A stretch of DNA of 64,000 bases, from contig JAIBBC010000003.1 of assembly GCA_019694875.1 (NCBI GenBank), positions 674,469-738,468 on the forward strand, given 5' to 3'. Below, one piece after another: positions 1 through 64,000 of the stretch. The DNA is from Cyclobacteriaceae bacterium. GTDB taxonomy: Bacteria > Bacteroidota > Bacteroidia > Cytophagales > Cyclobacteriaceae. A program made the translations under genes and the position numbers. Below the pieces are notes generated by a model that worked only from the letters and a program-made list of their open reading frames with translations, made no database searches and had not been told where the DNA came from. Each line of letters begins with the position of its first letter. Position 1 is the stretch's first letter.

Positions 1-213
1 GGTAAAATCCATCGGCCGGCAGCCGGGTTTCTCAAGCGCTACCTCGTACAGATCGTGATCTATCCGGCACATCATTTCATCGCCTATCACACCAACGCAC
101 ATTTTGCCGTTTACCATGTAGCAAGTACCTCCAAACATGTGCTTCTCCTCCACCTTTTTAATCGCGGATAACGCCTCACGAATCCGGTTATTCAGTTTTT
201 CATCGAAAGCCAT
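1..213 (-). CDS. TfoX N-terminal domain protein (partial, 3' end missing)
   Basis: The first 71 codons are present, from an ATG at 213; the rest lies beyond the window edge. The protein opens MAFDEKLNNRIREAL and contains a Met-Phe-Gly-Gly stretch followed by a short beta-rich region, as in TfoX/Sxy N-terminal domain proteins (PF04993). In Bacteroidota these are usually short stand-alone proteins of unknown role; a link to competence is known only for the longer proteobacterial Sxy/TfoX. It starts 14 nt after the SRPBCC gene stop, so it is probably the last gene of a three-gene leftward operon. Confidence 0.75.
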   Translation of the reverse strand, partial: MAFDEKLNNRIREALSAIKKVEEKHMFGGTCYMVNGKMCVGVIGDEMMCRIDHDLYEVALEKPGCRPMDFT

Positions 214-227
214 TTCAGACTCGTTTA

Positions 228-686
228 TTATACCTCCAACAAACCCTTCAGGTTATTCAATATACGACCCTGAATTTTACCCATCATTCTTTTCATCATT
301 AATATATTCATGATGGAAACCAGGAAATTTGCCGGGGTATAGTACGATTCATTAATCACCCGGGTCTCGTGGTCATTGATCTTTTCGAGATAGAAACAGA
401 ACCGGGTATCCGTTAGCATTTTGCTCATGCCCATGGTATCCGTTTCGATCGTCCAAACGGTCTTCTTTTCAGGCTCAAACTCAATTAGTCGTTCAGTCAT
501 GGTTCCCTTCTTACCTTTGTTCTCCATCTCACAGGTTCTTATACCGTTTAACTGATTCATAACACCTGTGGCTTTTATAACACCAGGATTAATCCTGGGA
601 AGTTTGTCGATGTCGGTTATCAGCATCCACACTTTTGTGGCGGGCGCTTTGATCACGAGTTCGTTTCTTGCCTGTAATGTTGCCAT
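228..686 (-). CDS. SRPBCC (START-like) family protein
   Basis: A 152-residue cytosolic protein with the polyketide cyclase/dehydrase layout: an N-terminal strand (NELVIKAPATKVWMLITD) followed by the helix-grip fold and a long C-terminal helix. Such proteins bind hydrophobic ligands in a central cavity; the ligand here cannot be told. It starts one nucleotide after the stop of the VOC gene and is followed 14 nt later by the TfoX-N gene. The three are probably co-transcribed. Family assignment is good; function is unknown. Confidence 0.8.
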   Translation of the reverse strand: MATLQARNELVIKAPATKVWMLITDIDKLPRINPGVIKATGVMNQLNGIRTCEMENKGKKGTMTERLIEFEPEKKTVWTIETDTMGMSKMLTDTRFCFYLEKINDHETRVINESYYTPANFLVSIMNILMMKRMMGKIQGRILNNLKGLLEV

Positions 687-687
687 G

Positions 688-1056
688 TTATTTCATCGAG
701 TGAAATGCAACTTTGTTTCCTTCCGTATCTTCAAAATGTGCCATGAAACCATTTTTACCAATGGCGGTTTTAGGTAAAAGAATTTTGCCGCCTGCTTTTT
801 CAACCCGTGCAAGCATAACAGATAAGTCATCTCCCCCATTTAGATAAACCAGTGACCCGGCTTTAGAAGGTTCGTATCCGTTTGCCTGCGTAATACATCC
901 CCCAATACCATTTTGTAAGTCAGCAGGAAAGAAGGCCGATCTCATGCCCGGCATTTCCATGGGTTGCATGCCCGCCCCTAAAATAGTTTCGTAGAATTTT
1001 TTTGCCTTATCGAAATTTTTAACCGGAATTTCAAACCAGTTGATTGCGTTTTTCAT
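688..1056 (-). CDS. VOC family protein (glyoxalase/bleomycin-resistance fold)
   Basis: A 122-residue single-module VOC protein. It opens with a typical 'NWFEIPVKNFDKAKKFYE' strand-helix pattern and ends with a glyoxalase-like EDTEGNKVAFHS strand. Two beta-alpha-beta-beta-beta units are present; metal ligands cannot be assigned with certainty. It is the first gene of the leftward operon VOC-SRPBCC-TfoX and is divergent from the AraC-type regulator starting at 1175, which may control it. Substrate unknown. Confidence 0.8.
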   Translation of the reverse strand: MKNAINWFEIPVKNFDKAKKFYETILGAGMQPMEMPGMRSAFFPADLQNGIGGCITQANGYEPSKAGSLVYLNGGDDLSVMLARVEKAGGKILLPKTAIGKNGFMAHFEDTEGNKVAFHSMK

Positions 1057-1158
1057 TGATGTAATGGTTAAGAATGAAGTAAAAGTATTGTCTAAAGAAT
1101 AAATTCAGGGCGTGAAAATTAGACAATCTCGGGGGCTGTTTTGGCCAACTCATTTTCC

Positions 1159-1166
1159 TAGCTTTG
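1159..1166 (+). promoter_or_regulatory. Bacteroidota -7 box (TAGCTTTG) for the GlxA/AraC-type gene
   Basis: TAGCTTTG matches the Bacteroidota -7 consensus TAnnTTTG exactly. A TTTG at 1140-1143 could be the -33 element, but the spacer (15 bp) is short. The box ends 8 nt before the ATG at 1175, so transcription would begin almost at the start codon. This also argues against a longer N-terminus from the GTG at 1112. Confidence 0.45.
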
Positions 1167-1174
1167 TTGCCGCT

Positions 1175-2170
1175 ATGAAACATTTAACCATTCTCGTTCC
1201 GGACGGGCAACCCAATCCGATCACCATCATCAGCACGTATATGGCATTTATGCAAGCTGAAAAGCATCGCGCCATGAAAGGTGGAAATCCGGTGTTTGAA
1301 AAAATTACACTCGCGGGCATATCATCGAAAGTTGACGTTTACAACAACCTCTTTTCGGTAACACCCATTGAAGATATTTCCCGGATAAAAAAAACTGATC
1401 TCATTATCATTCCGGCTTTTTTACCTCAGACTGATCCTGAAAAAAATATCAAACAAAACACAAAGATTCTTCAATGGGTAGAAAGTCATTATAAGAAAGG
1501 GGCGGAAATTGCCACGCTGTGCACCGGAGCTTACATTCTGGCATCCACCGGGTTGGTTGATGGCAAGAAATGCTCGATACATTGGAATGATGCGCAAGCC
1601 TTCAGAAGGATGTTTCCGCAAGTGCAGGTGGTCGCTGATCAGGTTATTACCCATGAGCATGGGTTATACACCAGCGGGGGCGCCTTTTCATTTATGAATT
1701 TGGTTCTTTACCTGTTGGAAAAACACTACGGACGGGAGATGGCGATTCTTTGCTCAAAGCTCTTTCAGGTTGACATTGATCGCAGCAGTCAGTCGCCATA
1801 CATCGTTTTTAATGGTCAGAAATCTCATGGCGATGAGGTTGTTCTCAAAGCACAGGAGCTTCTCGAAAAAAATTCGACCGATAAGTTTTCGACCGATAAG
1901 CTAGCAAAAAAGCTTGCCATCAGTCGCAGAAATCTGGACAGGCGATTCTTCAAAGCAACAGGAAACACTCCGATAGAATATATGCAGCGGATCAAGATGG
2001 AATCCGCCAAGAAACAACTTGAGATTTCGCGCAAAACGGTTCAGGAGATTATGTATGAAACGGGGTACTCCGACTTAAAGGCTTTTCGCAATGTATTCAG
2101 AAAAATAACCGGTCTTTCACCTTTGGAGTATCGAAGTAAATACAACAAAGAGGCGATAACCGTGAGTTAA
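1175..2170 (+). CDS. GlxA-family transcriptional regulator (DJ-1/PfpI domain + AraC-type HTH)
   Basis: A 331-residue two-domain protein. Residues about 3-185 form a DJ-1/PfpI-like amidotransferase fold with the nucleophile-elbow cysteine in IATLCTGAY (about C116). Residues about 225-325 are an AraC/XylS DNA-binding domain with two helix-turn-helix units, ending GLSPLEYRSKY. GlxA-type regulators usually sense a small metabolite through the N-terminal domain. The reading frame is open upstream to a GTG at 1112, but the ATG at 1175 gives the normal family N-terminus (MKHLTILVPDG) and lies just after a -7 box. The gene faces the VOC-SRPBCC-TfoX operon, which it may regulate. Confidence 0.88.
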   Translation: MKHLTILVPDGQPNPITIISTYMAFMQAEKHRAMKGGNPVFEKITLAGISSKVDVYNNLFSVTPIEDISRIKKTDLIIIPAFLPQTDPEKNIKQNTKILQWVESHYKKGAEIATLCTGAYILASTGLVDGKKCSIHWNDAQAFRRMFPQVQVVADQVITHEHGLYTSGGAFSFMNLVLYLLEKHYGREMAILCSKLFQVDIDRSSQSPYIVFNGQKSHGDEVVLKAQELLEKNSTDKFSTDKLAKKLAISRRNLDRRFFKATGNTPIEYMQRIKMESAKKQLEISRKTVQEIMYETGYSDLKAFRNVFRKITGLSPLEYRSKYNKEAITVS

Positions 2171-2246
2171 TATCCGATCATTAAAGATTGCTTGAACCGA
2201 TTCTTAAAACATTGGCACTTAAAAATACCTTCTTGGCAGATTTGAT

Positions 2247-2254
2247 TATATTTG
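2247..2254 (+). promoter_or_regulatory. -7 box (TATATTTG) for tRNA-Ser
   Basis: TATATTTG fits TAnnTTTG and ends 13 nt before the mature tRNA 5' end. No good -33 element at the usual spacing was seen. Confidence 0.45.
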
Positions 2255-2267
2255 CGCCCTTATTCCC

Positions 2268-2354
2268 GGAGAGGTGTCCGAGTGGTTGAAGGAGCACGCC
2301 TGGAAAGTGTGTATACCTGAAAGGGTATCGCGGGTTCGAATCCCGCTCTCTCCG
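2268..2354 (+). tRNA. tRNA-Ser (anticodon GGA)
   Basis: An 87-nt class II tRNA. The acceptor stem is GGAGAGG paired with TCTCTCC (last pair G-U), with discriminator G. The anticodon loop reads CTGGAAA, giving anticodon GGA. There is a long variable arm, and the T arm is GCGGG-TTCGAAT-CCCGC. CCA is not encoded (CAA follows). The 3' end is the left border of an accessory island, and its last bases are repeated at 6191-6202. Confidence 0.97.
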
Positions 2355-2444
2355 CAACAGCCCATTTTATATTTAAATGGGCTTATTTATTACTACCCTT
2401 GTTATTAATTTCATCTAAGAGATACTTTGTATTCGAAAATACAG

Positions 2445-3863
2445 ATGATAGACTATTCAAAATATTTCAGATTCAAACTCAAGTCGCAGCAAATAAGAGC
2501 GTTTCTGGCGATAGTGGATTTTATCGAAAGTGATCAGCGCGTTTTTATTTTAAATGGATATGCAGGAACAGGAAAAACAACCTTAATGAGCGGTCTAATC
2601 AACTGGCTTAATCAAAAGAGAACTGATGTTGTGCTTCTTGCCTCCACTGGCAGAGCGTCCAAGATTCTATCCAACAAAACACAAAATAAATCAAGTACGG
2701 TTCATAGTCATATCTATCGTTTCCAAGAGCTCAGTGCTGATTTGGAGAAAATGAGTGAGTCGAAATCAGATAACGGACAGATCAGGCTCGTCTTTGACCT
2801 AAAAACACTTAATTCTACAACAGAGACAATCTATATCGTTGATGAATCATCCATGATTTCGGATGCCCATGAACAGAAGGGTTCGTTTGCCAAGTTCGGA
2901 AGCGGTGATTTATTGAGCGACTTATTGTCATTTGATGCAATGGGCAAGTATATCTTCGTTGGTGATCCATGTCAATTGCCTCCAATTGAACAAAGCGATT
3001 CGCCAGCATTGTCAAAAGATTATATATTCAGTAAATTCTTACTTTCGGCTGCTGAGTTTGAATTAACAGACATCATCAGGCAGAGCGATGACAGTGGTAT
3101 CATTAAAGCTTCATTCGAGCTTCGTGAGTTGTTCCGAATAAACCCAGATCAACGTTGGGCAAAGCTACCGCTGAGAGGATTTGAAAATGTAAATTTTCAT
3201 GATTCGCATGTAAGCTTAATTGGTAGTTATCTCAAAGAGGTCAGGGATAACGGTTTTGATAGTGCCACTCTTATCTGTCAGACAAACAGCCATTGCCATG
3301 ATATTAACACAGTTATCAGGTCAGCATTAGGAAGGGAAAATCACCTTTCGGTTGGTGATTTACTAATGGTAACTCAAAACAATCATTTATCGAGTCTTGT
3401 TAATGGAGATCATGTAATTGTGAAGGCTATTCTTCATCGAGAAAAAAGGTGCGGGTTAACTTTTGTATGGGTGGAGGTTCAGGAACAGTTCTCAAAAATT
3501 AAGCAATCTTCATTTTTGATTGAAGACATATTATACACGAAGGATACAAACCTTACCACGGAACAACATCGTGAATTAATGATGGACTTCTTCTTACGAA
3601 TGAAGGCTAAAAACATTTATCAAGGTGATGAGCAGTTTAACGATGAAATGTTGACCGACCCATATCTCAACGCAATTAAATCTGTCTTCGGATATGCTTT
3701 GACCTGTCACAAATGCCAAGGCGGTGAGTGGGATAATGTCTATCTGTACTTAGACAATAAAATTCAAGGATTACCACGACCTCAAATTTATCAATGGTGG
3801 TACACCGCTGTAACACGAACCAAGAAAAATCTGCACGTAGTTGACGATTGGTTTATTTCTTAA
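2445..3863 (+). CDS. RecD/Pif1-like superfamily 1 DNA helicase
   Basis: A 472-residue ATPase from the ATG at 2445; an upstream in-frame TTG at 2427 is less likely. Walker A is GYAGTGKTT (residues 38-46), Walker B IVDESSMI (D133-E134), and motif III is GDPCQLPPI (Q177). The C-terminal UvrD-like part has TCHKCQGGEWDNVYLY (about 420-435) and AVTRTKKNLHVV (about 455-466). All core SF1B (5'-3') helicase motifs are intact, so it should be an active helicase. No extra nuclease domain is visible. It follows tRNA-Ser and converges on the RT gene, overlapping its 3' end by 11 nt. It is shorter than RecD2; a defence or element-maintenance role is inferred from context only. Confidence 0.88.
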   Translation: MIDYSKYFRFKLKSQQIRAFLAIVDFIESDQRVFILNGYAGTGKTTLMSGLINWLNQKRTDVVLLASTGRASKILSNKTQNKSSTVHSHIYRFQELSADLEKMSESKSDNGQIRLVFDLKTLNSTTETIYIVDESSMISDAHEQKGSFAKFGSGDLLSDLLSFDAMGKYIFVGDPCQLPPIEQSDSPALSKDYIFSKFLLSAAEFELTDIIRQSDDSGIIKASFELRELFRINPDQRWAKLPLRGFENVNFHDSHVSLIGSYLKEVRDNGFDSATLICQTNSHCHDINTVIRSALGRENHLSVGDLLMVTQNNHLSSLVNGDHVIVKAILHREKRCGLTFVWVEVQEQFSKIKQSSFLIEDILYTKDTNLTTEQHRELMMDFFLRMKAKNIYQGDEQFNDEMLTDPYLNAIKSVFGYALTCHKCQGGEWDNVYLYLDNKIQGLPRPQIYQWWYTAVTRTKKNLHVVDDWFIS

Positions 3864-5406
3864 GTTTCCTATTATGAACTTTCTTCGCTACAAGTCCCCT
3901 ATTTTTTGGATTATTTTTTTTGAAATTAAAGCGTTTGTCGTTCTTTAACGCCAATGACTTTAGAATGATGTCGAAATGTCGCGATAATTGATTTCTTATC
4001 GCAGGCGAGTCGAACCCTTTCTTCGTACCCTTTTTTACCTTATATGTTTTAAGGGAAGCATTGTAAGCATATTTTAAGAAGTTATTATTACCAAGATGTG
4101 TATATCGTTTTAAAAGTTGTTGTTTAAATACACGATCGTTAGAACCGGAAGATCCGTACGCCATACCCACGGATTTCACAATCCTTGCCCTCATTTTTCT
4201 CATGTATCTTGAAAGGCTTGTGCCTCTGATCAGTACTTTTTGCCCGGTAAATTCAAATCCCAAGTATTGCAGTGCTTTGTAAAGCCTTTGTTCGTTTGTA
4301 TGGTCTATGGATGGTATGGATTCTTCTATGCGTTTTTTCTCATTGAATGCTCGAATTTGACCTTTTGAATTATTAGCAAATTTGATTATGTCTACCTTCT
4401 TGTCCTGAATAATTAAATGATACTCCTTACTGATTTTGTCAATAACATTTTTCTGAATTTCACTAGCGTCATCAGAATTACATATTATCAAGATATCATC
4501 ACAATACCTTCGATATGAGAAATTCATTATTTTGCCCATTTGCCACATGTCCTCATCGAACTTCAATAAGTAAATGTTAGAAAGAAGAGCACTTAGCGAA
4601 CTGCCTTGCGGAACTCCGAAAAATCTTTTCTTGCCATCTGGCAATAGGTCATAGCTTGAGTTTTTTGTGATCAATCGAGCATCTCTGACGGACTGCATTT
4701 TTTCCGAAAAAGTCTTGCCTTGTAAGACCTGAGAAAACGAGGATATATGTTTTGCATTCTTGCCTCTAATTTTCAATGAAAAATGCTTCAACAGGGAAAT
4801 TCGATTGACGTAGTTATACCTAGTCAGAGACTTGTAAACTGCATAATCATCTTCAGATAAACGACCACCCAAAATTGTTGACCATTGATCTTTTAAAATC
4901 GTATGATCAATTGAGTCAAAATAACCTTTTATATCAAGCGCCAATGCCGTGCATTGCCCGCGAGCCTTAACTGTATCAAATGCTTCTTTTGCAAATTGGA
5001 TATTCGATTTTCCGTCTAGATCAGATCGATACGCAAGTACGACTTCAGAAAAACCTTTACTGACAATATAATCCTGATATTTTTTATTCAAGGCATGTGC
5101 GTAGTAGGCATAAATTTTACTATCAAAGTGAGAGGCAAATGAGATTGGTCGCTCTTTTGTTTCTAAGTCATACTTTTCCATGTTTTCCTGGTACTTATAC
5201 CTTGGAGTTTTTATCACGAACTTAATCAGCGGCAAGAAATCATGATTTTTCAATCCATTCCCCCTTATAAAGATGCTTTGCAGTTTACCAATTTGCTTGA
5301 CAGCGAAGGGGTGATCGAAGTGAATATACCTTTTTGAATCGCGCGGATCAGAAAAGTTCTCGTTATCGGATAACCATTGTTTCCAAGTATCTTCAGAGTA
5401 GATCAT
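3853..5406 (-). CDS. Reverse transcriptase of the UG/DRT-like class (517 aa)
   Basis: RT motifs are all present: an N-terminal RT0-like segment (about 88-128, ending VVLAYRS), motif A ALALDIKGYFDSIDH (catalytic D158), motif B GVPQGSSLSALLSN (264-277), motif C YCDD (301-304) and YLGFEF (381-386). A basic helical C-terminal extension of about 130 residues follows, ending in Lys/Arg-rich sequence. No maturase X domain, HNH endonuclease or retron-type VTG motif was recognised. YCDD, the length and a structured noncoding region immediately upstream fit defence-associated RTs (DRT2/UG2 and DRT9/UG28 have an upstream RNA template), but the subgroup cannot be assigned by eye. ATG at 5406. The 3' end overlaps the convergent helicase gene. 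Confidence 0.92.
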   Translation of the reverse strand: MIYSEDTWKQWLSDNENFSDPRDSKRYIHFDHPFAVKQIGKLQSIFIRGNGLKNHDFLPLIKFVIKTPRYKYQENMEKYDLETKERPISFASHFDSKIYAYYAHALNKKYQDYIVSKGFSEVVLAYRSDLDGKSNIQFAKEAFDTVKARGQCTALALDIKGYFDSIDHTILKDQWSTILGGRLSEDDYAVYKSLTRYNYVNRISLLKHFSLKIRGKNAKHISSFSQVLQGKTFSEKMQSVRDARLITKNSSYDLLPDGKKRFFGVPQGSSLSALLSNIYLLKFDEDMWQMGKIMNFSYRRYCDDILIICNSDDASEIQKNVIDKISKEYHLIIQDKKVDIIKFANNSKGQIRAFNEKKRIEESIPSIDHTNEQRLYKALQYLGFEFTGQKVLIRGTSLSRYMRKMRARIVKSVGMAYGSSGSNDRVFKQQLLKRYTHLGNNNFLKYAYNASLKTYKVKKGTKKGFDSPAIRNQLSRHFDIILKSLALKNDKRFNFKKNNPKNRGLVAKKVHNRKLKK

Positions 5407-5870
5407 CAGATTTTTTCAAGGGGAGTAAGACCATGGATACATCAAATTGCTTCAATGATGCTTTCGCATAACCCCTCGTCCACATGACACGCAAGTGTCA
5501 ACTTTAACAGGGTCTTTTCACTCCACACTTGGCCTCGCGATGTCTTGCGACAAGGACAGGGCACTTCATTCCATAATAATTTGTAATCGATCACAAATCA
5601 TTACACTATCCCGAGTTATTACCTCCCAGGCCCGCGCTTAGAGCGGGGAATTTCCGACCAACAATTCGATTAGTGCAGTTGGTTATCGGGGGCGCTAAAC
5701 TTTATAATGATTATGTTAATCACAATACAGAAGTTTCTCCTTAGAAGGGTGACAGTGAGTCTCCCAACGGCCATACTGGCTTCAGTAAGAACGTTTCTGG
5801 CACACTTATTGGAAATTAATCCAGAAGTGGGTATATTAAACAATCCTCCCCTCAATCAACATGAGGGCAT
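5407..5870 (-). ncRNA. Candidate structured noncoding RNA upstream of the RT
   Basis: About 460 bp with no convincing gene but many inverted repeats: 5485-5500 (TGACAC-GCAA-GTGTCA, perfect); 5541-5558 (7 bp, one bulge); 5582-5605 (TGTAAT-c-GAT / ATC-ATTACA, 9 bp, one bulge); 5631-5647 (CCCGC/GCGGG); 5654-5662 with 5678-5689 (CCGACCAAC against GTTGG-tta-TCGG); 5803-5829 (CACTT..TGGA/TCCA.AAGTG); 5849-5867 (CCCTCA/TGAGGG). Retron, DRT2 and DRT9 template RNAs sit directly upstream of their RT on the same strand, so transcription leftward is assumed. Ends, promoter and the exact fold are not determined. Confidence 0.5.
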
Positions 5871-6190
5871 ATACGCAACTGCAACCATGATGCCATTGGT
5901 TCCAACTTCATGAAATATTTCTGAGCGATTAAAAAATTTCTTCAAAATCGAGGATTTAGTCTGATAATCTAAAAAGCAGTTGCTTGTTTAAACATTCAAT
6001 TCCGGAAAAGTTGTCACCTTTTCTTGTCAAAAAGCAGGCATGGCAGAAGATTTACCCTCTGCCCGATGCGCGATCGTACTTATATGGGTCGCACTGATCT
6101 TTCGATATTCTGATCGGGCGTTACATTACGCTCAGTCGGACAAAGCGGCATTTTCTTGAAAATTCCCAGCGGATTCAGAATTCGGACGGA
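5871..6190. other. Noncoding island remainder between RNA region and ansA
   Basis: No open frame here looks like a real protein. The only structure seen is a widely spaced 7-bp inverted repeat (GCCCGAT at 6061-6067, ATCGGGC at 6113-6119). It may hold the promoter of the RT/RNA transcript, but no exact TAnnTTTG box was found on the minus strand. Confidence 0.4.
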
Positions 6191-6202
6191 CACTCTCCGC
6201 AA
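6191..6202. repeat. Near copy of tRNA-Ser 3' end (possible attR)
   Basis: CACTCTCCGCAA matches the tRNA-Ser 3' terminus and the two following bases (2346-2357) at 11 of 12 positions, with an uninterrupted 10-bp match CTCTCCGCAA. It lies between the island and the ansA stop codon, where a right attachment site would be expected. Usual tRNA att cores are longer, so chance is not excluded. Confidence 0.35.
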
Positions 6203-6232
6203 ACCGTTTTCCCTTCTTCGAAGCACGAACGG

Positions 6233-7297
6233 CTATTCCGAAAGTTCGCCCGCCAGCGACTTACCAATCATAACTCTCACTTTTTCAGGTGCATGTCCGC
6301 CCAGCAACAGCATCAATTTCGTAACGGCTGCTTCACTCGTCATGTCGGCACCACTGATAACTCCTATTCGCAGCAAGTCGCGGCTTGTTTCGTAGCGCCC
6401 CTGCAGTACCATGCCACCCGGACACTGCGAAATATTCACCACAATAATTCCGTTGTCGATCGCGGCCTTCAGCGCATCAATCAGCCAGAGCACTGTAGGC
6501 GCATTGCCTGAGCCATACGTTTCAAGAATCAGGGCTTTGAGTCCGGGAGTTTTCAGGATTGATTCAACAATCGGGCGGCTGATGCCGGGAAATAATTTCA
6601 AAATGGCGATACCTGAATCAAAGGTTTGATGTACGTGAAGTCCTTTGTGGATTTCCGCCTTGCGGATGACGGACCGGTTATAGTCGATTTTCACTCCCGC
6701 TTTCGCCAAAGGCGGATAATTACCCGAATCGAACGCATCGAACTGCATGCTCTCAACTTTCTTCGATCGGTTACCGCGAAGCAATTCGTAGTCAAAATAA
6801 ATACAAACTTCCGGAACCACGGGCGCACCATCTTCCTTTGCGGAAGCAATGTCTAACGCTGTAATGAGGTTTTCCCGGGCATCCGAACGTGGTTCACTGA
6901 TCGGCAACTGAGCGCCTGTTAAAATCACCGGCTTAGCTAATCCCTCCAGCATGAAGCTTAAGGCTGATGCTGTATATGCCATCGTGTCCGTACCGTGAAG
7001 AATCACGCATCCATCGTGTGTGTTGTAATGATCGGATATGATTTGCGCCAATAGTTGCCAATGCTCCGGATTTATATTGGATGAATCAATCGGGTGCTCG
7101 AACGATACGACCGTCAGCTGAAGCGACATTGTACGCAGCGTTGGCAGGTGTTCCAGAATCAATCCAAAATCAAACGGGATTAACGTACCATCTTTATCGT
7201 GTGCCATCCCGAATGTTCCGCCTGTATAAATAATCAAGACTTTTGAACGCGCCTTGTCGGGCGATGCGGTGTTGACGAGGATGGTTTTTGTATTCAT
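6233..7297 (-). CDS. ansA: Type I (cytosolic) L-asparaginase
   Basis: A 354-residue protein hydrolysing L-asparagine to aspartate and ammonia. The first active-site motif is IYTGGTFGM (catalytic T25), the second HGTDTMAYTAS (T103-D104), followed by KPVILTGAQLPI and SDARENL. There is no signal peptide, consistent with the cytosolic type I enzyme. The start overlaps the tatD stop by 4 nt (ATGA-type coupling), making it the last gene of a long leftward overlapping operon. The gene ends just beside the island border. A weak stem (CCGTT/AACGG) after the stop could be a terminator. Confidence 0.92.
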   Translation of the reverse strand: MNTKTILVNTASPDKARSKVLIIYTGGTFGMAHDKDGTLIPFDFGLILEHLPTLRTMSLQLTVVSFEHPIDSSNINPEHWQLLAQIISDHYNTHDGCVILHGTDTMAYTASALSFMLEGLAKPVILTGAQLPISEPRSDARENLITALDIASAKEDGAPVVPEVCIYFDYELLRGNRSKKVESMQFDAFDSGNYPPLAKAGVKIDYNRSVIRKAEIHKGLHVHQTFDSGIAILKLFPGISRPIVESILKTPGLKALILETYGSGNAPTVLWLIDALKAAIDNGIIVVNISQCPGGMVLQGRYETSRDLLRIGVISGADMTSEAAVTKLMLLLGGHAPEKVRVMIGKSLAGELSE

Positions 7298-8067
7298 GCC
7301 TTAAAAAGTGTGAGTGCATTCTGCGTTGTCGCGTTCTGCACGTCCGCCAAGTTAGTATTTTTCAGTTCCGCCACACGTTGAGCGATCAACGGAATGTACG
7401 CGGGCTCGTTGCGTTTGCCGCGATGCGGAGTCGGGGCGAGATAGGGGCTGTCGGTTTCAAGCACAATCCGGTCAAGAGGAACATGCGGCAGCACGTTTTC
7501 CATCCCGCCTTTTTTAAAGGTAGCCACTCCGCCAATGCCTGCATAAAAGCCGAGCTTTACGAGTTTTTCTGCCTGCTCCTTCGAACCGGTAAAACAATGA
7601 AACACACCCTTCAATTTGCCGTCCTGAAGTTTTTCTACGAGTTCAAGCGTCTGATCAATACTTTCCCGGCAATGAACGACAATTGGAACATTGTGCTTTT
7701 TCGCAAACCCAACCTGGATGGTAAAGGCTTCCACCTGCTGATCCCAAAAGGTTTTATCCCAATACAAATCCGTGCCCATCTCTCCCACCGCTGAGAACTT
7801 TCGTTTGTTCAGCCAGCTCTCCACGATGTAGAGTTCCTTTTCAAAATCTTTTTTCACATGACATGGATGCAACCCCATCATCGGGTAGCATACAGCCGGG
7901 TACTTTCGCTCAAGCTCGAGCATGCTGTCGATTGTAGTGTGATCGATATTGGGCATGAAAATTTTCCCTATCTCAACATCCTGTGCACGCTGCATCATGT
8001 CGTCACGGTCAGCATCAAATTCTTTGGCGAAAATATGCGCGTGGGTGTCAATCCAGTATTCAGACAT
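7294..8067 (-). CDS. tatD: TatD-family metal-dependent hydrolase (DNase)
   Basis: A 257-residue TIM-barrel amidohydrolase. Metal-binding residues are visible in DTHAH (H9, H11), VVHCRES, FHCFTG and LETDSPYLAP, all typical of TatD/YcfH. TatD proteins are 3'-5' exonucleases linked to DNA repair and fragmentation. The frame is open to 8094, but the ATG at 8067 gives the standard MSEYWIDTHAH N-terminus and a short 8-nt overlap with the kinase gene upstream. Its stop overlaps the ansA start by 4 nt. Confidence 0.92.
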   Translation of the reverse strand: MSEYWIDTHAHIFAKEFDADRDDMMQRAQDVEIGKIFMPNIDHTTIDSMLELERKYPAVCYPMMGLHPCHVKKDFEKELYIVESWLNKRKFSAVGEMGTDLYWDKTFWDQQVEAFTIQVGFAKKHNVPIVVHCRESIDQTLELVEKLQDGKLKGVFHCFTGSKEQAEKLVKLGFYAGIGGVATFKKGGMENVLPHVPLDRIVLETDSPYLAPTPHRGKRNEPAYIPLIAQRVAELKNTNLADVQNATTQNALTLFKA

Positions 8068-8401
8068 ACTTGTAGAAAACAATAAAGCCCACAATAACTG
8101 AAATAATCGAGAGAACTAAAACGGATGCAGCAGCAACGTCTTTTACTTTTCCGGCAAGGGGATGAAATTCTTTTGTGATGAGGTCTGTGAGATTTTCGAT
8201 GGCGGTGTTTATCAGTTCAGCAGCGATCACAAGCGCGATCATGATCAGCAAAATACACCAGTCAACACCCGACACATCAAACCAGAAACCCAATGCCGTA
8301 ACAATCAATGCGGCACCCAAATGTATTTTCAGGTTCCGCTGCTCGCGCACAGCAGCGGTAAATCCGCGAAGAGCATACCCAAAACTTTCAACCACGCTCA
8401 T
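8060..8401 (-). CDS. dgkA: Diacylglycerol/undecaprenol kinase family protein
   Basis: A 113-residue integral membrane kinase with three transmembrane segments, and the conserved IAAELINTAIENLTDL and KVKDVAAASVL motifs. These hold the Glu/Asn catalytic and metal-binding residues of the DgkA family. In non-proteobacteria this family often phosphorylates undecaprenol, feeding lipid-carrier phosphate to peptidoglycan and surface polysaccharide synthesis, which fits the glycan genes around it. Start ATG overlaps the preceding glycosyltransferase stop by 4 nt. Substrate not decided by sequence. Confidence 0.88.
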   Translation of the reverse strand: MSVVESFGYALRGFTAAVREQRNLKIHLGAALIVTALGFWFDVSGVDWCILLIMIALVIAAELINTAIENLTDLITKEFHPLAGKVKDVAAASVLVLSIISVIVGFIVFYKYV

Positions 8402-9450
8402 AACCCCTGTTTTTCAAATGCCTTAACCAATAACTCGTCTGATTGCACGTAATCAAAACCGGTGTATTCACTTGACAGTTCGACTGCATCTTCCAGGTCA
8501 AGCCTTTCCTGGTCTACCGCATAAGCCACACGTTCGTTCATAAATTTCGCAGCAAGATACTCCTGTTCAGGCTGACCGGGTGTTGGAATAAGCACCGCTT
8601 TCTTTTTTAACACCGCGAGGTCCATCAACGTGCTGTAACCCGACCGCGATACAATCACCTCCGACTGACTGATTACCTGCTGAAGCTCATCCGATTTCAG
8701 GTAGTTGTAAATCTTTACGTTTTCGATCTCGCTTTCGCCCATCTTTTCGTTCACCATTCCCCGAACAAAAACCGTTGGTACGTTAAGCATCATTGCCTGC
8801 GGCAGCAGATTTTTTTCCAGTAGCGTGCGTTGTGGCTCCGGGCCCGACAACACAACAGCCAGTTGATATCGTTTAGGTTCGTCTCTCCGTTCGAATCGCG
8901 ACAGCAGGCCGATGAATTCTGCGCTGAGTGTAGTCTGCGTAAGTTCACCCGACATAACATGATTGGGCATATCAGGCACCCATATTGCGTTGAACCTGCG
9001 GATCAGTCGCCTGTGAAAGAAATTGATGGCCCCACCCATCCATTTTGTACCCGGAGGCATTACGAGATTCAGTTGATGGGAGATGAAAATTGTTTTTACG
9101 GTATCCGACCAGCAACCATACCGGTTGTCAGCAATCACCAGTTCGATATTATTCCCGCGGATGACTTCTTCCGCTGCGCGATGCTCACGTGCAATCGACT
9201 TCAAAAACGCCCTTGTCCGCCACAGCGTGAACAACCACGCAGGAATGTTCCGCGAATACTGAATGTTGTATGAAGGTAAATTGAAGAAAGTAAGGTTTGG
9301 AAATTCCTTCTTTAACAAATCCAACGAATCGCCATCACTGGCAACGGAAACATGATGGCCGCGTTCCATCAGCAACCGGATAATGGGAATACAGCGCGTG
9401 GCATGACCCAGGCCCCAGTTAAGCGGTGCTATCAGTACACGCTTGCCCAT
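8398..9450 (-). CDS. Glycosyltransferase (GT28/MurG-like, GT-B fold)
   Basis: A 350-residue GT-B protein. The N-terminus (RVLIAPLNWGLGHATRCIP) has the glycine-rich acceptor loop of GT28-like enzymes. The C-terminal half has the donor-site segment SRSGYSTLMDLAVLKKKAVL followed by a P-x-x-x-Q-E motif. It probably uses a UDP-sugar on a lipid or glycan acceptor. The ATG at 9450 overlaps the deacetylase stop by 1 nt (TGATG), better than the GTG at 9453. Neighbouring deacetylase and lipid kinase suggest an envelope role. Confidence 0.8.
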   Translation of the reverse strand: MGKRVLIAPLNWGLGHATRCIPIIRLLMERGHHVSVASDGDSLDLLKKEFPNLTFFNLPSYNIQYSRNIPAWLFTLWRTRAFLKSIAREHRAAEEVIRGNNIELVIADNRYGCWSDTVKTIFISHQLNLVMPPGTKWMGGAINFFHRRLIRRFNAIWVPDMPNHVMSGELTQTTLSAEFIGLLSRFERRDEPKRYQLAVVLSGPEPQRTLLEKNLLPQAMMLNVPTVFVRGMVNEKMGESEIENVKIYNYLKSDELQQVISQSEVIVSRSGYSTLMDLAVLKKKAVLIPTPGQPEQEYLAAKFMNERVAYAVDQERLDLEDAVELSSEYTGFDYVQSDELLVKAFEKQGL

Positions 9451-10079
9451 CACGCAAGCACGTTAAACGTGTAACCTTTACTCAGAAAATGATCGACATA
9501 CCGTGGCAAAGCATATGTCATGTTGCGTTCAGCTTTCAGACTGTCATGAAATACAATGATTGATCCCGGCCGGGTTGCCCGGATGGAATTGTTAAGACAG
9601 GCTTCCCGTGATTTCGATTGATCATAATCATGCGTAAGCACATCCCACATCACGATCTTGTAATCACTCAATGCCTTGATTTGCGCACGTGTGATTCTGC
9701 CGTAAGGCGGCCGGAATAATTTTGACATTCCGGATTCAACATTCAGCGATTGAAAAATTGTATCGCATTGCGCAGTATTATTAACGTAGTCTTTCAATGA
9801 AGTCTTCCAGCCTTTTACATGATTGAATGTGTGATTGCCAATCGTATGACCCTGATCGACAACCTTCCTGAACACATCGGGATGCTTGCGAACATTATCA
9901 CCAATACAAAAGAAAGTAGCCTTTATGGAATGTTTGTTAAGCGTTTCCAGAACGAAGTGAGTCGGTCCGGGAATCGGGCCGTCATCAAACGTGAGGTAAA
10001 GTTTTTTTTCGGTGGTGGGAATGTGCCACGTCAGGTTCGGGTAAAGCCACGGCAAAAAAAATGGCGCCCGGTAGATCAT
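9450..10079 (-). CDS. Polysaccharide deacetylase (NodB domain, CE4)
   Basis: A 209-residue single-domain CE4 enzyme. The catalytic base and metal Asp are in LTFDDGP (D32, D33); metal His residues are in GHTIGNHTFNH (H83, H87). RPPYG, WDVLTHDYD and IIVFHDS complete the five CE4 motifs. CE4 enzymes remove N- or O-acetyl groups from peptidoglycan, chitooligosaccharide or exopolysaccharide. No clear signal peptide, so cytosolic or membrane-associated action is possible. Start overlaps the SpoIIE gene stop by 4 nt. Confidence 0.9.
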   Translation of the reverse strand: MIYRAPFFLPWLYPNLTWHIPTTEKKLYLTFDDGPIPGPTHFVLETLNKHSIKATFFCIGDNVRKHPDVFRKVVDQGHTIGNHTFNHVKGWKTSLKDYVNNTAQCDTIFQSLNVESGMSKLFRPPYGRITRAQIKALSDYKIVMWDVLTHDYDQSKSREACLNNSIRATRPGSIIVFHDSLKAERNMTYALPRYVDHFLSKGYTFNVLA

Positions 10080-11299
10080 CCCACGCGACAGGACAAAATG
10101 GTGATGTCATCGTGGTAGCCCATGCGACCTTTGAACTGATCGAGACTCACGATAATATCCTGATGGATCGTCTTCAGGTCTTTTACGTATGTTTCCGGCT
10201 GGCTGAAATATTCAATCACGCGGTTCACACCGTATTCATGGCCATCGGCATCTATGGTTTCGGTCAAACCATCCGTATAACAGAACAATAAAAAGTCATC
10301 CAGCCCGGTAACAAAACCTTCGTTCAAAAACGGAAGCGGATGCATGGCCCCGAGTACGGTTGAACCTTCTTCGAGTAAACGAATGCCGTCTTTCTTCGTC
10401 CAGAGCAACGGTGGGTTGTGGCCCGAGTTTACATAGACCATCGTTTTCAGACGGATGTCGTAAATCGCGGCAAAGAATGTAATAAACTTCTCACCTTTTG
10501 TGTTCTCAAGCACCTGGAAGTTAAGGGCCTCGATAATGTCGGTAAGATTAGGTGTTTGCCGGAGAAGTGTCCGCAAGCTTGCCTGAAAGTTCGACATCAT
10601 CAACGCAGCCGGAATTCCTTTACCGCTTACATCGGCCACACAAATCAGGAATTGATTTTTATTGATCGGAATGTAATCGTAGTAGTCGCCACCGATATGG
10701 TCGTGCGGCAGGTAGCTGGCCTCAACCTTTAACAAATCGGTATTGGGTAGCTTTTCCGGGAACAAAAACTGCTGCACATCGCTGGCAATTTCAAGTTCCT
10801 TGCGGAAAGCTTCCTGCTCGAGTTGTCTGCGGGCAAGTTTTTTATTTTCAATGGCAACAATAATGATGTTGCTTAATGCCTGAATAAATTTTATGCCATC
10901 ATCGTGTGAATAGGTGTCGCGTTTATCGAGGCCGCCAACAAAAACAAGTGCGAGCGTTTTGTCTTTATGCGCTACGGGGATGATAATATCGAACACCGTA
11001 AAGTCACACTCCTTGAAGTTTTTTAAATGGGTAATGTCCTGAATGGTTTTGAATTCAGGAAGCAGGTCAGCGCGGTTGAAGCGTTTCTTGGTTCCGAACG
11101 TCACCTTGCAGTCCCACTCGTCATCGAGTACAAACAGCGCGAGCTTTTCGATATTCAGGTTCGAACGGAGGGTAAAATTGTAAATCTTGTAAAGCGATTC
11201 CTCGGGCAAATTGCTGTTGATCGCCTGCGTGATCTCCAGCAACGCGTTGAGTTCGAGCTCTTTAATTTCAAACTTGCTCTTAATCGACAATTCAGACAT
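10076..11299 (-). CDS. GAF-domain PP2C/SpoIIE-type serine phosphatase
   Basis: A 407-residue signalling phosphatase. Residues about 15-155 are GAF-like, about 155-190 form a linker helix, and about 190-405 are a SpoIIE/RsbU PP2C domain with GGDYYD (203-208) and VADVSGKG metal-binding motifs and a C-terminal FCYTDGLTE. Such proteins dephosphorylate anti-sigma antagonist proteins in partner-switching pathways; no STAS or anti-sigma gene lies nearby. It follows the GT2 gene by 36 nt and overlaps the deacetylase start. Confidence 0.88.
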   Translation of the reverse strand: MSELSIKSKFEIKELELNALLEITQAINSNLPEESLYKIYNFTLRSNLNIEKLALFVLDDEWDCKVTFGTKKRFNRADLLPEFKTIQDITHLKNFKECDFTVFDIIIPVAHKDKTLALVFVGGLDKRDTYSHDDGIKFIQALSNIIIVAIENKKLARRQLEQEAFRKELEIASDVQQFLFPEKLPNTDLLKVEASYLPHDHIGGDYYDYIPINKNQFLICVADVSGKGIPAALMMSNFQASLRTLLRQTPNLTDIIEALNFQVLENTKGEKFITFFAAIYDIRLKTMVYVNSGHNPPLLWTKKDGIRLLEEGSTVLGAMHPLPFLNEGFVTGLDDFLLFCYTDGLTETIDADGHEYGVNRVIEYFSQPETYVKDLKTIHQDIIVSLDQFKGRMGYHDDITILSCRVG

Positions 11300-11335
11300 A
11301 CCGTAAAGTTAGCACGAATTGTTTACAGTGCATAG

Positions 11336-12478
11336 TTAAGAACTTGTTAACGGCCGGCCCTTCCAGAACGGTGTTTTGAACAGAGCAGCCAGTGCCACGC
11401 CCACTGCATAAATCGGGTAAACAACCTGAAGTATAATAAACGCGACCCAGCTCCACCGAACCTTCAGCCACGTGCACACCGGGCGCAGAAAAAATAACTC
11501 AACAATTGCCTTCGCGACCAGTAATCCCAACAGGATGTACACCGAGATATCGCCCATCAAAACAAAAAACGGTAACACGAGAACTGAAAGGTGAAACAGG
11601 AAAATATATACAGCCAATAGCTTGCTGTTAGTACCCTCATGGTAACGCCATTTGCCGGCCCAGCGCAGGCGCTGGTTTAAAAATTCATTCAGTGTTTGCT
11701 GCGGAGTGGTTGTTACCAGGCTATCGGGACTGTTGTTAAAGCGGATACCACCGGGATACTTCGCTTCAATTTTTCGCATGAGAAACTCGTCATCGCCCGA
11801 GGCGATGTGTTCGTTACCATCGTAGCCGCCCGTTTCGGTGAAAACATCTTTCGTGAAAGCCAGGTTGGCACCGTTGCACAGCGTGGGAAAACCAAATGCA
11901 GCCGTTGCGGCACCTGAACCAATCAGACTCGAAAACTCAATCGCCTGCATGGTTGAGAACAGGGTGTCATCCGTTTGGAATTTTACGGGACCGAAAGTCA
12001 TTTTAACGCTCTCATCATAAAAAGAATTGTTAATCGACCTGAGCCAGTCTTTACCCATGCGGCAGTCGGCATCGGTAGTAACCATAATTGTGCCCACCGA
12101 ATGACGAATACCCTTTGTCAGCGCTGACTTTTTTCCGGGAGTAGCGTTGTTCATCAGCTTGGAGCTGATCGGTCCGCGAAGCGACTCATTGATTACACTT
12201 ACGCTGTTGTCTTCCGAGTGATCATTAATAAGCACTACCTCAAACTTGTCGCGCGGGTATTCCTGCTCCTGCAGATCGTCAATCAACCGGCCGATGGTTG
12301 CTTCCTCATTTCGAAAAGCAACAATTACCGAGATAAATTTCTCCTTCACCACGCCCGGCACATTAATGCCCATGGCTTTTATCCATCCGGTTATGAGGCC
12401 GAACATCACCACCACATAGGATAGGAAAATGATAATGAAGACGAAAGTCATTGCTGCAATTTCTAAAATTCTCACCAT
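11336..12478 (-). CDS. Membrane GT2 family glycosyltransferase
   Basis: A 380-residue processive-type GT2. It has an N-terminal membrane helix (about 8-32), then a GT-A domain with VIVAFRNEEATIG, INDHSEDNS, TDADCRMG (DxD-like) and SGDDEFLM. The QRLRWAGKW motif matches the Q/RxxRW donor-binding signature, and three C-terminal membrane helices follow. It resembles enzymes that elongate or export surface glycans or transfer sugars to lipids. First gene of the leftward run to ansA; divergent from ruvC with only 17 bp between starts. Confidence 0.87.
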   Translation of the reverse strand: MVRILEIAAMTFVFIIIFLSYVVVMFGLITGWIKAMGINVPGVVKEKFISVIVAFRNEEATIGRLIDDLQEQEYPRDKFEVVLINDHSEDNSVSVINESLRGPISSKLMNNATPGKKSALTKGIRHSVGTIMVTTDADCRMGKDWLRSINNSFYDESVKMTFGPVKFQTDDTLFSTMQAIEFSSLIGSGAATAAFGFPTLCNGANLAFTKDVFTETGGYDGNEHIASGDDEFLMRKIEAKYPGGIRFNNSPDSLVTTTPQQTLNEFLNQRLRWAGKWRYHEGTNSKLLAVYIFLFHLSVLVLPFFVLMGDISVYILLGLLVAKAIVELFFLRPVCTWLKVRWSWVAFIILQVVYPIYAVGVALAALFKTPFWKGRPLTSS

Positions 12479-12495
12479 CTGCCTAACTTAACCGC

Positions 12496-13062
12496 GTGGG
12501 AAAAATTGTTCGTGAAAAAGTTATCCTGGGCCTGGACCCCGGAACCAACATCATGGGATATGGTGTGATCACGATCCGCGGAAGCAAAATCGAATTAAAT
12601 CAGTTTGGAATTATCCGGCTCGGCAAAGTCGACAGCCACGAATTGCGGTTAAAAAAGATTTTCGACCGCGTGCTCAGCCTGATCGATGAGTACCACCCTG
12701 ACGAAGTTGCGCTTGAAGCTCCTTTCTTTGGTAAGAACGTTCAATCGATGCTGAAGTTGGGTCGCGCGCAAGGCGTTGCCATGTCGGCTGCATTGTACCG
12801 CGAAATACCCATTGTTGAATATGCACCCAAAAAAGTAAAGCAATCGGTGACCGGCAACGGAAACGCTTCGAAAGAACAGGTTGCCAAAATGCTGATGACG
12901 CTGTTAACGATTAAAGAGATGCCCAAGCTGCTGGATGCAACCGATGCGCTTGCTGTGGCGATTTGCCATCATTATCAAAATGGCGTGGTGAAAGTCAAAG
13001 CGAAATCGTGGGAGGCGTTTATTAAAGATAATCCGGGAAGATTGAAAAAGTTACCTGGTTAA
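12496..13062 (+). CDS. ruvC: Crossover junction endodeoxyribonuclease RuvC
   Basis: A 188-residue Holliday-junction resolvase of the RNase H fold. Catalytic acids are visible: D14 in LGLDPGTN, E74 in ALEAPFFGKN, and D147/D150 in DATDALAVAICHH. It acts with RuvAB, whose genes are not in the window. GTG start at 12496 gives the usual N-terminus MGKIVREKVILGLDPG. The 3' end overlaps the convergent WbsX gene by 4 nt. The promoter must lie within the divergent GT2 coding sequence. Confidence 0.95.
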   Translation: MGKIVREKVILGLDPGTNIMGYGVITIRGSKIELNQFGIIRLGKVDSHELRLKKIFDRVLSLIDEYHPDEVALEAPFFGKNVQSMLKLGRAQGVAMSAALYREIPIVEYAPKKVKQSVTGNGNASKEQVAKMLMTLLTIKEMPKLLDATDALAVAICHHYQNGVVKVKAKSWEAFIKDNPGRLKKLPG

Positions 13063-14147
13063 AATTCAGCTATAGCCTCTTTCAGTGCTTCCAGGTATCC
13101 CCTTCCGAATTTTAGATCAGGCTCCATGTAGTTACCTTCCGCCCATTCGTTCCAGGATTTAAGATAAACAATACGATGTTCGGGCTTTTTATCTTTTACC
13201 GTAGCCAGTACTGCTTTTGCATGTTTCTTAAAAGCCTCGGGAGTTGAATTAATAAAGATATTTCCTTTTCTGCCGGAGCGCGGAGAGTGATCCCAATTAG
13301 GAATCATGGTGGGATACCAATCTTCACGTGCATCATTTTTGTCAGAAAAATATTGCGACAACTTCTGGTAATCAAAAATACTTCCGTGCTTGAGCCAAAC
13401 ACGCTTCATCTTCATAAACGCACGTTCGGGCAAAGAATACTTATGCTTATAAAAATGATACATGCGAACAATGTTGATCGCATCGAAACCCCTTTTCATA
13501 ATTTCCGGATAATCTTCCTCGGAATGCGTATGGCCTACGAAATGAATACCAGCCAATCCGTTTTTCACGGCTTCGTTTTGCCAACATTCGATAAATCGTT
13601 CAACGTCCGGAAATTTTAACGGAATGTAAATTTGAAAAATAGGTTTGTTGTCGACCCGTACGTAACGCTTATCATGGAATGCCGGAAGCAATGCATAGAA
13701 GTGCTGGAGATAATCTTCCGTACCGCCATACTTTTGTTCAAGCAACATTCGCTCCGTCCCCTCCTTGCTGAATTGTTTATCCTGCCAGCTATGATTTGCC
13801 CAGCTTAAACAAAACGGAAAATCGGGCTTGCCGGAAGCAACAACCTCATTAAATGGCCTTTCAAGCAATCGCTTGCCATTTCCGAACCAGTAGTGCCAGT
13901 AACAGAAGCCTTCAATGCCGTATTCACGCGCCATGTCAGCCTGCTGTTGACGAACTTCAGGAAGTCGTAAATCATAATAACCGAGGTCGGCAGGAACGCG
14001 CGGCTGATAGTGTCCGCGAAACAATGGCTTAGCTTTGCCCACGTTAGTCCATTCGGTAAAGCCTTTACCCCACCACAGGTCGTTTTCGGGAATCGGATGA
14101 AACTGAGGAAGGTAGGCAGCTAAAATGCGCACGGGGTTATTACTCAT
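13059..14147 (-). CDS. WbsX-type glycan protein (GH99-like, PF14307)
   Basis: A 362-residue protein with hallmarks of the WbsX / glycosyltransferase WbsX-like family: AAYLPQFHPIPEND near the N-terminus, then GFTEWTNVGKAKPLF, GFCYWHYWF, CLSWANHSW and KSWNEWAEGNYMEPD. The fold is related to GH99; members sit in O-antigen and capsule loci and their activity is unproven. ATG at 14147 is preferred over 14171 because it limits the overlap with the acyltransferase gene to 8 nt. Last gene of the acyltransferase-FkbM-WbsX group. Confidence 0.88.
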   Translation of the reverse strand: MSNNPVRILAAYLPQFHPIPENDLWWGKGFTEWTNVGKAKPLFRGHYQPRVPADLGYYDLRLPEVRQQQADMAREYGIEGFCYWHYWFGNGKRLLERPFNEVVASGKPDFPFCLSWANHSWQDKQFSKEGTERMLLEQKYGGTEDYLQHFYALLPAFHDKRYVRVDNKPIFQIYIPLKFPDVERFIECWQNEAVKNGLAGIHFVGHTHSEEDYPEIMKRGFDAINIVRMYHFYKHKYSLPERAFMKMKRVWLKHGSIFDYQKLSQYFSDKNDAREDWYPTMIPNWDHSPRSGRKGNIFINSTPEAFKKHAKAVLATVKDKKPEHRIVYLKSWNEWAEGNYMEPDLKFGRGYLEALKEAIAEF

Positions 14148-14820
14148 TTTTTGATGATTTACTGGAATCAACAGCCGCTTTCAGCGCAAGCGCATCTTCT
14201 ACGGTTTCAATTTTTTTATAAACAAGCCCTATATTCTGCCGGATCCAGTCTGTTGGCAGGTTGGCAAAGTAAATTGGCCGAAGTATCCGAATGATCTCTT
14301 CCGAAAAACGGTACCGGATAAGTTTGGCAGGATTACCTCCTACAATGGCGTATGGCGGAACATCTTTCGTAACAATTGCCCCGGCCGCGATAATGGAAGC
14401 TTTCCCGATCCGGACACCCGAAAAGATTCTGGCTCCGGTTCCTATCCAAACCTCATCTTCCACGACAATCGGACCCTTGGAAATTGCATCAATCGGTGAG
14501 CGTCTGACAAGCTTCGAGTAAAAGGGAAATGTTGTTGCGGTATCAAGCTGGTGATTAACACCCAGAAGGAACGTGACATCCGGAGCAATTGAAACATAGT
14601 TTCCGATCGTCAGTTTTTCATCGGGTGTTACATACAAACTTTGAACTGTAATATTTCCGTACGATCCTTTACCCACCTCCACCACTTCAAGCGGGAAGAA
14701 TCTTTCGCCTGCCTTGGTTTCATTATGAAGGTTACGGCTCCGCCATGCCTTCTCGAAATTACGTCTTTCAAAAAGGCGTACAACAGAACGAACGACAGGA
14801 ATTTTATCAATCAAGCTCAT
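14140..14820 (-). CDS. Hexapeptide-repeat acyltransferase (LbH, CatB/WbbJ-like)
   Basis: A 226-residue left-handed beta-helix protein. Hexapeptide repeats run from about 85 to 175 and end in the typical GAGAIVTKDVPPYAIVGGNP-like segment (here AAGAIVTKDVPPYAIVGGNP) followed by IRYRF. Such enzymes O- or N-acetylate sugars from acetyl-CoA, and the locus suggests a surface glycan substrate. The start overlaps the FkbM gene stop by 4 nt. Confidence 0.87.
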   Translation of the reverse strand: MSLIDKIPVVRSVVRLFERRNFEKAWRSRNLHNETKAGERFFPLEVVEVGKGSYGNITVQSLYVTPDEKLTIGNYVSIAPDVTFLLGVNHQLDTATTFPFYSKLVRRSPIDAISKGPIVVEDEVWIGTGARIFSGVRIGKASIIAAGAIVTKDVPPYAIVGGNPAKLIRYRFSEEIIRILRPIYFANLPTDWIRQNIGLVYKKIETVEDALALKAAVDSSKSSKNE

Positions 14821-15707
14821 GACTTCTTCGCGCGAATCACACCTTTACTAACCCTTTTATTCCAATACATTAGTCCTTCCGAGAATTCAATCTGATATCC
14901 CAAGCCCGTCAGCAGTGTTTCCATATATTCCGGATCTTCTTTACGATGATACGTGCATACAGCAAGCTGAATGTCTTTTCCGTTGCTCAACGTTTGCCTG
15001 GCTCCTTCAAGCGCCATGCGTTCAGCTCCTTCAATGTCCATCTTCAAAAACAGGTTATCGATGCTCTTGCCCGATAAGAAATCATCGATCTTGACAAAAT
15101 CACCTTCTGTTTTATTGCCGACATATTTTTCTACCACCGTAACCTTATCCGGCCATGGCGCGAAGGTTGCCTGCAAAGGTTTTTGCCAATAATCCATGCA
15201 TTCAAAAATAATCACATGCTTCACGAACTGAATGGTATCAAGTGCAAAAATTCCTTCCGCAGCACCGATATCAAGCAGCGTACGGCCTTGAAGCTCAGAA
15301 TAACTTCGCACATAACGATGTGCCGCCCGTTCATCCTGCTCAATCAACAGCGCACGGTAATCCTTTTTCACTTTTTCTATTGAAAAACGTTCAGGGAAAT
15401 ACAATCGGTTGCCATGATGCATCACGAATGGTAAGTTACTTTCCTTATCCAGCTTAACCTCGATTTGCTTCTCCCGGTATTCGAGCGAATAAGGATGGGG
15501 ATAAGACGTGATACCATATCGGCCGATGAAAGAGAACGCACGGTTCTCCTCAGTGTCGGACAGAAACCGCTGAAACACGTATGTGCACTTTCCTTTTGCG
15601 ATTACGCGAAAATTCCGGATTACAAAAACGATGTCCCCAAGGAAAACGTCATAGATTTTCTTTCGCAACTTATAGGGGAATATTTTCCGGTAGACCGCGG
15701 TAAACAT
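14817..15707 (-). CDS. FkbM family methyltransferase
   Basis: A 296-residue SAM-dependent methyltransferase. SAM motif I is LLDIGAAEGIFALD (about 139-152). An FkbM-type segment with KIDDFLSG, LFLKMDIEGAE and CTYHRKED follows. It probably O-methylates a sugar of the surface polysaccharide made by this locus. First gene of the three-gene group; the 58 bp to the flippase gene upstream contain no obvious terminator. Confidence 0.88.
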   Translation of the reverse strand: MFTAVYRKIFPYKLRKKIYDVFLGDIVFVIRNFRVIAKGKCTYVFQRFLSDTEENRAFSFIGRYGITSYPHPYSLEYREKQIEVKLDKESNLPFVMHHGNRLYFPERFSIEKVKKDYRALLIEQDERAAHRYVRSYSELQGRTLLDIGAAEGIFALDTIQFVKHVIIFECMDYWQKPLQATFAPWPDKVTVVEKYVGNKTEGDFVKIDDFLSGKSIDNLFLKMDIEGAERMALEGARQTLSNGKDIQLAVCTYHRKEDPEYMETLLTGLGYQIEFSEGLMYWNKRVSKGVIRAKKS

Positions 15708-15765
15708 GTTCAGCAGCAGATTATCAAAACAGCCGGCAAAATTAGCTAAAACAACTTGAATATAG

Positions 15766-17217
15766 TTAGTTCGCTCGGACCGCTGATTTAAGGTTTTTCA
15801 ACTCAAACCGATACACAAACCCGAGCATCATAACGGCCAGCATACAGTAAATAAAATGCCGGAGATCAGCATTCAGGACACCGGTTAATTCACCGGCACA
15901 AACCAGCAACGTCAAAGCAACCGGTGCAATCAGAATTTTATAGGCATTGAATTTAAAGACAAATCGGTGTTTCGATAAAAAGTATAGCATCAGTATTTCG
16001 GTGAGAACGCTTGCCGCAGTGGAAGCGATCACGCCCATCACACCGAGGTATGGAATTAAAAGAAACATACCCCCGATTTTTACAATCGCCACCACAGCAT
16101 AGATAACCGGCAGTGGCTTAGTATATTTTAGAATGGAGTACGGTAATCCAAAAAACAACCGAACCGAACGGCAGATGTACAACACAGCTATGTAGGGTAC
16201 AATACCGGTTGACAAACTATAGCCGGGCTTTTCTAAAAAATTACTCAGCCATTCAATCGCCATCGGTACAAGCCAAATCGCACCGCAGGCAACAATCATC
16301 AGCACAGCAATAAATCCATGATAATACCGATTGATTTCAGGTGAGGTCCCTTTTGTTTCTCTAATGTTTACCAGCTTCAGTACCCGCGGAATTAGTGCGC
16401 TGTGAAGTCCGTTCATTACGAGTTCTACTCCTACCAACGACTTGATGGCAAAGTCATACACACCCACCGATGCAAGCGGCAGGTAAAACATCATCACAAT
16501 CCGGTCGAAGTAATTGATGAACCATTGCTGTATCTGGTAAATGAATGAATAAAAATTAAAACTGAATGAAGTACCCAGCAAGGGAAGATCGAAATGAAAT
16601 CCATACTCTCTGAAAATTCTGAACAATACCCATACGGAGCCCAACCCTAAAGCCACAAAACGTCCGCCCAACGGACCGATGAGTGTTTGCGGAAATACTT
16701 TTAAGCCGAGGAGTGTGAGAACAAATATTGCACTGAACAGAAGCAGGTTTGCCCAAAAGAATGTTTCGGGTTTTTCCCGGCTTTGCAGAAAGTTGCTGTG
16801 TACTTTAAACAATGCCTGAAAAACGCCACCTCCGAGCGCAAGCCATCCGTTTGGAAAAAACGCCAGGTCTTTTCCGTCAGAAAACCATGACAGAATATAC
16901 GCTCCGGTTGGCAGCAGGATAATCGCCAGGCCGAGGCCGATAAACAACATCAAAACAAAAGCTGAGCTGACGAATCGTGATAATTTTTCCTTATCGTTTT
17001 TGAATTCGTGATAATGGATGTACAGCGAAGAATCGAAACTGTATGTCACCAGCAGCTGCACAAGGATCGAAAAAGCAAGGCAAATCGAGAGTGCCCCGAA
17101 GTTGGCAGTGGTAAGGTCTGCCATATAAAAAGGTACAAGCAAAAGCGCGCTGGCCATCGGCAATGCCCCGGCCAGGGTGTAGATGGCAGATGCCTTAATA
17201 AAATTCCTGCTGATCAA
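15766..17217 (-). CDS. Wzx-like polysaccharide flippase (MOP superfamily)
   Basis: A 483-residue polytopic membrane protein with about 12-14 hydrophobic helices spread over the whole length and a motif arrangement of oligosaccharide flippases (RfbX/MATE-like): repeated GLY/FGxL patterns and short charged loops. It would move undecaprenyl-linked repeat units across the inner membrane. Start is TTG at 17217; the next in-frame ATG is residue 21, so the true start is uncertain. No Wzy polymerase or Wza/Wzc exporter is visible nearby. Confidence 0.85.
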   Translation of the reverse strand: MISRNFIKASAIYTLAGALPMASALLLVPFYMADLTTANFGALSICLAFSILVQLLVTYSFDSSLYIHYHEFKNDKEKLSRFVSSAFVLMLFIGLGLAIILLPTGAYILSWFSDGKDLAFFPNGWLALGGGVFQALFKVHSNFLQSREKPETFFWANLLLFSAIFVLTLLGLKVFPQTLIGPLGGRFVALGLGSVWVLFRIFREYGFHFDLPLLGTSFSFNFYSFIYQIQQWFINYFDRIVMMFYLPLASVGVYDFAIKSLVGVELVMNGLHSALIPRVLKLVNIRETKGTSPEINRYYHGFIAVLMIVACGAIWLVPMAIEWLSNFLEKPGYSLSTGIVPYIAVLYICRSVRLFFGLPYSILKYTKPLPVIYAVVAIVKIGGMFLLIPYLGVMGVIASTAASVLTEILMLYFLSKHRFVFKFNAYKILIAPVALTLLVCAGELTGVLNADLRHFIYCMLAVMMLGFVYRFELKNLKSAVRAN

Positions 17218-17292
17218 AGTACTTGGTTATAATGTTCCTTTGAATCCGGAAAAATACAATATCACCCGGTATATTGCACTTTTATTTGAAAA

Positions 17293-18438
17293 ATGAAGCA
17301 TGTTCTGCTGATCGCCTTCAGCAATCTTAAAACAGATTCACGTGTCAGGCGTCACGTCAACCTTCTTAAAAATAAGTACCGCCTTACCGTGGCATGCCAT
17401 GAAGCGGATGCGACCACCGAATACAAGCTCGCGCTGATCGACAAAGCAATCCTCACTCCCGCGAGAAAAATCAAGCTGGCTTTAATGCTTGGGCTTAGAC
17501 TGTTCAAGCAAGCCTATCGCACCCAGTACCCGCATTTTTCACTCGGCCAGCAAATTTCTGAACCTCTTGATTTGATTATTGCCAACGATGTGGAAGCGCT
17601 TCCGCTTGCGTTTCATTTGGCCGAAAAACATGCATGTCCTGTGGTGCTTGATGCCCACGAATATGCTCCACGTCATTTCGAAGACAAGTTGATATGGCGA
17701 TTGTTTTTTCAGCCACTCAACATGTACTTGTGCAGTACGTACATTCCTCGCGTTAAAGCAATGATTACAATAGGCCGGGGGCTGGCCAATGAATATGAGA
17801 AACACTTCCACATTAAACCCGTTGTGATTACCAACGCCAATCACTTTCACAACCTCACTCCTTCCGCGGTTCAGGGAAACTCTATTAGGCTTGTGCATCA
17901 CGGGATTGCCACACCTTCACGAAAGCTTGAAGTGATGATTGAAATGATGAACTACCTGGACGAACGTTTTTCGCTCGACATGTATTTACTTTCATCCGGT
18001 TCGGTGTCATCAAAAACAAAAAATTATCCCGCTGATCTCAAAGCACTGGCTTCAAAAAATTCCCGTGTCAGGATTCTGGATCCAATCAAGAGCGAACTAA
18101 TCGTAACCACGATAAATGCATACGATATGGGTGTGTTTTTGATCCCACCGATCAACTTCAATTACGAGAACACACTCCCCAACAAGCTCTTTGATTTTAT
18201 CCAGGCGAGATTGGCGATTGCTGTTGGCCCAACACCGGAAATGGCCGAAATTGTTAATCGTTATTCGCTCGGGGTTGTGTCGAACGATTTCACCGCTAAA
18301 TCGCTCGCTGAAAAGCTAAACCAGCTTACCACTGAAGATATTGCTCGTTTCAAGGCAAACACCGAAACTGCCGCTCAACAATTGAATGCGGAGGAGAATG
18401 CAAAAATCCTGATCGATGTTATTGAGCGTTCATTCTAA
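17293..18438 (+). CDS. Glycosyltransferase (GT4-like)
   Basis: A 381-residue GT-B protein opening MKHVLLIAFSNLKTDSRVRRH, as in WecB/RfaG-like GT4 enzymes. Mid-protein segments DLIIANDVEALPLA and VLDAHEYAPRHFED are typical acceptor-side motifs. The C-terminal half has VHHGIATPSRKLE and NYENTLPNKLFDFIQARLAI in place of the usual E-x7-E donor site. It is divergent from the flippase gene and overlaps the next gene by 1 nt (TAATG), so the two are co-translated. Confidence 0.85.
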   Translation: MKHVLLIAFSNLKTDSRVRRHVNLLKNKYRLTVACHEADATTEYKLALIDKAILTPARKIKLALMLGLRLFKQAYRTQYPHFSLGQQISEPLDLIIANDVEALPLAFHLAEKHACPVVLDAHEYAPRHFEDKLIWRLFFQPLNMYLCSTYIPRVKAMITIGRGLANEYEKHFHIKPVVITNANHFHNLTPSAVQGNSIRLVHHGIATPSRKLEVMIEMMNYLDERFSLDMYLLSSGSVSSKTKNYPADLKALASKNSRVRILDPIKSELIVTTINAYDMGVFLIPPINFNYENTLPNKLFDFIQARLAIAVGPTPEMAEIVNRYSLGVVSNDFTAKSLAEKLNQLTTEDIARFKANTETAAQQLNAEENAKILIDVIERSF

Positions 18439-19700
18439 TGACAACCGTTGATTTTCATATCGACCCCTCACTTCCCGTTATGCCGGAAATCCGGTACACG
18501 CTCGAACAATTTGCTGTCAATAAAAAAATTAATGTACAATTCGGTGCGTCCGGGTTTTTGGTAAGCGATGCTGTGAACTCCAATCTATCCATATCAAAAA
18601 AACTAATCAATAATCTCCGGGAACGCAGGTGCGATTACAAAGAAAACCTCGGGGCTACGGGATTTATTGAATTCGAAAATGGCACTCCGGATTATTTAGG
18701 CACTGCATTTTACATGCTGGCCTGTCTGCAGGAATATCACGCGGCTGCACAAAAAGATAATCTCGGCAGGTTTAAATTCTCCGGCAGCTACCAGGCAGCT
18801 TATCAAAATTCCGGACAGAACATAGTCCAGATCTGCTTCGATAAACTTGCAGAAAAACTAAGCATTCCAAACCGCGCAAATCCTTCGCGGTTTTTCCTTT
18901 CGCATGATATCGATACGGTGTACGGAGCAATCGTGCAGGACGGCTTTCACGCGCTTAAATTTGGCCGCATCGATATTCTTTTAAAATTAATTCTGAACAC
19001 CGTCACGCAAAAACCCGACTGGCTCAACATGGATCAAATCATGAAGCTGGAAAGCGAATACGATGTTCGATCGACATTTTTCTGGATCGTCAAGAGGGGT
19101 AAAGCCGAAGCGTTTGAAAACGCAGATTACAATTTCAAATCTTCATCAATCCAGAAGGTTGTCCGGACTGTTGAATCCAACGGCTTTGAAAACGGACTTC
19201 ATAAAAGCATCTCGCAGGATTCTTTTCAGAAAGAGATTGGTGAATTTGAAAAAAAGCCGGTTGCAAATCGGTACCATTATTTAAAATTCAATCTACCCCA
19301 GGGTTTTGACGCCATTGAAAACTCCGGTCTGAAGCTGGATGCAAGTCTTGGTTTTGCCGAAAACATCGGGTTCAGAAACAGCTATGGTCTTCCTTATAAT
19401 CCGTTCGATGTTACAAACCGAAAACCCTACACGTTTGTGGAAGTTCCCCTGCACATCATGGACACCACGTTATTCAAGTATAATCGCGCAAACTTAGCGG
19501 AAGCAAGAGAAAAAATTCTGAAGTTTTTTGAAGCCAACAAAACGAATTGCGTGCTGTCGGTTTTGTGGCACAATAACTTTTTCACAAACTACAAGTACAA
19601 AGGCTACTTGCAGCTCTATAAAGAAATTCTGGAATATATCCGGGAAAATAAATTATCGGCCGTCACGCAACGTGAATTGTTGCAATATTCGGCTTACTAG
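18438..19700 (+). CDS. Polysaccharide deacetylase-like protein with DUF7033-type N-terminus
   Basis: A 420-residue protein. The N-terminal 150 residues resemble the domain that precedes deacetylase modules in Bacteroidota glycan loci. A NodB-like barrel follows, with FFLSHDIDTVYG carrying the HD(I)D metal motif, STFFWIV, NGFENGLHKS and LSVLWHNNFF. The canonical first motif TFDDGP is replaced by SHDIDT, a known variant of this subgroup. It is translationally coupled to the GT4 gene. The 3' end overlaps the convergent GNAT gene by 4 nt. Confidence 0.78.
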   Translation: MTTVDFHIDPSLPVMPEIRYTLEQFAVNKKINVQFGASGFLVSDAVNSNLSISKKLINNLRERRCDYKENLGATGFIEFENGTPDYLGTAFYMLACLQEYHAAAQKDNLGRFKFSGSYQAAYQNSGQNIVQICFDKLAEKLSIPNRANPSRFFLSHDIDTVYGAIVQDGFHALKFGRIDILLKLILNTVTQKPDWLNMDQIMKLESEYDVRSTFFWIVKRGKAEAFENADYNFKSSSIQKVVRTVESNGFENGLHKSISQDSFQKEIGEFEKKPVANRYHYLKFNLPQGFDAIENSGLKLDASLGFAENIGFRNSYGLPYNPFDVTNRKPYTFVEVPLHIMDTTLFKYNRANLAEAREKILKFFEANKTNCVLSVLWHNNFFTNYKYKGYLQLYKEILEYIRENKLSAVTQRELLQYSAY

Positions 19701-20641
19701 ATAAAGCCCGCAGTTTTAGCCAGCTTCAGGCCGGTGGCGTTTATTTTCTGGACCTGTAAATAAGGCTTTTGTACGGGTCCGAATGTTCTGAAGAAACGTT
19801 CAACTGATTCGAGCATACTCCCTTCGAAATTAAACTGTCGTGTAACCGCGGCCGCATGTTGAATCGCCTTCCACATCAACAAACTAAATGTTCCGCCTGG
19901 TGCCTGGGAATCTGTTCCACCCGCCAGGTAATACGCTGAATTGGCATCCCACACTAAAAACAGTGCAGCCTGCACGCGATTGCCGGAATCTTTCGCCACG
20001 AAAACTTTGCCTGAATTATGTTGAGTCGTGGCTTCGTAAATCTTCTTCATCAACTCAGCTGAATAAGGAATTGTTTCCTTTTGTCGCTCGAACACTTGCG
20101 TTGAGAGCCTGAACAAATCATCAATATCGTTTGCCTCGGAAACCGTAACAAGTTTCTCAGCTTTCCGGACCTGGCTTCTCGCACTCGAACTCAGGTTGTC
20201 CCAAAGTTTGTCGGTTGATGACAGGTCTTCCAGCACGTAGGTATAACGCGCAGTAAGTGTAAAGCCTTTCCAGAAAAACGGCAGTCCGTTGGTCAGTTCA
20301 TACCGGAAACGCTGATTGAAATAATCAAAAGCAGGTAAAGCATCAATCAGATCACCGATAACCTGATGTTCATAACTTATGCGCGAAGCATATTTTTGGT
20401 CGGCTGGATAAGCAATCCATGGACCCCACCCGGAAGTGAGTGCCGGCATGTTCAGTAGTTTGTATCCATATTTGGCGGAACGCTGATAAGTCCACGAAGC
20501 TTTTATCTGCTCACCTTCCTGTAACAATACAACGTCCCACGAATCTCCGCTCACGGCATCAAGCCACCAGTCTTTCAGAAAGATGGGCAATGCAGCTTCC
20601 GCTGCACAAAACTTCCGGTACCGGTCTTTATTGGAGGTCAT
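19697..20641 (-). CDS. FemAB/GNAT-like acyltransferase (Acetyltransf_6 type)
   Basis: A 314-residue protein with the duplicated GNAT architecture of CelD/FemAB-like proteins (PF13480). It has an N-terminal partner fold, then SSSARSQVRKAEKLVTV, FVAKDSGNRVQAALFLVWD and a C-terminal YYLAGGTDSQAPGGTFSLL segment. Such proteins transfer aminoacyl or acetyl groups in exopolysaccharide or peptidoglycan pathways. It follows the small GNAT gene with a 14-nt overlap. The donor and acceptor are unknown. Confidence 0.78.
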   Translation of the reverse strand: MTSNKDRYRKFCAAEAALPIFLKDWWLDAVSGDSWDVVLLQEGEQIKASWTYQRSAKYGYKLLNMPALTSGWGPWIAYPADQKYASRISYEHQVIGDLIDALPAFDYFNQRFRYELTNGLPFFWKGFTLTARYTYVLEDLSSTDKLWDNLSSSARSQVRKAEKLVTVSEANDIDDLFRLSTQVFERQKETIPYSAELMKKIYEATTQHNSGKVFVAKDSGNRVQAALFLVWDANSAYYLAGGTDSQAPGGTFSLLMWKAIQHAAAVTRQFNFEGSMLESVERFFRTFGPVQKPYLQVQKINATGLKLAKTAGFI

Positions 20642-21182
20642 GAGCTATAAAACGAACGCCTAAGATCATCATTATTTTAATGCGGTCAACTTCTACGAAA
20701 CCTGCTTTTTCCATGCTTCGCCTTGAAGACGTATTATCGAGATCAACACTTGTCAGTACACGTTTGTCCCTGAACTGGCGTGCAATATCGTTCAATACAT
20801 GTGCAAAGATATTCTTTCCGCGGGCTGATGGAGCTGTTTCGCAGTACTGAATGAAGACCTCTGTGGGTTTAAGATCAATTGAAAAAAACTTATGAAGAGA
20901 AACTTTGCCAGGCCCAATCACAACCCACGAACGATGAACACATGCGTTGCCGAGATAGGCATAAAAACCTCTGTTGCCCCGTGTGAGAAATCGCGAGAAC
21001 AAACGGATCTGTTTTTCGGACTGAAATGATCTGGCATCTGCAACATTTTCCGGATTAACCGGCTTTATTTCAGCAACGGAGGTTGCATGTGTGTCTTTCT
21101 TCCACTCCAGCAACAAAACTGTATCGCGCGAAAAAATCCGTTTCAGCACAATCCTGTTGAACTTTGATAGCAACGTTTTCAC
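20628..21182 (-). CDS. GNAT family N-acetyltransferase
   Basis: A 184-residue protein with a single GNAT-like fold: a beta-strand IDLKPTEVFIQYCETAP, then the pyrophosphate loop SARGKNIFAHVL, then TSVDLDNTSSRRSMEKAGFVEV, which is the typical motif B/D ending. The start overlaps the GT4 gene stop by 4 nt and the end overlaps the FemAB-like gene by 14 nt, so the three genes form one operon. Probably acetylates a sugar amine of the locus product; substrate unproven. Confidence 0.82.
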   Translation of the reverse strand: MKTLLSKFNRIVLKRIFSRDTVLLLEWKKDTHATSVAEIKPVNPENVADARSFQSEKQIRLFSRFLTRGNRGFYAYLGNACVHRSWVVIGPGKVSLHKFFSIDLKPTEVFIQYCETAPSARGKNIFAHVLNDIARQFRDKRVLTSVDLDNTSSRRSMEKAGFVEVDRIKIMMILGVRFIAHDLQ

Positions 21183-22477
21183 TTCAGTAAATTGATCAGT
21201 CTTTGAGTTGTATCTCTCCGCGAATATCCGTTATGATTAATACCATTGGCCGTACGCCCATTCTTCCAGTTTTGATAAAACTGCTGAAGAACATCCCTTA
21301 TCTTTTGTGTATCGCCCCCGTCAATCATTTCCCCTGCCTTCGCTTGCGCGATCAATGCAGCCGCATCTCCGTTTACGGGACCAACACCCAGCACGGGCAA
21401 TCCGGTTGCCAGGTATTCAAACAACTTGCCCGGCATATAGCCTTCGGCATCTTTGTAACCGGTTAGAATCAATGCCAGAACTGCGCTTGACGCGTAGATG
21501 TCAATCAATTTATCATGGGGAACCGTATCGGTGAACTTTGTAACCGAGGCCATCAGCGGATTTGACAGAACAAATTGCCTGAATGCCGGGTTAACCTGAC
21601 CCACAAATTCAACTTCAATGTCCTTTGCTGTCAATTGATGTTCCTGACACCACAGCGCAACAGCATTCATAAACGGCCGCGGATCACATTTCTCATTTAC
21701 AATGCCTATGTGCCGGATACGGAACTTATCGGATCTGACAATTCTAAAATTTTTGAAGTCGTCTTCATCAAACCCGTTCGTTAGCAGTGTTACTTTTCTT
21801 CCGGAAAGTCTTTCAAACTGCTTTACGTAAAAAGGCGTAATGGTTATTACTTCATCTGCTTGCGTTAATACTTCGTGTTCAAGTCTTTTATGCTCTGCTT
21901 TGGCACGCGTACCGGCTTTAATGCTGTCGAGAAATCCCCATTCGCTCCACGGATCACGCATATCAACAATCCACTTCAGCGATGGTTTTTTTCTTTTAAG
22001 TTTTAAGCCGATCAGGTGCATGCTGTGTGGTGGCCCGGTTGTGATAATTGTTTCGATCTTATGCTCATCGAGATAACGCGCAAGAAACTTAACTGCCGGT
22101 CCAACCCAAAACTTCCGGGGATCGGGGATAAAAAGATTCCCCCGCACCCAAATGCTCAGTTTCGAAAAGAGTGACGATCCCGTGTTGACAGAACCACCCT
22201 GCACCAGTGAATTCTTGTTGCCGGAGAAAAGCTTCGACAACTTTCCGAACGTCTCATAAGGTTCCCAGATGGGTAAATTCACAACTACCGCTTCCGCGGG
22301 AACATCTTTCAACAACGAAGAATCTTGAACGGGTGCAGACGGATTCTCAGGCGTAAACACATACGGCTTCCATCCGAACTGTGGAAGGTACTTAACAAAC
22401 TTTAGCCAGCGCTGAACACCGCTCCCTCCGCTCGGAGGCCAGTAGTACGCAATGATCAGAACTTTCTTTTCGGCCAT
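21179..22477 (-). CDS. GT4 family glycosyltransferase
   Basis: A 432-residue GT-B enzyme with the GT4 opening KKVLIIAYYWPPSGGSGVQRW. Mid-protein TGPPHSMHLIGLKL and VDMRDPWSEWGF are typical of a Bacteroidota GT4 subgroup. The donor site is GYKDAEGYMPGKLFEYLATG with the expected E-x-x-A-T-G pattern. Start is set at ATG 22477 (22480 is an alternative); the frame is open to 22498 but that would leave a longer, unconserved leader. First gene of GT4-GNAT-FemAB. Confidence 0.87.
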   Translation of the reverse strand: MAEKKVLIIAYYWPPSGGSGVQRWLKFVKYLPQFGWKPYVFTPENPSAPVQDSSLLKDVPAEAVVVNLPIWEPYETFGKLSKLFSGNKNSLVQGGSVNTGSSLFSKLSIWVRGNLFIPDPRKFWVGPAVKFLARYLDEHKIETIITTGPPHSMHLIGLKLKRKKPSLKWIVDMRDPWSEWGFLDSIKAGTRAKAEHKRLEHEVLTQADEVITITPFYVKQFERLSGRKVTLLTNGFDEDDFKNFRIVRSDKFRIRHIGIVNEKCDPRPFMNAVALWCQEHQLTAKDIEVEFVGQVNPAFRQFVLSNPLMASVTKFTDTVPHDKLIDIYASSAVLALILTGYKDAEGYMPGKLFEYLATGLPVLGVGPVNGDAAALIAQAKAGEMIDGGDTQKIRDVLQQFYQNWKNGRTANGINHNGYSRRDTTQRLINLLK

Positions 22478-22506
22478 CATGCAATTTACAACGTGCAACC
22501 CACGAT

Positions 22507-23412
22507 TTACGAATTTTGAATGTATTCCATAATGGAACTGGTATCGTCAGGTTTAAACCAGCGAATCTGTTCATCACGCTTAAACCACGTCAATTGCCGC
22601 TTCGCATATCGCCTGGAGTTACGCTTTAAAAGCCTCACAGCCTCTTCTCTATCGTATTGCCCATCCATGAATCCAAAAATTTCCTGGTACCCCACGGTTT
22701 GCAACGCGTTCTTATCGCGGTAAGCGTATAAATCATGTGCTTCTTCAAACAGCCCGCGGGCAATCATGTCATCCATGCGCTTGTCAATGCGTTCATACAG
22801 CCTTGCGCGTTCAACCTCAACACCAATCTTCACAACTTTGAACGGCAACTCCTTCGTTACCTGCTTTTGAAATTCCGAGATTGACTTGCCCGTAGCCAGC
22901 CTGACTTCCAGCGCGCGCATCAGGCGCATCGGGTTTTTTTGATCGATCTTTTTGAAATGCTCCGGATCAAGTTCGCGCATCCGGTTTTGCAGCCAAAGCA
23001 TACCCTTGTTCTCAAACTCTTCAATCAGCTGATCGCGAATTTCATCGGGAACTTCCGGGATGTCGTCAAAACCCTCGAGTAACGCTTTGATGTAGAGGCC
23101 GGAACCTCCGCAAACCACCACATAATTGTGCGTCTCAAACAAGCTGTAAATCCTCAGCATGGCTTCTTCACCAAAACGGGCGGCATCGTATTCTTCTGTA
23201 ATCGAATGGCTGTTGATAAAATGATGTCTCACTTCCCGCAGTTCATCCTCATCTGGTTTCGCGGTACCGATCGTTAACTCCCTGTAAATCTGCCGGGAAT
23301 CAGACGAGATAATTTCTGCATGAAACTCCTTTGCCACCTTGATTGCGAGAGCAGTTTTACCAGCCGCAGTAGGCCCCACAATCACAATCAGTTTCTTTCC
23401 GGAAAAATCCAT
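22507..23412 (-). CDS. miaA: tRNA dimethylallyltransferase MiaA
   Basis: A 301-residue enzyme adding a dimethylallyl group to A37 of tRNAs reading UNN codons. P-loop VGPTAAGKTALA (about 12-23), SSDSRQIYRELTIGTAKP and VVCGGSGLYIKALLEG match the family, and the C-terminal KRNSRRYAKRQLTWFKR segment is the tRNA-binding region. Length is normal. An exact -7 box lies 4 nt before the ATG. The next gene downstream (GT4) begins 29 nt later, possibly co-transcribed. Confidence 0.96.
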   Translation of the reverse strand: MDFSGKKLIVIVGPTAAGKTALAIKVAKEFHAEIISSDSRQIYRELTIGTAKPDEDELREVRHHFINSHSITEEYDAARFGEEAMLRIYSLFETHNYVVVCGGSGLYIKALLEGFDDIPEVPDEIRDQLIEEFENKGMLWLQNRMRELDPEHFKKIDQKNPMRLMRALEVRLATGKSISEFQKQVTKELPFKVVKIGVEVERARLYERIDKRMDDMIARGLFEEAHDLYAYRDKNALQTVGYQEIFGFMDGQYDREEAVRLLKRNSRRYAKRQLTWFKRDEQIRWFKPDDTSSIMEYIQNS

Positions 23413-23416
23413 TCTA

Positions 23417-23424
23417 CAAAAGTA
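23417..23424 (-). promoter_or_regulatory. -7 box (TACTTTTG, minus strand) for miaA
   Basis: On the minus strand TACTTTTG fits TAnnTTTG exactly and ends only 4 nt before the miaA ATG at 23412, so the mRNA would have almost no leader. No clear -33 TTTG at the usual distance. Confidence 0.45.
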
Positions 23425-23510
23425 CGATTTACGAAGTACGAATTAAGATTTGAGGCCAATTCTGAAAATTCGTAATTCCAAAATCGTAATTCGTAAATTA
23501 TAAATTATCT
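23425..23510. repeat. AT-rich inverted-repeat cluster upstream of miaA
   Basis: Words built on TACGAATT and TCGTAATTCG recur several times in both directions; the right half (about 23467-23505) is an imperfect reverse complement of the left half (about 23421-23452). No gene fits here. It could be a small dispersed intergenic repeat or a transcript-end structure; only genome-wide comparison would tell. Confidence 0.4.
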
Positions 23511-23537
23511 TGCGCCCTGTTGACGGAATCGGGAACC

Positions 23538-23810
23538 ATGATTAAATACACTGCAGCTTTCCTCACTAAAATCGAGGACATTATTTCAGAGTCGGATTAC
23601 ATACTGCGTTACGAAAAAGGAAATTTCAAGTCGGGCTACTGCCTGCTGAAAGACCAGAAAATCATGATCGTGAACAAGTTCTACACCACCGAAGGCAAAA
23701 TCAACGCCCTTATGGAAATCCTGAAAACGGTAGAACTCGATACCAGCAAGTTCACCGAGAAAAGTCAGAAACTTTACGAAGAACTCACCCAAACCGAAGT
23801 TAAAGCTTGA
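23538..23810 (+). CDS. Conserved small hypothetical protein
   Basis: A 90-residue cytosolic protein from the ATG at 23538 (MIKYTAAFLTKIEDII). It is rich in charged residues, with a predicted helix, a short beta-hairpin around YEKGNFKSGYCLLKDQKIMIV and two further helices. No family was recognised with certainty, though the composition and good codon use suggest a real, conserved gene. Its TGA overlaps the start (TTG) of the MBL-fold gene, so the two are probably co-translated. Confidence 0.75.
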   Translation: MIKYTAAFLTKIEDIISESDYILRYEKGNFKSGYCLLKDQKIMIVNKFYTTEGKINALMEILKTVELDTSKFTEKSQKLYEELTQTEVKA

Positions 23811-24568
23811 CGGTCACATTCCTGGGCACCGGTACTTCACAAGGCATACCCGTTATCGGTTGCTCATGTGAGGTTTGCAAATCCCTGGATTATCGCGACA
23901 AGCGACTACGAGCATCGGTTCATATTCAGGTAAGCGGTCAAAGTTTTGTAATCGACACCGGTCCGGACTTCCGGCAGCAAATGCTGAGGGAAGGAATCAA
24001 TCGTCTGGATGCTGTTTTATTTACACATGCACACCGCGATCACACTGCAGGGTTGGATGATGTTCGCGCATATAACTTTTTGCAGAACATGGACATGCCG
24101 GTTTACGGAATGCCTGAGACCCTCAACCAGATTCAGAACGACTTCGCCTACATCTTCGATGAACACGGTTATCCCGGACTTCCGCGAATTGACCTGCGGC
24201 CGTTAAGTCATAACACATTCTCGGTTAACGGAGTTGAGGTTACTCCCCTTCCGGTAGTGCACCTGAAACTGCCGGTTCTTGGTTTTCGCATTGGCGACTT
24301 CAGTTACATCACGGATGCTAATTTTATTTCGGACGAAACGTACAAAAAATTGCAGGGTACAAAAGTGCTCGTGCTGAATGCTCTCCAGCAGGAACCCCAC
24401 ATTTCACACTTTACGCTGACCGAAGCGATTCAGGTTGCCGAAAAAGTTGGCGCACAAAAAACCTATTTCACGCACCTGAGTCACAAAATGGGACTGCATG
24501 CCGATGTTAGCAAATTGCTGCCGCAGAACATCGAGATTGCTTTTGACGGATTGTCTTTGAAGTTATAA
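23807..24568 (+). CDS. MBL-fold metallohydrolase (PhnP/RNase Z-like)
   Basis: A 253-residue metallo-beta-lactamase-fold protein. It opens TVTFLGTGTSQGIPVIGC and has the zinc motif FTHAHRDHTAGLDDVR (HxHxDH), with a second His in YFTHLSHKMG. The close resemblance is to PhnP-type cyclic phosphodiesterases, which include a Cys pair near the N-terminus (GCSCEVC here). The start is TTG at 23807, overlapping the upstream stop by 4 nt. Exact substrate unknown. Confidence 0.85.
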   Translation: MTVTFLGTGTSQGIPVIGCSCEVCKSLDYRDKRLRASVHIQVSGQSFVIDTGPDFRQQMLREGINRLDAVLFTHAHRDHTAGLDDVRAYNFLQNMDMPVYGMPETLNQIQNDFAYIFDEHGYPGLPRIDLRPLSHNTFSVNGVEVTPLPVVHLKLPVLGFRIGDFSYITDANFISDETYKKLQGTKVLVLNALQQEPHISHFTLTEAIQVAEKVGAQKTYFTHLSHKMGLHADVSKLLPQNIEIAFDGLSLKL

Positions 24569-24575
24569 GCCAATC

Positions 24576-24639
24576 GTTGTCTGTTGTCAGTGGCGTACGC
24601 TATATTTGACAGGCTTGGCTAAAACAATCAACAGACAAC
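24576..24639. repeat. 11-bp perfect inverted repeat around rqcH promoter
   Basis: GTTGTCTGTTG (24576-24586) and CAACAGACAAC (24629-24639) are exact reverse complements separated by 42 bp, which contain the -7 box at 24601. The arrangement could be an operator or a remnant of a small intergenic repeat. Confidence 0.55.
24601..24608 (+). promoter_or_regulatory. -7 box (TATATTTG) for rqcH-like gene
   Basis: An exact TAnnTTTG. A TTG at 24577-24579 is 21 bp upstream, at the long end of the -33 spacing. The leader to the GTG at 24649 would be about 35 nt. Confidence 0.45.
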
Positions 24640-24648
24640 TGACTCGCT

Positions 24649-26199
24649 GTGCATAACAATTACTATTTTCTCCGGAAACTATCAGCACAGCTTGAACCAA
24701 TCATTAAAGGTTCTGTAATTTCAGAATGCTTCAGCCAGACGAAAGACGAACTGGTTATCCGGTTTGAGATCAAGGAAAAATCCTTTTTCATTAAAGCGAG
24801 TCTGCAGTCGGAGTTTTGTTGCCTGTTCTTCCAGGATGATTTTAATCGCGCCCGCAAAAACAGCGTTGATTTATTTGAACCGTTGATTGGATTGTATGTG
24901 GAGGGCATCACGCAGTTCAGCAACGAACGGAGTTTTTCCATTGATCTATCTGAAAATTACCGGCTGTTGCTCAAAATGCATGGCAACCGGGCAAACGTGG
25001 TGCTGTTTCAAAACGGTGAAGCGATCCAGCTTTTCAGGAATCATTTAACAACTGACGGTGACATTAAGCTTGAAAACCTCAACCGGGAAATAGACTTCAG
25101 TTTTGAAACGTTTGAACAACATATTAACGACTTGCCCGCATTGTATTACACGTTCGGGAAACCGGTTTGGAATTTCCTGGAGCGAAACGGGTTCAGCGAG
25201 AAATCGGATGTTGAAAAATGGCAAGCCATTCAGGATTTGATTGCATACCTGAAGAATCCGATGTTTTACATTGCGGAAGTTGAAGACAAATTGACTTTAA
25301 CGCTATTCCCGGATGGAAATATCCTGCACAAGTTTAAAGAACCGATTGCCGCCATCAACGAGTTCTTTTTAGCCTGTTCACGTTCAGCAGCATTTATTCA
25401 TGAAAAGGCGGGGGCGCTGTCGCGGCTCAAAACAAAACTTCAAAGCAGCCTGAGTTACCTCGTAAAGGCAAATCAGAAACTAAAAGAACTTCGCGATGAT
25501 GCACACTACAAGCAGTGGGCCGATCTGCTCATGGCGAATCTGCATTTGGTTAAACCGGGACAGGAAAAAATTTCCTTGCCGGATTTCTATCATGAAGGCA
25601 AGACAGTCGACATTAAACTGAAGAAAGATATTTCTGCACAAAAGAATGCTGAAGTATTCTATCGAAAATCAAAAAATCAACAGATTGAGATTCAGAAGCT
25701 GACCGAAAGCTTTCAGTCGAAACAGAAAGAAGTTTCTGACACACAACAGAAGATTGCCGCAGTTGAGAACGTAAGTGACTTGAAAGGTTTGCGTGAACTG
25801 ATCGGCAGTTCAGGTATTAAACAAAAATCCGAAAAAGAAGAACCCCTTCCCTACCACGAGGTGTTATTCAATGGCTATAAAATCTGGATCGGAAAAAATG
25901 CGCAGCATAATGATACGCTTACGCTGAAGTATTCCTTTAAAGAAGATCTCTGGCTTCATGCCAAGGATGTTCCGGGCTCGCACGTAGTTATTAAATACCA
26001 GGCGGGCAAAAAGTTTCCAAAAGATGTTATTGAACGGGCAGCACAGCTTGCGGCATTTAATTCGAAACGAAAAACAGAATCCCTTGCGGCCGTATCGTAT
26101 ACGCCTAAAAAATTTGTGCGCAAACGAAAGGGCGATCCTGCGGGTGCCGTTGTGGTAGAGCGCGAAGAAGTTATTTTAGTGGAACCAAAAGGGATTTGA
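24649..26199 (+). CDS. rqcH: Rqc2/RqcH-like NFACT protein (ribosome quality control)
   Basis: A 516-residue protein with NFACT-N (about 1-180), a coiled-coil middle (about 250-380) and a C-terminal NFACT-R domain (about 390-490; GYKIWIGKNAQHND, LWLHAKDVPGSH). RqcH binds stalled 50S subunits and adds Ala tails to nascent chains. The N-domain is diverged: where characterised RqcH has the key Asp-Arg pair, this protein seems to have Glu-Arg (SNERSFSI). GTG start at 24649. The HAD gene follows at 26205. Confidence 0.87.
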   Translation: MHNNYYFLRKLSAQLEPIIKGSVISECFSQTKDELVIRFEIKEKSFFIKASLQSEFCCLFFQDDFNRARKNSVDLFEPLIGLYVEGITQFSNERSFSIDLSENYRLLLKMHGNRANVVLFQNGEAIQLFRNHLTTDGDIKLENLNREIDFSFETFEQHINDLPALYYTFGKPVWNFLERNGFSEKSDVEKWQAIQDLIAYLKNPMFYIAEVEDKLTLTLFPDGNILHKFKEPIAAINEFFLACSRSAAFIHEKAGALSRLKTKLQSSLSYLVKANQKLKELRDDAHYKQWADLLMANLHLVKPGQEKISLPDFYHEGKTVDIKLKKDISAQKNAEVFYRKSKNQQIEIQKLTESFQSKQKEVSDTQQKIAAVENVSDLKGLRELIGSSGIKQKSEKEEPLPYHEVLFNGYKIWIGKNAQHNDTLTLKYSFKEDLWLHAKDVPGSHVVIKYQAGKKFPKDVIERAAQLAAFNSKRKTESLAAVSYTPKKFVRKRKGDPAGAVVVEREEVILVEPKGI

Positions 26200-26204
26200 G
26201 GCGA

Positions 26205-26816
26205 ATGAATCAAACCGATATCGAACGATTAAAAATACTCGACCACATGAGCGAAGGTGATTATCAAGCCTTCCTCTACGATTGCGATGGAACGCTGGCC
26301 GATAACATGATGGCGCACAAGCTTGCGTATCAGGAAGTTGCCAGGAACTATGGGATCGACCTCGACCTGAACATCATTCACGAAACAGCAGGCTGGCCAA
26401 CCGTTTTGGTGGCGCAGGAGATTTCAAAGCGATACAACGTGCCCCTTCCGGAATCTTTTGCTTCGGAAAAATCGGCCGTGTTTATCAACAAGCACATTCA
26501 GAAGACACTTCCCGTGGTGCATGTCTACGAGCATCTGAAGAAAAATGTAGGGCGGATAAAAATTGGCGTGGTATCCGGCGGCTCGCGGTCAACAGTCTCC
26601 ATAACCTTATCCGTACTTGGCCTCACCGAGCTCATTGACGTGTTGGTGTGTGCCGGTGAAACTTCGCTCGGCAAGCCGCATCCGGATCCGTTTCTGAAAG
26701 CCGCGCATGATCTCGGTGTTGATCCGGAAAAATGTTTGGTGTTTGAAGATGGTGATCCGGGAACGAAAGCAGCCGAAGCCGCAGGGATGAAATGGATTCG
26801 GGTGGATAAAGTTTAG
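26205..26816 (+). CDS. HAD superfamily phosphatase (YqaB/beta-PGM-like)
   Basis: A 203-residue HAD hydrolase. Motif I is FLYDCDGTLADN (nucleophile Asp), motif II is VVSGGS, and the end has GKPHPDPF then FEDGDPGTKAAEAAGM (motifs III-IV). The cap inserted after motif I is of the small helical C1 type. It resembles fructose-1-phosphatase/beta-phosphoglucomutase relatives. The ATG at 26205 is preferred over the in-frame TTG at 26196. It begins 5 nt after the rqcH stop. Confidence 0.87.
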   Translation: MNQTDIERLKILDHMSEGDYQAFLYDCDGTLADNMMAHKLAYQEVARNYGIDLDLNIIHETAGWPTVLVAQEISKRYNVPLPESFASEKSAVFINKHIQKTLPVVHVYEHLKKNVGRIKIGVVSGGSRSTVSITLSVLGLTELIDVLVCAGETSLGKPHPDPFLKAAHDLGVDPEKCLVFEDGDPGTKAAEAAGMKWIRVDKV

Positions 26817-26848
26817 TTGCTTATCTTCACAAGATACCCGACTTAAAA

Positions 26849-27439
26849 ATGCTCGCAGTACATTGGACTCCCGTGGCCAATACGAAACGCATTCTCAGAA
26901 ATGGAATCGCAAAATCGAAGACTGGTCTTTACTGTTTCCCATTGACAGGTAAGCCGCTTGTAGACCGTTGGTGGGTGAGGTTTTTCAATCATGTCAGACA
27001 AAGAAAAAAGTATAACGGCATTGTTTTTAGGATAAGGCAAGAAGATTTACCTGCGTATTTCGGCCATTGGATAGGCACCACATCAAAGGATAAATTTGAT
27101 AAACCCATTCTTTCACTAAAACACCTTAAAACAGAGTTCCGCGAAAATCTGTTGTTTCGTGCAGGAGCGGCCTACATGGAAGAGAAAGGGTTCCTCACCT
27201 CGGTAGGTGATTTTGAGAAGGATTTTATCAAAATCGCAAAAACCGAAATAAAGGACAGAAAAAAACTCAAAGAACTCATTTCAGAAGTAGGTCTTGTGCT
27301 GTTCACGTTCGAGGATTATCAAATAGTACTTAGCAATTCAATTCCCGCCAGCAGGATAATAAAGGTTATATCAGACGGCAGTGAAACTGGTCGACAAAGG
27401 CGAAGGAAAAAATTGACTAAATCGAAGTCCCCTATTTAA
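26849..27439 (+). CDS. Hypothetical protein (unrecognised)
   Basis: A 196-residue cytosolic protein with a very basic C-terminus (about last 25 residues, RQRRRKKLTKSKS). The N-terminal LAVHWTPVANTKRILRNGI followed by GLYCFPLTGKP is vaguely like the 'H-...-Y' opening of small ADP-ribosyltransferase/RES-type folds, but no family is recognised and the likeness is too weak for a call. Its gene is preceded by a 32-bp gap after the HAD gene and followed 10 bp later by the next. Real protein likely from codon pattern and length. Confidence 0.65.
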   Translation: MLAVHWTPVANTKRILRNGIAKSKTGLYCFPLTGKPLVDRWWVRFFNHVRQRKKYNGIVFRIRQEDLPAYFGHWIGTTSKDKFDKPILSLKHLKTEFRENLLFRAGAAYMEEKGFLTSVGDFEKDFIKIAKTEIKDRKKLKELISEVGLVLFTFEDYQIVLSNSIPASRIIKVISDGSETGRQRRRKKLTKSKSPI

Positions 27440-27449
27440 CTCATTAAGT

Positions 27450-27941
27450 ATGCCTATCCCTGTGAGAAATTTCCTCTACGCGCTTGGCGCGACAGTCGTT
27501 TGGTTCTTCATCATGCGGCCATTCACTCCGCCAAACATCATTGCATTCGAATTAGCCGGAAGCGTTGATTCAGCACAAGCCATCATCGCAAACTGGACAC
27601 CGGAACAAATCAGTAACGTAAAAACCGGAATCTACCTTGACTTTGTATTTATCCTCACCTACTGCTCGGCTTTTATGTACGCTAGCCGCGCAGCAGCCGC
27701 GTTTTCCGGAATTGAATTTCTTACCAAAACTGCGCGGCAATCAACCTGGATTATCTGGGTTGCCGGCATGTGCGATGCCATCGAGAATATCTCTTTACTC
27801 CGAACACTAAACGAAGTAACCGAACGAAGTGTCTCCATCGTCTTCTACACCGCAACTGTAAAGTTCAGCATTCTGCTGGTAACGCTGGTCTTTGTGCTGA
27901 TCTGCGTAACAATCGGGCTCTTCCGGAAAATCAAGAGTTGA
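27450..27941 (+). CDS. Hypothetical membrane protein (four transmembrane segments)
   Basis: A 163-residue protein with four predicted membrane helices: about 8-22, 60-80, 98-112 and 136-160. ATG at 27450, 10 nt after the previous stop, suggests co-transcription with the unrecognised gene at 26849. No functional motif is visible. Its 3' end overlaps the convergent gene at 27931 by 11 nt. Confidence 0.75.
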   Translation: MPIPVRNFLYALGATVVWFFIMRPFTPPNIIAFELAGSVDSAQAIIANWTPEQISNVKTGIYLDFVFILTYCSAFMYASRAAAAFSGIEFLTKTARQSTWIIWVAGMCDAIENISLLRTLNEVTERSVSIVFYTATVKFSILLVTLVFVLICVTIGLFRKIKS

Positions 27942-28317
27942 GTTTCTCCTCCTCTTTCTGAGTGATGATCCGTTCTTTCTTTATTTCGACCTTAATCCGC
28001 ACGTACAGGCTCATGTACAGATTGGCAATAAATACCAACGCAAAACCCGCAATGATGTAGCCGCGCCAGTCATTCAGTAAAAGTTTGAATTGCGTAAGAA
28101 TTAAAAACAGGATCGTTACGTAATGACTGAAACAATATTCGCACGTAAACAGATAAAAGAACTTGCGTTTTAAAATCGTCTTGCCTGACTTCGACCGCTC
28201 CACGCAATACTCATGCACCTCACGAAATACCTCTTCATGCGTAACTGTCCAGGCGACACAGGCGATTGGTATGGCCAGCGTAAACAGCCAGATCAATTGT
28301 TCCGTTAATGACATCAT
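27931..28317 (-). CDS. Hypothetical membrane protein with CxxC (DUF1360-like?)
   Basis: A 128-residue protein with about three membrane helices (7-24, 63-79, 87-108) and a YLFTCEYCFSHYVT segment. The CxYC pair followed by SHY is like some small DUF1360-type proteins, but the assignment is weak. A highly charged C-terminus follows the last helix. It lies 3 nt after the histone-like gene stop and is probably co-transcribed with it (28321-28908). Confidence 0.72.
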   Translation of the reverse strand: MMSLTEQLIWLFTLAIPIACVAWTVTHEEVFREVHEYCVERSKSGKTILKRKFFYLFTCEYCFSHYVTILFLILTQFKLLLNDWRGYIIAGFALVFIANLYMSLYVRIKVEIKKERIITQKEEEKLNS

Positions 28318-28320
28318 GGA

Positions 28321-28908
28321 TTACGTGCGTGGTTCTTCGAGGTCTTCGTGATTGTCGCCACCAATGCTGTAGCTATTGTTCTCTTCGTCCTCCGCTCCTA
28401 CTTCCTCGCTTTCGTCATCCAGCTCCGAGTCGGGGATATCGAGATCCTTGCCGGTAAAATCAACTGGCCGGTTACGGTGCTTGAGTTGCTCATCGTCACC
28501 CATGTCCATGCTCAAATCCTCGGGACCGAGCGCTTCCAGGTCCTCCTTGGTTACATCGTACTGGCTTTTCTTTGCCGGCTTCAAATCATCCTCGGGACCT
28601 TCAGGCATCTCTTTATCATCAAACGTTTCTGTTTCATCCTTGGCGCGGCTCATGTCAACGCTTTGGCCGGTAAGCACTTCATCATCGAGATTGCCCTCCA
28701 GGCGTTTATCGGTATTCATGATATCTTCGCTGGCGGGATATTTTGGATAGCCCGGAAATTCCTGTTCTTCGTTAGCCTTCGGTTTGGCCGTACGGCTTAA
28801 CTTTTTGGCAGCGGTTTTACGCGCAGCTTTCTTGGCTGCAGGCTTACGAATAGCTTTTTTAGCTGCCTTCTGACTTGATTTTTTCAGGGCCTTCTTTTGG
28901 GTTTTCAT
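28321..28908 (-). CDS. Histone H1-like basic/acidic protein
   Basis: A 195-residue low-complexity protein in two opposite halves. Residues 1-45 are a Lys/Ala repeat region (KKALKKSSQKAAKK, then AAKKAARKTAAKK) like AlgP/H1-type DNA-binding tails. Residues about 50-195 are strongly acidic with many Asp/Glu (SELDDESEEVG, GPEDLSMDMGDD). The basic part should bind DNA or RNA; the acidic part is disordered. No enzymatic domain. It is preceded by a hairpin-rich intergenic region. Confidence 0.8.
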   Translation of the reverse strand: MKTQKKALKKSSQKAAKKAIRKPAAKKAARKTAAKKLSRTAKPKANEEQEFPGYPKYPASEDIMNTDKRLEGNLDDEVLTGQSVDMSRAKDETETFDDKEMPEGPEDDLKPAKKSQYDVTKEDLEALGPEDLSMDMGDDEQLKHRNRPVDFTGKDLDIPDSELDDESEEVGAEDEENNSYSIGGDNHEDLEEPRT

Positions 28909-28920
28909 AGTGCTGGTTAT

Positions 28921-28942
28921 TTGATTCTAAGCTTTGAATCAA
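28921..28942. repeat. 7-bp inverted repeat (TTGATTC/GAATCAA)
   Basis: A perfect inverted repeat with an 8-bp loop (28921-28927 and 28936-28942), just upstream of the histone-like gene on the minus strand. A regulator-binding site or part of a structured leader. Confidence 0.4.
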
Positions 28943-28951
28943 AATTCCATG

Positions 28952-29056
28952 CCACGGAAATGCCGTGGAACAGGCCACGCCACGCTCTTTTATGCGGAAT
29001 TGGATACCCAACCTGTGAGGAATTACCCTACCAACCTCTTACAGGTTAATTGGGTC
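28952..29056. other. Hairpin-rich intergenic region upstream of the lipoprotein gene
   Basis: 28952-28968 is a perfect hairpin (CCACGG-AAATG-CCGTGG). 29006-29056 contains ACCCA-ACCTGT pairing with ACAGGT-taat-TGGGT, an 11-bp stem with a 4-nt bulge around 24 bases. Neither has a T-run, so they are not simple terminators; a leader structure of the lipoprotein mRNA or a regulator site is possible. Confidence 0.45.
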
Positions 29057-29084
29057 TAATCAACAGCCTGTTAACATTAACCTT

Positions 29085-29498
29085 ATGAAAACCTGCTTCA
29101 CGTTTTGTGTCTTGTTGCTTTCATTCGTCATATTAAGTTGTGGGGATGAACACCTTACACTTAATGAAAATAAACCGCAAAAGTTCGAAGGGTCTTTTAA
29201 ACTGGAAACGAATGATCAATCATTGGATCAATCAGGTACATCAACACTGGAGATTTTCAATGGCAGGTTTAAAGGTTCAACCTATAATGGAAGTATTCAA
29301 TCGGCCGGCAGACTTACCGTGACGGAAAACAAAATCATCTTCACGGATACCGTTTTTAAAATATATCCTGCAAACATACTTCCGCCACGTAGTTTGAGCG
29401 GAACTTATGATTACGCGTTTGACGGCAACAAACTTCAGATAGGCAACAAGTACCCATCCGGATGGGTTGAAGTACACACGTTTTACTTGAAAAAGTAA
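29085..29498 (+). CDS. Small lipoprotein (hypothetical)
   Basis: A 137-residue exported protein. The N-terminus has a hydrophobic core ending in the lipobox LSCG (Cys about residue 19), so it should be lipid-modified by Lgt (present in this window). The mature part is beta-rich: NKPQKFEGSFKLET, STLEIFNGRFKG and LSGTYDYAFDGNKLQIG, like small calycin-type Bacteroidota lipoproteins. Function unknown. Stands alone between the hairpin region and the pyk terminator. Confidence 0.82.
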   Translation: MKTCFTFCVLLLSFVILSCGDEHLTLNENKPQKFEGSFKLETNDQSLDQSGTSTLEIFNGRFKGSTYNGSIQSAGRLTVTENKIIFTDTVFKIYPANILPPRSLSGTYDYAFDGNKLQIGNKYPSGWVEVHTFYLKK

Positions 29499-29530
29499 TC
29501 AGTATATACAAATCAGCTTGTCTAATGACG

Positions 29531-29553
29531 AAAAAAGCCGGACATCATCCGGC
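29531..29553 (-). terminator. Rho-independent terminator of pyk
   Basis: On the minus strand GCCGGA-TGATG-TCCGGC (29553-29537) is followed by six T residues (29536-29531). It lies 90 nt downstream of the pyk stop on the same strand. Confidence 0.85.
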
Positions 29554-29642
29554 ATCTATCTAGTCATTATGAGGGAGGAACGGCCGAAGAATCCCCAAGT
29601 CAGTTCTCTCTAAGGGAATGCCTCATTTCATTCAACATGGAA

Positions 29643-31070
29643 CTACTTCACCACATTAATCTTCAGTGTATTTGTGCGCAGACGGTCCTGGATCGGCATA
29701 CTGGCCAGCGTAATAAACACATCGCCTGATTGCACATGTCCTTCCGACTTCAACAATGCTTCCACATCGGCAATAGTTTCATCCGTTGAGTTGATCTTGT
29801 CATAAAAATAAGCACGTGCGCCCCACACCAGGTTTATGGACGACAACAGCGATTTGTTACCTGTAAACACAAATATGTTTGCATTCGGGCGATACGATGA
29901 TGACTTAAAGGCTGTATATCCTGAAGAAGTCATACCCACAATCGCTTTCGCACCTACGTCTTTTGCCAGCTTACATGCCGAAAGCACCAGACTGTCGTGA
30001 ATATAAATTGGCGAATTCGGATCAAGTTCCCGGAAACGGTAATACATGTTCGGGTTCTTTTCAACCGAACTGATCGTACGCACCATGCTTCGGATTACCT
30101 CAATCGGATATTTACCGGCAGCGGTCTCAGCTGAAAGCATTACGGCATCCGCACCATCCATGACCGCGTTGGCAACGTCATTCGTTTCTGCACGGGTCGG
30201 GCGCGGATTTTCAATCATACTCTCCATCATCTGCGTGGCAACAATCACCGGTTTGCCGGCACGATTACACTTTTCCACCAGCATCTTCTGCACCATCGGA
30301 ACTTCTTCCAGCCAGATCTCAACACCCAGGTCACCGCGGGCAACCATCACGGCATCGGTAGCGGTAATCACATCATCGATGTTACTGAGCGCTTCCGGTT
30401 TTTCAATTTTTGCCACGATGCGAGAGGTAGCGTTCGCAGCATTGATCCTTCCTCTCAGATCATCGATATCAGAAGCCTTACGCACAAACGAAAGCGCAAT
30501 CCAGTCGATGTTATTTTTAAGACCCAATTCAAGGTCCTGAATATCTTTTTCAGTTAACGATGGCGCGGTAACTTTTGAGAACGGCAGGTTAATACCCTTG
30601 CGTGATTTCAGCGGACCGCCATAGATCACCTCGGTAATCACCTCAATGCCTTTAATGTCGGTTACTTTCAATTCGATCTTACCATCGTCAATCAAAATCA
30701 CATCGCCCTTCTTTACATCGTTAGGGAGGTTCGTATACGAAGTACTGGCGATTTCTTTATTACCGATCAGCTGCGTTGTAGTGATTACAAATTTCTGGCC
30801 GCGCTCAATAATCACGTCAGGAGCCATTTCCTGCACGCGGATTTTAGGACCCTGCAAATCAAGCAATAGCGCAACCGTTGTTCCTTCCTCTTTATTGATT
30901 TCACGAACGGCATCAATCACTTTTTGGTGATCGGCATGAGAGCCGTGTGAGAAGTTTAATCGAAATACGTCAACACCTTCTTTCACCAAAGCACGGAGCA
31001 TGTCTTTGTTGTTCGATGCCGGGCCTACGGTGGCAACAATTTTAGTTTTGTTGTAAGAAATTTTTTCCAT
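29643..31070 (-). CDS. pyk: Pyruvate kinase
   Basis: A 475-residue enzyme converting phosphoenolpyruvate and ADP to pyruvate and ATP. Recognised segments are KIVATVGPAS at the N-terminus, RLNFSHGSH, LLDLQGPKIRV, IALSFVRKASD, VAKIEKPEAL, the Mg/K-site MVARGDLGVE and ATQMMESMI with NDVANAVMDGADAVMLSAETA. The C-terminal regulatory domain is present. It follows the IPExxxVDY gene by 20 nt and is ended by the terminator at 29531. Confidence 0.97.
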   Translation of the reverse strand: MEKISYNKTKIVATVGPASNNKDMLRALVKEGVDVFRLNFSHGSHADHQKVIDAVREINKEEGTTVALLLDLQGPKIRVQEMAPDVIIERGQKFVITTTQLIGNKEIASTSYTNLPNDVKKGDVILIDDGKIELKVTDIKGIEVITEVIYGGPLKSRKGINLPFSKVTAPSLTEKDIQDLELGLKNNIDWIALSFVRKASDIDDLRGRINAANATSRIVAKIEKPEALSNIDDVITATDAVMVARGDLGVEIWLEEVPMVQKMLVEKCNRAGKPVIVATQMMESMIENPRPTRAETNDVANAVMDGADAVMLSAETAAGKYPIEVIRSMVRTISSVEKNPNMYYRFRELDPNSPIYIHDSLVLSACKLAKDVGAKAIVGMTSSGYTAFKSSSYRPNANIFVFTGNKSLLSSINLVWGARAYFYDKINSTDETIADVEALLKSEGHVQSGDVFITLASMPIQDRLRTNTLKINVVK

Positions 31071-31090
31071 GATTAAGAACTGGAGTGATA

Positions 31091-31513
31091 TTAAAAAATG
31101 AAGTTTGTTTTGGACTTTAAACCTTCGAGCGGTATGGGAGCAGCCAGCTCGATGGAGGGTACCTGTTTAAGCTGTTCCAGAAGTGTTTCGTGTGAAGCAA
31201 TGTCCTCCATCTGCACCAAAATTATAAAATCGAAGTGAGGAAATTCCGGCACCAGGTAATACTTTCCCGTCTCGGAATCGACAGGGCGGTTTTTGAATAG
31301 TTTCAATCGATTGAGGAGCGTATTGTGGGCATAAAAAGAAAATAACTTTTCCTCTCCTTTCTTAAAGCCGACAGTCAAATCGGGTTGACGGATCAGATTA
31401 ATGCCCGTTTTCCGGTTAATCTCCCACGCAAGCTTGTAACCCTTAGCCGAGGATGTTATTCCGATCAGTTGAAAGTCGTATTCGTAATCAATTACAAGCT
31501 TACTTTTCTTCAT
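31091..31513 (-). CDS. IPExxxVDY family protein
   Basis: A 140-residue cytosolic protein of the Bacteroidota-specific IPExxxVDY family. The name motif appears here as VPEFPHFDF (near residue 90), and the first residues KLVIDYEYDFQLIGI match the family's opening. It is always found beside acpP/fabF/pyk genes in this phylum; its role is unknown. Divergent from acpP, with 106 bp between the two starts that must hold both promoters. Confidence 0.88.
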   Translation of the reverse strand: MKKSKLVIDYEYDFQLIGITSSAKGYKLAWEINRKTGINLIRQPDLTVGFKKGEEKLFSFYAHNTLLNRLKLFKNRPVDSETGKYYLVPEFPHFDFIILVQMEDIASHETLLEQLKQVPSIELAAPIPLEGLKSKTNFIF

Positions 31514-31555
31514 TTTTCACCCATTTTAAGGGCATTTTCGGCAAAACCCTTCCGA

Positions 31556-31587
31556 TTTGACTATTTTGCTTGAAATATCTTTCTTTG
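31556..31587 (+). promoter_or_regulatory. Probable acpP promoter
   Basis: TTTG at 31556-31559 then a 16-bp spacer to TATCTTTC (31576-31583; one mismatch to TAnnTTTG); alternatively a 20-bp spacer to TTTCTTTG (31580-31587). Either start would give a leader of about 25-30 nt. Confidence 0.4.
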
Positions 31588-31619
31588 CAGGGATTTTTAA
31601 ATACTAAAACTGTAAAAAC

Positions 31620-31859
31620 ATGTCTGAAATCGCACAAAAAGTAAAACAGATCATCATCGATAAACTTGGTGTTGAAGAATCTGAGGTTACTCCTGAAGCA
31701 AGCTTTACAAACGACCTTGGCGCTGACTCTCTTGATACAGTAGAGTTGATCATGGAGTTTGAGAAAGAATTCAACCTTTCTATTCCTGACGATCAGGCTG
31801 AAAACATTTCTACGGTGGGCCAGGCGATTTCTTACCTGGAAGCTAACGTGAAGAAATAA
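31620..31859 (+). CDS. acpP: Acyl carrier protein
   Basis: A 79-residue acidic protein, carrier of growing acyl chains in type II fatty acid synthesis. The phosphopantetheine serine is S37 in [13 protein letters not shown]. Length, four-helix pattern and the very acidic composition are standard. Followed 40 nt later by fabF in the conserved acpP-fabF-rnc order. Confidence 0.97.
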
Positions 31860-31899
31860 TCTTCGAACGACTTTTCTTTTTTAATCCACCCCGTTAAGC

Positions 31900-33147
31900 A
31901 TGACTTTAAAGCGAGTTGTAGTCACAGGAATTGGTGCACTTACCCCGATCGGCAATACCGCCCCTGAATATTGGGAAGGTTTGAAAGCCGGTAAAAGTGG
32001 TGCCGCACCGATAACCCGGTTCGATGCCTCGCTCTTCAAAACAAAATTCGCCTGCGAAGTGAAAAACTTCGATATCGGCAATTTCATGGACCGGAAGGAA
32101 GCCCGTAAAATGGACCCTTTCGCCCAGTACGCAATGGTGGTGGCCGATGAAGCCATAAAAGATTCAAACCTTCCGCTGTCAGAACTTAATCCGCACCGCA
32201 TTGGTGTGATCTGGGGTTCGGGCATCGGAGGGTTGTTTACTTTTCAGGAAGAAGTAAAGTCGTACGCGAAAGGAGACGGAACTCCCCGCTTCAATCCTTT
32301 CTTTATCCCTAAAATGATCCCCGATTTAAGTGCGGGTCATATCTCTATCAAATACGGTTTCCGCGGACCAAACTTTGTAACGGTTTCAGCCTGCGCATCT
32401 TCTACAAACGCTATTTATGATGCATTCACCTATCTCCGGTTAGGAAAGGCAGATGTAATCATCTCTGGGGGATCGGAAGCAGCTGTAACCGAGGCAGGCG
32501 TTGGTGGATTCAATGCCATGAAAGCGCTGTCAGAACGCAACGATTCGCCTGAAACTGCATCGCGCCCCTACGACAAAGACCGTGACGGTTTTGTGCTGGG
32601 CGAAGGTGCCGGTGCACTGGTGCTGGAAGAATACGAGCATGCTAAAAAGCGCGGAGCGAAAATCTATGCCGAAGTAATCGGTGGCGGTATGTCGGCCGAT
32701 GCCTATCACATCACGGCCCCGCACCCTGACGGAGCCGGTATTACGCAGGTGATGATCAACGCATTGGAAGATGCGAACATCAAAGCCTCAGATGTTGATT
32801 ACGTGAACACACACGGAACCTCTACTCCACTCGGAGATGTGGGTGAAATCCGTGCGATCGAAAAAGTGTTCGGTGATCACGCTTACAAGATGAACATCAG
32901 TTCAACCAAATCGATGACCGGCCACCTGCTTGGAGCTGCCGGAGCTATCGAAGCAATTGCCTGTTTACTGGCCCTGAAGGAATCTGTGGTTCCTCCTACC
33001 ATCAATCACTTTACCGATGATGAAGGGCTGGATAAACGTCTGAACCTGACCTTTAATGCTGCGCAAAAGCGCGAGGTTAACGTTGCCCTGAGCAACACAT
33101 TCGGATTCGGTGGGCACAACGCCTCGATCATCCTGAAGAAAATCTAG
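31900..33147 (+). CDS. fabF: 3-oxoacyl-[acyl-carrier-protein] synthase II
   Basis: A 415-residue KAS II condensing enzyme. The catalytic triad is C165 in TVSACASSTN, H305 in NTHGTSTPLGD and H342 in KSMTGHLLGAAGA. It elongates acyl-ACP with malonyl-ACP and helps set chain saturation. Co-transcribed with acpP; rnc starts 103 nt after. Confidence 0.97.
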   Translation: MTLKRVVVTGIGALTPIGNTAPEYWEGLKAGKSGAAPITRFDASLFKTKFACEVKNFDIGNFMDRKEARKMDPFAQYAMVVADEAIKDSNLPLSELNPHRIGVIWGSGIGGLFTFQEEVKSYAKGDGTPRFNPFFIPKMIPDLSAGHISIKYGFRGPNFVTVSACASSTNAIYDAFTYLRLGKADVIISGGSEAAVTEAGVGGFNAMKALSERNDSPETASRPYDKDRDGFVLGEGAGALVLEEYEHAKKRGAKIYAEVIGGGMSADAYHITAPHPDGAGITQVMINALEDANIKASDVDYVNTHGTSTPLGDVGEIRAIEKVFGDHAYKMNISSTKSMTGHLLGAAGAIEAIACLLALKESVVPPTINHFTDDEGLDKRLNLTFNAAQKREVNVALSNTFGFGGHNASIILKKI

Positions 33148-33250
33148 TTGGCTTATTCGTTAACAGGTATTGGTTATCCGGCAAACGGCCGAATACGATT
33201 AACTAATAACTTTTACCTAAATTTCGCATAAACACAAATCAGGCATACGC

Positions 33251-33997
33251 GTGGTGTGGGATTTACTTAAGCTTCCAAAACGGAAACAGGCATCTGACAA
33301 GAAGATCATCAGCGCACTGGAAACCATTGCCGGCTTCACTCCGAAAAATCTCGAGCTCTACCGGTTAGCAACACTACACAGTTCAATCGCCAAAGAAGGC
33401 AAGAACGGGTTTAAAGAAAGCAACGAACGCCTTGAATATCTGGGTGACGCAATCCTGGGTGCGGCCGTAGCAGATTTCCTTTTCAAGAAATTCCCGTTTA
33501 AAGACGAGGGTTTTTTAACCGAGATCCGGTCGCGCATCGTGAATCGCGAATCCTTAAACCTGCTCGCCAAGAAGATCGGCATTGGCAGCATCGTTCAGTT
33601 TGATCAGAAGAACGCACAACTGCAGCAGGTAATTTTAGGTAACACACTCGAAGCACTGGTAGGTGCGATCTACCTCGACAAAGGATACCTGAAATGCAAA
33701 CACTTTGTGATCAACAAGCTGATTATACCGCACTACGACCTCGATCAATTGATTAACGTCAGCTCCAATTTCAAAAGTAAACTGATCGAATGGGGCCAGC
33801 GCGAAGGCAAAGAAGTGCGCTTCGAAATTGTAAGCGTTCAAAAAGGTAAGCTGCATAAAGAATTCACTGCACAGGTTTTCGTTGCAGATGAAGAAATGAG
33901 CACCGGCTTCGGCAACAGCAAGAAAAAAGCAGAACAGGACGCTGCGTTTAAAACCTGCGAAAAGTTGAACATTATTCAGAAAGTTGAAGTTAAGTAG
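33251..33997 (+). CDS. rnc: Ribonuclease III
   Basis: A 248-residue dsRNA-specific endonuclease. The signature NERLEYLGDAILG (E62, D66) and the downstream NTLEALVGAIYLDKGY give the four catalytic acidic residues. A dsRBD occupies about 170-245. GTG start at 33251 (MVWDLLKLPKRKQ). Stop at 33997, one base before the nadE ATG at 33999. Processes rRNA and structured RNAs; it could also act on the structured RNA near the RT, though nothing shows this. Confidence 0.95.
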   Translation: MVWDLLKLPKRKQASDKKIISALETIAGFTPKNLELYRLATLHSSIAKEGKNGFKESNERLEYLGDAILGAAVADFLFKKFPFKDEGFLTEIRSRIVNRESLNLLAKKIGIGSIVQFDQKNAQLQQVILGNTLEALVGAIYLDKGYLKCKHFVINKLIIPHYDLDQLINVSSNFKSKLIEWGQREGKEVRFEIVSVQKGKLHKEFTAQVFVADEEMSTGFGNSKKKAEQDAAFKTCEKLNIIQKVEVK

Positions 33998-33998
33998 T

Positions 33999-35873
33999 AT
34001 GACCCAGCCTTCAGCTTCTCCTCTTCCCGGCATTATCAAAATTGGCGGAGCTACGGTCAATCAAATCCCGATGGACTGGCGGAACAACACCGCAAACATT
34101 ATCTCGGCCATCGAAGAAGCCATTCAAAACGAAGTAAAAATTCTTTGCCTTCCGGAATTGTGCATCACCGGTTACGGGTGTGAGGATATGTTTCTGAGCG
34201 ACTGGCTTTCCGCGAAAGCGTGGGAAGAACTCATACGCATTAAGCCTTACTGTAAGGATATCACTGTTTCAGTTGGGTTGCCTGTACGGATAAACGGAAT
34301 CACCTATAACGGAGCATGCGTTATAAGCAACGGAGAAATTTTAGGTATAACGTTTAAACAAAACCTGGCGCGCGATGGCGTGCATTATGAGCCACGCTGG
34401 TTCGATCCCTGGATTCCAAACAAGATCATTACACTCGAACGCGATGGAGAAAAGATTCTGGCAGGTGATTTAATTTATGAAGCGCATGATATTCGTTTCG
34501 GTTTTGAGATTTGCGAAGATGCGTGGCGTAAAACCATGCGACCGGGTTACAGGTTACTCGAACGCGGAGTTGATTTGATTTTAAACCCGAGCGCCAGTCA
34601 TTTTGCGATGGGCAAAAGTCTTTTGCGTGAAGAGGAGATTGCACGGGTTGGCTCTGAATTGTTTGATTGTGTTTACCTCTACGCGAACCTGCTGGGTAAC
34701 GAAGCGGGACGAATGATCTACGATGGCGATGTGGTAATTGCGCAGAAAGGAAAACTGGTAACGGTAAATACACGGTTGATTTTTAAAAAGACCGACCTGC
34801 TTTGCCACGAAATTGACTTCGGTAATGCCGCTAACACCCGCATTGCTGTCGTGAAAGACGGCAAAGAAAAAAACGAAGAGCTTGTCAGGGCTACATCACT
34901 CGCCTTGTTCGATTACGTGCGTAAGAGTAAATCAAAAGGTTTTGTGTTGTCGTTGAGTGGCGGAGCGGATTCTGCCATGTGCGCAGTGCTGGTTGCAGAG
35001 ATGGTTAAACGCGCTTCCGCGGAACTCGGTTGGGAAACATTCTGCAGGGAAGTCGGAATAGAACTTGTGAGGGATACAAAAGATGCCGTTCGCAAACTTT
35101 TAAGCTGCGCATATCAGGCAACGGATAACTCTTCTGCTTCAACTTTGAATTCAGCCAAACAACTTGCTGAATCGATCGGTGCAGAGTTTCATCACTGGAA
35201 CATTCAACCCGAGGTTGACAGCTATATTGCTAAAATTGAAGCGGCCTTGAAACGCAGCACAAGCTGGGAAACAGACGACATCAGCTTACAAAATATCCAG
35301 GCACGTGCGCGCTCACCCATCATCTGGCTGCTGGCGAACATTAAACGCTCCATTCTCATCACCACATCTAACCGAAGCGAAGGCGATGTTGGCTATGCCA
35401 CCATGGATGGCGATACAAGCGGAAGCCTCGCTCCGATTGCCGGCATTCATAAGACATTTATCTTGCAGTGGCTGAAGTGGGCTGAAAAAGAATTGGGCTA
35501 TTCAGGCTTGAACCCAGTAAATAATCTGCAGCCAACTGCAGAACTTCGGCCGCAGGAACGCAATCAAACCGATGAATCGGATTTAATGCCATACCGGGTT
35601 TTGGCAGAAATCGAACACTTCGGTATTTACGAGCGAAATACCCCGGCCGAGATTTTTCAAAAAATGAAGGCTGACTTTCAGGATCAGCAGCAGCTTAAAA
35701 ATTATATCAGAAAATTCTTCCGGTTGTGGTCGATCAATCAATGGAAACGTGAACGCTACGCCCCCGCATTTCATTTAGACGATATGAATGTTGACCCGCG
35801 CAGCTGGTGCCGCTTCCCGATCCTTTCTTCAGGATTTGCACAGGAACTTGAGGCACTGGACAACCTAGAGTAA
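33999..35873 (+). CDS. nadE: Glutamine-dependent NAD+ synthetase
   Basis: A 624-residue two-domain enzyme. Residues about 15-270 are a nitrilase-type glutaminase (catalytic Glu in CLPELCITGYG, Cys in FGFEICEDAW). The C-terminal ATP-PPase domain has the P-loop LSLSGGADSAM and the TTSNRSEGDVGYATMDGD motif. It amidates deamido-NAD to NAD. ATG at 33999 is preferred to an in-frame upstream start at 33984 that would overlap rnc. Confidence 0.95.
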   Translation: MTQPSASPLPGIIKIGGATVNQIPMDWRNNTANIISAIEEAIQNEVKILCLPELCITGYGCEDMFLSDWLSAKAWEELIRIKPYCKDITVSVGLPVRINGITYNGACVISNGEILGITFKQNLARDGVHYEPRWFDPWIPNKIITLERDGEKILAGDLIYEAHDIRFGFEICEDAWRKTMRPGYRLLERGVDLILNPSASHFAMGKSLLREEEIARVGSELFDCVYLYANLLGNEAGRMIYDGDVVIAQKGKLVTVNTRLIFKKTDLLCHEIDFGNAANTRIAVVKDGKEKNEELVRATSLALFDYVRKSKSKGFVLSLSGGADSAMCAVLVAEMVKRASAELGWETFCREVGIELVRDTKDAVRKLLSCAYQATDNSSASTLNSAKQLAESIGAEFHHWNIQPEVDSYIAKIEAALKRSTSWETDDISLQNIQARARSPIIWLLANIKRSILITTSNRSEGDVGYATMDGDTSGSLAPIAGIHKTFILQWLKWAEKELGYSGLNPVNNLQPTAELRPQERNQTDESDLMPYRVLAEIEHFGIYERNTPAEIFQKMKADFQDQQQLKNYIRKFFRLWSINQWKRERYAPAFHLDDMNVDPRSWCRFPILSSGFAQELEALDNLE

Positions 35874-35979
35874 TCAGCCACAAAGGCATAACGGATTTGG
35901 GCATGTAGTGCTATCCTCAACATTGTTATTTTTCTCTTAACCCAATGCCCAATGCCGGATGCCTGTTATATTTGCAGCT
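35874..35979. other. Intergenic region upstream of lgt, with inverted repeat and -7 box
   Basis: TTGGGCAT (35897-35904) and ATGCCCAA (35945-35952) are perfect reverse complements 40 bp apart; CAATGCC is repeated in tandem next to the second arm. TATATTTG (35967-35974) is an exact -7 box ending 5 nt before the ATG at 35980. No -33 element was found. Confidence 0.5.
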
Positions 35980-37080
35980 ATGACTACGCTATCTTACATC
36001 ATCTGGAACGCCAGTCCGGAGATTTTTACGCTTCCTATTCCTTTTATCGATAAAGAATTAACGCTGCGGTGGTATGGGCTGTTTTTCGCGCTGGGATTTC
36101 TGATCAGCCAGCAGATTTTGTACTACATGTTTAAAAAGGAAGGTAAGCCGGAACAAGACGTAGATACGCTCACCATTTATATGGTTGTCGCCACGGTCAT
36201 TGGCGCCCGCTTGGGGCACGTTTTGTTTTATGAACCTGAAAAATACCTCGCCCATCCGCTAAACATTCTTAAAATATGGGAAGGTGGCCTGGCAAGTCAC
36301 GGTGGGGCGATTGGAATTTTGTTTGCGCTTTGGTTATATAGCCGTAAGAAAAAGCCGGGTCAGAATTATCTTCAGACACTCGACCGCATTGTTATTCTTG
36401 TCGCGTTAACCGGAGCACTGATTCGTTTCGGTAACCTGATGAATTCGGAAATCATCGGAAAACCAACCGGAACAGATTACGGTGTTGTGTTTGCCAGAAA
36501 TGTAACAGAAGTGTTGGAAGCCGATGGAAACATCGAAGAAGTCAGCTACGTAAAGAACGACTCATTGCCCGCAGAAAACGGTCTGCAGCCAATTAAAATT
36601 CTGATTGAATTCAAAAAAGATGACACCTACAATTACGCAACCTATGATCAACATATGCGTGATGTGGTAGGCGACAATTTAACCACAAACGAATATGTTC
36701 AGGAACACATTGCTCAGACCGGTGAATTGAATTATCGTGTAACGTACGATGAAAGCGGTACGTATTACGGAATCATCTATACCTATGCTATTCCGCGACA
36801 TCCCGGCCAGCTTTATGAGTCAATTTCATGCGTATTGCTATTTGCATTACTGCTCTGGTTGTGGTTCAAATACAAAAATAATTTACCTGAAGGCCGCCTG
36901 TTCGGCATCTTCCTGATTGTTTGCTTCGGCATGCGAATCGTGTGGGAATTCTTCAAGGAGAACCAGGTTGAATTTGAAAATGCGCTTCCGCTGAACATGG
37001 GGCAACTGCTCAGTATCCCACTGGTGCTGGCCGGTGTTTACTTCCTGGTTCGATCATACCGGAAGCCTCAGCCTGAATAA
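35980..37080 (+). CDS. lgt: Prolipoprotein diacylglyceryl transferase (Bacteroidota form)
   Basis: A 366-residue inner-membrane enzyme that attaches diacylglycerol to the lipobox Cys. Family motifs are LRWYGLFFALGFL, VIGARLGHVLFYEP, GGLASHGGAIGI and RFGNLMNSEIIGKPT, with a late PRHPGQLYE. Between IGKPT and RHPGQ sits an insertion of about 100 residues absent from the 260-300 residue proteobacterial enzyme. Such an insert occurs in Bacteroidota homologues. The frame is open upstream to 35959; ATG 35980 is preferred because the -7 box overlaps the upstream one. Confidence 0.94.
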   Translation: MTTLSYIIWNASPEIFTLPIPFIDKELTLRWYGLFFALGFLISQQILYYMFKKEGKPEQDVDTLTIYMVVATVIGARLGHVLFYEPEKYLAHPLNILKIWEGGLASHGGAIGILFALWLYSRKKKPGQNYLQTLDRIVILVALTGALIRFGNLMNSEIIGKPTGTDYGVVFARNVTEVLEADGNIEEVSYVKNDSLPAENGLQPIKILIEFKKDDTYNYATYDQHMRDVVGDNLTTNEYVQEHIAQTGELNYRVTYDESGTYYGIIYTYAIPRHPGQLYESISCVLLFALLLWLWFKYKNNLPEGRLFGIFLIVCFGMRIVWEFFKENQVEFENALPLNMGQLLSIPLVLAGVYFLVRSYRKPQPE

Positions 37081-37097
37081 CAGACGTCAACTTCAGC

Positions 37098-38561
37098 GTG
37101 CGACACCGCGTAACAATATTCTTTATTGCCTGCAGTGTCGCATTCACTGTTTCCTCTGCCTTTGCGTTTAGCGATATTCCGGCCGATACAATCCGGAGGA
37201 GTAAACGCAAAGTGATCGCTGATACGAGCCGCTTCGTTCAGGTTAACGAAATTATCCTCGCTGGCAACAAGCACACACGTAACACGATCATTCAGCGGGA
37301 ACTTGTACTGAAACCGGGCGACTATATTCAACTGGGATACTTACCCGAAGTACTTGAAAAAGACAAGCGAAAGCTGTTCAACCTGCACCTGTTTCATACG
37401 GTTCAGATCTATTCGCTCGATGCAGGCGATGGTAAAATCAATTTGCTGGTGGAAGTGGATGAGCGCTGGTTCACCTTTCCAGTGCCGATATTCCGGTTGT
37501 CTGACCGTAACTTTAACGAATGGTGGGAAAATTATAATCACGATTTCAATCGCGTTAATTACGGCCTGAAACTGTATCAATACAATTTATGGGGCCGAAA
37601 TCACACGATGACATTCACGTCCCAGTTTGGATTTCAAAAAAGATTCGAACTGGTATACCGTATCCCCTACATCAATAAAAAGCAAAAGCAAGGGCTGGCT
37701 TTTGAAATGGATTACATTGAAGCTAAAAATGTAGCCGACAGTACGATCAACCATAAGCTGGACTTTTTTAAATACGATCGTGTTCTCAGGCGCACAAACG
37801 GCATCGGATTAACGTATACGTATCGCAAAAATTTCTACAATTACCATCGCATCAAATACGAGTACAGACAAACCACAATAGCCGATACGCTTCAGGAGCT
37901 AAATCCAAACTACCTCGGTGGCGATCGCACGCACCAGAAGTACGATGCCATAACCTATGAGTTTATTTCCGATCATCGTGATGTAATAGCCTATCCCCTT
38001 CGGGGCTATATCTTCTCGCTGCATTTGCAGAAATTCGGAGTCGGCTTGCACAACGATTTAAATAAAACCGAAGGGTACGCAAGCTTTGCCTGGTTCAAAG
38101 AAGTAAGCAAGGGCTTTTTCTTTTCCAATCTTTCGTTTGCGTACGCAAGCAGTCCGAATAAACTACCTTACTTCAATTACGGAGCGATGGGATATGATAA
38201 AATATTCGTTCGCGGCTATGAAGTTTATGTGATTGAGGGACCCCAATTCTTCCTGAACAAAACCACATTCAAACGAAGAATCTTTTCCCGCAATTGGGAT
38301 TTGAACTTCTGGGCCAAAGATCAATTCAATTATTTCCCGTTAGCCATCTATCTCAAAGCTTACGCAGATGCCGGGTATGTAAACAATTATTCTGCATATG
38401 AGAAACGGGGCGTCAACACGATGCTGTCTGATAAATTCATTGGCGGGGCTGGTGTTGGTCTTGACGTGGCAACTGCATATGACGTAGTTGTACGGTTTGA
38501 GTACACGTTTACAAGCCAAAACACAAACGGCTTTTTTCTGCACATCAAAAAAGAATTCTAA
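37098..38561 (+). CDS. BamA/TamA-family outer-membrane protein
   Basis: A 487-residue outer-membrane protein with a signal peptide (first about 22 residues, ending FTVSSAFAFS). A single POTRA-like domain follows (about 40-125; IILAGNKHTRNTIIQREL) and then a surface-antigen type beta-barrel ending in Phe (LHIKKEF), the usual OMP C-terminus. BamA proper has five POTRAs, so this is a shorter paralogue. GTG start. It begins 17 nt after lgt. Confidence 0.85.
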   Translation: MRHRVTIFFIACSVAFTVSSAFAFSDIPADTIRRSKRKVIADTSRFVQVNEIILAGNKHTRNTIIQRELVLKPGDYIQLGYLPEVLEKDKRKLFNLHLFHTVQIYSLDAGDGKINLLVEVDERWFTFPVPIFRLSDRNFNEWWENYNHDFNRVNYGLKLYQYNLWGRNHTMTFTSQFGFQKRFELVYRIPYINKKQKQGLAFEMDYIEAKNVADSTINHKLDFFKYDRVLRRTNGIGLTYTYRKNFYNYHRIKYEYRQTTIADTLQELNPNYLGGDRTHQKYDAITYEFISDHRDVIAYPLRGYIFSLHLQKFGVGLHNDLNKTEGYASFAWFKEVSKGFFFSNLSFAYASSPNKLPYFNYGAMGYDKIFVRGYEVYVIEGPQFFLNKTTFKRRIFSRNWDLNFWAKDQFNYFPLAIYLKAYADAGYVNNYSAYEKRGVNTMLSDKFIGGAGVGLDVATAYDVVVRFEYTFTSQNTNGFFLHIKKEF

Positions 38562-38599
38562 AAAACTATTTCTTATGTTGAGTAAGGTTATCAATCATC

Positions 38600-39403
38600 G
38601 TGAGACTTTACTTGCTCAGCGCATTTCTGCTTTGCTATATTCAAACTATTGCGCAAAGTATTTCGACACAGATCGGTGCACGGGCTAACGGCATTGGTTA
38701 TGCTACTGCAGCATTACCCGATTCCTGGAGCTTATTTAACAACCCGGCATCCTCCGCCCAACTGAAGCAAGCATCAGCTGGCTGCACATACGATCTCAGG
38801 TCATCGCTTACCGGAGCCAATCGCACCGCTGCGGTAATTAATATTCCCTTTTCTATTGGCGTCACTTCTGTGGGCGCTTACCGCTTCGGTGACGACTTAT
38901 ACAACGAGCAGATTGTTTCAGCCGGATTTGCTAACAAATTCGGACTGGCTTCATTGGGCGTTCAGGTAAACTACATTCAATACGCTGCAACCGGTTTTGG
39001 AAATAAAGGGGTTGCCACTGTTAACCTTGGCGGGATCGCAGAACTCACGCCTCAACTATCAATTGGTGCTTACATCGTGAATGTAAATCAACCCACCCTC
39101 AGCGGAGACGAAAAACTTCCAACTCGTCTTGTTGCGGGCGTTGCACTGAAACCAAGCGAGAAAATTTTTATTGCAGCCGAAATTGATAAAGACCTTGACT
39201 TTGATGCAGTGTGGAAAATAGGAATTGAATATAATTTCCATAAGAAATTCGCGGCCCGCACGGGTTACAACCTCAATCCGAACACCGGCTTTTTCGGGCT
39301 CGGCTTCAAAACACGGAAGTTAGTTCTCGATTATGCGGTGCAGTACAATGTTCTTCTTCGGCTTAGTCACCAGGCCTCGGTCGCCTATCAGTTTGCAAAA
39401 TGA
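38600..39403 (+). CDS. PorV/PorQ-like outer-membrane barrel protein
   Basis: A 267-residue protein with a signal peptide (through about residue 19, TIAQS) and a barrel-like mature part. The GARANGIGYATAALPDSWSLFNNPA segment is typical of PorV/PorQ-type proteins. These proteins are FadL-like barrels; PorV works with the type IX secretion system. No T9SS core genes lie nearby, so the partner is open. GTG start; its stop overlaps the next ATG by 4 nt. Confidence 0.78.
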   Translation: MRLYLLSAFLLCYIQTIAQSISTQIGARANGIGYATAALPDSWSLFNNPASSAQLKQASAGCTYDLRSSLTGANRTAAVINIPFSIGVTSVGAYRFGDDLYNEQIVSAGFANKFGLASLGVQVNYIQYAATGFGNKGVATVNLGGIAELTPQLSIGAYIVNVNQPTLSGDEKLPTRLVAGVALKPSEKIFIAAEIDKDLDFDAVWKIGIEYNFHKKFAARTGYNLNPNTGFFGLGFKTRKLVLDYAVQYNVLLRLSHQASVAYQFAK

Positions 39404-41460
39404 GAACGTGGGTGGTCTTTCTTGTTCTGCTTGGTAATGCTATCAGCACGAAACTGTTTGCTCAGGATTATCCCCAGCGCGATGTTAATCTTGAAATTCT
39501 GGCAGATGAAATTTTCGGGTTTCAGGATCTTGATCTGAATTACCAGAAATTGTACGAAACAATGGCACAACTACTGGCTAATAAAATAAATCTCAATACC
39601 GCCAGCGCGGAAGAACTCCGGTTCCTGAATCTGCTCACCGAACAGCAAGTTCAAAACCTGATTACTTATAGGGAAGAAAATGGAAAACTTTTGTCGGTGT
39701 ACGAACTTCAGGCGGTGCCGGGCTTTGACGCAGCTACTATTCGCAAAATCATTTCATTTGTTCGGGTTGACGGATCTGATACGGGGAATTTATTAAAGCG
39801 GGTCATTTCAGAGCCTAACAATTACCTGATCACCCGTTACAATCGAACGCTCGAAGCAAAGCGTGGCTTTAAAAATGACGAATCGGCCCAAACGAAATTT
39901 AAAGGTGATGAAGGAGATTTATACTTACGCTTCCGTACCAGCAAACCGGGTGATTTCAGCTTTGGGTTGACACTTGAAAAAGATGCAGGTGAACAGCTTC
40001 AATGGAATAAGTCAACCCAACAGTATGGGTTCGACTTTCAGTCCTTTCACGGGCAATTATTAAACAAAGGACGATTGAAAAATTTGATCGTGGGTGACTA
40101 TCAGGCACAATTCGGGCAAGGATTACTGCTGGGCGGAAGCTTTGGTTTTGGAAAAGGTTCAGAAGCGGTAACCACGGTACGCAGAAGCAATCTTGGCTTT
40201 CTTCCTTACACATCGGCCAATGAAACAGGTTATAAGCGGGGTGCAGCGGCAACCTGGCAGGTTATAGAATATGTTTACCTCTCGGGATTTTATTCAAATG
40301 CACTGCGTGACGGATCAGTTACCGCTGATTCGCTTGAGAGCTCATCGTTATCAGCCTTTCAGACCACCGGATTACATCGCAATGAAAACGAACTTGCCGG
40401 GCGGCACACAGCGCGCGAACAGAATTATGGAGTTGTTCTGAATTTTAAAAAAGGACCGGTGGATGCAGGTGTAATTTTCAATAGGATTGAATATAACATC
40501 CCTATCAGCCGTAATCCCCAGCCTTACAATCAATTCAGTTTTTCAGGAACCACAGTAATGAATGCCGGAGCATTCCTTAACTACACGTTCCACAATTTCA
40601 CCTTCTTCAGTGAAGGCGCTCGCACCATTGACGAAGGTTATGGAATTACTGCTGGAATTTTAGGAAGTCTTACACCACGACTTGACATTGCCCTTCATTT
40701 CCGGAACTATGAACGCAACTTTTGCAGCTTGTATTCAAACGCTTTCTCCGAAAGCACCATGCCGCAAAACGAGTCCGGTTTGTATTGGGGATGGAAATAC
40801 CGCTGGAGCAGGAAGTTCAGTGCCTCGGGCTATACCGATCTGTTCCGGTTTCCATGGCTGAAGTTCCGAAGCTATGTTCCATCCGAAGGCCACGAATGGC
40901 TTGCGCGATTCAGCTATCAACCGTCTAAAAATGTTTTGATTTTCATTCAGGCCCGGGAGGAATCAAAAGTGAGGAATGCAAGCTACCCGCATGCGAACAC
41001 ATACGAAACGGCAATCGGAACAAAACGCAATTACTGGGTAAATTTTGATTACCCTGTTTCCGACAGAATAAAAATGAAAACGCGGGCGCAGTTCAGCACA
41101 TACTCGTTCGGTAATTCATTTACGAAAGGTATGATCATTCTTCAGGATGTACGCGCTGAATTTGGCAAGCTTGCAGTAACCGCCCGCTATGCCATTTTCG
41201 ATGCCCGGGATTATGATAACCGGCAATATGTTTACGAACGTGACGTGTGGCTTGCATACTCACTTCCTGCGTACTCCGGAATCGGCCTGCGGAGTTATTT
41301 GCTTGCAGAATTTGATGTTAATAAACGCATTACCTTTTGGATTCGATACAGTCATACGCGTTATACTGATCGCGACACAATCGGATCGGGAGCAGACATG
41401 ATTTCGGGTAAAGAAAAGAATGACCTGCGCATTCAGGCACGGATTAAAATCCTAAATTGA
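39400..41460 (+). CDS. Helix-hairpin-helix plus beta-barrel outer-membrane protein
   Basis: A 686-residue exported protein. After a signal peptide (to about 22, FAQ) comes a ComEA-like helix-hairpin-helix region at about 58-125 (INLNTASAEELRFL, LLSVYELQAVPGFDAATIRKI). The remaining 530 residues are rich in alternating aromatic strands, as in a large outer-membrane beta-barrel. The HhH motif usually binds nonspecific DNA, but in this barrel family its role is unknown. ATGA overlap with the PorV-like gene shows translational coupling. Confidence 0.82.
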   Translation: MRTWVVFLVLLGNAISTKLFAQDYPQRDVNLEILADEIFGFQDLDLNYQKLYETMAQLLANKINLNTASAEELRFLNLLTEQQVQNLITYREENGKLLSVYELQAVPGFDAATIRKIISFVRVDGSDTGNLLKRVISEPNNYLITRYNRTLEAKRGFKNDESAQTKFKGDEGDLYLRFRTSKPGDFSFGLTLEKDAGEQLQWNKSTQQYGFDFQSFHGQLLNKGRLKNLIVGDYQAQFGQGLLLGGSFGFGKGSEAVTTVRRSNLGFLPYTSANETGYKRGAAATWQVIEYVYLSGFYSNALRDGSVTADSLESSSLSAFQTTGLHRNENELAGRHTAREQNYGVVLNFKKGPVDAGVIFNRIEYNIPISRNPQPYNQFSFSGTTVMNAGAFLNYTFHNFTFFSEGARTIDEGYGITAGILGSLTPRLDIALHFRNYERNFCSLYSNAFSESTMPQNESGLYWGWKYRWSRKFSASGYTDLFRFPWLKFRSYVPSEGHEWLARFSYQPSKNVLIFIQAREESKVRNASYPHANTYETAIGTKRNYWVNFDYPVSDRIKMKTRAQFSTYSFGNSFTKGMIILQDVRAEFGKLAVTARYAIFDARDYDNRQYVYERDVWLAYSLPAYSGIGLRSYLLAEFDVNKRITFWIRYSHTRYTDRDTIGSGADMISGKEKNDLRIQARIKILN

Positions 41461-41471
41461 GCGAAAATCGT

Positions 41472-41576
41472 ATGCACGCCACCAAGCTCGTTACACCCGA
41501 AGTTCTCCTCCTGATGTGCATCGGCGGAATTGCTTTCATTGTGATTATGAAGCTCATCTTTCGTAAAAAAAGGTGA
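41472..41576 (+). CDS. Small membrane protein (34 aa)
   Basis: A short open frame: MHATKLVTPEVLLLM, then a hydrophobic helix (CIGGIAFIVIMKLIF), then a basic tail RKKR. A one-helix membrane peptide with positive-inside tail, 11 nt after the HhH-barrel gene. It could equally be non-coding. Confidence 0.4.
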   Translation: MHATKLVTPEVLLLMCIGGIAFIVIMKLIFRKKR

Positions 41577-41682
41577 CAAAGGGCATTAGCAGCAGGTTAT
41601 AAGCCAAATTTTGCCGGCTAAACGGTTCTGAAAGTATCCTGCAAAAGCACTAATTTTCAGTACTTAAGTAAACAAATCCTCT

Positions 41683-42408
41683 ATGAAAAAATTAGTTGCA
41701 TGCTGCGTGGCGGTGCTGGTATCCCTGGCCGCATTTTCGCAGACTACCAAAAAAACGCTCGAGCTTGGCGAGTTTAAATCGATCTATAATAACTCCAATT
41801 ACACCGTCTATCTCAAGCAAACCAACAAGCAGGAAGTTAGCGTGGAAGCAGAAAGCGATATCTACGCCTTAACCTCAATTATTGTTGAGAACGGCATACT
41901 CATGATCAACGTTGACCGCAAACCCGATAGTCCAAATAAAAGTGTGTGGGCGAAAATCGACAACATCAAGCTTAACCCGGTTATGAAAGTTTATGTGAGC
42001 GTTAAAAACATTAACGAACTACAAGTAAATGCGCAGGGTAAAATTATCTCTGAAAACTCCTTGTCGGCACCGGCCCTCAATCTGTCGGTCAACGGAAGCG
42101 GCAGCATGGACCTTGACCTGAAAGGCGATTACCTCAAAGCTGAAGTAAGCGGGTCGGGAAAAATTATGCTGAAAGGTTACGCAACATCGATTGATGCATC
42201 AGTAAGCGGAAGCGGAGCTATACAGGCATTCAATTGCACACTCGATAACGCAAAAGTGAAAGTGAGCGGTTCGGGTGACTGTGAAGTAAATGCAGCCAAT
42301 TCGATTGAAGCACTTGTGCTCGGAAGCGGTAACATTAAGCACAAGGGCAACACGAAAACGGCAACCAAAAAAATCTACGGATCAGGAACGGTAGAACGGG
42401 CATATTAA
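41683..42408 (+). CDS. DUF2807 (GIN-domain) exported protein
   Basis: A 241-residue protein with signal peptide (about 1-20, ending AAFS). The rest is the putative auto-transporter adhesin head domain DUF2807: repeated V-x-G-S-G-x motifs (NGSGSMDLDL, SGSGKIML, SGSGAIQAFN, SGSGDCEVN, GSGNIKHKG), which form a parallel beta-solenoid. Widespread in Bacteroidota, function unproven. No exact -7 box upstream. Confidence 0.88.
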   Translation: MKKLVACCVAVLVSLAAFSQTTKKTLELGEFKSIYNNSNYTVYLKQTNKQEVSVEAESDIYALTSIIVENGILMINVDRKPDSPNKSVWAKIDNIKLNPVMKVYVSVKNINELQVNAQGKIISENSLSAPALNLSVNGSGSMDLDLKGDYLKAEVSGSGKIMLKGYATSIDASVSGSGAIQAFNCTLDNAKVKVSGSGDCEVNAANSIEALVLGSGNIKHKGNTKTATKKIYGSGTVERAY

Positions 42409-42516
42409 CAATAATCTGCGGAATCAGCCTGTTTTACGGGTAAATGGTCCGCAAACGTGGGAAATGAATTTTATTCCTTACATTTATTCTTTATTCAACT
42501 TTATTTAATTAGTACA

Positions 42517-42834
42517 ATGAACATTTATGTTGCCAACATTCCTTTCAAATCGACAGAAGCAGAACTGAAAGGATTATTTGAACAATATGGCGAAGTAAGC
42601 TCAGCGAAAATTATCTTAGATAAGTTCACTCAGCGCAGTCGCGGATTTGGATTTGTGGAAATGGCTGATGATTCAGCTGCACAACAGGCGATCAGCTCTC
42701 TTAACGGGCAGGATTTCATGGGTAAGATTCTTGTAGTGAACGAAGCTCGTCCGAAGACAGATGCTCCCCGGAGCGGAGGATTTAACCGCGGTGGCGGTGG
42801 TGGTTTTAACCGCAGAAGCAACAACGATTATTAA
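42517..42834 (+). CDS. RRM-domain RNA-binding protein
   Basis: A 105-residue protein: one RRM (about 1-80) with RNP2 IYVANIPF and RNP1 RGFGFVEM, then a Gly/Arg/Asn-rich tail (FNRGGGGGFNRRSNN). In Bacteroidota such proteins are abundant post-transcriptional RNA chaperones, taking over part of the Hfq role. ATG at 42517 is preferred over the longer frame from a GTG at 42457, which adds a non-conserved leader. The tail is followed by a terminator. Confidence 0.93.
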   Translation: MNIYVANIPFKSTEAELKGLFEQYGEVSSAKIILDKFTQRSRGFGFVEMADDSAAQQAISSLNGQDFMGKILVVNEARPKTDAPRSGGFNRGGGGGFNRRSNNDY

Positions 42835-42851
42835 TTAATCGCAGTAGCACA

Positions 42852-42888
42852 AAAAAATTACCCTGACGTTAACCGCCAGGGTTTTTTT
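42852..42888. terminator. Bidirectional terminator between RRM and phosphoesterase genes
   Basis: ACCCTG (42860-42865) pairs with CAGGGT (42877-42882) with two further G-C pairs inside. A T-run follows on the plus strand (42882-42888) and an A-run precedes it (42851-42857), giving T residues on the minus strand. The phosphoesterase stop codon lies within the T-run. Confidence 0.85.
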
Positions 42889-44137
42889 ATGCCCGTTTCA
42901 GTTCGATAATTGTTAACTCAGGGGGAATCCCGATTCTTCCGGGATAACCGATATATCCGAACCCGCGGTTCACGTACAGGTATTGATCTTTTTCCTGGTA
43001 TAATCCCGCCCATTGCTTATACGCATATTGGGAGGGACTCCATTTGAAGTCACCGATTTCAACCCCGAACTGAAAACCATGTGTATGGCCTGCAAACATC
43101 ACATCAATGTCAGGGTACGACTTCCTCACTTGCGCATCCCAATGACTTGGGTCGTGTGAGAGTAACAACTTAACAGTCGCTTCATCCGTTCCGGCATGCG
43201 CCTGATTGAGCTTGCCATATTTTGCGAACCGGCCTCCACCCCAGTTTTCAATGCCCAGGATGGCAATACGCTCCCCGCCTTGTTCCAGGAAGCGGTGTTC
43301 GTTCATCAGAATATCGAAGCCCATTTGCTTATGCGCATTCACCAGATTCCTAAAGTTCTCCTGCTTCTCGTGCTGCGATGACCATGATTTATAATCGCCA
43401 TAGTCGTGATTACCGGTTACCGAGTAAACACCAAGTGGTGCTTTAAGTTTATCAAAAATATTGAGGTAATCTTTTACTTCACTGGCCTCGTTGTTCACCA
43501 GGTCGCCTGTAAAAAATATAACGTCCGGCTTTTCCTTTAGAAACTCTTCCACCCCACCCTTTACAGCAGTCTTGTTGAAAAAGCTTCCGGAGTGAATGTC
43601 TGACAGCTGACCGATCTTAATACCATCAAACGACTTGGGAAGGTTAGGAAGAACCAGCGTCTTTCTGCGAACACGATAATCATGCGCTCCCGAGATAATA
43701 CCGTACGTCATCGCGGTGAAAGGAACAGCAGTAGCGATCACCGCTGCTTTTGCTAAAAACTCAGAACGGGTTATTCCTGTTCCGGCCGAAGTCTGCTCCT
43801 GACTTTTTGTAAACACACTTGCGATCCACCGGACTCCGCGTTGAATGTCATCGACAAACACAACCAATACCCCGAAAATCTTTGAAAGATAAATTCCAAC
43901 CAAACCCACCATGATCCAGGAACGAATGCCCGGTCTGTATTTGTAAGGATCACTTACATTCCACCAAACCAATGCAGCAATACTTAATGTGGTCAACGCC
44001 CAGAATCCGTATCGGATAAAGTTTTTTGCTGTTGGGTTCCAACCTTTGCTTAATACCAGGATTGCCTGATACAGGTAATAATCCACCAGCAGGAAGAACA
44101 GCACAAGAATCAAGAATGTCATAATGCGGGGTCTCAT
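42887..44137 (-). CDS. Membrane-anchored calcineurin-type metallophosphoesterase
   Basis: A 416-residue protein with four N-terminal membrane helices (about 6-22, 40-60, 75-95 and 135-155). A YkuE-like phosphoesterase domain follows (about 160-410) with IGQLSDIHSGSF, FFTGDLVNNEA, VTGNHDYGDY, LLSHDPSHWD and FAGHTHGFQFG, giving the full dimetal site. YkuE-type enzymes act on lipid or nucleotide phosphates at the membrane. Start at ATG 44137 (44122 also possible) lies 5 nt after the RND terminator. Confidence 0.88.
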   Translation of the reverse strand: MRPRIMTFLILVLFFLLVDYYLYQAILVLSKGWNPTAKNFIRYGFWALTTLSIAALVWWNVSDPYKYRPGIRSWIMVGLVGIYLSKIFGVLVVFVDDIQRGVRWIASVFTKSQEQTSAGTGITRSEFLAKAAVIATAVPFTAMTYGIISGAHDYRVRRKTLVLPNLPKSFDGIKIGQLSDIHSGSFFNKTAVKGGVEEFLKEKPDVIFFTGDLVNNEASEVKDYLNIFDKLKAPLGVYSVTGNHDYGDYKSWSSQHEKQENFRNLVNAHKQMGFDILMNEHRFLEQGGERIAILGIENWGGGRFAKYGKLNQAHAGTDEATVKLLLSHDPSHWDAQVRKSYPDIDVMFAGHTHGFQFGVEIGDFKWSPSQYAYKQWAGLYQEKDQYLYVNRGFGYIGYPGRIGIPPELTIIELKRA

Positions 44138-44141
44138 AAAT

Positions 44142-44175
44142 AAAAAAAGTCGCCTTAATTTCTTAAGACGACTTT
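44142..44175 (-). terminator. Rho-independent terminator of the RND operon
   Basis: On the minus strand AAAGTCG..TTAA pairs with TTAA..CGACTTT (44175-44146), with seven T residues after (44148-44142). It ends 4 nt before the ATG of the phosphoesterase gene, which therefore needs its own initiation or read-through. Confidence 0.85.
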
Positions 44176-44193
44176 CTCAATTTTTTAGTTCAC

Positions 44194-47100
44194 TTAATGT
44201 ACAACAACCGGGCTGTCGCTTTCAAAACCTGAGTCAAGCATGCCCGAATTTACAGGGCGCGCTGTTTGTTTTCCGACTTTCTTTCCAAAAAGGCGCTCCT
44301 TGAGTTTGTTCGTGAGCAGGTACATTACCGGTACCAGCACCAGCGTTAGGAACGTTCCGAAAATAAGTCCGAAAATCATTGTCCACGATAACGGTCCCCA
44401 GAAGGCAACGTTATCGCCTCCAAAGAAAATATGTGGATTGAATTCCGTAAACATTGTCACGAAGTCGATATTCAAACCTACCGCCAGTGGAATCAAACCA
44501 ATAGTTGCTGCAATGGTTGTCAGTAATACCGGAGTCATACGGGTTTTAGCTGCTTCAATAATAGCATCATACAATGGCACTTTTTGAGAGATCAGCAGAT
44601 CGGTGAATTCCACCAACAGGATACCGTTACGTACCACAAGTCCGGCAAGAGCCATAATACCTACCCCGGTCATGATGATTGATATTTCCATTTTGAACAA
44701 CGAGAATCCGATCAACACCCCGATGATACTGAAAAGGATTTCCGAAAGAATGATCACCGGTTTTCCAATGGAGTTAAACTGGGTTACGAGGATCATAAAA
44801 ATCAGCGCGAATGCGAGCCCGAATGCCACTGAAAGGAACCGCATGGTATCTGCCTGTTCTTCCTGCTCACCGGTCATTTTAATTTGCACGCCATCCGGAG
44901 TTTTGAAGTCATTCAACTTGCTTTGAATTTGTGCAACCACTTCGTTCGGGTTATAGTCGCCCGTAACGTTTGAAGAAATAGTTACAACACGTTTCTGGTC
45001 AATCCTGCGAATACCTGCATAGCTGTTTGAATATTCGATTTTCGCAACAGCCGACAAGGGTACGTGACGAACCTGGCCACCGGAAGCCATGTCGCGGTAT
45101 GTAACCGGCATGCTCATGAGTGCATTGATATCGTTACGCTGATCACGGGCAATACGCAGTTCGATCGGATAATCGTCATTCTCATCGCGGAATTTCGAAA
45201 CCTCATATCCATACACCGCAGTGTTAATGGCATAGCCAATTTGCTGGGTAGAAATACCTTCGCGGTTCGCCTTTTCACGGTCGATGGTAATGATGATCTC
45301 AGGCTTGTTTGCATGAAAGTCTGATTTCAACTCTTCCACACCGGGAATCTGCTGCGCATCCAGATAGCGCTTCACATCGTCTGATGTTTTTGCGAGTACA
45401 TCAAAATCATCGGAAGCAATTTCGATATTAATCGGTTTACCGGTTGGGGGACCGTTGGCTTCCTGGTTAACAGAAATCTCAGCTCCCTTCACTCCCTGAA
45501 CTGCTTCACGGATTTTATCGAGATAAACTTTCGTGGATTGTCCGTCACGCTCGGCAAATTTCACAAATGCAACCTGTACCTTTCCAAGGTGCGGCTGAGG
45601 TTGTGTTCCGCCTTCAAATGGATCCTCACTGGCGCCAATGGCCACGTTTGAGATAATAGATTCAACAATCGGATTATCTTTTCCAACCACTTGTACCACA
45701 CGGTCCTCCACCACAGATGTGATAGAGTCAGTTACACGTTGGTCAGTACCAATCGGCATCCGCACATATGCATATACGAAGTTTGGATCACCGTTCGGGA
45801 AGAATACTACCGGAGGTTTCATGATTCCGGTAAACACAATTGAGAAAATAAATAAAAAGATCACTCCTACAATTACACCTATCGGCCTGTAGCCTGTGAG
45901 GCACCATGTAATCAACTTGCGATAGCCTTCCTGAACTTTCGGCCAGGTAGAAGTCTGGAACGTAGAGATTACACGTGTGAGGAAGAAGTGATATAACACA
46001 TAGAGCAGGTAAATAAATACCACAAAGTTTCCAAGACCAAAGGCGATCAGATATGATACTAAGGCTACGCTCGCGAAGATCACACTAGACACTTTAAAGC
46101 CGCGTGAGAACTTTGGCTTCTCATCATGATCGTGATCGTGCGGGGTCATAAAGTCGGCCGCAAACACCGGATTGATAATGTATGCCACAAGCAGTGAAGC
46201 CAGAAGAGCAACAATCAATGTGATCGGCAAGTACATCATGAATTTACCGATAACGCCCGGCCAGAATGCTAGCGGAATAAAGGGCGCCAATACCACCATG
46301 GTACCCGACAATACAGGAAGGAACACTTCACCCGCAGCGATTTTTGCCGCCTTGCGGATTGGCACTTTTCCATTGTCGAACACGCGGTGCGTATTTTCAA
46401 TTACCACAATCGCATCATCCACCACGATACCCAACGCCAGCAGGAACGAGAACAAGGTCATCATGTTCAGCGTAAAGCCGATGCCCGGGAAAACCAGGAA
46501 GGCAATGAAGCTGGAGATCGGAACGGAAAGCCCTACGAAAATCGCATTGGTAACACCCATGAAGAACATGAGGATGATGGTTACCAGTATAAAGCCGATG
46601 ATGATCGTGTTGATCAAATCATGCAGCGTTACTCGGGTGTTCTCCGACTGGTCGGCCGTGACAGTAACGCCCAGGCCTTTCGGCAGAATATTTTCTTCGT
46701 AGTCTTTAATAATTGCGCGGATACCGTCAGACGCTTCAATCAGGTTTTCACCATTGCGTTTAACAATGTTAAGTGTGATCACGTTTTTCTTGTCGAGACG
46801 TGCAAAGCTTTCCTGCTCTTTGTGAGAGTCGATAACCTCTGCTACGTCCTTCAGGTAAACTTTACCTCCGGTTGTTGAACCGATTACGGTATTCGCCATT
46901 GCTTCTGCGCTGGCATATTCACCGGTAATGCTCAGTGAACGTTTCATGCCGCCCACGGCCACCTGGCCACCCGGAACGATTACGTTCTCTGAACCGATTG
47001 CCTGACGGATATCATCCAGGCTAACGCCTGCCAATGCCGCCTTGTAAAGGTCAACGTTGATTTGTATCTCACGGTCAAGCGCCCCCACGATGTCAACCCG

Positions 47101-47634
47101 TCTGATTTCTTTCAGTGCTTCAAAGCGATCCTGCATGTCTTCAGCATACCGCTTAATGGTTTGCAGGTCGTAATCACCGGAGAGGTTAACAAACATGATC
47201 GGCATTTCCGAGATGTCGATATCCTGAACGACAGGATCGTCTGGCAAGTCGCTTGGCAGATCGGGCTTGGCACGATCAACCGCGTCCTTTACATCCCGTT
47301 TGGCGGACGTTACATCAACGTCAGTTTCAAATTCAATAATGACGTTTGAAAAATCCTGAACGGAGTTACTGGAAATTTTCTTGACACCGGAAATTGACTT
47401 AACCTGCTTTTCGATGTGCTTGGTGATCAGGTTCTCAATGTCTTTCGGGGAAGCACCGGGATACGGAGTGGCAACAAATATCTGCGGGAACACTACCTCA
47501 GGAAAGTTTTCCTTCGGAAGTGAGAAGTATGTTAAAATACCACCCAGCGTGATAATGACCACCGCGACATAAATCGCTACTTTGTTATCGATGGCCCAAC
47601 TGGTGGGCTTAAATTCTTTTTCTATGTCTTGCAT
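44194..47634 (-). CDS. RND family efflux pump, inner-membrane subunit
   Basis: A 1146-residue AcrB/MexB-type (HAE1) protein. It has 12 membrane helices in two groups (helix 1 plus about 345-510; about 585-605 plus 955-1110) and two large periplasmic loops. The proton-relay Asp pair is visible in LGIVVDDAIVVIENT, preceded by the GVTNAIFVGLSVPISS segment. An extra hydrophilic insert with HDHDHDEK (about 500) lies in the central cytoplasmic loop and could bind metal. It works with the adaptor and TolC encoded upstream; substrate is unknown. Confidence 0.93.
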   Translation of the reverse strand: MQDIEKEFKPTSWAIDNKVAIYVAVVIITLGGILTYFSLPKENFPEVVFPQIFVATPYPGASPKDIENLITKHIEKQVKSISGVKKISSNSVQDFSNVIIEFETDVDVTSAKRDVKDAVDRAKPDLPSDLPDDPVVQDIDISEMPIMFVNLSGDYDLQTIKRYAEDMQDRFEALKEIRRVDIVGALDREIQINVDLYKAALAGVSLDDIRQAIGSENVIVPGGQVAVGGMKRSLSITGEYASAEAMANTVIGSTTGGKVYLKDVAEVIDSHKEQESFARLDKKNVITLNIVKRNGENLIEASDGIRAIIKDYEENILPKGLGVTVTADQSENTRVTLHDLINTIIIGFILVTIILMFFMGVTNAIFVGLSVPISSFIAFLVFPGIGFTLNMMTLFSFLLALGIVVDDAIVVIENTHRVFDNGKVPIRKAAKIAAGEVFLPVLSGTMVVLAPFIPLAFWPGVIGKFMMYLPITLIVALLASLLVAYIINPVFAADFMTPHDHDHDEKPKFSRGFKVSSVIFASVALVSYLIAFGLGNFVVFIYLLYVLYHFFLTRVISTFQTSTWPKVQEGYRKLITWCLTGYRPIGVIVGVIFLFIFSIVFTGIMKPPVVFFPNGDPNFVYAYVRMPIGTDQRVTDSITSVVEDRVVQVVGKDNPIVESIISNVAIGASEDPFEGGTQPQPHLGKVQVAFVKFAERDGQSTKVYLDKIREAVQGVKGAEISVNQEANGPPTGKPINIEIASDDFDVLAKTSDDVKRYLDAQQIPGVEELKSDFHANKPEIIITIDREKANREGISTQQIGYAINTAVYGYEVSKFRDENDDYPIELRIARDQRNDINALMSMPVTYRDMASGGQVRHVPLSAVAKIEYSNSYAGIRRIDQKRVVTISSNVTGDYNPNEVVAQIQSKLNDFKTPDGVQIKMTGEQEEQADTMRFLSVAFGLAFALIFMILVTQFNSIGKPVIILSEILFSIIGVLIGFSLFKMEISIIMTGVGIMALAGLVVRNGILLVEFTDLLISQKVPLYDAIIEAAKTRMTPVLLTTIAATIGLIPLAVGLNIDFVTMFTEFNPHIFFGGDNVAFWGPLSWTMIFGLIFGTFLTLVLVPVMYLLTNKLKERLFGKKVGKQTARPVNSGMLDSGFESDSPVVVH

Positions 47635-47661
47635 AACTGCTTTGCTTTAGAGGTTCGCAAC

Positions 47662-48792
47662 CTAGATTTTAATGTTCTCGCCATCGCTCAGGCTTTGAAA
47701 ACCTACCGTTACCAGCTTATCACCTTTGTTCAAACCTTTTACCTGAGCACCATCTCCAAACACGCCTACCACTTCCACAACTTTCTTGCGCGCTACGGTG
47801 TTGTTACCTTTTGTTTCGGCTATGTAAACAATTTTTTCATTGTTCACGGTTTGAATGGTGTTAACAGGTACCACAATAGCATTTTGTTCGGTCTGATAGA
47901 TCACTTTGATTACAGCTGTCATATTCGGGCGAAGCGCTGCATCGCTCGGAAGCTTAACCTCGATCGGGAATGTGCGTGACATCAAATCAATTGTTTTACC
48001 TACAAATGTCACCGTTCCTTTAAAAGGCTTGTTCAACTCAGCAATGGTTACTTCAACCTTGTCGCCCTTTTTAATATTCGACACAAATGCCTCCGAGATT
48101 CCGGCTACGAGTTTTAAATCCGATGTGTTCACAACGCGTGCCGCAGGTTGTCCGGGCATTGCACCCTGGCCAATCTTAGCCACTACCTGATCAACCGTTC
48201 CGTTGATAGGAGACTTAATGCGGGTCATGTCGTTCTGGTCGCGAAGTGCCGTAACCTGTTGCTCCAGATTTTCTTTGGTAGCTTTCGCTTGAAGGAATTG
48301 AACCTCAGTTCCAATTTTTTGATCCCAAAGATTTTTCTGACGCTCGTAAACCGCTGTGGCGAGTTTAAGCTGTGCTTCCATTGCCTGGATATTGCTGACA
48401 ATTACCGAATTGTCGATCTGCGCAAGCACCTGGCCTTTTGAAACTGACTGACCTTCTTTAACATAAACAGCCGTCACAACACCCTGTGTTTTTGGACTGA
48501 CAAGGATATTATCCTCAGCATCCACACGGCCTTGTGTTTGAACGTAGTGATTGAACGCACGCGGCTGAAGTTCAAGCACATTAACCTCCTTCAACTTCAA
48601 TTTGGTTGTGTCCTTGCCAACTACCGTTGAGTCTTTCTCAAGTTCAGCAATTTTGGCATCAAGGTCAGCGCGCTCTTTCTTCAACTTTTCCAGTTCTGCT
48701 TTTTTATCGCTTTTACCTCCCTCTCCGCAAGCCGCCACCAGGAGAGCCAGGGAAATTCCTAAGATGTAATGTTTGTATGTGATCGATTTCAT
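47662..48792 (-). CDS. RND adaptor (membrane fusion) lipoprotein
   Basis: A 376-residue HlyD/AcrA-type periplasmic adaptor. Lipobox LVAAC (Cys about 22) follows the signal peptide, so it is a lipoprotein. After a short coiled-coil (AELEKLKKERADLDAKIAEL) come a biotinyl/lipoyl-like hybrid motif and beta-barrel domains (GVVTAVYVKEGQSVSKGQVL, SPINGTVDQVVAKIGQGAM). The start is at ATG 48792; the longer frame to 48852 overlaps tolC and lacks a signal peptide at its N-terminus. 27 nt before the pump gene. Confidence 0.92.
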   Translation of the reverse strand: MKSITYKHYILGISLALLVAACGEGGKSDKKAELEKLKKERADLDAKIAELEKDSTVVGKDTTKLKLKEVNVLELQPRAFNHYVQTQGRVDAEDNILVSPKTQGVVTAVYVKEGQSVSKGQVLAQIDNSVIVSNIQAMEAQLKLATAVYERQKNLWDQKIGTEVQFLQAKATKENLEQQVTALRDQNDMTRIKSPINGTVDQVVAKIGQGAMPGQPAARVVNTSDLKLVAGISEAFVSNIKKGDKVEVTIAELNKPFKGTVTFVGKTIDLMSRTFPIEVKLPSDAALRPNMTAVIKVIYQTEQNAIVVPVNTIQTVNNEKIVYIAETKGNNTVARKKVVEVVGVFGDGAQVKGLNKGDKLVTVGFQSLSDGENIKI

Positions 48793-48817
48793 GTGAATGT
48801 ATTTCAGGTTGGTTGAT

Positions 48818-50269
48818 TTATTTTTTTTCTGATGTTGGGAGCAATTTTCCATAAGCTTTGTCCAGGTCTACTTTTGCGATAGCCGCAGAGTAAAGTGAAT
48901 TGTAGTAGTTAGTTTGAGCCTGACGCAGATCGTCTTCGGCTTGAACAACTTCCAGGTTTGAGCCTACGCCCTGCTCGTATTTGATTTTTGTTACCCGTGC
49001 CACATTAGTCGCAAGTGTGATGTTTTGCTCCTGAGCGTGCAAGTCCTGAACAGAATTCTGATAGGTGGTAGAAGCCTGAGCAATTTGTAAATCGATGTTT
49101 GATCTCAGCATCGTAAACTGATTATTGATTTTTTGCAAACTAAGCTTCTCCTGTTGCCATTGATGGTGATTTTGAAGCCCGGTAAAAATCGGCATTGATA
49201 AACGCACTCCGTAATTTGAGTAGTTGTACCATTTATCCGGCCCCACGCCACCCGCATCACTGATGTCAGATTCAGTTTTAAATAACCCGGCAATCTTTGC
49301 AGACTGTGTCGAATAACCATAGTTTAAGAAGGCATTCAATTGCGGTAGTGAAGCCGCACGCTTGTTACGAATATTTAATTCTTGTAATCTTTTGTTCGCT
49401 TCTAGCAATTGATAGTCCGGGCGGGCTTTATAATCCCAATCGTTATCGTACGAGGCCAGATCCACATTTACCTGAACGTCTTGAATCGTACCCGAAACCT
49501 GCAAGGTTTGATCCATCGGGTAGTTCATCTGAAATTTCAGTACTTCGATGCCAAGTTCATTCAACTTCAAAAAGTTGTCTCGCTGAACAATCAGGTTATT
49601 AAGTGTTACCTGAATTCGGTCAGCATCTATACTTTCTGCAAAACCGTTCTGGTAAAGGGCTTTTGTATTTCGAAGTAGCGTATCAAGCCTGGCGATGTTG
49701 CTGGTAAAGAGGTTAGCGCGCTCAGTATTAATCAACACGAGATAAAAAGCTTTGGTAACCGCTTCAATCGTCTGCTCTTTTGTTTGATTAGTTGTCTTGT
49801 AAGCAAGCTCTTTGTAAGCCTGTGAAGCCTGTAAGCCCACAATATAAGAACCGTTGAATATGATTTGGTTTACCGAAAGGCCTACATCGCCACTGCTTTT
49901 TAACTGGAAAAAGTTTTCCGCTGCAACTACATCCCCTACTTTAATTCCGGGCACTGCGCTTAAATCAATAAAGCCGCCCGGACCGGTATATGTGGTAAAA
50001 AATCGCGGAAGTTTTTCGTTGTGGGTTACGGACGCATTGGCGCTAATCTGAGGAAGGCCGATGCCGACTGTTTCGCGAACTTTTGATTCTGCAATCTGTT
50101 CGTCAAGTTTTGCATTTTTCGTGAGCACTCCGTTCTCCAGCGCGTAATCAATGCACTGCTGTAATGTAAAAGTCTGGCCGGATGAGGCCGGCTGATCCTG
50201 TGCAACTGCCCGTTGCGTGGTGATTAATCCCGCTCCTATCGCAATTATCAGATATAATCGTTTTATCAT
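48818..50269 (-). CDS. TolC family outer-membrane efflux protein
   Basis: A 483-residue outer-membrane channel: signal peptide (about 1-23, RAVAQ), then two OEP repeats with the characteristic FTLQQCIDYALENG and later LNIRNKRAASLPQLNAF, and a long helical C-terminal half. It completes the tripartite pump with the adaptor and RND protein downstream. Its start overlaps the tetR stop by 4 nt, so regulator and channel are translationally coupled. Confidence 0.93.
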   Translation of the reverse strand: MIKRLYLIIAIGAGLITTQRAVAQDQPASSGQTFTLQQCIDYALENGVLTKNAKLDEQIAESKVRETVGIGLPQISANASVTHNEKLPRFFTTYTGPGGFIDLSAVPGIKVGDVVAAENFFQLKSSGDVGLSVNQIIFNGSYIVGLQASQAYKELAYKTTNQTKEQTIEAVTKAFYLVLINTERANLFTSNIARLDTLLRNTKALYQNGFAESIDADRIQVTLNNLIVQRDNFLKLNELGIEVLKFQMNYPMDQTLQVSGTIQDVQVNVDLASYDNDWDYKARPDYQLLEANKRLQELNIRNKRAASLPQLNAFLNYGYSTQSAKIAGLFKTESDISDAGGVGPDKWYNYSNYGVRLSMPIFTGLQNHHQWQQEKLSLQKINNQFTMLRSNIDLQIAQASTTYQNSVQDLHAQEQNITLATNVARVTKIKYEQGVGSNLEVVQAEDDLRQAQTNYYNSLYSAAIAKVDLDKAYGKLLPTSEKK

Positions 50270-50901
50270 AAAATGGTTGATGGTTGTTGGTTGTGTTCTT
50301 TGTATTTCAAATAAAGTTTTCTTCCTTTTTCTGTGACGAGCCCAAATACGAAGTGATCGAAAATCTGGCTCTGCACTTCTACGATGTTGAACTTCTCGCG
50401 CGGAAAGATGTCCTGGTTAAAGGCCATCTGCACAAACTCCACACGAAGAATGCTCATGATCTCTTTGTTCACGGGACGAATGTAACCCTGCTCAATGCCC
50501 GCATCCAGGTTTTGAACAACTTGATCGCGAATGAATTTGTTCTTAAAGTCAACCCACAAGTTCCAGGCTTTCAGATGGAACTTCTGTAAATCAAAGAGCA
50601 TGGTCGGATTTACCTCCTCCATGCTTTTCTTCATCCAAAGGGAAACACGTGCCAGCTCTTCCACCGGGTTGTCTGAACCCTGCCGAATGTCCTCACACTG
50701 CTTATAGTTCTTTTCGAGTAATTGGCGCGTTACGCTCGCCACGAGATCATCCTTGTCGGCAAAGTGCTGGTAGAGCGTTTTCTTTGATACCGACAAATGC
50801 CGGGCAATATCATCCATCGAAATGCTGCGGACACCGTACCGCCTGAACAGCTCCTCCGCCCCCGTAACGATCTTATCTTTTATGTCTGTTTCTTCAATCA
50901 T
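50266..50901 (-). CDS. TetR/AcrR family transcriptional regulator
   Basis: A 211-residue repressor. Residues about 10-60 are the HTH (LFRRYGVRSISMDDIARHLSVSKKTLYQHFADKDDL in outline); the rest is a helical ligand-binding domain. First gene of the leftward operon tetR-tolC-adaptor-RND. A near-perfect operator lies across its promoter, so it very likely represses its own operon and releases it on ligand binding. Confidence 0.92.
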   Translation of the reverse strand: MIEETDIKDKIVTGAEELFRRYGVRSISMDDIARHLSVSKKTLYQHFADKDDLVASVTRQLLEKNYKQCEDIRQGSDNPVEELARVSLWMKKSMEEVNPTMLFDLQKFHLKAWNLWVDFKNKFIRDQVVQNLDAGIEQGYIRPVNKEIMSILRVEFVQMAFNQDIFPREKFNIVEVQSQIFDHFVFGLVTEKGRKLYLKYKEHNQQPSTIL

Positions 50902-50905
50902 GGCG

Positions 50906-50944
50906 CAAAACTATGGAAACTTTTAAGATTACAAAAGTTTCCAT
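50906..50944 (-). promoter_or_regulatory. Promoter and operator of the TetR-RND operon
   Basis: ATGGAAACTTTT (50913-50924) and AAAAGTTTCCAT (50933-50944) are perfect 12-bp inverted arms with an 8-bp spacer. On the minus strand a TTTG at 50935-50932 (-33) and TAGTTTTG at 50913-50906 (-7) are 18 bp apart, so the operator covers the -33 box and touches the -7 box. The -7 box ends 4 nt before the tetR ATG. Confidence 0.85.
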
Positions 50945-51023
50945 CGTTTCCCTGAACGCGTAAAACGGCTCAGGGTTGGGGTTTTTAGAATATTTTTTTG
51001 TGAATTTTTCCGGAAAAGCGACT

Positions 51024-51362
51024 TCAAACGTTTGCTGAAGGCGTATCCTGATCCGGGCGCGGGCACCACTTTTCACGCATTCTTTTCTTGAGCCGGTCAC
51101 GCTCCTCGGGCGTCATGCCCTCCCATTTGTTCTTCCAGTAAGGCCGCCACGGACCCCTGTGGTGATGGCCGCCTTTGCCTACACTCCAGAATAAAATCTT
51201 CGTGAGCAACAGCAGTCCTATCGCCTGCGCAAAGGTCACCACCGGACCGTTAAACAACACCGGCACAAGCCAGTTCCACAGTAACATGGTAACCGTTCCG
51301 AACAAGGCAATCATCACTGCCACGAATACGATACCTTTTAAAATCCACCAACCGCGTTTCAT
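51024..51362 (-). CDS. Small membrane protein downstream of ECF sigma gene
   Basis: A 112-residue protein with two membrane helices (about 6-28, 40-60), a His-rich joint (GKGGHHHRGPW) and a charged cytoplasmic tail with EGMTPEERDRLKKRMREKW, a stretch common in small Bacteroidota membrane proteins. It begins 33 nt after the sigma gene and is probably co-transcribed; it could modulate the sigma factor, but no anti-sigma domain is recognised. Confidence 0.72.
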   Translation of the reverse strand: MKRGWWILKGIVFVAVMIALFGTVTMLLWNWLVPVLFNGPVVTFAQAIGLLLLTKILFWSVGKGGHHHRGPWRPYWKNKWEGMTPEERDRLKKRMREKWCPRPDQDTPSANV

Positions 51363-51395
51363 AATTCAATGCTTTAATGTTTTTGATCAATATGT

Positions 51396-51959
51396 TTATT
51401 TGATAATGTCATCGTAAAAACTTTGCAGGCGTTTGCGCAGCGCCATGATTGCATATCGCTTACGAGAGAGCAGCGTGTTAATCGACACGCCTGTTTCTTC
51501 CGCGATCTCGCGAAAGCTTCTTTCTTCGATTTCGTTCTGGATAAAAATCTCCCGCTGATCAGCCGGAAGTTCTTCCAGGGCATCGGTAATCTCGTCCCAA
51601 ATGGCTTCGCGCAGAAGTGTTGATTCGGGCGTGTTATCCAGGTCGGGAAGAATATCCTGCAGCGTTAACGCTGTATCGTCTTCACTTCCCGTAACCAGTT
51701 CAAAATCAGTTTTCTTCGGCCGTGCGGCATCGCGTCTGTACCGGTCGATAATCTTGTTCCGCGCCACGCTGTACAGCCATGACGTTACCCGGTCGAGCGA
51801 TTCGATGGTTTCAAACCCTGCAACAAATTGGTAGAATACATCCTGGAGGATATCTTCAGCCTCTTCGGATGACGACACCCGGTTGCGGATAAACCCCAAC
51901 AGTTTGTCTTTCTCCCTCAGGAATGTGTTCTGCTTTATTTCTTGCATGGCAAGGTCCAT
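51396..51959 (-). CDS. ECF-type RNA polymerase sigma factor
   Basis: A 187-residue sigma factor with regions sigma2 (about 20-85; FIRNRVSSSEEAEDILQDVFY, DRVTSWLYSVARNKIIDRYRR) and sigma4 (about 130-180; LPADQREIFIQNEIEERSFREIA, GVSINTLLSRKRYA). Start: ATG 51959 preferred over GTG 51962; ATG 51947 also possible. A promoter at 52010-52039 fits. No linked FecR-type anti-sigma or SusC gene is seen, unlike the usual Bacteroidota arrangement. Confidence 0.9.
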   Translation of the reverse strand: MDLAMQEIKQNTFLREKDKLLGFIRNRVSSSEEAEDILQDVFYQFVAGFETIESLDRVTSWLYSVARNKIIDRYRRDAARPKKTDFELVTGSEDDTALTLQDILPDLDNTPESTLLREAIWDEITDALEELPADQREIFIQNEIEERSFREIAEETGVSINTLLSRKRYAIMALRKRLQSFYDDIIK

Positions 51960-52009
51960 CACCTGCTTGTTTTGACATGATAGTCGGCAGGATTTGGGAA
52001 TTATTGTGG

Positions 52010-52039
52010 CAAAGGTGAAAAAATATGCGGGGAGACAAA
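52010..52039 (-). promoter_or_regulatory. Promoter of the ECF sigma factor gene
   Basis: On the minus strand TTTG (52039-52036), an 18-bp spacer and CACCTTTG (52017-52010, one mismatch to TAnnTTTG) form a well-spaced Bacteroidota promoter about 50 nt upstream of the start. Confidence 0.5.
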
Positions 52040-52105
52040 ATTTTCCCGTGACCCGAACTTTATATCCTGAAATCGCATCTAATCGTCACACATAACCTCG
52101 CTATT

Positions 52106-52798
52106 ATGAAAAAAATGAGCTTTTTAATTGTCCTGATGTTTTTCGTTTTCACGGCCCATGCCCAGGAAACAAAACCTGCTGAACACTTTATTGAAGTTAC
52201 CGGCACCGCTGAGCTTGAAATTGTGCCCAATGAAATTTACCTGACCGTTCGTCTTAAGGAGTTCGAAGAGGGTCGCGCAAAAACAACGCTTGAAACGATT
52301 GATAAATCCTTTCTGAATGCATTGAAGGAGGCCAACATTGATCCAAAAAACCTTGAGCTTGCCGAGGCGGGTCTTTTACTGGGCGGACGAAGAAGAGACC
52401 GGGACGTATTCAGGCAAAAAACGTATCAACTTAAGCTTTCCAGTGCGGCAGAGGTCGAAAAGTTCTTAAACAAGATTGAAACTGTAAAAGCTGATTATGT
52501 AGATATCGTACGGGTGGATCACTCCGAGCTTACAAAACTAAAACTGGACGTGAAGGTTAAAGCACTGCAAATTGCTAAAACCAAAGCCCAAGCACTCGCG
52601 CATAGCATTGGTTCTGAACTCGGCAAGCCCATTCTGATACGCGAAATAAATATTGAACCCTATAACATGAATCCAGGCAATGTCCAGTATTCTATGAATG
52701 CCCAATATCGTGAAGAGAATACGCCAACAGACTATCAATCGTCTTTCAAGAAGATCAAACTTCAGGCCCAGGTTCTCGTGCAGTTTGAAATCAACTAG
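52106..52798 (+). CDS. SIMPL-domain (DUF541) exported protein
   Basis: A 230-residue protein: signal peptide (about 1-20, TAHAQ), then a SIMPL/DUF541 domain starting IEVTGTAELEIVPNEIYL and ending IKLQAQVLVQFEIN. Members (BP26/OMP28 type) form periplasmic channel-like rings of unknown role. Divergent from the sigma gene's promoter region by about 70 bp. A hairpin follows the stop. Confidence 0.88.
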   Translation: MKKMSFLIVLMFFVFTAHAQETKPAEHFIEVTGTAELEIVPNEIYLTVRLKEFEEGRAKTTLETIDKSFLNALKEANIDPKNLELAEAGLLLGGRRRDRDVFRQKTYQLKLSSAAEVEKFLNKIETVKADYVDIVRVDHSELTKLKLDVKVKALQIAKTKAQALAHSIGSELGKPILIREINIEPYNMNPGNVQYSMNAQYREENTPTDYQSSFKKIKLQAQVLVQFEIN

Positions 52799-52811
52799 TA
52801 TGAAATCAAAA

Positions 52812-52851
52812 TACAGGGACACAAGACGATGAATAGCAACGTGCCCCTGTA
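52812..52851. terminator. Terminator-like hairpin between SIMPL and DinB genes
   Basis: TACAGGG and CAC pair with GTG and CCCTGTA, giving a 10-bp stem with one A/C mismatch and an 18-base loop. Weak T-runs occur on both sides, so it could end both convergent transcripts. Confidence 0.5.
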
Positions 52852-52869
52852 CTTTATTAAACAATTTAG

Positions 52870-53376
52870 TTAATGACGATCCCAGAATGGAGGCGGCTCA
52901 ATGCCTAGCGCGCGCAGATACACGTACGCCTGAGCACGATGGTGAATCTCGTTATCAACGAAATAGAAATAATGCCACGTGATGGTGCCATCAAACTGGC
53001 CGAACGCCTTATCGGCTTCGTGCATTCTCTCCACCGTAATGTTCGGCCAAAGCTGATTGATTACATCGGTTGTTTCGTCCCAAAATTTTAACAACTCGGC
53101 CTTGGTAGCAGGCGGCTGAAGTGTGAAATTAATCTCGGGCCGACCCGGAACACTCCAGTTACCGGTAGCCATCCCGTAAATACCCGGCTGCGCAATCGTA
53201 ATCATTTCCATTACGAGCTGTGCGAATGGTCGCATTCCGCCTACGGAGAACGTAAATAATTTATCTTCCGGATAGGCCTCGATAACCCTGCGGGTAAGTC
53301 TGCGGTGCTCCTGCCAGTGATCGAGCAACGTTCTTAAATCAATAGCGTTCTCTTCTGAAACGGTTTCGTTTTTCAT
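52870..53376 (-). CDS. DinB family protein
   Basis: A 168-residue four-helix-bundle protein with the DinB/YfiT pattern: LLDHWQEHRRLTRR near the start, a His in helix 2-3 (MRPFAQLVMEMITI), and WHYFYFVDNEIHHRAQAYVYLR, whose HH pair is the metal site. Thiol transferase or metal-binding activity is possible. Standalone gene, convergent to the SIMPL gene. Confidence 0.8.
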   Translation of the reverse strand: MKNETVSEENAIDLRTLLDHWQEHRRLTRRVIEAYPEDKLFTFSVGGMRPFAQLVMEMITIAQPGIYGMATGNWSVPGRPEINFTLQPPATKAELLKFWDETTDVINQLWPNITVERMHEADKAFGQFDGTITWHYFYFVDNEIHHRAQAYVYLRALGIEPPPFWDRH

Positions 53377-53475
53377 AGCTGAATGGGTTTTACGATGAAT
53401 TAATATTCAAAGAAAACCCAGGCGTGTGACAGCCCTATGTCAGCTTGATTTTTGGCGCTCGAAATATTTTGAAAA

Positions 53476-54450
53476 TTATTTAATTGGATTCGCTTTCACG
53501 CCTTCATTAGTAATTATCACTGGTTTGATGAGCCCGCTTGCATCGAATTCAAGCTTTTCGATACACACCACCCGGGCGTTGCGGTCGGTTTCACCTAACG
53601 GCCTGCGGTGATACACGATGTAGTATTCATCTTTCTTCGGGTGTTTAATAACCGAATGATGTCCCGCCCCGGTTGCAATGGCTGCATTCTGCTCCAGAAT
53701 TTTACCAACCCGTTTAAACGGCCCAAAGGGTGAATCTGCTATCGCATACGCCACACTGTAGTCCGGGCCCGTCCAACCTCCCTCCGACCACATGAAGTAA
53801 TATTTTCCGTTCCGTTTAAACATGAACGGGCCTTCTACGTATTTCTCAGGCGTTATCTCTTTGAAAATGGTTCCGTCATCAAACGGAAGGAAACCAGTAA
53901 AATCACTTTTCAGCCTGACAATATTGCAATGTTGCCAGCCTCCATAAATCAGGTAATACTGATTACCGTCTTTATAGATAAACTGATCGATGGGCTGCGC
54001 ACCATTATGAAACTTGTCGATCAACGGCTTGCCCAGATAATCTATAAATGGCCCGTCAGGACTATCGGCTACCGCGATGCCGATGCCACCGTATTCGGTA
54101 TCATTCTGAATATCATTCGCACCAAAAAACATAAAATACTTTCCATTTTTTTCGATAATGGAAGGTGCCCACACCGCACGTTTGGCCCATTTAACATTTA
54201 CGGTATCAAGAATGTGTTCGTGTTTCGTCCAGTGGACAAGGTCGGGCGATGAAAACGCATCGAAGAAAACCTGCTTGCTGTATGGCGCAGAGTAGGTTGG
54301 ATAAACCCAATATGTTTTCCCGAACACAATTCCTTCCGGATCGGCATAGTAGCCCGGAAAAATCGGGTTGCCAGCTGTAACCATCGGGCCGTCCTGCGAG
54401 TAACACTGAAGGCAAAATAATGTCATCAACAATGGAAGAATTCGTTTCAT
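53476..54450 (-). CDS. GH43 family glycoside hydrolase (exported)
   Basis: A 324-residue protein with a signal peptide (about 1-18, CYSQD) and a five-bladed propeller of the GH43 type: GNPIFPGYYADPEGIVFG (catalytic Asp early), WAPSIIEKNGKYFMFFG, and VEGPFMFKRNGKYYFMWSEGG (acid Glu). GAGHHSVIKHPKKDEYYIVYHR completes the motif set. Likely acts on arabinose or xylose side chains of plant polysaccharide. No SusCD pair is nearby. Confidence 0.9.
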   Translation of the reverse strand: MKRILPLLMTLFCLQCYSQDGPMVTAGNPIFPGYYADPEGIVFGKTYWVYPTYSAPYSKQVFFDAFSSPDLVHWTKHEHILDTVNVKWAKRAVWAPSIIEKNGKYFMFFGANDIQNDTEYGGIGIAVADSPDGPFIDYLGKPLIDKFHNGAQPIDQFIYKDGNQYYLIYGGWQHCNIVRLKSDFTGFLPFDDGTIFKEITPEKYVEGPFMFKRNGKYYFMWSEGGWTGPDYSVAYAIADSPFGPFKRVGKILEQNAAIATGAGHHSVIKHPKKDEYYIVYHRRPLGETDRNARVVCIEKLEFDASGLIKPVIITNEGVKANPIK

Positions 54451-54603
54451 ATGCTAACAATCGTTTTCGAACGCTAAAGTGTTCAAAATTGAGCAGGCAG
54501 AAAACTATTTTTATTCGATTCTAAAATAAAACACAAGCTTTTTGGCCCGGCATTGTTGTTGAACAAATGCGGAATCAACCTTTTCACCACTAAACCAACC
54601 GTC
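54451..54603. other. Intergenic region between GH43 and permease genes
   Basis: About 150 bp between two divergent genes. Weak -7 matches (CAATTTTG on the minus strand, one mismatch) precede the GH43 gene. Nothing else distinct was seen. Confidence 0.3.
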
Positions 54604-57030
54604 ATGCTTCAGACTCATTTCAAGTTCTTTATCCGCGTTTTTCTCAGGGATAAATTTTTTTCCATACTCAATATTCTTGGCCTTGCATTGGGCATTGCCG
54701 TGAGCATAATCCTGTTGCTGATTCTCCAGCACGATCTTACTTACGATAAGCATTTTGCCAATCATCAGAACATCTATCGCCTGGGTGGTCATTTGCAGGC
54801 TACCGGGATCGATGAAGAAGTTGCACGGTCAGCACGCGAGTTGGGCGCAATTTTAAAAGAAGAATTCCCCGAGGTGCAGGCGTTCACCCGCGCCAACGAC
54901 TGGGACCATGCGCTTGTGAGATACGAGAACAACGGCCAGGAAGTATCCTATTATGAAGATGATGTTATCCGAACAGACTCCACCTACTTCACCGTGTTCA
55001 AGCATACCTTTATTGCCGGAGACGAAAAAACCTGTCTGAATCTTCTCAATTCGGTTGTCATTACCGAATCAACCGCTAAGCGTTATTTCGGCACTGAAGA
55101 CCCGCTGAATAAACTCCTGCTGATCGATGGACAGAAGGAAGCCTGGAAAGTTACGGCCGTAATCAAAGACCTTCCGGATAACACGCACATGAAGTTTGAT
55201 TTCCTGTTATCTGGGCTCGCAAAAACGCGCGAGTGGGTACTTGAAGGAGCGCAGATAAAATCCGAAGCATTCTGGAATCCGGATGTATTCACGTTCCTTG
55301 TTTTCCCCGACAACTACGACCCCAAAAACTTCTACGACAAGTTCCCGATAATTTTCGACAAATATTTTAAGTCGTTTGGCGATCAGGTAGGCGGAAAATA
55401 CAGCGCTATTCTGCAGCCCCTGGCAGACGTTCATTTCGATTCAAGCCTTCAAAGTGATGAGCCTACCGGAAACATCGCGTACGTGTATGCATTCACGGGC
55501 ATTGGTGTATTCATCATACTGCTGGCCTGTATCAACTACATGAATTTATCTACCGCCAAGTCGGTAAAACGTGCAGGTGAAATCGCTATGAAAAAAACAT
55601 TGGGCTCCGGAAAACGTGCACTTATATTTTCGTTTTTGGGCGAATCAATCTTCCTGGCATTTATCTCTCTGATTGTTGCCGTGGGCTTAGTGCTGATGGT
55701 GCTGAATCTTACTTCATTCAATTCACTGATCGACAAAAACCTAACGGCCGATTTTCTCGGGAATCCCACGTTACTGCTCGGCTCGCTCGGCATCACGCTT
55801 TTTATCGGGGTTCTGTCAGGCTTATACCCCGCATTCTATCTTCCCTCTGTTCCAACGCTCAGTGCCTTAAAGGGATCATTTAAGAACAACAAGTCGAGCC
55901 ACATGTTGCGAAAAGTTTTGATCACCACACAATTTGCGATTTCAATTTTCGTAGTGGTGTGCACACTGCTGATGCAGGACCAGATCGATTTCATGCGCAG
56001 CCGGGACCTCGGCTTCACGAAAGACAACGTGCTCGTGTTGCCGATCCAGGATTCGCTTGTTCAGAACAATCTCACCGCGATAAAAAATGAATTTCTTCAA
56101 AACCCAAAAATTCTATCGGCTGCAACTTCGTACAGTGTGCCCGGCATGGGCATTGGCGGGCCGGTAATGATGGCCGAAGATGAAAAAGGCGAAATGAAGC
56201 AACAGCAATTCTCCATGATGGCGGTAGATGATAATTACCTGAAGACGCTGGGGATTGAAGTTGTCAAGGGCCGCAGCTTCCAGCCAGGCAAAAAAACCGA
56301 TGTCGATAACATCTTCATGGTTAACGAAGCAGGCGCGAAACTGATGGGCTGGGGTGAAGATGCGGTAGGAAAAAAGATGCGCTGGTTCCATGGCGAAAGT
56401 GATGGCCAGGTGATTGGTGTAGTGAAAGATTTTAACTTCCGTTCGTTGCATAACCCGGTTGAACCTTTGATTCTTGTTAAGTCGCGCGATGAAGGCGGTT
56501 TCCTGTATTTAAAAATTGCAGGTGAAAATCTTCCTGAAACAATGGACTATATCCGTAACAAATGGGCTGGGTACGATCCCAACCACCCATTTGAATACTT
56601 CTTCCTCGATCAGCGTTTCAACGAACAATACAAGGCCGATGAAACGCAATACAAACTTTTGTCGAACCTTTCGTACATCTGTATTTTCATTTCTCTGCTC
56701 GGCTTGCTCGGACTTTCTGCATTCACCGCTGCTCAGCGCACGAAAGAAATCGGCATCCGCAAAGTACATGGCGCAAGTACAGGCCGCATTATTTACCTTC
56801 TGTATAAAGATGTTATGTACCTGGTGCTAATTGCTGCTGTACTGGTTGTGCCGGCAGCGCTGTACATGATCAGCCGATGGATGGGTAATTTTGCATACCA
56901 GACTTCCATCAGTTATTTCACATTTGGTGTGGTGACGGTTATGGCGTTGATCTTCTCTTTCTTCACGGTAGGATTTCATTCGCTGAAAACTGCCGCCACA
57001 AACCCGGTCAACTCGCTGAAGCACGAATAA
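54604..57030 (+). CDS. FtsX/MacB-like ABC transporter permease
   Basis: An 808-residue protein of the Bacteroidota FtsX-like permease class: membrane helix near 20-42 (ILNILGLALGIAVSIILLLI), a large periplasmic MacB-like domain, helices around 285-430, a second periplasmic domain, and three C-terminal helices (about 680-790) with AQRTKEIGIRKVHGAS, the FtsX signature. The partner ATPase is not adjacent. ATG 54604 fits the family start MLQTHFKFFIRVFLR. Ends with a terminator. Confidence 0.9.
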   Translation: MLQTHFKFFIRVFLRDKFFSILNILGLALGIAVSIILLLILQHDLTYDKHFANHQNIYRLGGHLQATGIDEEVARSARELGAILKEEFPEVQAFTRANDWDHALVRYENNGQEVSYYEDDVIRTDSTYFTVFKHTFIAGDEKTCLNLLNSVVITESTAKRYFGTEDPLNKLLLIDGQKEAWKVTAVIKDLPDNTHMKFDFLLSGLAKTREWVLEGAQIKSEAFWNPDVFTFLVFPDNYDPKNFYDKFPIIFDKYFKSFGDQVGGKYSAILQPLADVHFDSSLQSDEPTGNIAYVYAFTGIGVFIILLACINYMNLSTAKSVKRAGEIAMKKTLGSGKRALIFSFLGESIFLAFISLIVAVGLVLMVLNLTSFNSLIDKNLTADFLGNPTLLLGSLGITLFIGVLSGLYPAFYLPSVPTLSALKGSFKNNKSSHMLRKVLITTQFAISIFVVVCTLLMQDQIDFMRSRDLGFTKDNVLVLPIQDSLVQNNLTAIKNEFLQNPKILSAATSYSVPGMGIGGPVMMAEDEKGEMKQQQFSMMAVDDNYLKTLGIEVVKGRSFQPGKKTDVDNIFMVNEAGAKLMGWGEDAVGKKMRWFHGESDGQVIGVVKDFNFRSLHNPVEPLILVKSRDEGGFLYLKIAGENLPETMDYIRNKWAGYDPNHPFEYFFLDQRFNEQYKADETQYKLLSNLSYICIFISLLGLLGLSAFTAAQRTKEIGIRKVHGASTGRIIYLLYKDVMYLVLIAAVLVVPAALYMISRWMGNFAYQTSISYFTFGVVTVMALIFSFFTVGFHSLKTAATNPVNSLKHE

Positions 57031-57050
57031 CAGACATACAAATAACACTG

Positions 57051-57088
57051 ACACCAGGCTTCGCTGAAGGAGTCTGGTGTTTTGTTTT
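57051..57088 (+). terminator. Rho-independent terminator of the permease gene
   Basis: ACACCAG (57051-57057) pairs with CTGGTGT (57074-57080), followed by TTTTGTTTT. Confidence 0.85.
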
Positions 57089-57153
57089 ATGATTGTCTTG
57101 CATACGCGGAATCAAGAATTTATTTCTCATTTTTGAATTCCAAACACCATCGC

Positions 57154-57951
57154 GTGACGAAGCATCAACTGCAACCCGAACATGCTACGCTGCATTTCAC
57201 TAAAGCCGGCAACGGTGAGCAGACGCTGATCGCCTTTCACGGCTTCGGACAAACCGGTGAAGCATTTCATGCGCTGGCGGATGCGCTCTCAGATCAGTAT
57301 ACGATTTATCTTTTCGACCTGTTCTTTCACGGCAACAGCGAATGGAAACTCGATGAGCATCCCATCGAAAAAATTACCTGGAAAGCATTGATGGACAAAT
57401 TCTTAGGCGATCATTTCATTACTAACTTCAGCGTACTGGGATTCAGTATGGGCGGGAAGTTCGCCCTTGCTACGCTGGAGGCATTCCCGGACCAGGTAAA
57501 AGAAATTTTCCTGCTGGCGCCTGATGGAATCAAAACCAGCATGTGGTACAGCCTGGCTACATACCCGGTAATGTTTCGGAAACTTTTTAAAAGCATGATT
57601 ACCCATCCCGGCCGGTTCACTTCAATCGCACACGTTGCGCATCGTATTGGACTAATCGATAAAGGCATTTTGCGCTTTGTGGAGTCACAAATGAATACTG
57701 AAGAAAAACGTAAACGTGTTTATTACTCCTGGGTGGTGTTCCGCCATTTAAAGTTCGACATGGCTTCAATCGCAGGCATTATTAATAACAACAAGGTCCG
57801 TCTCGTCATGATCGTTGGAAAGTTCGACAAGGTGATAACACCGCAAAACATGCATGCACTGCTCCGCCACGTAAAATCGTATACACTTGAAATACCAGAG
57901 ATTGGACACAATGGAGTTATCGAGGCGAGTATCAGAATCTTAAAAAAATAA
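57154..57951 (+). CDS. Alpha/beta hydrolase
   Basis: A 265-residue cytosolic hydrolase with oxyanion region LIAFHGFGQTGEAF and nucleophile elbow LGFSMGGKFALA, catalytic Ser in the G-F-S-M-G-G. The His is in EIGHNGVIEA near the end and the Asp is probably in IVGKFDKVI. Start chosen as GTG 57154 (MTKHQLQPEHATLHF); the upstream in-frame TTG at 57082 would add a tail not shared with the family. Substrate unknown. Confidence 0.85.
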   Translation: MTKHQLQPEHATLHFTKAGNGEQTLIAFHGFGQTGEAFHALADALSDQYTIYLFDLFFHGNSEWKLDEHPIEKITWKALMDKFLGDHFITNFSVLGFSMGGKFALATLEAFPDQVKEIFLLAPDGIKTSMWYSLATYPVMFRKLFKSMITHPGRFTSIAHVAHRIGLIDKGILRFVESQMNTEEKRKRVYYSWVVFRHLKFDMASIAGIINNNKVRLVMIVGKFDKVITPQNMHALLRHVKSYTLEIPEIGHNGVIEASIRILKK

Positions 57952-57981
57952 GCCGTACTTTCACATCAAACCGAACTACGT

Positions 57982-58764
57982 ATGCGCCTTATACTTTCTA
58001 TTTTCACCGTATCCATGTTGTCGCTAGCATGCTGCGCCCAGGATCAAAGCGAATTCAAAAAAGAAACATTCATTTCATCAACCGGACTCAGTCTCCCCTA
58101 TCGCATACTGTTTCCGGAAAACTACGACAAGACAAAAAAATATCCGGTTGTATTGTTTTTGCATGGCGCAGGCGAACGCGGAGACAACAATGAAAGCCAA
58201 TTAGTGCACGGCTCAAAACTCTTTCTTGATCCAGCAAACCGGAAAGCCTATCCGGCCATCGTGATTTTTCCTCAATGCGCTGCCGAAAGTTACTGGTCGA
58301 GCGTAAAGGTCAATCGTGAAAAAATGCCGCTCGAGCTCGACTTCGACTACACGCGTCCGATAACTCCTGCGCTACAGGCAGCAATTGAGCTATTGAAAAA
58401 AACTCTCCGCACTGAAGCCACAGATAAGAAACGCGTATATGTTGCCGGTCTTTCCATGGGCGGGATGGGTACGTTTGAGTCGGTGTATCGTTTTCCGAAA
58501 TTATTTGCTGCAGCCGTGCCGATTTGTGGCGGTGGTGATGTTGATGCGTACGACAAACGTGTTATCAAAGTACCGTTCCGTGTTTTCCACGGAGCCAAAG
58601 ATGATGTGGTAGACCCGCGCCATTCCAGGGCAATGGTCGAAAAGCTCAAGACGCTAAAAGCTGCCGTTCAATACAAAGAATATCCTGAAGCCAATCACAA
58701 CAGCTGGGACAGCGCCTTTGCCGAACCCGACTTTTTGAACTGGATGTTTGCAAACAGCAGGTAA
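57982..58764 (+). CDS. Exported alpha/beta hydrolase (prolyl oligopeptidase/PHB depolymerase-like)
   Basis: A 260-residue protein with a signal peptide (about 1-18, ending LACCAQ), possibly a lipoprotein although the lipobox is not canonical. The catalytic core has FLHGAGERGDNNE, nucleophile elbow VAGLSMGGMGTFE, Asp in FHGAKDDVVDPRH and His in YPEANHNSWDSAF. It resembles phospholipase/esterase-like Bacteroidota proteins. It follows the previous gene by 30 nt, so co-transcription is possible. Confidence 0.87.
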   Translation: MRLILSIFTVSMLSLACCAQDQSEFKKETFISSTGLSLPYRILFPENYDKTKKYPVVLFLHGAGERGDNNESQLVHGSKLFLDPANRKAYPAIVIFPQCAAESYWSSVKVNREKMPLELDFDYTRPITPALQAAIELLKKTLRTEATDKKRVYVAGLSMGGMGTFESVYRFPKLFAAAVPICGGGDVDAYDKRVIKVPFRVFHGAKDDVVDPRHSRAMVEKLKTLKAAVQYKEYPEANHNSWDSAFAEPDFLNWMFANSR

Positions 58765-58774
58765 TATATCCGAA

Positions 58775-59968
58775 TTATTGCGGGTGATATTGATGAAGTG
58801 TGAAATAGAACTTTGAACCTTCACCCACAGTACTTTCAACCCAAATCTTTCCGCCATTTTTCTCTACAAATTCCTGGCTCACCAGCAAGCCGAAGCCCGA
58901 GCCACGCTCACCCCCGGTGCCTTTCGTACTGCTGCGTTTGTCCCAATTGAACATTTTGTCCAACTGTTGCTGATCCATTCCAACACCGGTATCGGCAATA
59001 CAAATTTCAGCCATGGCATTAACCTCGCGGTTTGAAATCGTAATCCGGCCATTGCCGGTAAATTTATTGGCATTCATCAACAGGTTACGAAGCACGGTAC
59101 GCATCATGTGTTCATCGGCCAGTACCTGGCAAGCCGCATCAATGCTGTTTTCGACAACATTCTTTTTGCGGTCGAATTGTTGCTGGTTGTCCGCCACAAT
59201 CTGATCTACGATATGACGCAGCGACAACAACTTCCGCTTAATACCATTGTGTTCAAACTGCGATGTTGCCCACTCCAGCAAATTATTCAACAAGGCGTTG
59301 GCTGCTGTAAACCCCTGACGCACTTCCGGAAGCTTCGCTTTGAATTCATCGGGCGGCAGATCATATTTTTCTGAAAGCTCCAGCAATCCGTACAACGATG
59401 TAAGCGGACTTCGCAAGTCATGCCCGATAATCGAGAGTAGTTTACGGTGCGTATCGTTCAGTTGTTCAAGTTCAAAAATTTTCTTCCGCAGTTCCATTTG
59501 CTTCACTACCTGCTTCGACAATACCTGTAGCGCAAACAACTGATGAGGTAACAGGTTTTTCGGCTCTGTGTCAATCACACATAATGTACCCACATTAAAT
59601 CCGTCTGGCGTTACCAGCGGCATGCCTGCGTAAAAACGGATGTCCGGCTTTCCAACAACCAAAGGATTATCGTGAAAGCGTACATCTTTTGTGGCATCCG
59701 GAACAACCATTACCGAATCCTGGTTAATGACATGCGAACAAAAAGCATGGTCGCGATGTGTTTCCGGTACTTCTATACCTACTTTCGCTTTGAACCATTG
59801 ACGGGCATCGTCAATCAGGGTTACGGTTGAAATGGGTGTCTCGCAAATGAGTGATGCAAGTTCTGCGATTTCATCAAAATCCCGTTCAGCAGGCGTGTCA
59901 AGGATGTGGTATTCATTCAACGCATTTAACCGTTCCCGCTCGTTCGCGGGCTTCGAGGCTATTTCCAT
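58775..59968 (-). CDS. GAF-domain sensor histidine kinase
   Basis: A 397-residue soluble histidine kinase. Residues about 20-165 are a GAF domain (ISTVTLIDDARQWFKAKVG, GTLCVIDTEPK). HisKA follows with IIGHDLRSPLTSLYG (phosphoacceptor His about 189), then HATPase_c with NLLMNANKFTG, ADTGVGMDQQQ and GSGFGLLVSQEFVEKNGG. No receiver or partner response regulator is adjacent. Divergent from purL; the 158 bp between them hold the purL promoter. Confidence 0.9.
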   Translation of the reverse strand: MEIASKPANERERLNALNEYHILDTPAERDFDEIAELASLICETPISTVTLIDDARQWFKAKVGIEVPETHRDHAFCSHVINQDSVMVVPDATKDVRFHDNPLVVGKPDIRFYAGMPLVTPDGFNVGTLCVIDTEPKNLLPHQLFALQVLSKQVVKQMELRKKIFELEQLNDTHRKLLSIIGHDLRSPLTSLYGLLELSEKYDLPPDEFKAKLPEVRQGFTAANALLNNLLEWATSQFEHNGIKRKLLSLRHIVDQIVADNQQQFDRKKNVVENSIDAACQVLADEHMMRTVLRNLLMNANKFTGNGRITISNREVNAMAEICIADTGVGMDQQQLDKMFNWDKRSSTKGTGGERGSGFGLLVSQEFVEKNGGKIWVESTVGEGSKFYFTLHQYHPQ

Positions 59969-60092
59969 ATTTCTTCGTGCAAGGGTCGACTAAATAAAGC
60001 AAGCAAACCCGTAATCACAAGACGACTTCCACCGTTAGGTCAAGCATCCCGATTAAATGCAAAAAACACTGTTAAAAAAGATCAATCCATAG

Positions 60093-60100
60093 TACTTTTG
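60093..60100 (+). promoter_or_regulatory. -7 box (TACTTTTG) for purL
   Basis: An exact TAnnTTTG ending 26 nt before the purL ATG. No -33 TTTG at the usual distance. No purine riboswitch fold was recognised in the leader. Confidence 0.45.
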
Positions 60101-60126
60101 CGTCTTCTTTTAAGCCACTTCCTTTC

Positions 60127-63100
60127 ATGATCCTTTTTTTCCGTTCAAATTCCAACATCGTTTACGGGGTTGGAACGCAGCACCTTTTACAATCCACTGA
60201 TATTCAAAAGCTTGTATGGCTTTTGGGAGGCGCTCAGCCGCTGACCGGGAACACTGTGGCAGGATCATTTATCGGGCCCAGAAAGGAGATGGTTTCACCC
60301 TGGAGTACGAATGCTGTGGAGATCACCCAAACAATGGGCATTTCCGGCATTTTCAGGATGGAAGAATTTTTTGAAGTGACAGACGGCAACGCGTCTTTCG
60401 ACCGCATGCTCCAGTTCAGGTACAACGGGCTGGACCAGGAACTTTTTACCATTGTCCACACTCCCGAACCAATCATCGAAATCGATGACATCGCAGCGTA
60501 CAATCAAAAAGAGGGTCTCGCATTAAGCCAGGAAGAAGTTGACTACCTGAACGGTGTCAGCAAACAACTTGGCCGCAAGCTCACCGACAGTGAGGTTTTC
60601 GGCTTCTCGCAAGTGAACAGCGAACACTGTCGCCATAAAATCTTCAATGGCACATTTGTGATCGATGGAAAAGAAAAAGAATCGACACTTTTTCAACTCA
60701 TCAAAAAAACATCAAAAGAAAATCCGAACTACATCGTATCGGCTTATAAAGACAACGTAGCGTTCATTAAAGGTCCGTGTGTTGAGCAGTTTGCCCCCGG
60801 GCGGCAGGATGTGCCTGACTGGTTTAAGATTGAAGACTTCGATTCGGTTATCTCTGTAAAAGCCGAGACGCATAACTTCCCGACAACCGTTGAACCATTT
60901 AACGGTGCCGCTACCGGTGGTGGTGGCGAAATCCGCGACAGGCTTGCCGGTGGCAAAGGTTCAATTCCGTTATCCGGAACCGCAGTGTACATCACCTCTT
61001 ATCCACGACTGGATGGCGGGCGACCGTGGGAGAAAAAATTTGCCGAGCGCAAATGGCTTTATCAAACACCTGCTGAAATTCTGATCAAGGCATCTGATGG
61101 CGCCAGCGACTTCGGTAACAAATTCGGTCAGCCGTTGATTGGCGGAAGCGTTTTAACCTTTGAGCATTTTGAAAACGGAAAGAAGCTAGGCTTCGATAAG
61201 GTAATCATGCTGGCCGGTGGCGTGGGTTACGGAAAAGAAAAAGACAGCAAGAAAGAACACCTGAAGGCCGGAGATAAAATTGTATTGATGGGTGGCGACA
61301 ACTACCGGATTGGTATGGGTGGCGCAGCCGTTTCATCGGTTACAACCGGTGAGTTTGCGAATGCGCTGGAGTTAAATGCCGTACAGCGTTCAAACCCTGA
61401 AATGCAGAAGCGCGTGGCGAATGCCATTCGCGCAATGGTTGAATCATCTGAAAACCCGATCGTTTCCATTCACGATCATGGCGCAGGCGGACATTTGAAC
61501 TGTTTCTCGGAATTACTCGAAGAAACCGGAGGTATTATCGAAATTGATAAATTGCCGATTGGTGATACTACCCTCTCCGACAAAGAGATTATCAGTAATG
61601 AATCGCAGGAGCGCATGGGCATTGCCATCAATCCGAAGCATATCGGGATGCTTCAGCGCGTGTCGGAACGTGAGCGCGCACCAATGTATGTTGTAGGAAC
61701 TGCAACGGGTGATGGTACCTTTAAATTTGTCGACAACGTTAAGAAGACAAAACCGGTCGACCTTAAGATCAGCAATCTGTTTGGCTCATCCCCGAAAACA
61801 ATTCTGCAGGATAAAACCATCCCGAATACTTTTGAAGACGTTCGGTATGATGCGAATAAATTCCAGGAATATCTCGAACAGCTTCTGCAACTCGAAGCCG
61901 TTGCGTGTAAAGACTGGTTAACCAATAAAGTTGACCGTTGCGTTACCGGGCGCGTTGCCACGCAGCAAACTTGCGGATCAATTCAGCTTCCGCTGAACAA
62001 CGTGTCGGTGATGGCGCTTGATTTCATCAGCAACAAAGGTATTGCTACTGGCATCGGGCATGCACCGGGTGCAGCGCTGGTTAATCCGGCAGCGGGAAGC
62101 AAGATGGCAATCGCAGAAGCATTGTTAAACATCATCTGGGCACCGTTGACATACGGATTGAAAGGTGTTTCGCTCAGTGCGAACTGGATGTGGCCGACAA
62201 AAACTGCCGGTGAAAACTCACGACTCTATTCGGCTGTTGAAGCGGTTAGTGATTTCGCCTGCAAGCTGGGCATCAACGTTCCTACCGGAAAGGATTCGTT
62301 GTCGATGACACAAAAGTACCCGAATGGTGAAACAGTCGATTCTCCGGGAACGGTAATCATTTCCGCTGTTGCGGAATGCAGCGACATTCGCAAAACAATT
62401 TCACCTGACCTCAAACCCGTTGAAGGATCATCGCTTTTATACATCGCGTTCTCAAACGATGATTTTAAACTTGGCGGAAGCAGCTTTGCGCAGATTGTAA
62501 ATCAGTTGGGAACAGACGCACCAACCGTAACAGACGAGGAATATTTTATAAAAGCCTTTGCTGCCGTTCAGGAGCTTATTAACACCGACAAAATTCTATC
62601 CGGACACGATGTATCGTCAGGCGGATTAATTACCACGCTGCTGGAAATGTGTTTCCCGGTGCCGGGAGTTGGCGTAAACGCTAACGTCAGCGAGCTTGGT
62701 TCCGATACTACGAAGGTACTGTTCAGCGAAAATGCTGCAATTGTTATTCAGGTGAAGGATGCTGCTGCAGTTCAGAGTGTGTTGCAAAAGACTGGTGTGA
62801 AGTCGGTAGTAATCGGCACAGTCGTAAATGAAAGAAAACTCAGCTTAGAAAACAACAGCGTAAAGCCGCTCGACATTGATGCGCTCCGCGAGAAGTGGTT
62901 CCGCACATCTTATTTGCTTGACAAGATTCAGCGTCCGAAAGGATATGCGGAAAAACGCAGAGACAATATTTTCAAACAGGTATTGGAGTATAAATTCCAG
63001 CCGAAATTTGATGGTAAGCTTGCAACGTACGGATTGGATCCAAAGCGCAGAAAGCCTGCAGGCATCAAAGCCGCAATCATTCGCGAAAAGGGTGTGAACA

Positions 63101-63810
63101 GCGATCGTGAAATGGCGTACGCGCTGTACATCGCAGGATTCGATGTAAAAGATGTTCACATGACCGATCTGATGACCGGTCGCGAAGACCTGAGCGAAGT
63201 AAATCTTATTGTTTTCGTTGGCGGATTTTCTAACTCAGATGTATTAGGCTCGGCAAAAGGCTGGGCAGGTGCTTTTCTTTATAATCCCAAAGCAAAAGCC
63301 GCGCTCGAAAACTTTTACAAGCGCAACGATACACTGAGCCTGGGCGTGTGTAACGGCTGCCAGCTCATGATGGAAATGGGCCTGCTCTATCCGGAATGGA
63401 AAGAGAAAATGCATCACAACGGGTCAGGCAAGTTCGAGTGCTCGTTTGTTAATCTCACCATTCCGCAAAACAATTCGGTGATGCTGAAGAGTTATGAAGG
63501 CGCCCAGATCGGTGTGTGGATGGCTCATGGAGAAGGGCAATTTGTATTGCCTGCCGATAAGTCGAAATACACCGTAGCTGCGAATTATACATTTGCTGAA
63601 TATCCGGGCAATCCGAACGATTCAAACTTCGCAGTAGCTGCACTTTGTTCGAAAGATGGCCGCCACCTTGCCATCATGCCGCACATCGAACGTTCATTGT
63701 TCCCGTGGAACTGGCCACATTACCCCGCCAATCGCAAAAACGATGAAGTGGGTCCGTGGTTCGAGGCGTTTTCAAATGCACGCGACTGGATCAAATCGAT
63801 AAAAGGTTAA
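60127..63810 (+). CDS. purL: Phosphoribosylformylglycinamidine synthase (large PurL)
   Basis: A 1227-residue single-chain FGAM synthase of the purine pathway. It has an N-terminal PurS-like part, the FGAM synthase core with FSQVNSEHCRHKIFNG, KAETHNFPTTVEPFNGAATGG-type and HDVSSGGLITTL segments, and a C-terminal class I glutaminase with LGVCNGCQLM (Cys about 1075) and PHIERSLFPWNWPHY. This is the large type that needs no separate PurS/PurQ. It stands alone here. Confidence 0.97.
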   Translation: MILFFRSNSNIVYGVGTQHLLQSTDIQKLVWLLGGAQPLTGNTVAGSFIGPRKEMVSPWSTNAVEITQTMGISGIFRMEEFFEVTDGNASFDRMLQFRYNGLDQELFTIVHTPEPIIEIDDIAAYNQKEGLALSQEEVDYLNGVSKQLGRKLTDSEVFGFSQVNSEHCRHKIFNGTFVIDGKEKESTLFQLIKKTSKENPNYIVSAYKDNVAFIKGPCVEQFAPGRQDVPDWFKIEDFDSVISVKAETHNFPTTVEPFNGAATGGGGEIRDRLAGGKGSIPLSGTAVYITSYPRLDGGRPWEKKFAERKWLYQTPAEILIKASDGASDFGNKFGQPLIGGSVLTFEHFENGKKLGFDKVIMLAGGVGYGKEKDSKKEHLKAGDKIVLMGGDNYRIGMGGAAVSSVTTGEFANALELNAVQRSNPEMQKRVANAIRAMVESSENPIVSIHDHGAGGHLNCFSELLEETGGIIEIDKLPIGDTTLSDKEIISNESQERMGIAINPKHIGMLQRVSERERAPMYVVGTATGDGTFKFVDNVKKTKPVDLKISNLFGSSPKTILQDKTIPNTFEDVRYDANKFQEYLEQLLQLEAVACKDWLTNKVDRCVTGRVATQQTCGSIQLPLNNVSVMALDFISNKGIATGIGHAPGAALVNPAAGSKMAIAEALLNIIWAPLTYGLKGVSLSANWMWPTKTAGENSRLYSAVEAVSDFACKLGINVPTGKDSLSMTQKYPNGETVDSPGTVIISAVAECSDIRKTISPDLKPVEGSSLLYIAFSNDDFKLGGSSFAQIVNQLGTDAPTVTDEEYFIKAFAAVQELINTDKILSGHDVSSGGLITTLLEMCFPVPGVGVNANVSELGSDTTKVLFSENAAIVIQVKDAAAVQSVLQKTGVKSVVIGTVVNERKLSLENNSVKPLDIDALREKWFRTSYLLDKIQRPKGYAEKRRDNIFKQVLEYKFQPKFDGKLATYGLDPKRRKPAGIKAAIIREKGVNSDREMAYALYIAGFDVKDVHMTDLMTGREDLSEVNLIVFVGGFSNSDVLGSAKGWAGAFLYNPKAKAALENFYKRNDTLSLGVCNGCQLMMEMGLLYPEWKEKMHHNGSGKFECSFVNLTIPQNNSVMLKSYEGAQIGVWMAHGEGQFVLPADKSKYTVAANYTFAEYPGNPNDSNFAVAALCSKDGRHLAIMPHIERSLFPWNWPHYPANRKNDEVGPWFEAFSNARDWIKSIKG

Positions 63811-63881
63811 CTTCTTTCGTTGCACAAAGACAGCAAGTATCGGGTGGACAGGTTGCACGGCTGTTGCTACTTTGCAGTCGT

Positions 63882-64000
63882 ATGACAATGATTCGACACA
63901 TTAATTTTACAGATCGCGAAATCAGAAAATTGATCCGGAATAAGAACATTACCTATGCGGGAAATGTTAAACTGAAAATTGTCGGGACGCTGCATTGCAC
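63882..64000 (+). CDS. Ada-type metal-binding domain protein (partial, 3' end missing)
   Basis: The first 39 codons are present (MTMIRHINFTDREIRKL, then KNITYAGNVKLKIVGTLHC). The K-L-K-I-x-G-T-L-x-C stretch matches the zinc Cys of the Ada N-terminal methyl-phosphotriester-repair domain (PF02805), common as a stand-alone small protein in Bacteroidota. The second ATG (63888) is an equal start. A TACTTTG motif at 63869-63875 may be a promoter variant. Confidence 0.75.
   Translation, partial: MTMIRHINFTDREIRKLIRNKNITYAGNVKLKIVGTLHC

Follow-up and report, generated by a model that had tools for sequence, protein, structure and literature searches.

A divergent DRT2 reverse transcriptase locus in a Cyclobacteriaceae bacterium with a probable Neo repeat unit between GTTTA motifs

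The stretch of DNA analysed here, 64,000 nucleotides from a Cyclobacteriaceae bacterium and called the window in the following, carries an island between a tRNA-Ser gene and a putative ansA ORF, the latter named as in a preliminary description of this DNA. The intact reverse transcriptase (RT), the non-coding DNA upstream of it, the helicase facing it and the tRNA-Ser are present as that description had them. The tRNA forms the left border of the island, and a 10-bp direct repeat at its 3′ end recurs at a possible right border, where the end of the second copy coincides with position 6202, the end that had been chosen for the described stretch. The features are:

2268-2355, + strand: tRNA-Ser (GGA), bounding the island on the left
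2348-2357, + strand: direct repeat CTCTCCGCAA, 10 bp, left copy, at the tRNA 3′ end
2427-3863, + strand: RecD2/Pif1-like helicase, 478 aa, TTG start, PADLOC candidate PDC-M16A, neighbour of the RT
3853-5406, − strand: DRT2 (UG2) reverse transcriptase, 517 aa, YCDD, from profile, structure and tree matches
5407-5870, − strand: putative DRT2 ncRNA, approximate limits, from layout and conservation in relatives
5407-5695, − strand: 3′ part (scaffold) of the putative ncRNA, reaching the RT start, conserved core near its 3′ end
5696-5700, − strand: putative jump motif 2, GTTTA, directly 3′ of the template
5701-5841, + strand: putative template and, read on this strand, Neo repeat unit of 141 nt (47 codons), with no stop when repeats are joined
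5707-5709, + strand: candidate Neo start codon, in-frame ATG, codon 3 of the unit
5809-5811, + strand: TTG, −33-like element, starting 33 nt before the unit end
5832-5839, + strand: TATATTAA, −7/−10-like element, 20 nt after the TTG
5837-5841, − strand: putative jump motif 1, GTTTA, template 5′ end, inside the unit
5849-5867, − strand: 5′ handle hairpin with a stem of 6 bp and a loop of 7 nt, its end 7 nt ahead of the first GTTTA
6193-6202, + strand: direct repeat CTCTCCGCAA, 10 bp, right copy, possible right border of the island
6233-7297, − strand: putative ansA ORF

The tRNA-Ser/ansA neighbourhood can be seen in 14 congeners, none of which shows the island, and a search of the RT against viral contigs gave no matches. 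In an Rfam scan of the window the gathering score was reached by the tRNA alone, with no group II intron RNA at that score.

The RT is a DRT2 (UG2) enzyme. It contains an RVT_1 domain and the catalytic YCDD of DRT2, passes the NCBIfam Drt2 model narrowly (394.1 bits against a cutoff of 390), finds its best PADLOC match in Drt2 (E 8e-129, 429 bits, against 71 bits for Drt9) and has Drt2 chains as its nearest structures in the PDB (E 1e-59). The best NCBIfam retron model, Retron St85, has reached 52.7 bits against a cutoff of 235, and the group II intron RT/maturase model 74.2 bits against 300. The preliminary description had guessed at an RT defence system and had proposed UG/DRT profiles as the check; the guess is supported for the UG2/DRT2 type, Drt2 scoring well ahead of the models for Drt9, retrons and group II introns, and the retron or group II intron identity named there as the contrary outcome has missed both curated cutoffs. 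In a tree made of Drt2-like RTs only, from which L041 was left out (its RT is broken by stops), the window RT and 13 relatives form one clade with 100/100 support. Type I restriction-modification genes have been observed near 7 of the 15 clade loci.

Directly upstream of the RT lie about 460 bp of non-coding DNA, in which a putative functional RNA appears to span about positions 5407-5870. This DNA had been described beforehand as hairpin-rich; its non-coding nature has stood, and its fold taken alone has turned out only modestly unusual, the 508-nt upstream stretch giving z = −2.0 with 2 of 100 shuffles as stable (z = −4.5 and 0 of 100 for the same-genus relative). The further proposal of a template RNA encoded next to the RT is supported by comparison, since layout and motifs are kept in the relatives: a 5′ handle, a template and a 3′ scaffold are arranged as in DRT2, on the RT strand and directly upstream of the gene. 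In 7 of 14 loci the end of a hairpin of at least 6 bp lies 7-8 nt ahead of the motif, both sides of the stem varying between loci; no hairpin of that size and spacing was seen in the other 7. For the 3′ part, where the alignment is too diverged, the consensus fold is weak (12 sequences, 8 pairs, −1.3 kcal/mol), although 6 of the 8 pairs are changed on both sides. The putative RNA is better supported by its parts being conserved in relatives than by folding energy.

The putative template is bounded by the two GTTTA copies, and its 141 nt, read antisense and head to tail, form a single stop-free frame. Taken by itself, a GTTTA pair is no rarity in the window, where 4 are present against 2.9 expected. 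Across the window and its 13 relatives, 13 of 14 units are a multiple of three in length and share one open frame, while shuffled units are open in 1-9%; the unit of L067, with 152 nt, is out of frame. An in-frame ATG stands within the first 8 codons of 12 of the 13 in-frame units, L070 being the one without it (the RT frame of L070 stops short of the N-terminus, which makes its upstream limit approximate). Motif 1 is invariant in 14 of 14 loci, partly by construction as the stretches were cut around it; in an alignment not centred on the motif, all 10 of 10 loci agree in GTT and in the A that follows two bases later. A single GTT[T/A]A occurs 120-180 nt before the second motif in 8 of the 14 loci, and the unit is open in 7 of these 8. 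L071, which has a Neo-like antisense ORF and no GTT pair, was not counted among the 14 units, and L065, L069, L072 and L073 are close kin. Several genes carry more than one identifier, each of the following sets denoting one gene: L005/L057/L067, L003/L074, L034/L068, L035/L069, L036/L070, L043/L063, L044/L064, L045/L065, L046/L066, L058/L071, L059/L062, L060/L072 and L061/L073. In three close relatives, second codon positions change least, yet by raw count more codon changes are nonsynonymous than synonymous (13:6, 17:11 and 21:9), a point against the reading with Neo. The product of the window unit is predicted to be helical (mean pLDDT 72).

The motif was spotted by eye on the same loci and the limits of the search rule were fixed afterwards; the rule set in this way, after seeing the loci, detects such units in 13 of the 15 clade loci, in 2 of 24 other Drt2-like loci (L041 included) and, when upstream regions are shuffled, in 41 of 1500 cases. 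If a TTG at −33 is required as well, these counts become 10 of 15, 0 of 24 and 1 of 1500. In the available text of two papers, the template of KpDRT2 and its kin is flanked by ACA trinucleotides and has units of 111-129 nt (PMC12039810, PMC11100668). A control scan of E. coli drt2 loci L115 and L116 recovers the expected 117-nt ACA unit in both, among other open pairs; these two loci replaced the plasmid drt2-like loci L075-L078 of a first control, where an open ACA pair occurs in 1 of 4. Open ACA pairs 102-135 nt apart are also seen in 5 of the 15 clade loci, the window included, and none of the 5 shows a split promoter at these pairs. In the clade GTT[T/A]A stands in the place of ACA, and the consistent units of the clade together with the ACA units of the E. 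coli controls indicate that another jump signal is probably used here. As ACA was derived in those papers from KpDRT2 kin, we read the clade as a variant within DRT2 and do not place it outside the family. None of the matches listed in open-licence PMC deals with Neo in DRT2 systems of Bacteroidota.

A further candidate signal lies at the end of the unit, where 10 of 14 units have a TTG starting at −33, against 3 of 14 at the runner-up offset (units without it are L063, L066, L067 and L070). The codon is constrained beyond the amino acid, as none of 20000 synonymous-codon shuffles reached 10 TTG and TTG makes up 15 of the 103 other Leu codons. TA stands at the −7/−10-like offset in 10 of 14 units, and TTG and TA occur together in 9 of 14. 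In the window, the −7 element is without the TG that closes the Bacteroidota consensus TAnnTTTG, and by eye the full consensus was not seen at the junctions. As a candidate promoter, TTG-N20-TA precedes the junction and is aimed at the start codon of the next repeat. Judged from sequence, this clade probably jumps at GTT[T/A]A, has longer units (141-159 nt) and carries its promoter-like TTG-N20-TA whole at the unit end.

Taken together, we read the locus, with a probability of about 0.8, as an anti-phage system of the DRT2 family that belongs to a divergent clade of Bacteroidota type, in which template jumping would lead to Neo and to growth arrest. By analogy with KpDRT2, the RT would bind the RNA transcribed from the DNA immediately preceding the RT gene and, triggered during phage infection, would copy the central 141-nt template. 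At the GTTTA of the template 5′ end, the cDNA end TAAAC would re-anneal to the second GTTTA and copying would restart, producing a cDNA concatemer that would subsequently be turned double-stranded. In this concatemer the outward TTG-N20-TA of one repeat would closely precede the start codon of the following repeat, so that transcription could yield a stop-free repetitive mRNA. Its translation, as well as the outcome for the cell, is likewise modelled on KpDRT2: a hydrophobic, helical Neo protein would be made, would arrest the growth of the infected cell and would thereby provide defence.

Three other readings have been weighed against this one. The helicase ORF has no internal stop, converges on the RT ORF within the same island with an 11-bp overlap and matches the PADLOC candidate defence family PDC-M16A (E 1e-124), so that a two-gene system can be conceived in which the helicase clears or unwinds cDNA or RNA. 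We consider this highly improbable: converging genes are not an operon, no helicase homologue has been found in the available flanks of 14 RT relatives (tblastn, E ≤ 1e-3, roughly 1-10 kb on either side, with short flanks in L063, L068 and L072), and of the 196 genomes sampled from the family, 136, the host among them, encode helicases of this broad type (E ≤ 1e-30). The pairing looks accidental and the helicase unrelated to the RT system, and probably it stands outside the DRT2 system; of the preliminary description, which had linked the two genes and flagged the link as possibly accidental, the reservation has thus outlived the link. It is similarly hard to credit that the locus is what remains, within a defence island, of a DRT2 system now degenerate or inactive, a reading to which the failure to see the island in those 14 congeners and the out-of-frame unit of L067 would be suited, since the window holds an intact RT with YCDD, an open unit, a handle hairpin and promoter-like elements, and shares 61% identity with a same-genus system whose unit is open.

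Less far-fetched, and still unlikely, is a DRT2 with a template RNA and no Neo, in which the concatemeric DNA itself, or its capture of a factor from phage or host, would provide defence and the open frame would be a by-product of composition. The sense strand, too, has a stop-free frame in 9 of 14 units (the same frame in 8 of these 9), and the amino acids diverge fast. Against it stand the 13 of 14 units divisible by three in one shared frame, the in-frame ATG near the unit start and the constrained TTG, and the available text of the KpDRT2 paper reports that stop codons abolish defence in that system (PMC12039810).

For the reading with Neo, we find it fairly likely that the jump signal of DRT2 is not fixed, and that this clade combines a Neo unit of 47-53 codons with a complete promoter at the unit end facing the next start codon. 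If this is true, a hidden gene has been kept while its sequence signals and its promoter logic have changed; and if the promoter is whole at the unit end, creation of the gene would consist in placing an outward promoter before the next start codon. A divergent clade gives a consistent Neo unit once the ACA requirement is dropped, which makes direct tests possible of whether the RT or the RNA structure sets the jump site and whether the motif can be swapped. Genes that come into being only through reverse transcription may in this way be sought by comparison in other phyla.

Regarding known systems, retrons and group II introns have the RVT_1 domain in common with the window RT, and their family models remain below cutoff. 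DRT9 (UG28) is likewise a defence RT with an adjacent template ncRNA, and its product, in the available text, is homopolymer DNA, in contrast to the coding unit in the window (PMC12632851). A further group are Drt2-like RTs of Bacteroidota with YSDD, of which L012 and L050 have Drt2 as their best PADLOC match and several of 18 loci have hydrophobic antisense ORFs upstream, with no shared jump motif emerging among them; they differ by forming a separate tree group (20 rows, 100/97 support) and by yielding an open GTT unit by the rule in only 1 of 20 (L007). Klebsiella pneumoniae DRT2 and the E. coli loci L115 and L116 share with the window a Drt2 RT with YCDD, an upstream RNA in RT sense, a 5′ handle hairpin, a template with a short motif at both ends, an antisense unit divisible by three and stop-free, an in-frame start near the unit start, and a predicted helical Neo. 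The clade differs from them in the motif (GTT[T/A]A versus ACA), in unit length (141-159 nt versus 111-129 nt in the available KpDRT2 papers and 117 nt in L115 and L116) and in the terminal AAC, which is a whole codon in 13 of 13 in-frame clade units and lies in frame 2 in the E. coli units. The window RT is about 90 residues longer (517 aa versus 425 in the accessible KpDRT2 text and 428 in L115 and L116), and the promoter-like elements stand together at the unit end, whereas in KpDRT2, according to the same papers, promoter halves are joined across the repeat junction (PMC12039810, PMC11100668).

By the sequence evidence, the island between tRNA-Ser and ansA holds a DRT2 system, very probably with a Neo gene, belonging to a divergent clade that departs from the published systems in its jump motif and in where the promoter lies; what its mechanism would be beyond the sequence we infer from KpDRT2, the system of Klebsiella pneumoniae.

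Features of the island (window positions)
2268-2355: tRNA-Ser
2427-3863, plus strand: RecD2/Pif1-like helicase, matching PADLOC family PDC-M16A at E 1e-124
3853-5406, minus strand: reverse transcriptase (RT) gene, 517 aa, YCDD
5701-5841, plus strand: putative Neo repeat unit, 47 codons, without stop across the junction
6193-6202: direct repeat, 10 bp long, of sequence at the tRNA 3' end

Judged by its matches, the RT is a DRT2 enzyme, since it scores 394.1 bits with the NCBIfam Drt2 model (cutoff 390) and has Drt2 as its top PADLOC match (428.8 bits), since group II (74 bits, cutoff 300), retron St85 (53 bits, cutoff 235) and Drt9 (71 bits) score low, and since DRT2 chains are its best matches among solved structures. 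This bears out the defence-type reading of the preliminary description, whose proposed check against group profiles has come out for Drt2. At E ≤ 0.001, RVT_1 has no other match than this gene in the host genome, and the thin margin of the RT over the curated Drt2 cutoff is consistent with a divergent clade. Searches of bacterial genomes have yielded 14 relative loci, one of the same genus (L062), whose RTs share 36-61% identity with that of the window (tblastn). When 44 Drt2-like RTs are placed in a tree, 13 of the relatives group with the window in a clade with support of 100/100, which the 14th, L074, joins weakly (32/92); E. coli drt2 is placed outside it, as are 20 Bacteroidota RTs with YSDD. 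Several members of this YSDD group carry hydrophobic antisense ORFs upstream (L050, L051, L052, L053, L054, L056, L013 and L014); a jump motif for this group has been looked for there and not found.

Within ~6 kb of the RT, type I restriction-modification genes have been found at 7/15 clade loci (L062, L064, L065, L066, L069, L072 and L073), with modification, specificity and restriction genes at 7, 7 and 6 loci as ORF families and one protein of each kind confirmed by Pfam, as expected of defence islands. The pairing of RT and helicase proposed earlier is not supported: the examined flanks of the 14 relatives contain no helicase homologue, and helicases of this type are common (136/196 sampled genomes of the family at E ≤ 1e-30, host included), those at 39-41% identity and E below 1e-100 occurring in only six other genomes of the 196, one with a stop. 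The PADLOC candidate family PDC-M16A matches the helicase as a stand-alone protein. As the two large ORFs of the island are helicase and RT, no integrase has been seen in it; the direct repeat is consistent with insertion at the tRNA, and its ten bases could be chance. An ansA match is present in 15/16 other genomes of the genus, and in 14 of these 15 the tRNA-Ser sequence adjoins ansA without such an island. One of these 14 congeners (L084, ~850-1470) has a broken tRNA-Ser copy next to ansA and a more complete one ~0.4 kb away, as would be left by an insertion into this tRNA. Of the 15 congeners L080-L094, the 14 with tRNA-Ser beside ansA fall into 8 that share the window's relative orientation and 6 with the opposite one, among them the two closest in ansA (L080, L081), which suggests inversion or re-insertion of a short segment.

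Upstream of the RT, the alignment of the window with L062 has shown conserved blocks flanking a variable middle, resembling KpDRT2, whose template is the least conserved part of the ncRNA according to PMC12039810. Of the structured upstream RNA noted at the outset, the layout is conserved in relatives; taken alone, the folding signal of the window is modest, at z -2.0, and that of L062 clearer, at z -4.5. A ten-locus alignment centred on no motif shows no variation in GTT or in the A two bases after it (10/10). When 14 loci are aligned without gaps, GTT.A is the sole invariant block, though the stretches had been cut around the motif. At 7/14 loci the motif is preceded, at a distance of 7 or 8 nt, by the end of a hairpin with 6 bp or more, whose stems differ between loci on both sides; the other 7 have none at that position. 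In the 3' part, a core close to the start of the RT is conserved, and the consensus fold is weak.

In published DRT2 systems (PMC12039810, PMC11100668), a template between two ACA motifs is copied into tandem repeats with one stop-free antisense frame. In the window, the second GTTTA follows the first by 141 nt, where the 3' part begins. With boundaries initially picked by eye, unit length is divisible by three in 13/14 loci (window and 13 relatives; 141, 144, 153 or 159 nt), and 13/14 units are open in one common frame with the terminal AAC as a codon; shuffled units are open in 1-9%. The first motif is the sole candidate 120-180 nt from the second at 8/14 loci, 7 of them open; the remaining loci have two candidates, of which the chosen one is open. 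A fixed rule, its limits chosen after the units had been seen (GTT[T/A]A followed by GTT after 135-165 nt, with a spacing that is a multiple of three and no stop in frame 0), holds at 13/15 clade loci, 2/24 other Drt2-like loci (the broken L041 counting among the 24) and 41/1500 shuffled upstream regions; as four relatives are close kin, the counts overstate independence. An in-frame ATG lies in the first eight codons of 12/13 units. In the Neo frame, all 13 predicted products are hydrophobic, with mean hydropathies between 0.57 and 1.15 (some other frames likewise), and show little sequence conservation; that of the window is predicted, at moderate confidence, as a single helix (residues 2-39).

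Several observations weigh against the reading as Neo units. Pairs of GTTTA are, taken alone, not rare within the window. Two relatives do not fit the model: L067 has both GTT motifs around an out-of-frame unit of 152 nt (L067:8473-8624), and L071 has a Neo-like hydrophobic antisense ORF upstream of its RT without the GTT pair, perhaps using another jump motif. One sense-strand frame is also stop-free in 9/14 units, the window's template included, and it is the same frame in 8 of them, which is perhaps a by-product of hydrophobic codons opposite. Nonsynonymous exceed synonymous codon differences in raw counts for three close relatives, though it is at second codon positions that they differ least.

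As a control, two E. coli drt2 loci (L115, L116) were scanned. In each, the 117-nt ACA unit is among the hits and has promoter elements about its junction, the split promoter being clear in L116 and having a poorer first hexamer in L115; several other open pairs are listed for both, so openness alone does not single out the unit. Open ACA pairs occur at 5/15 clade loci, the window among them, and a split promoter at 0/5.

Bearing on the Neo reading is also a TTG that starts exactly 33 nt before the unit end in 10/14 units (runner-up offset 3). This exceeds the amino-acid constraint, since none of 20000 synonymous-codon shuffles has reached 10 and TTG makes up only 15/103 of other Leu codons. 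TA follows 20 nt after the TTG in 9 of these 10, and the pattern resembles, without the last TG, the Bacteroidota -33/-7 promoter (TTTG/TAnnTTTG; PMC6847099); the window element also fits a loose sigma-70 pattern (TTGGAA, 17 nt, TATATT). In a single copy this promoter-like element is directed away from the ORF, and in a concatemer it stands ahead of the candidate start codon of the following unit. In KpDRT2, as PMC12039810 describes it, the promoter halves are split across the repeat junction, whereas in the window clade the elements stand together at the unit end.
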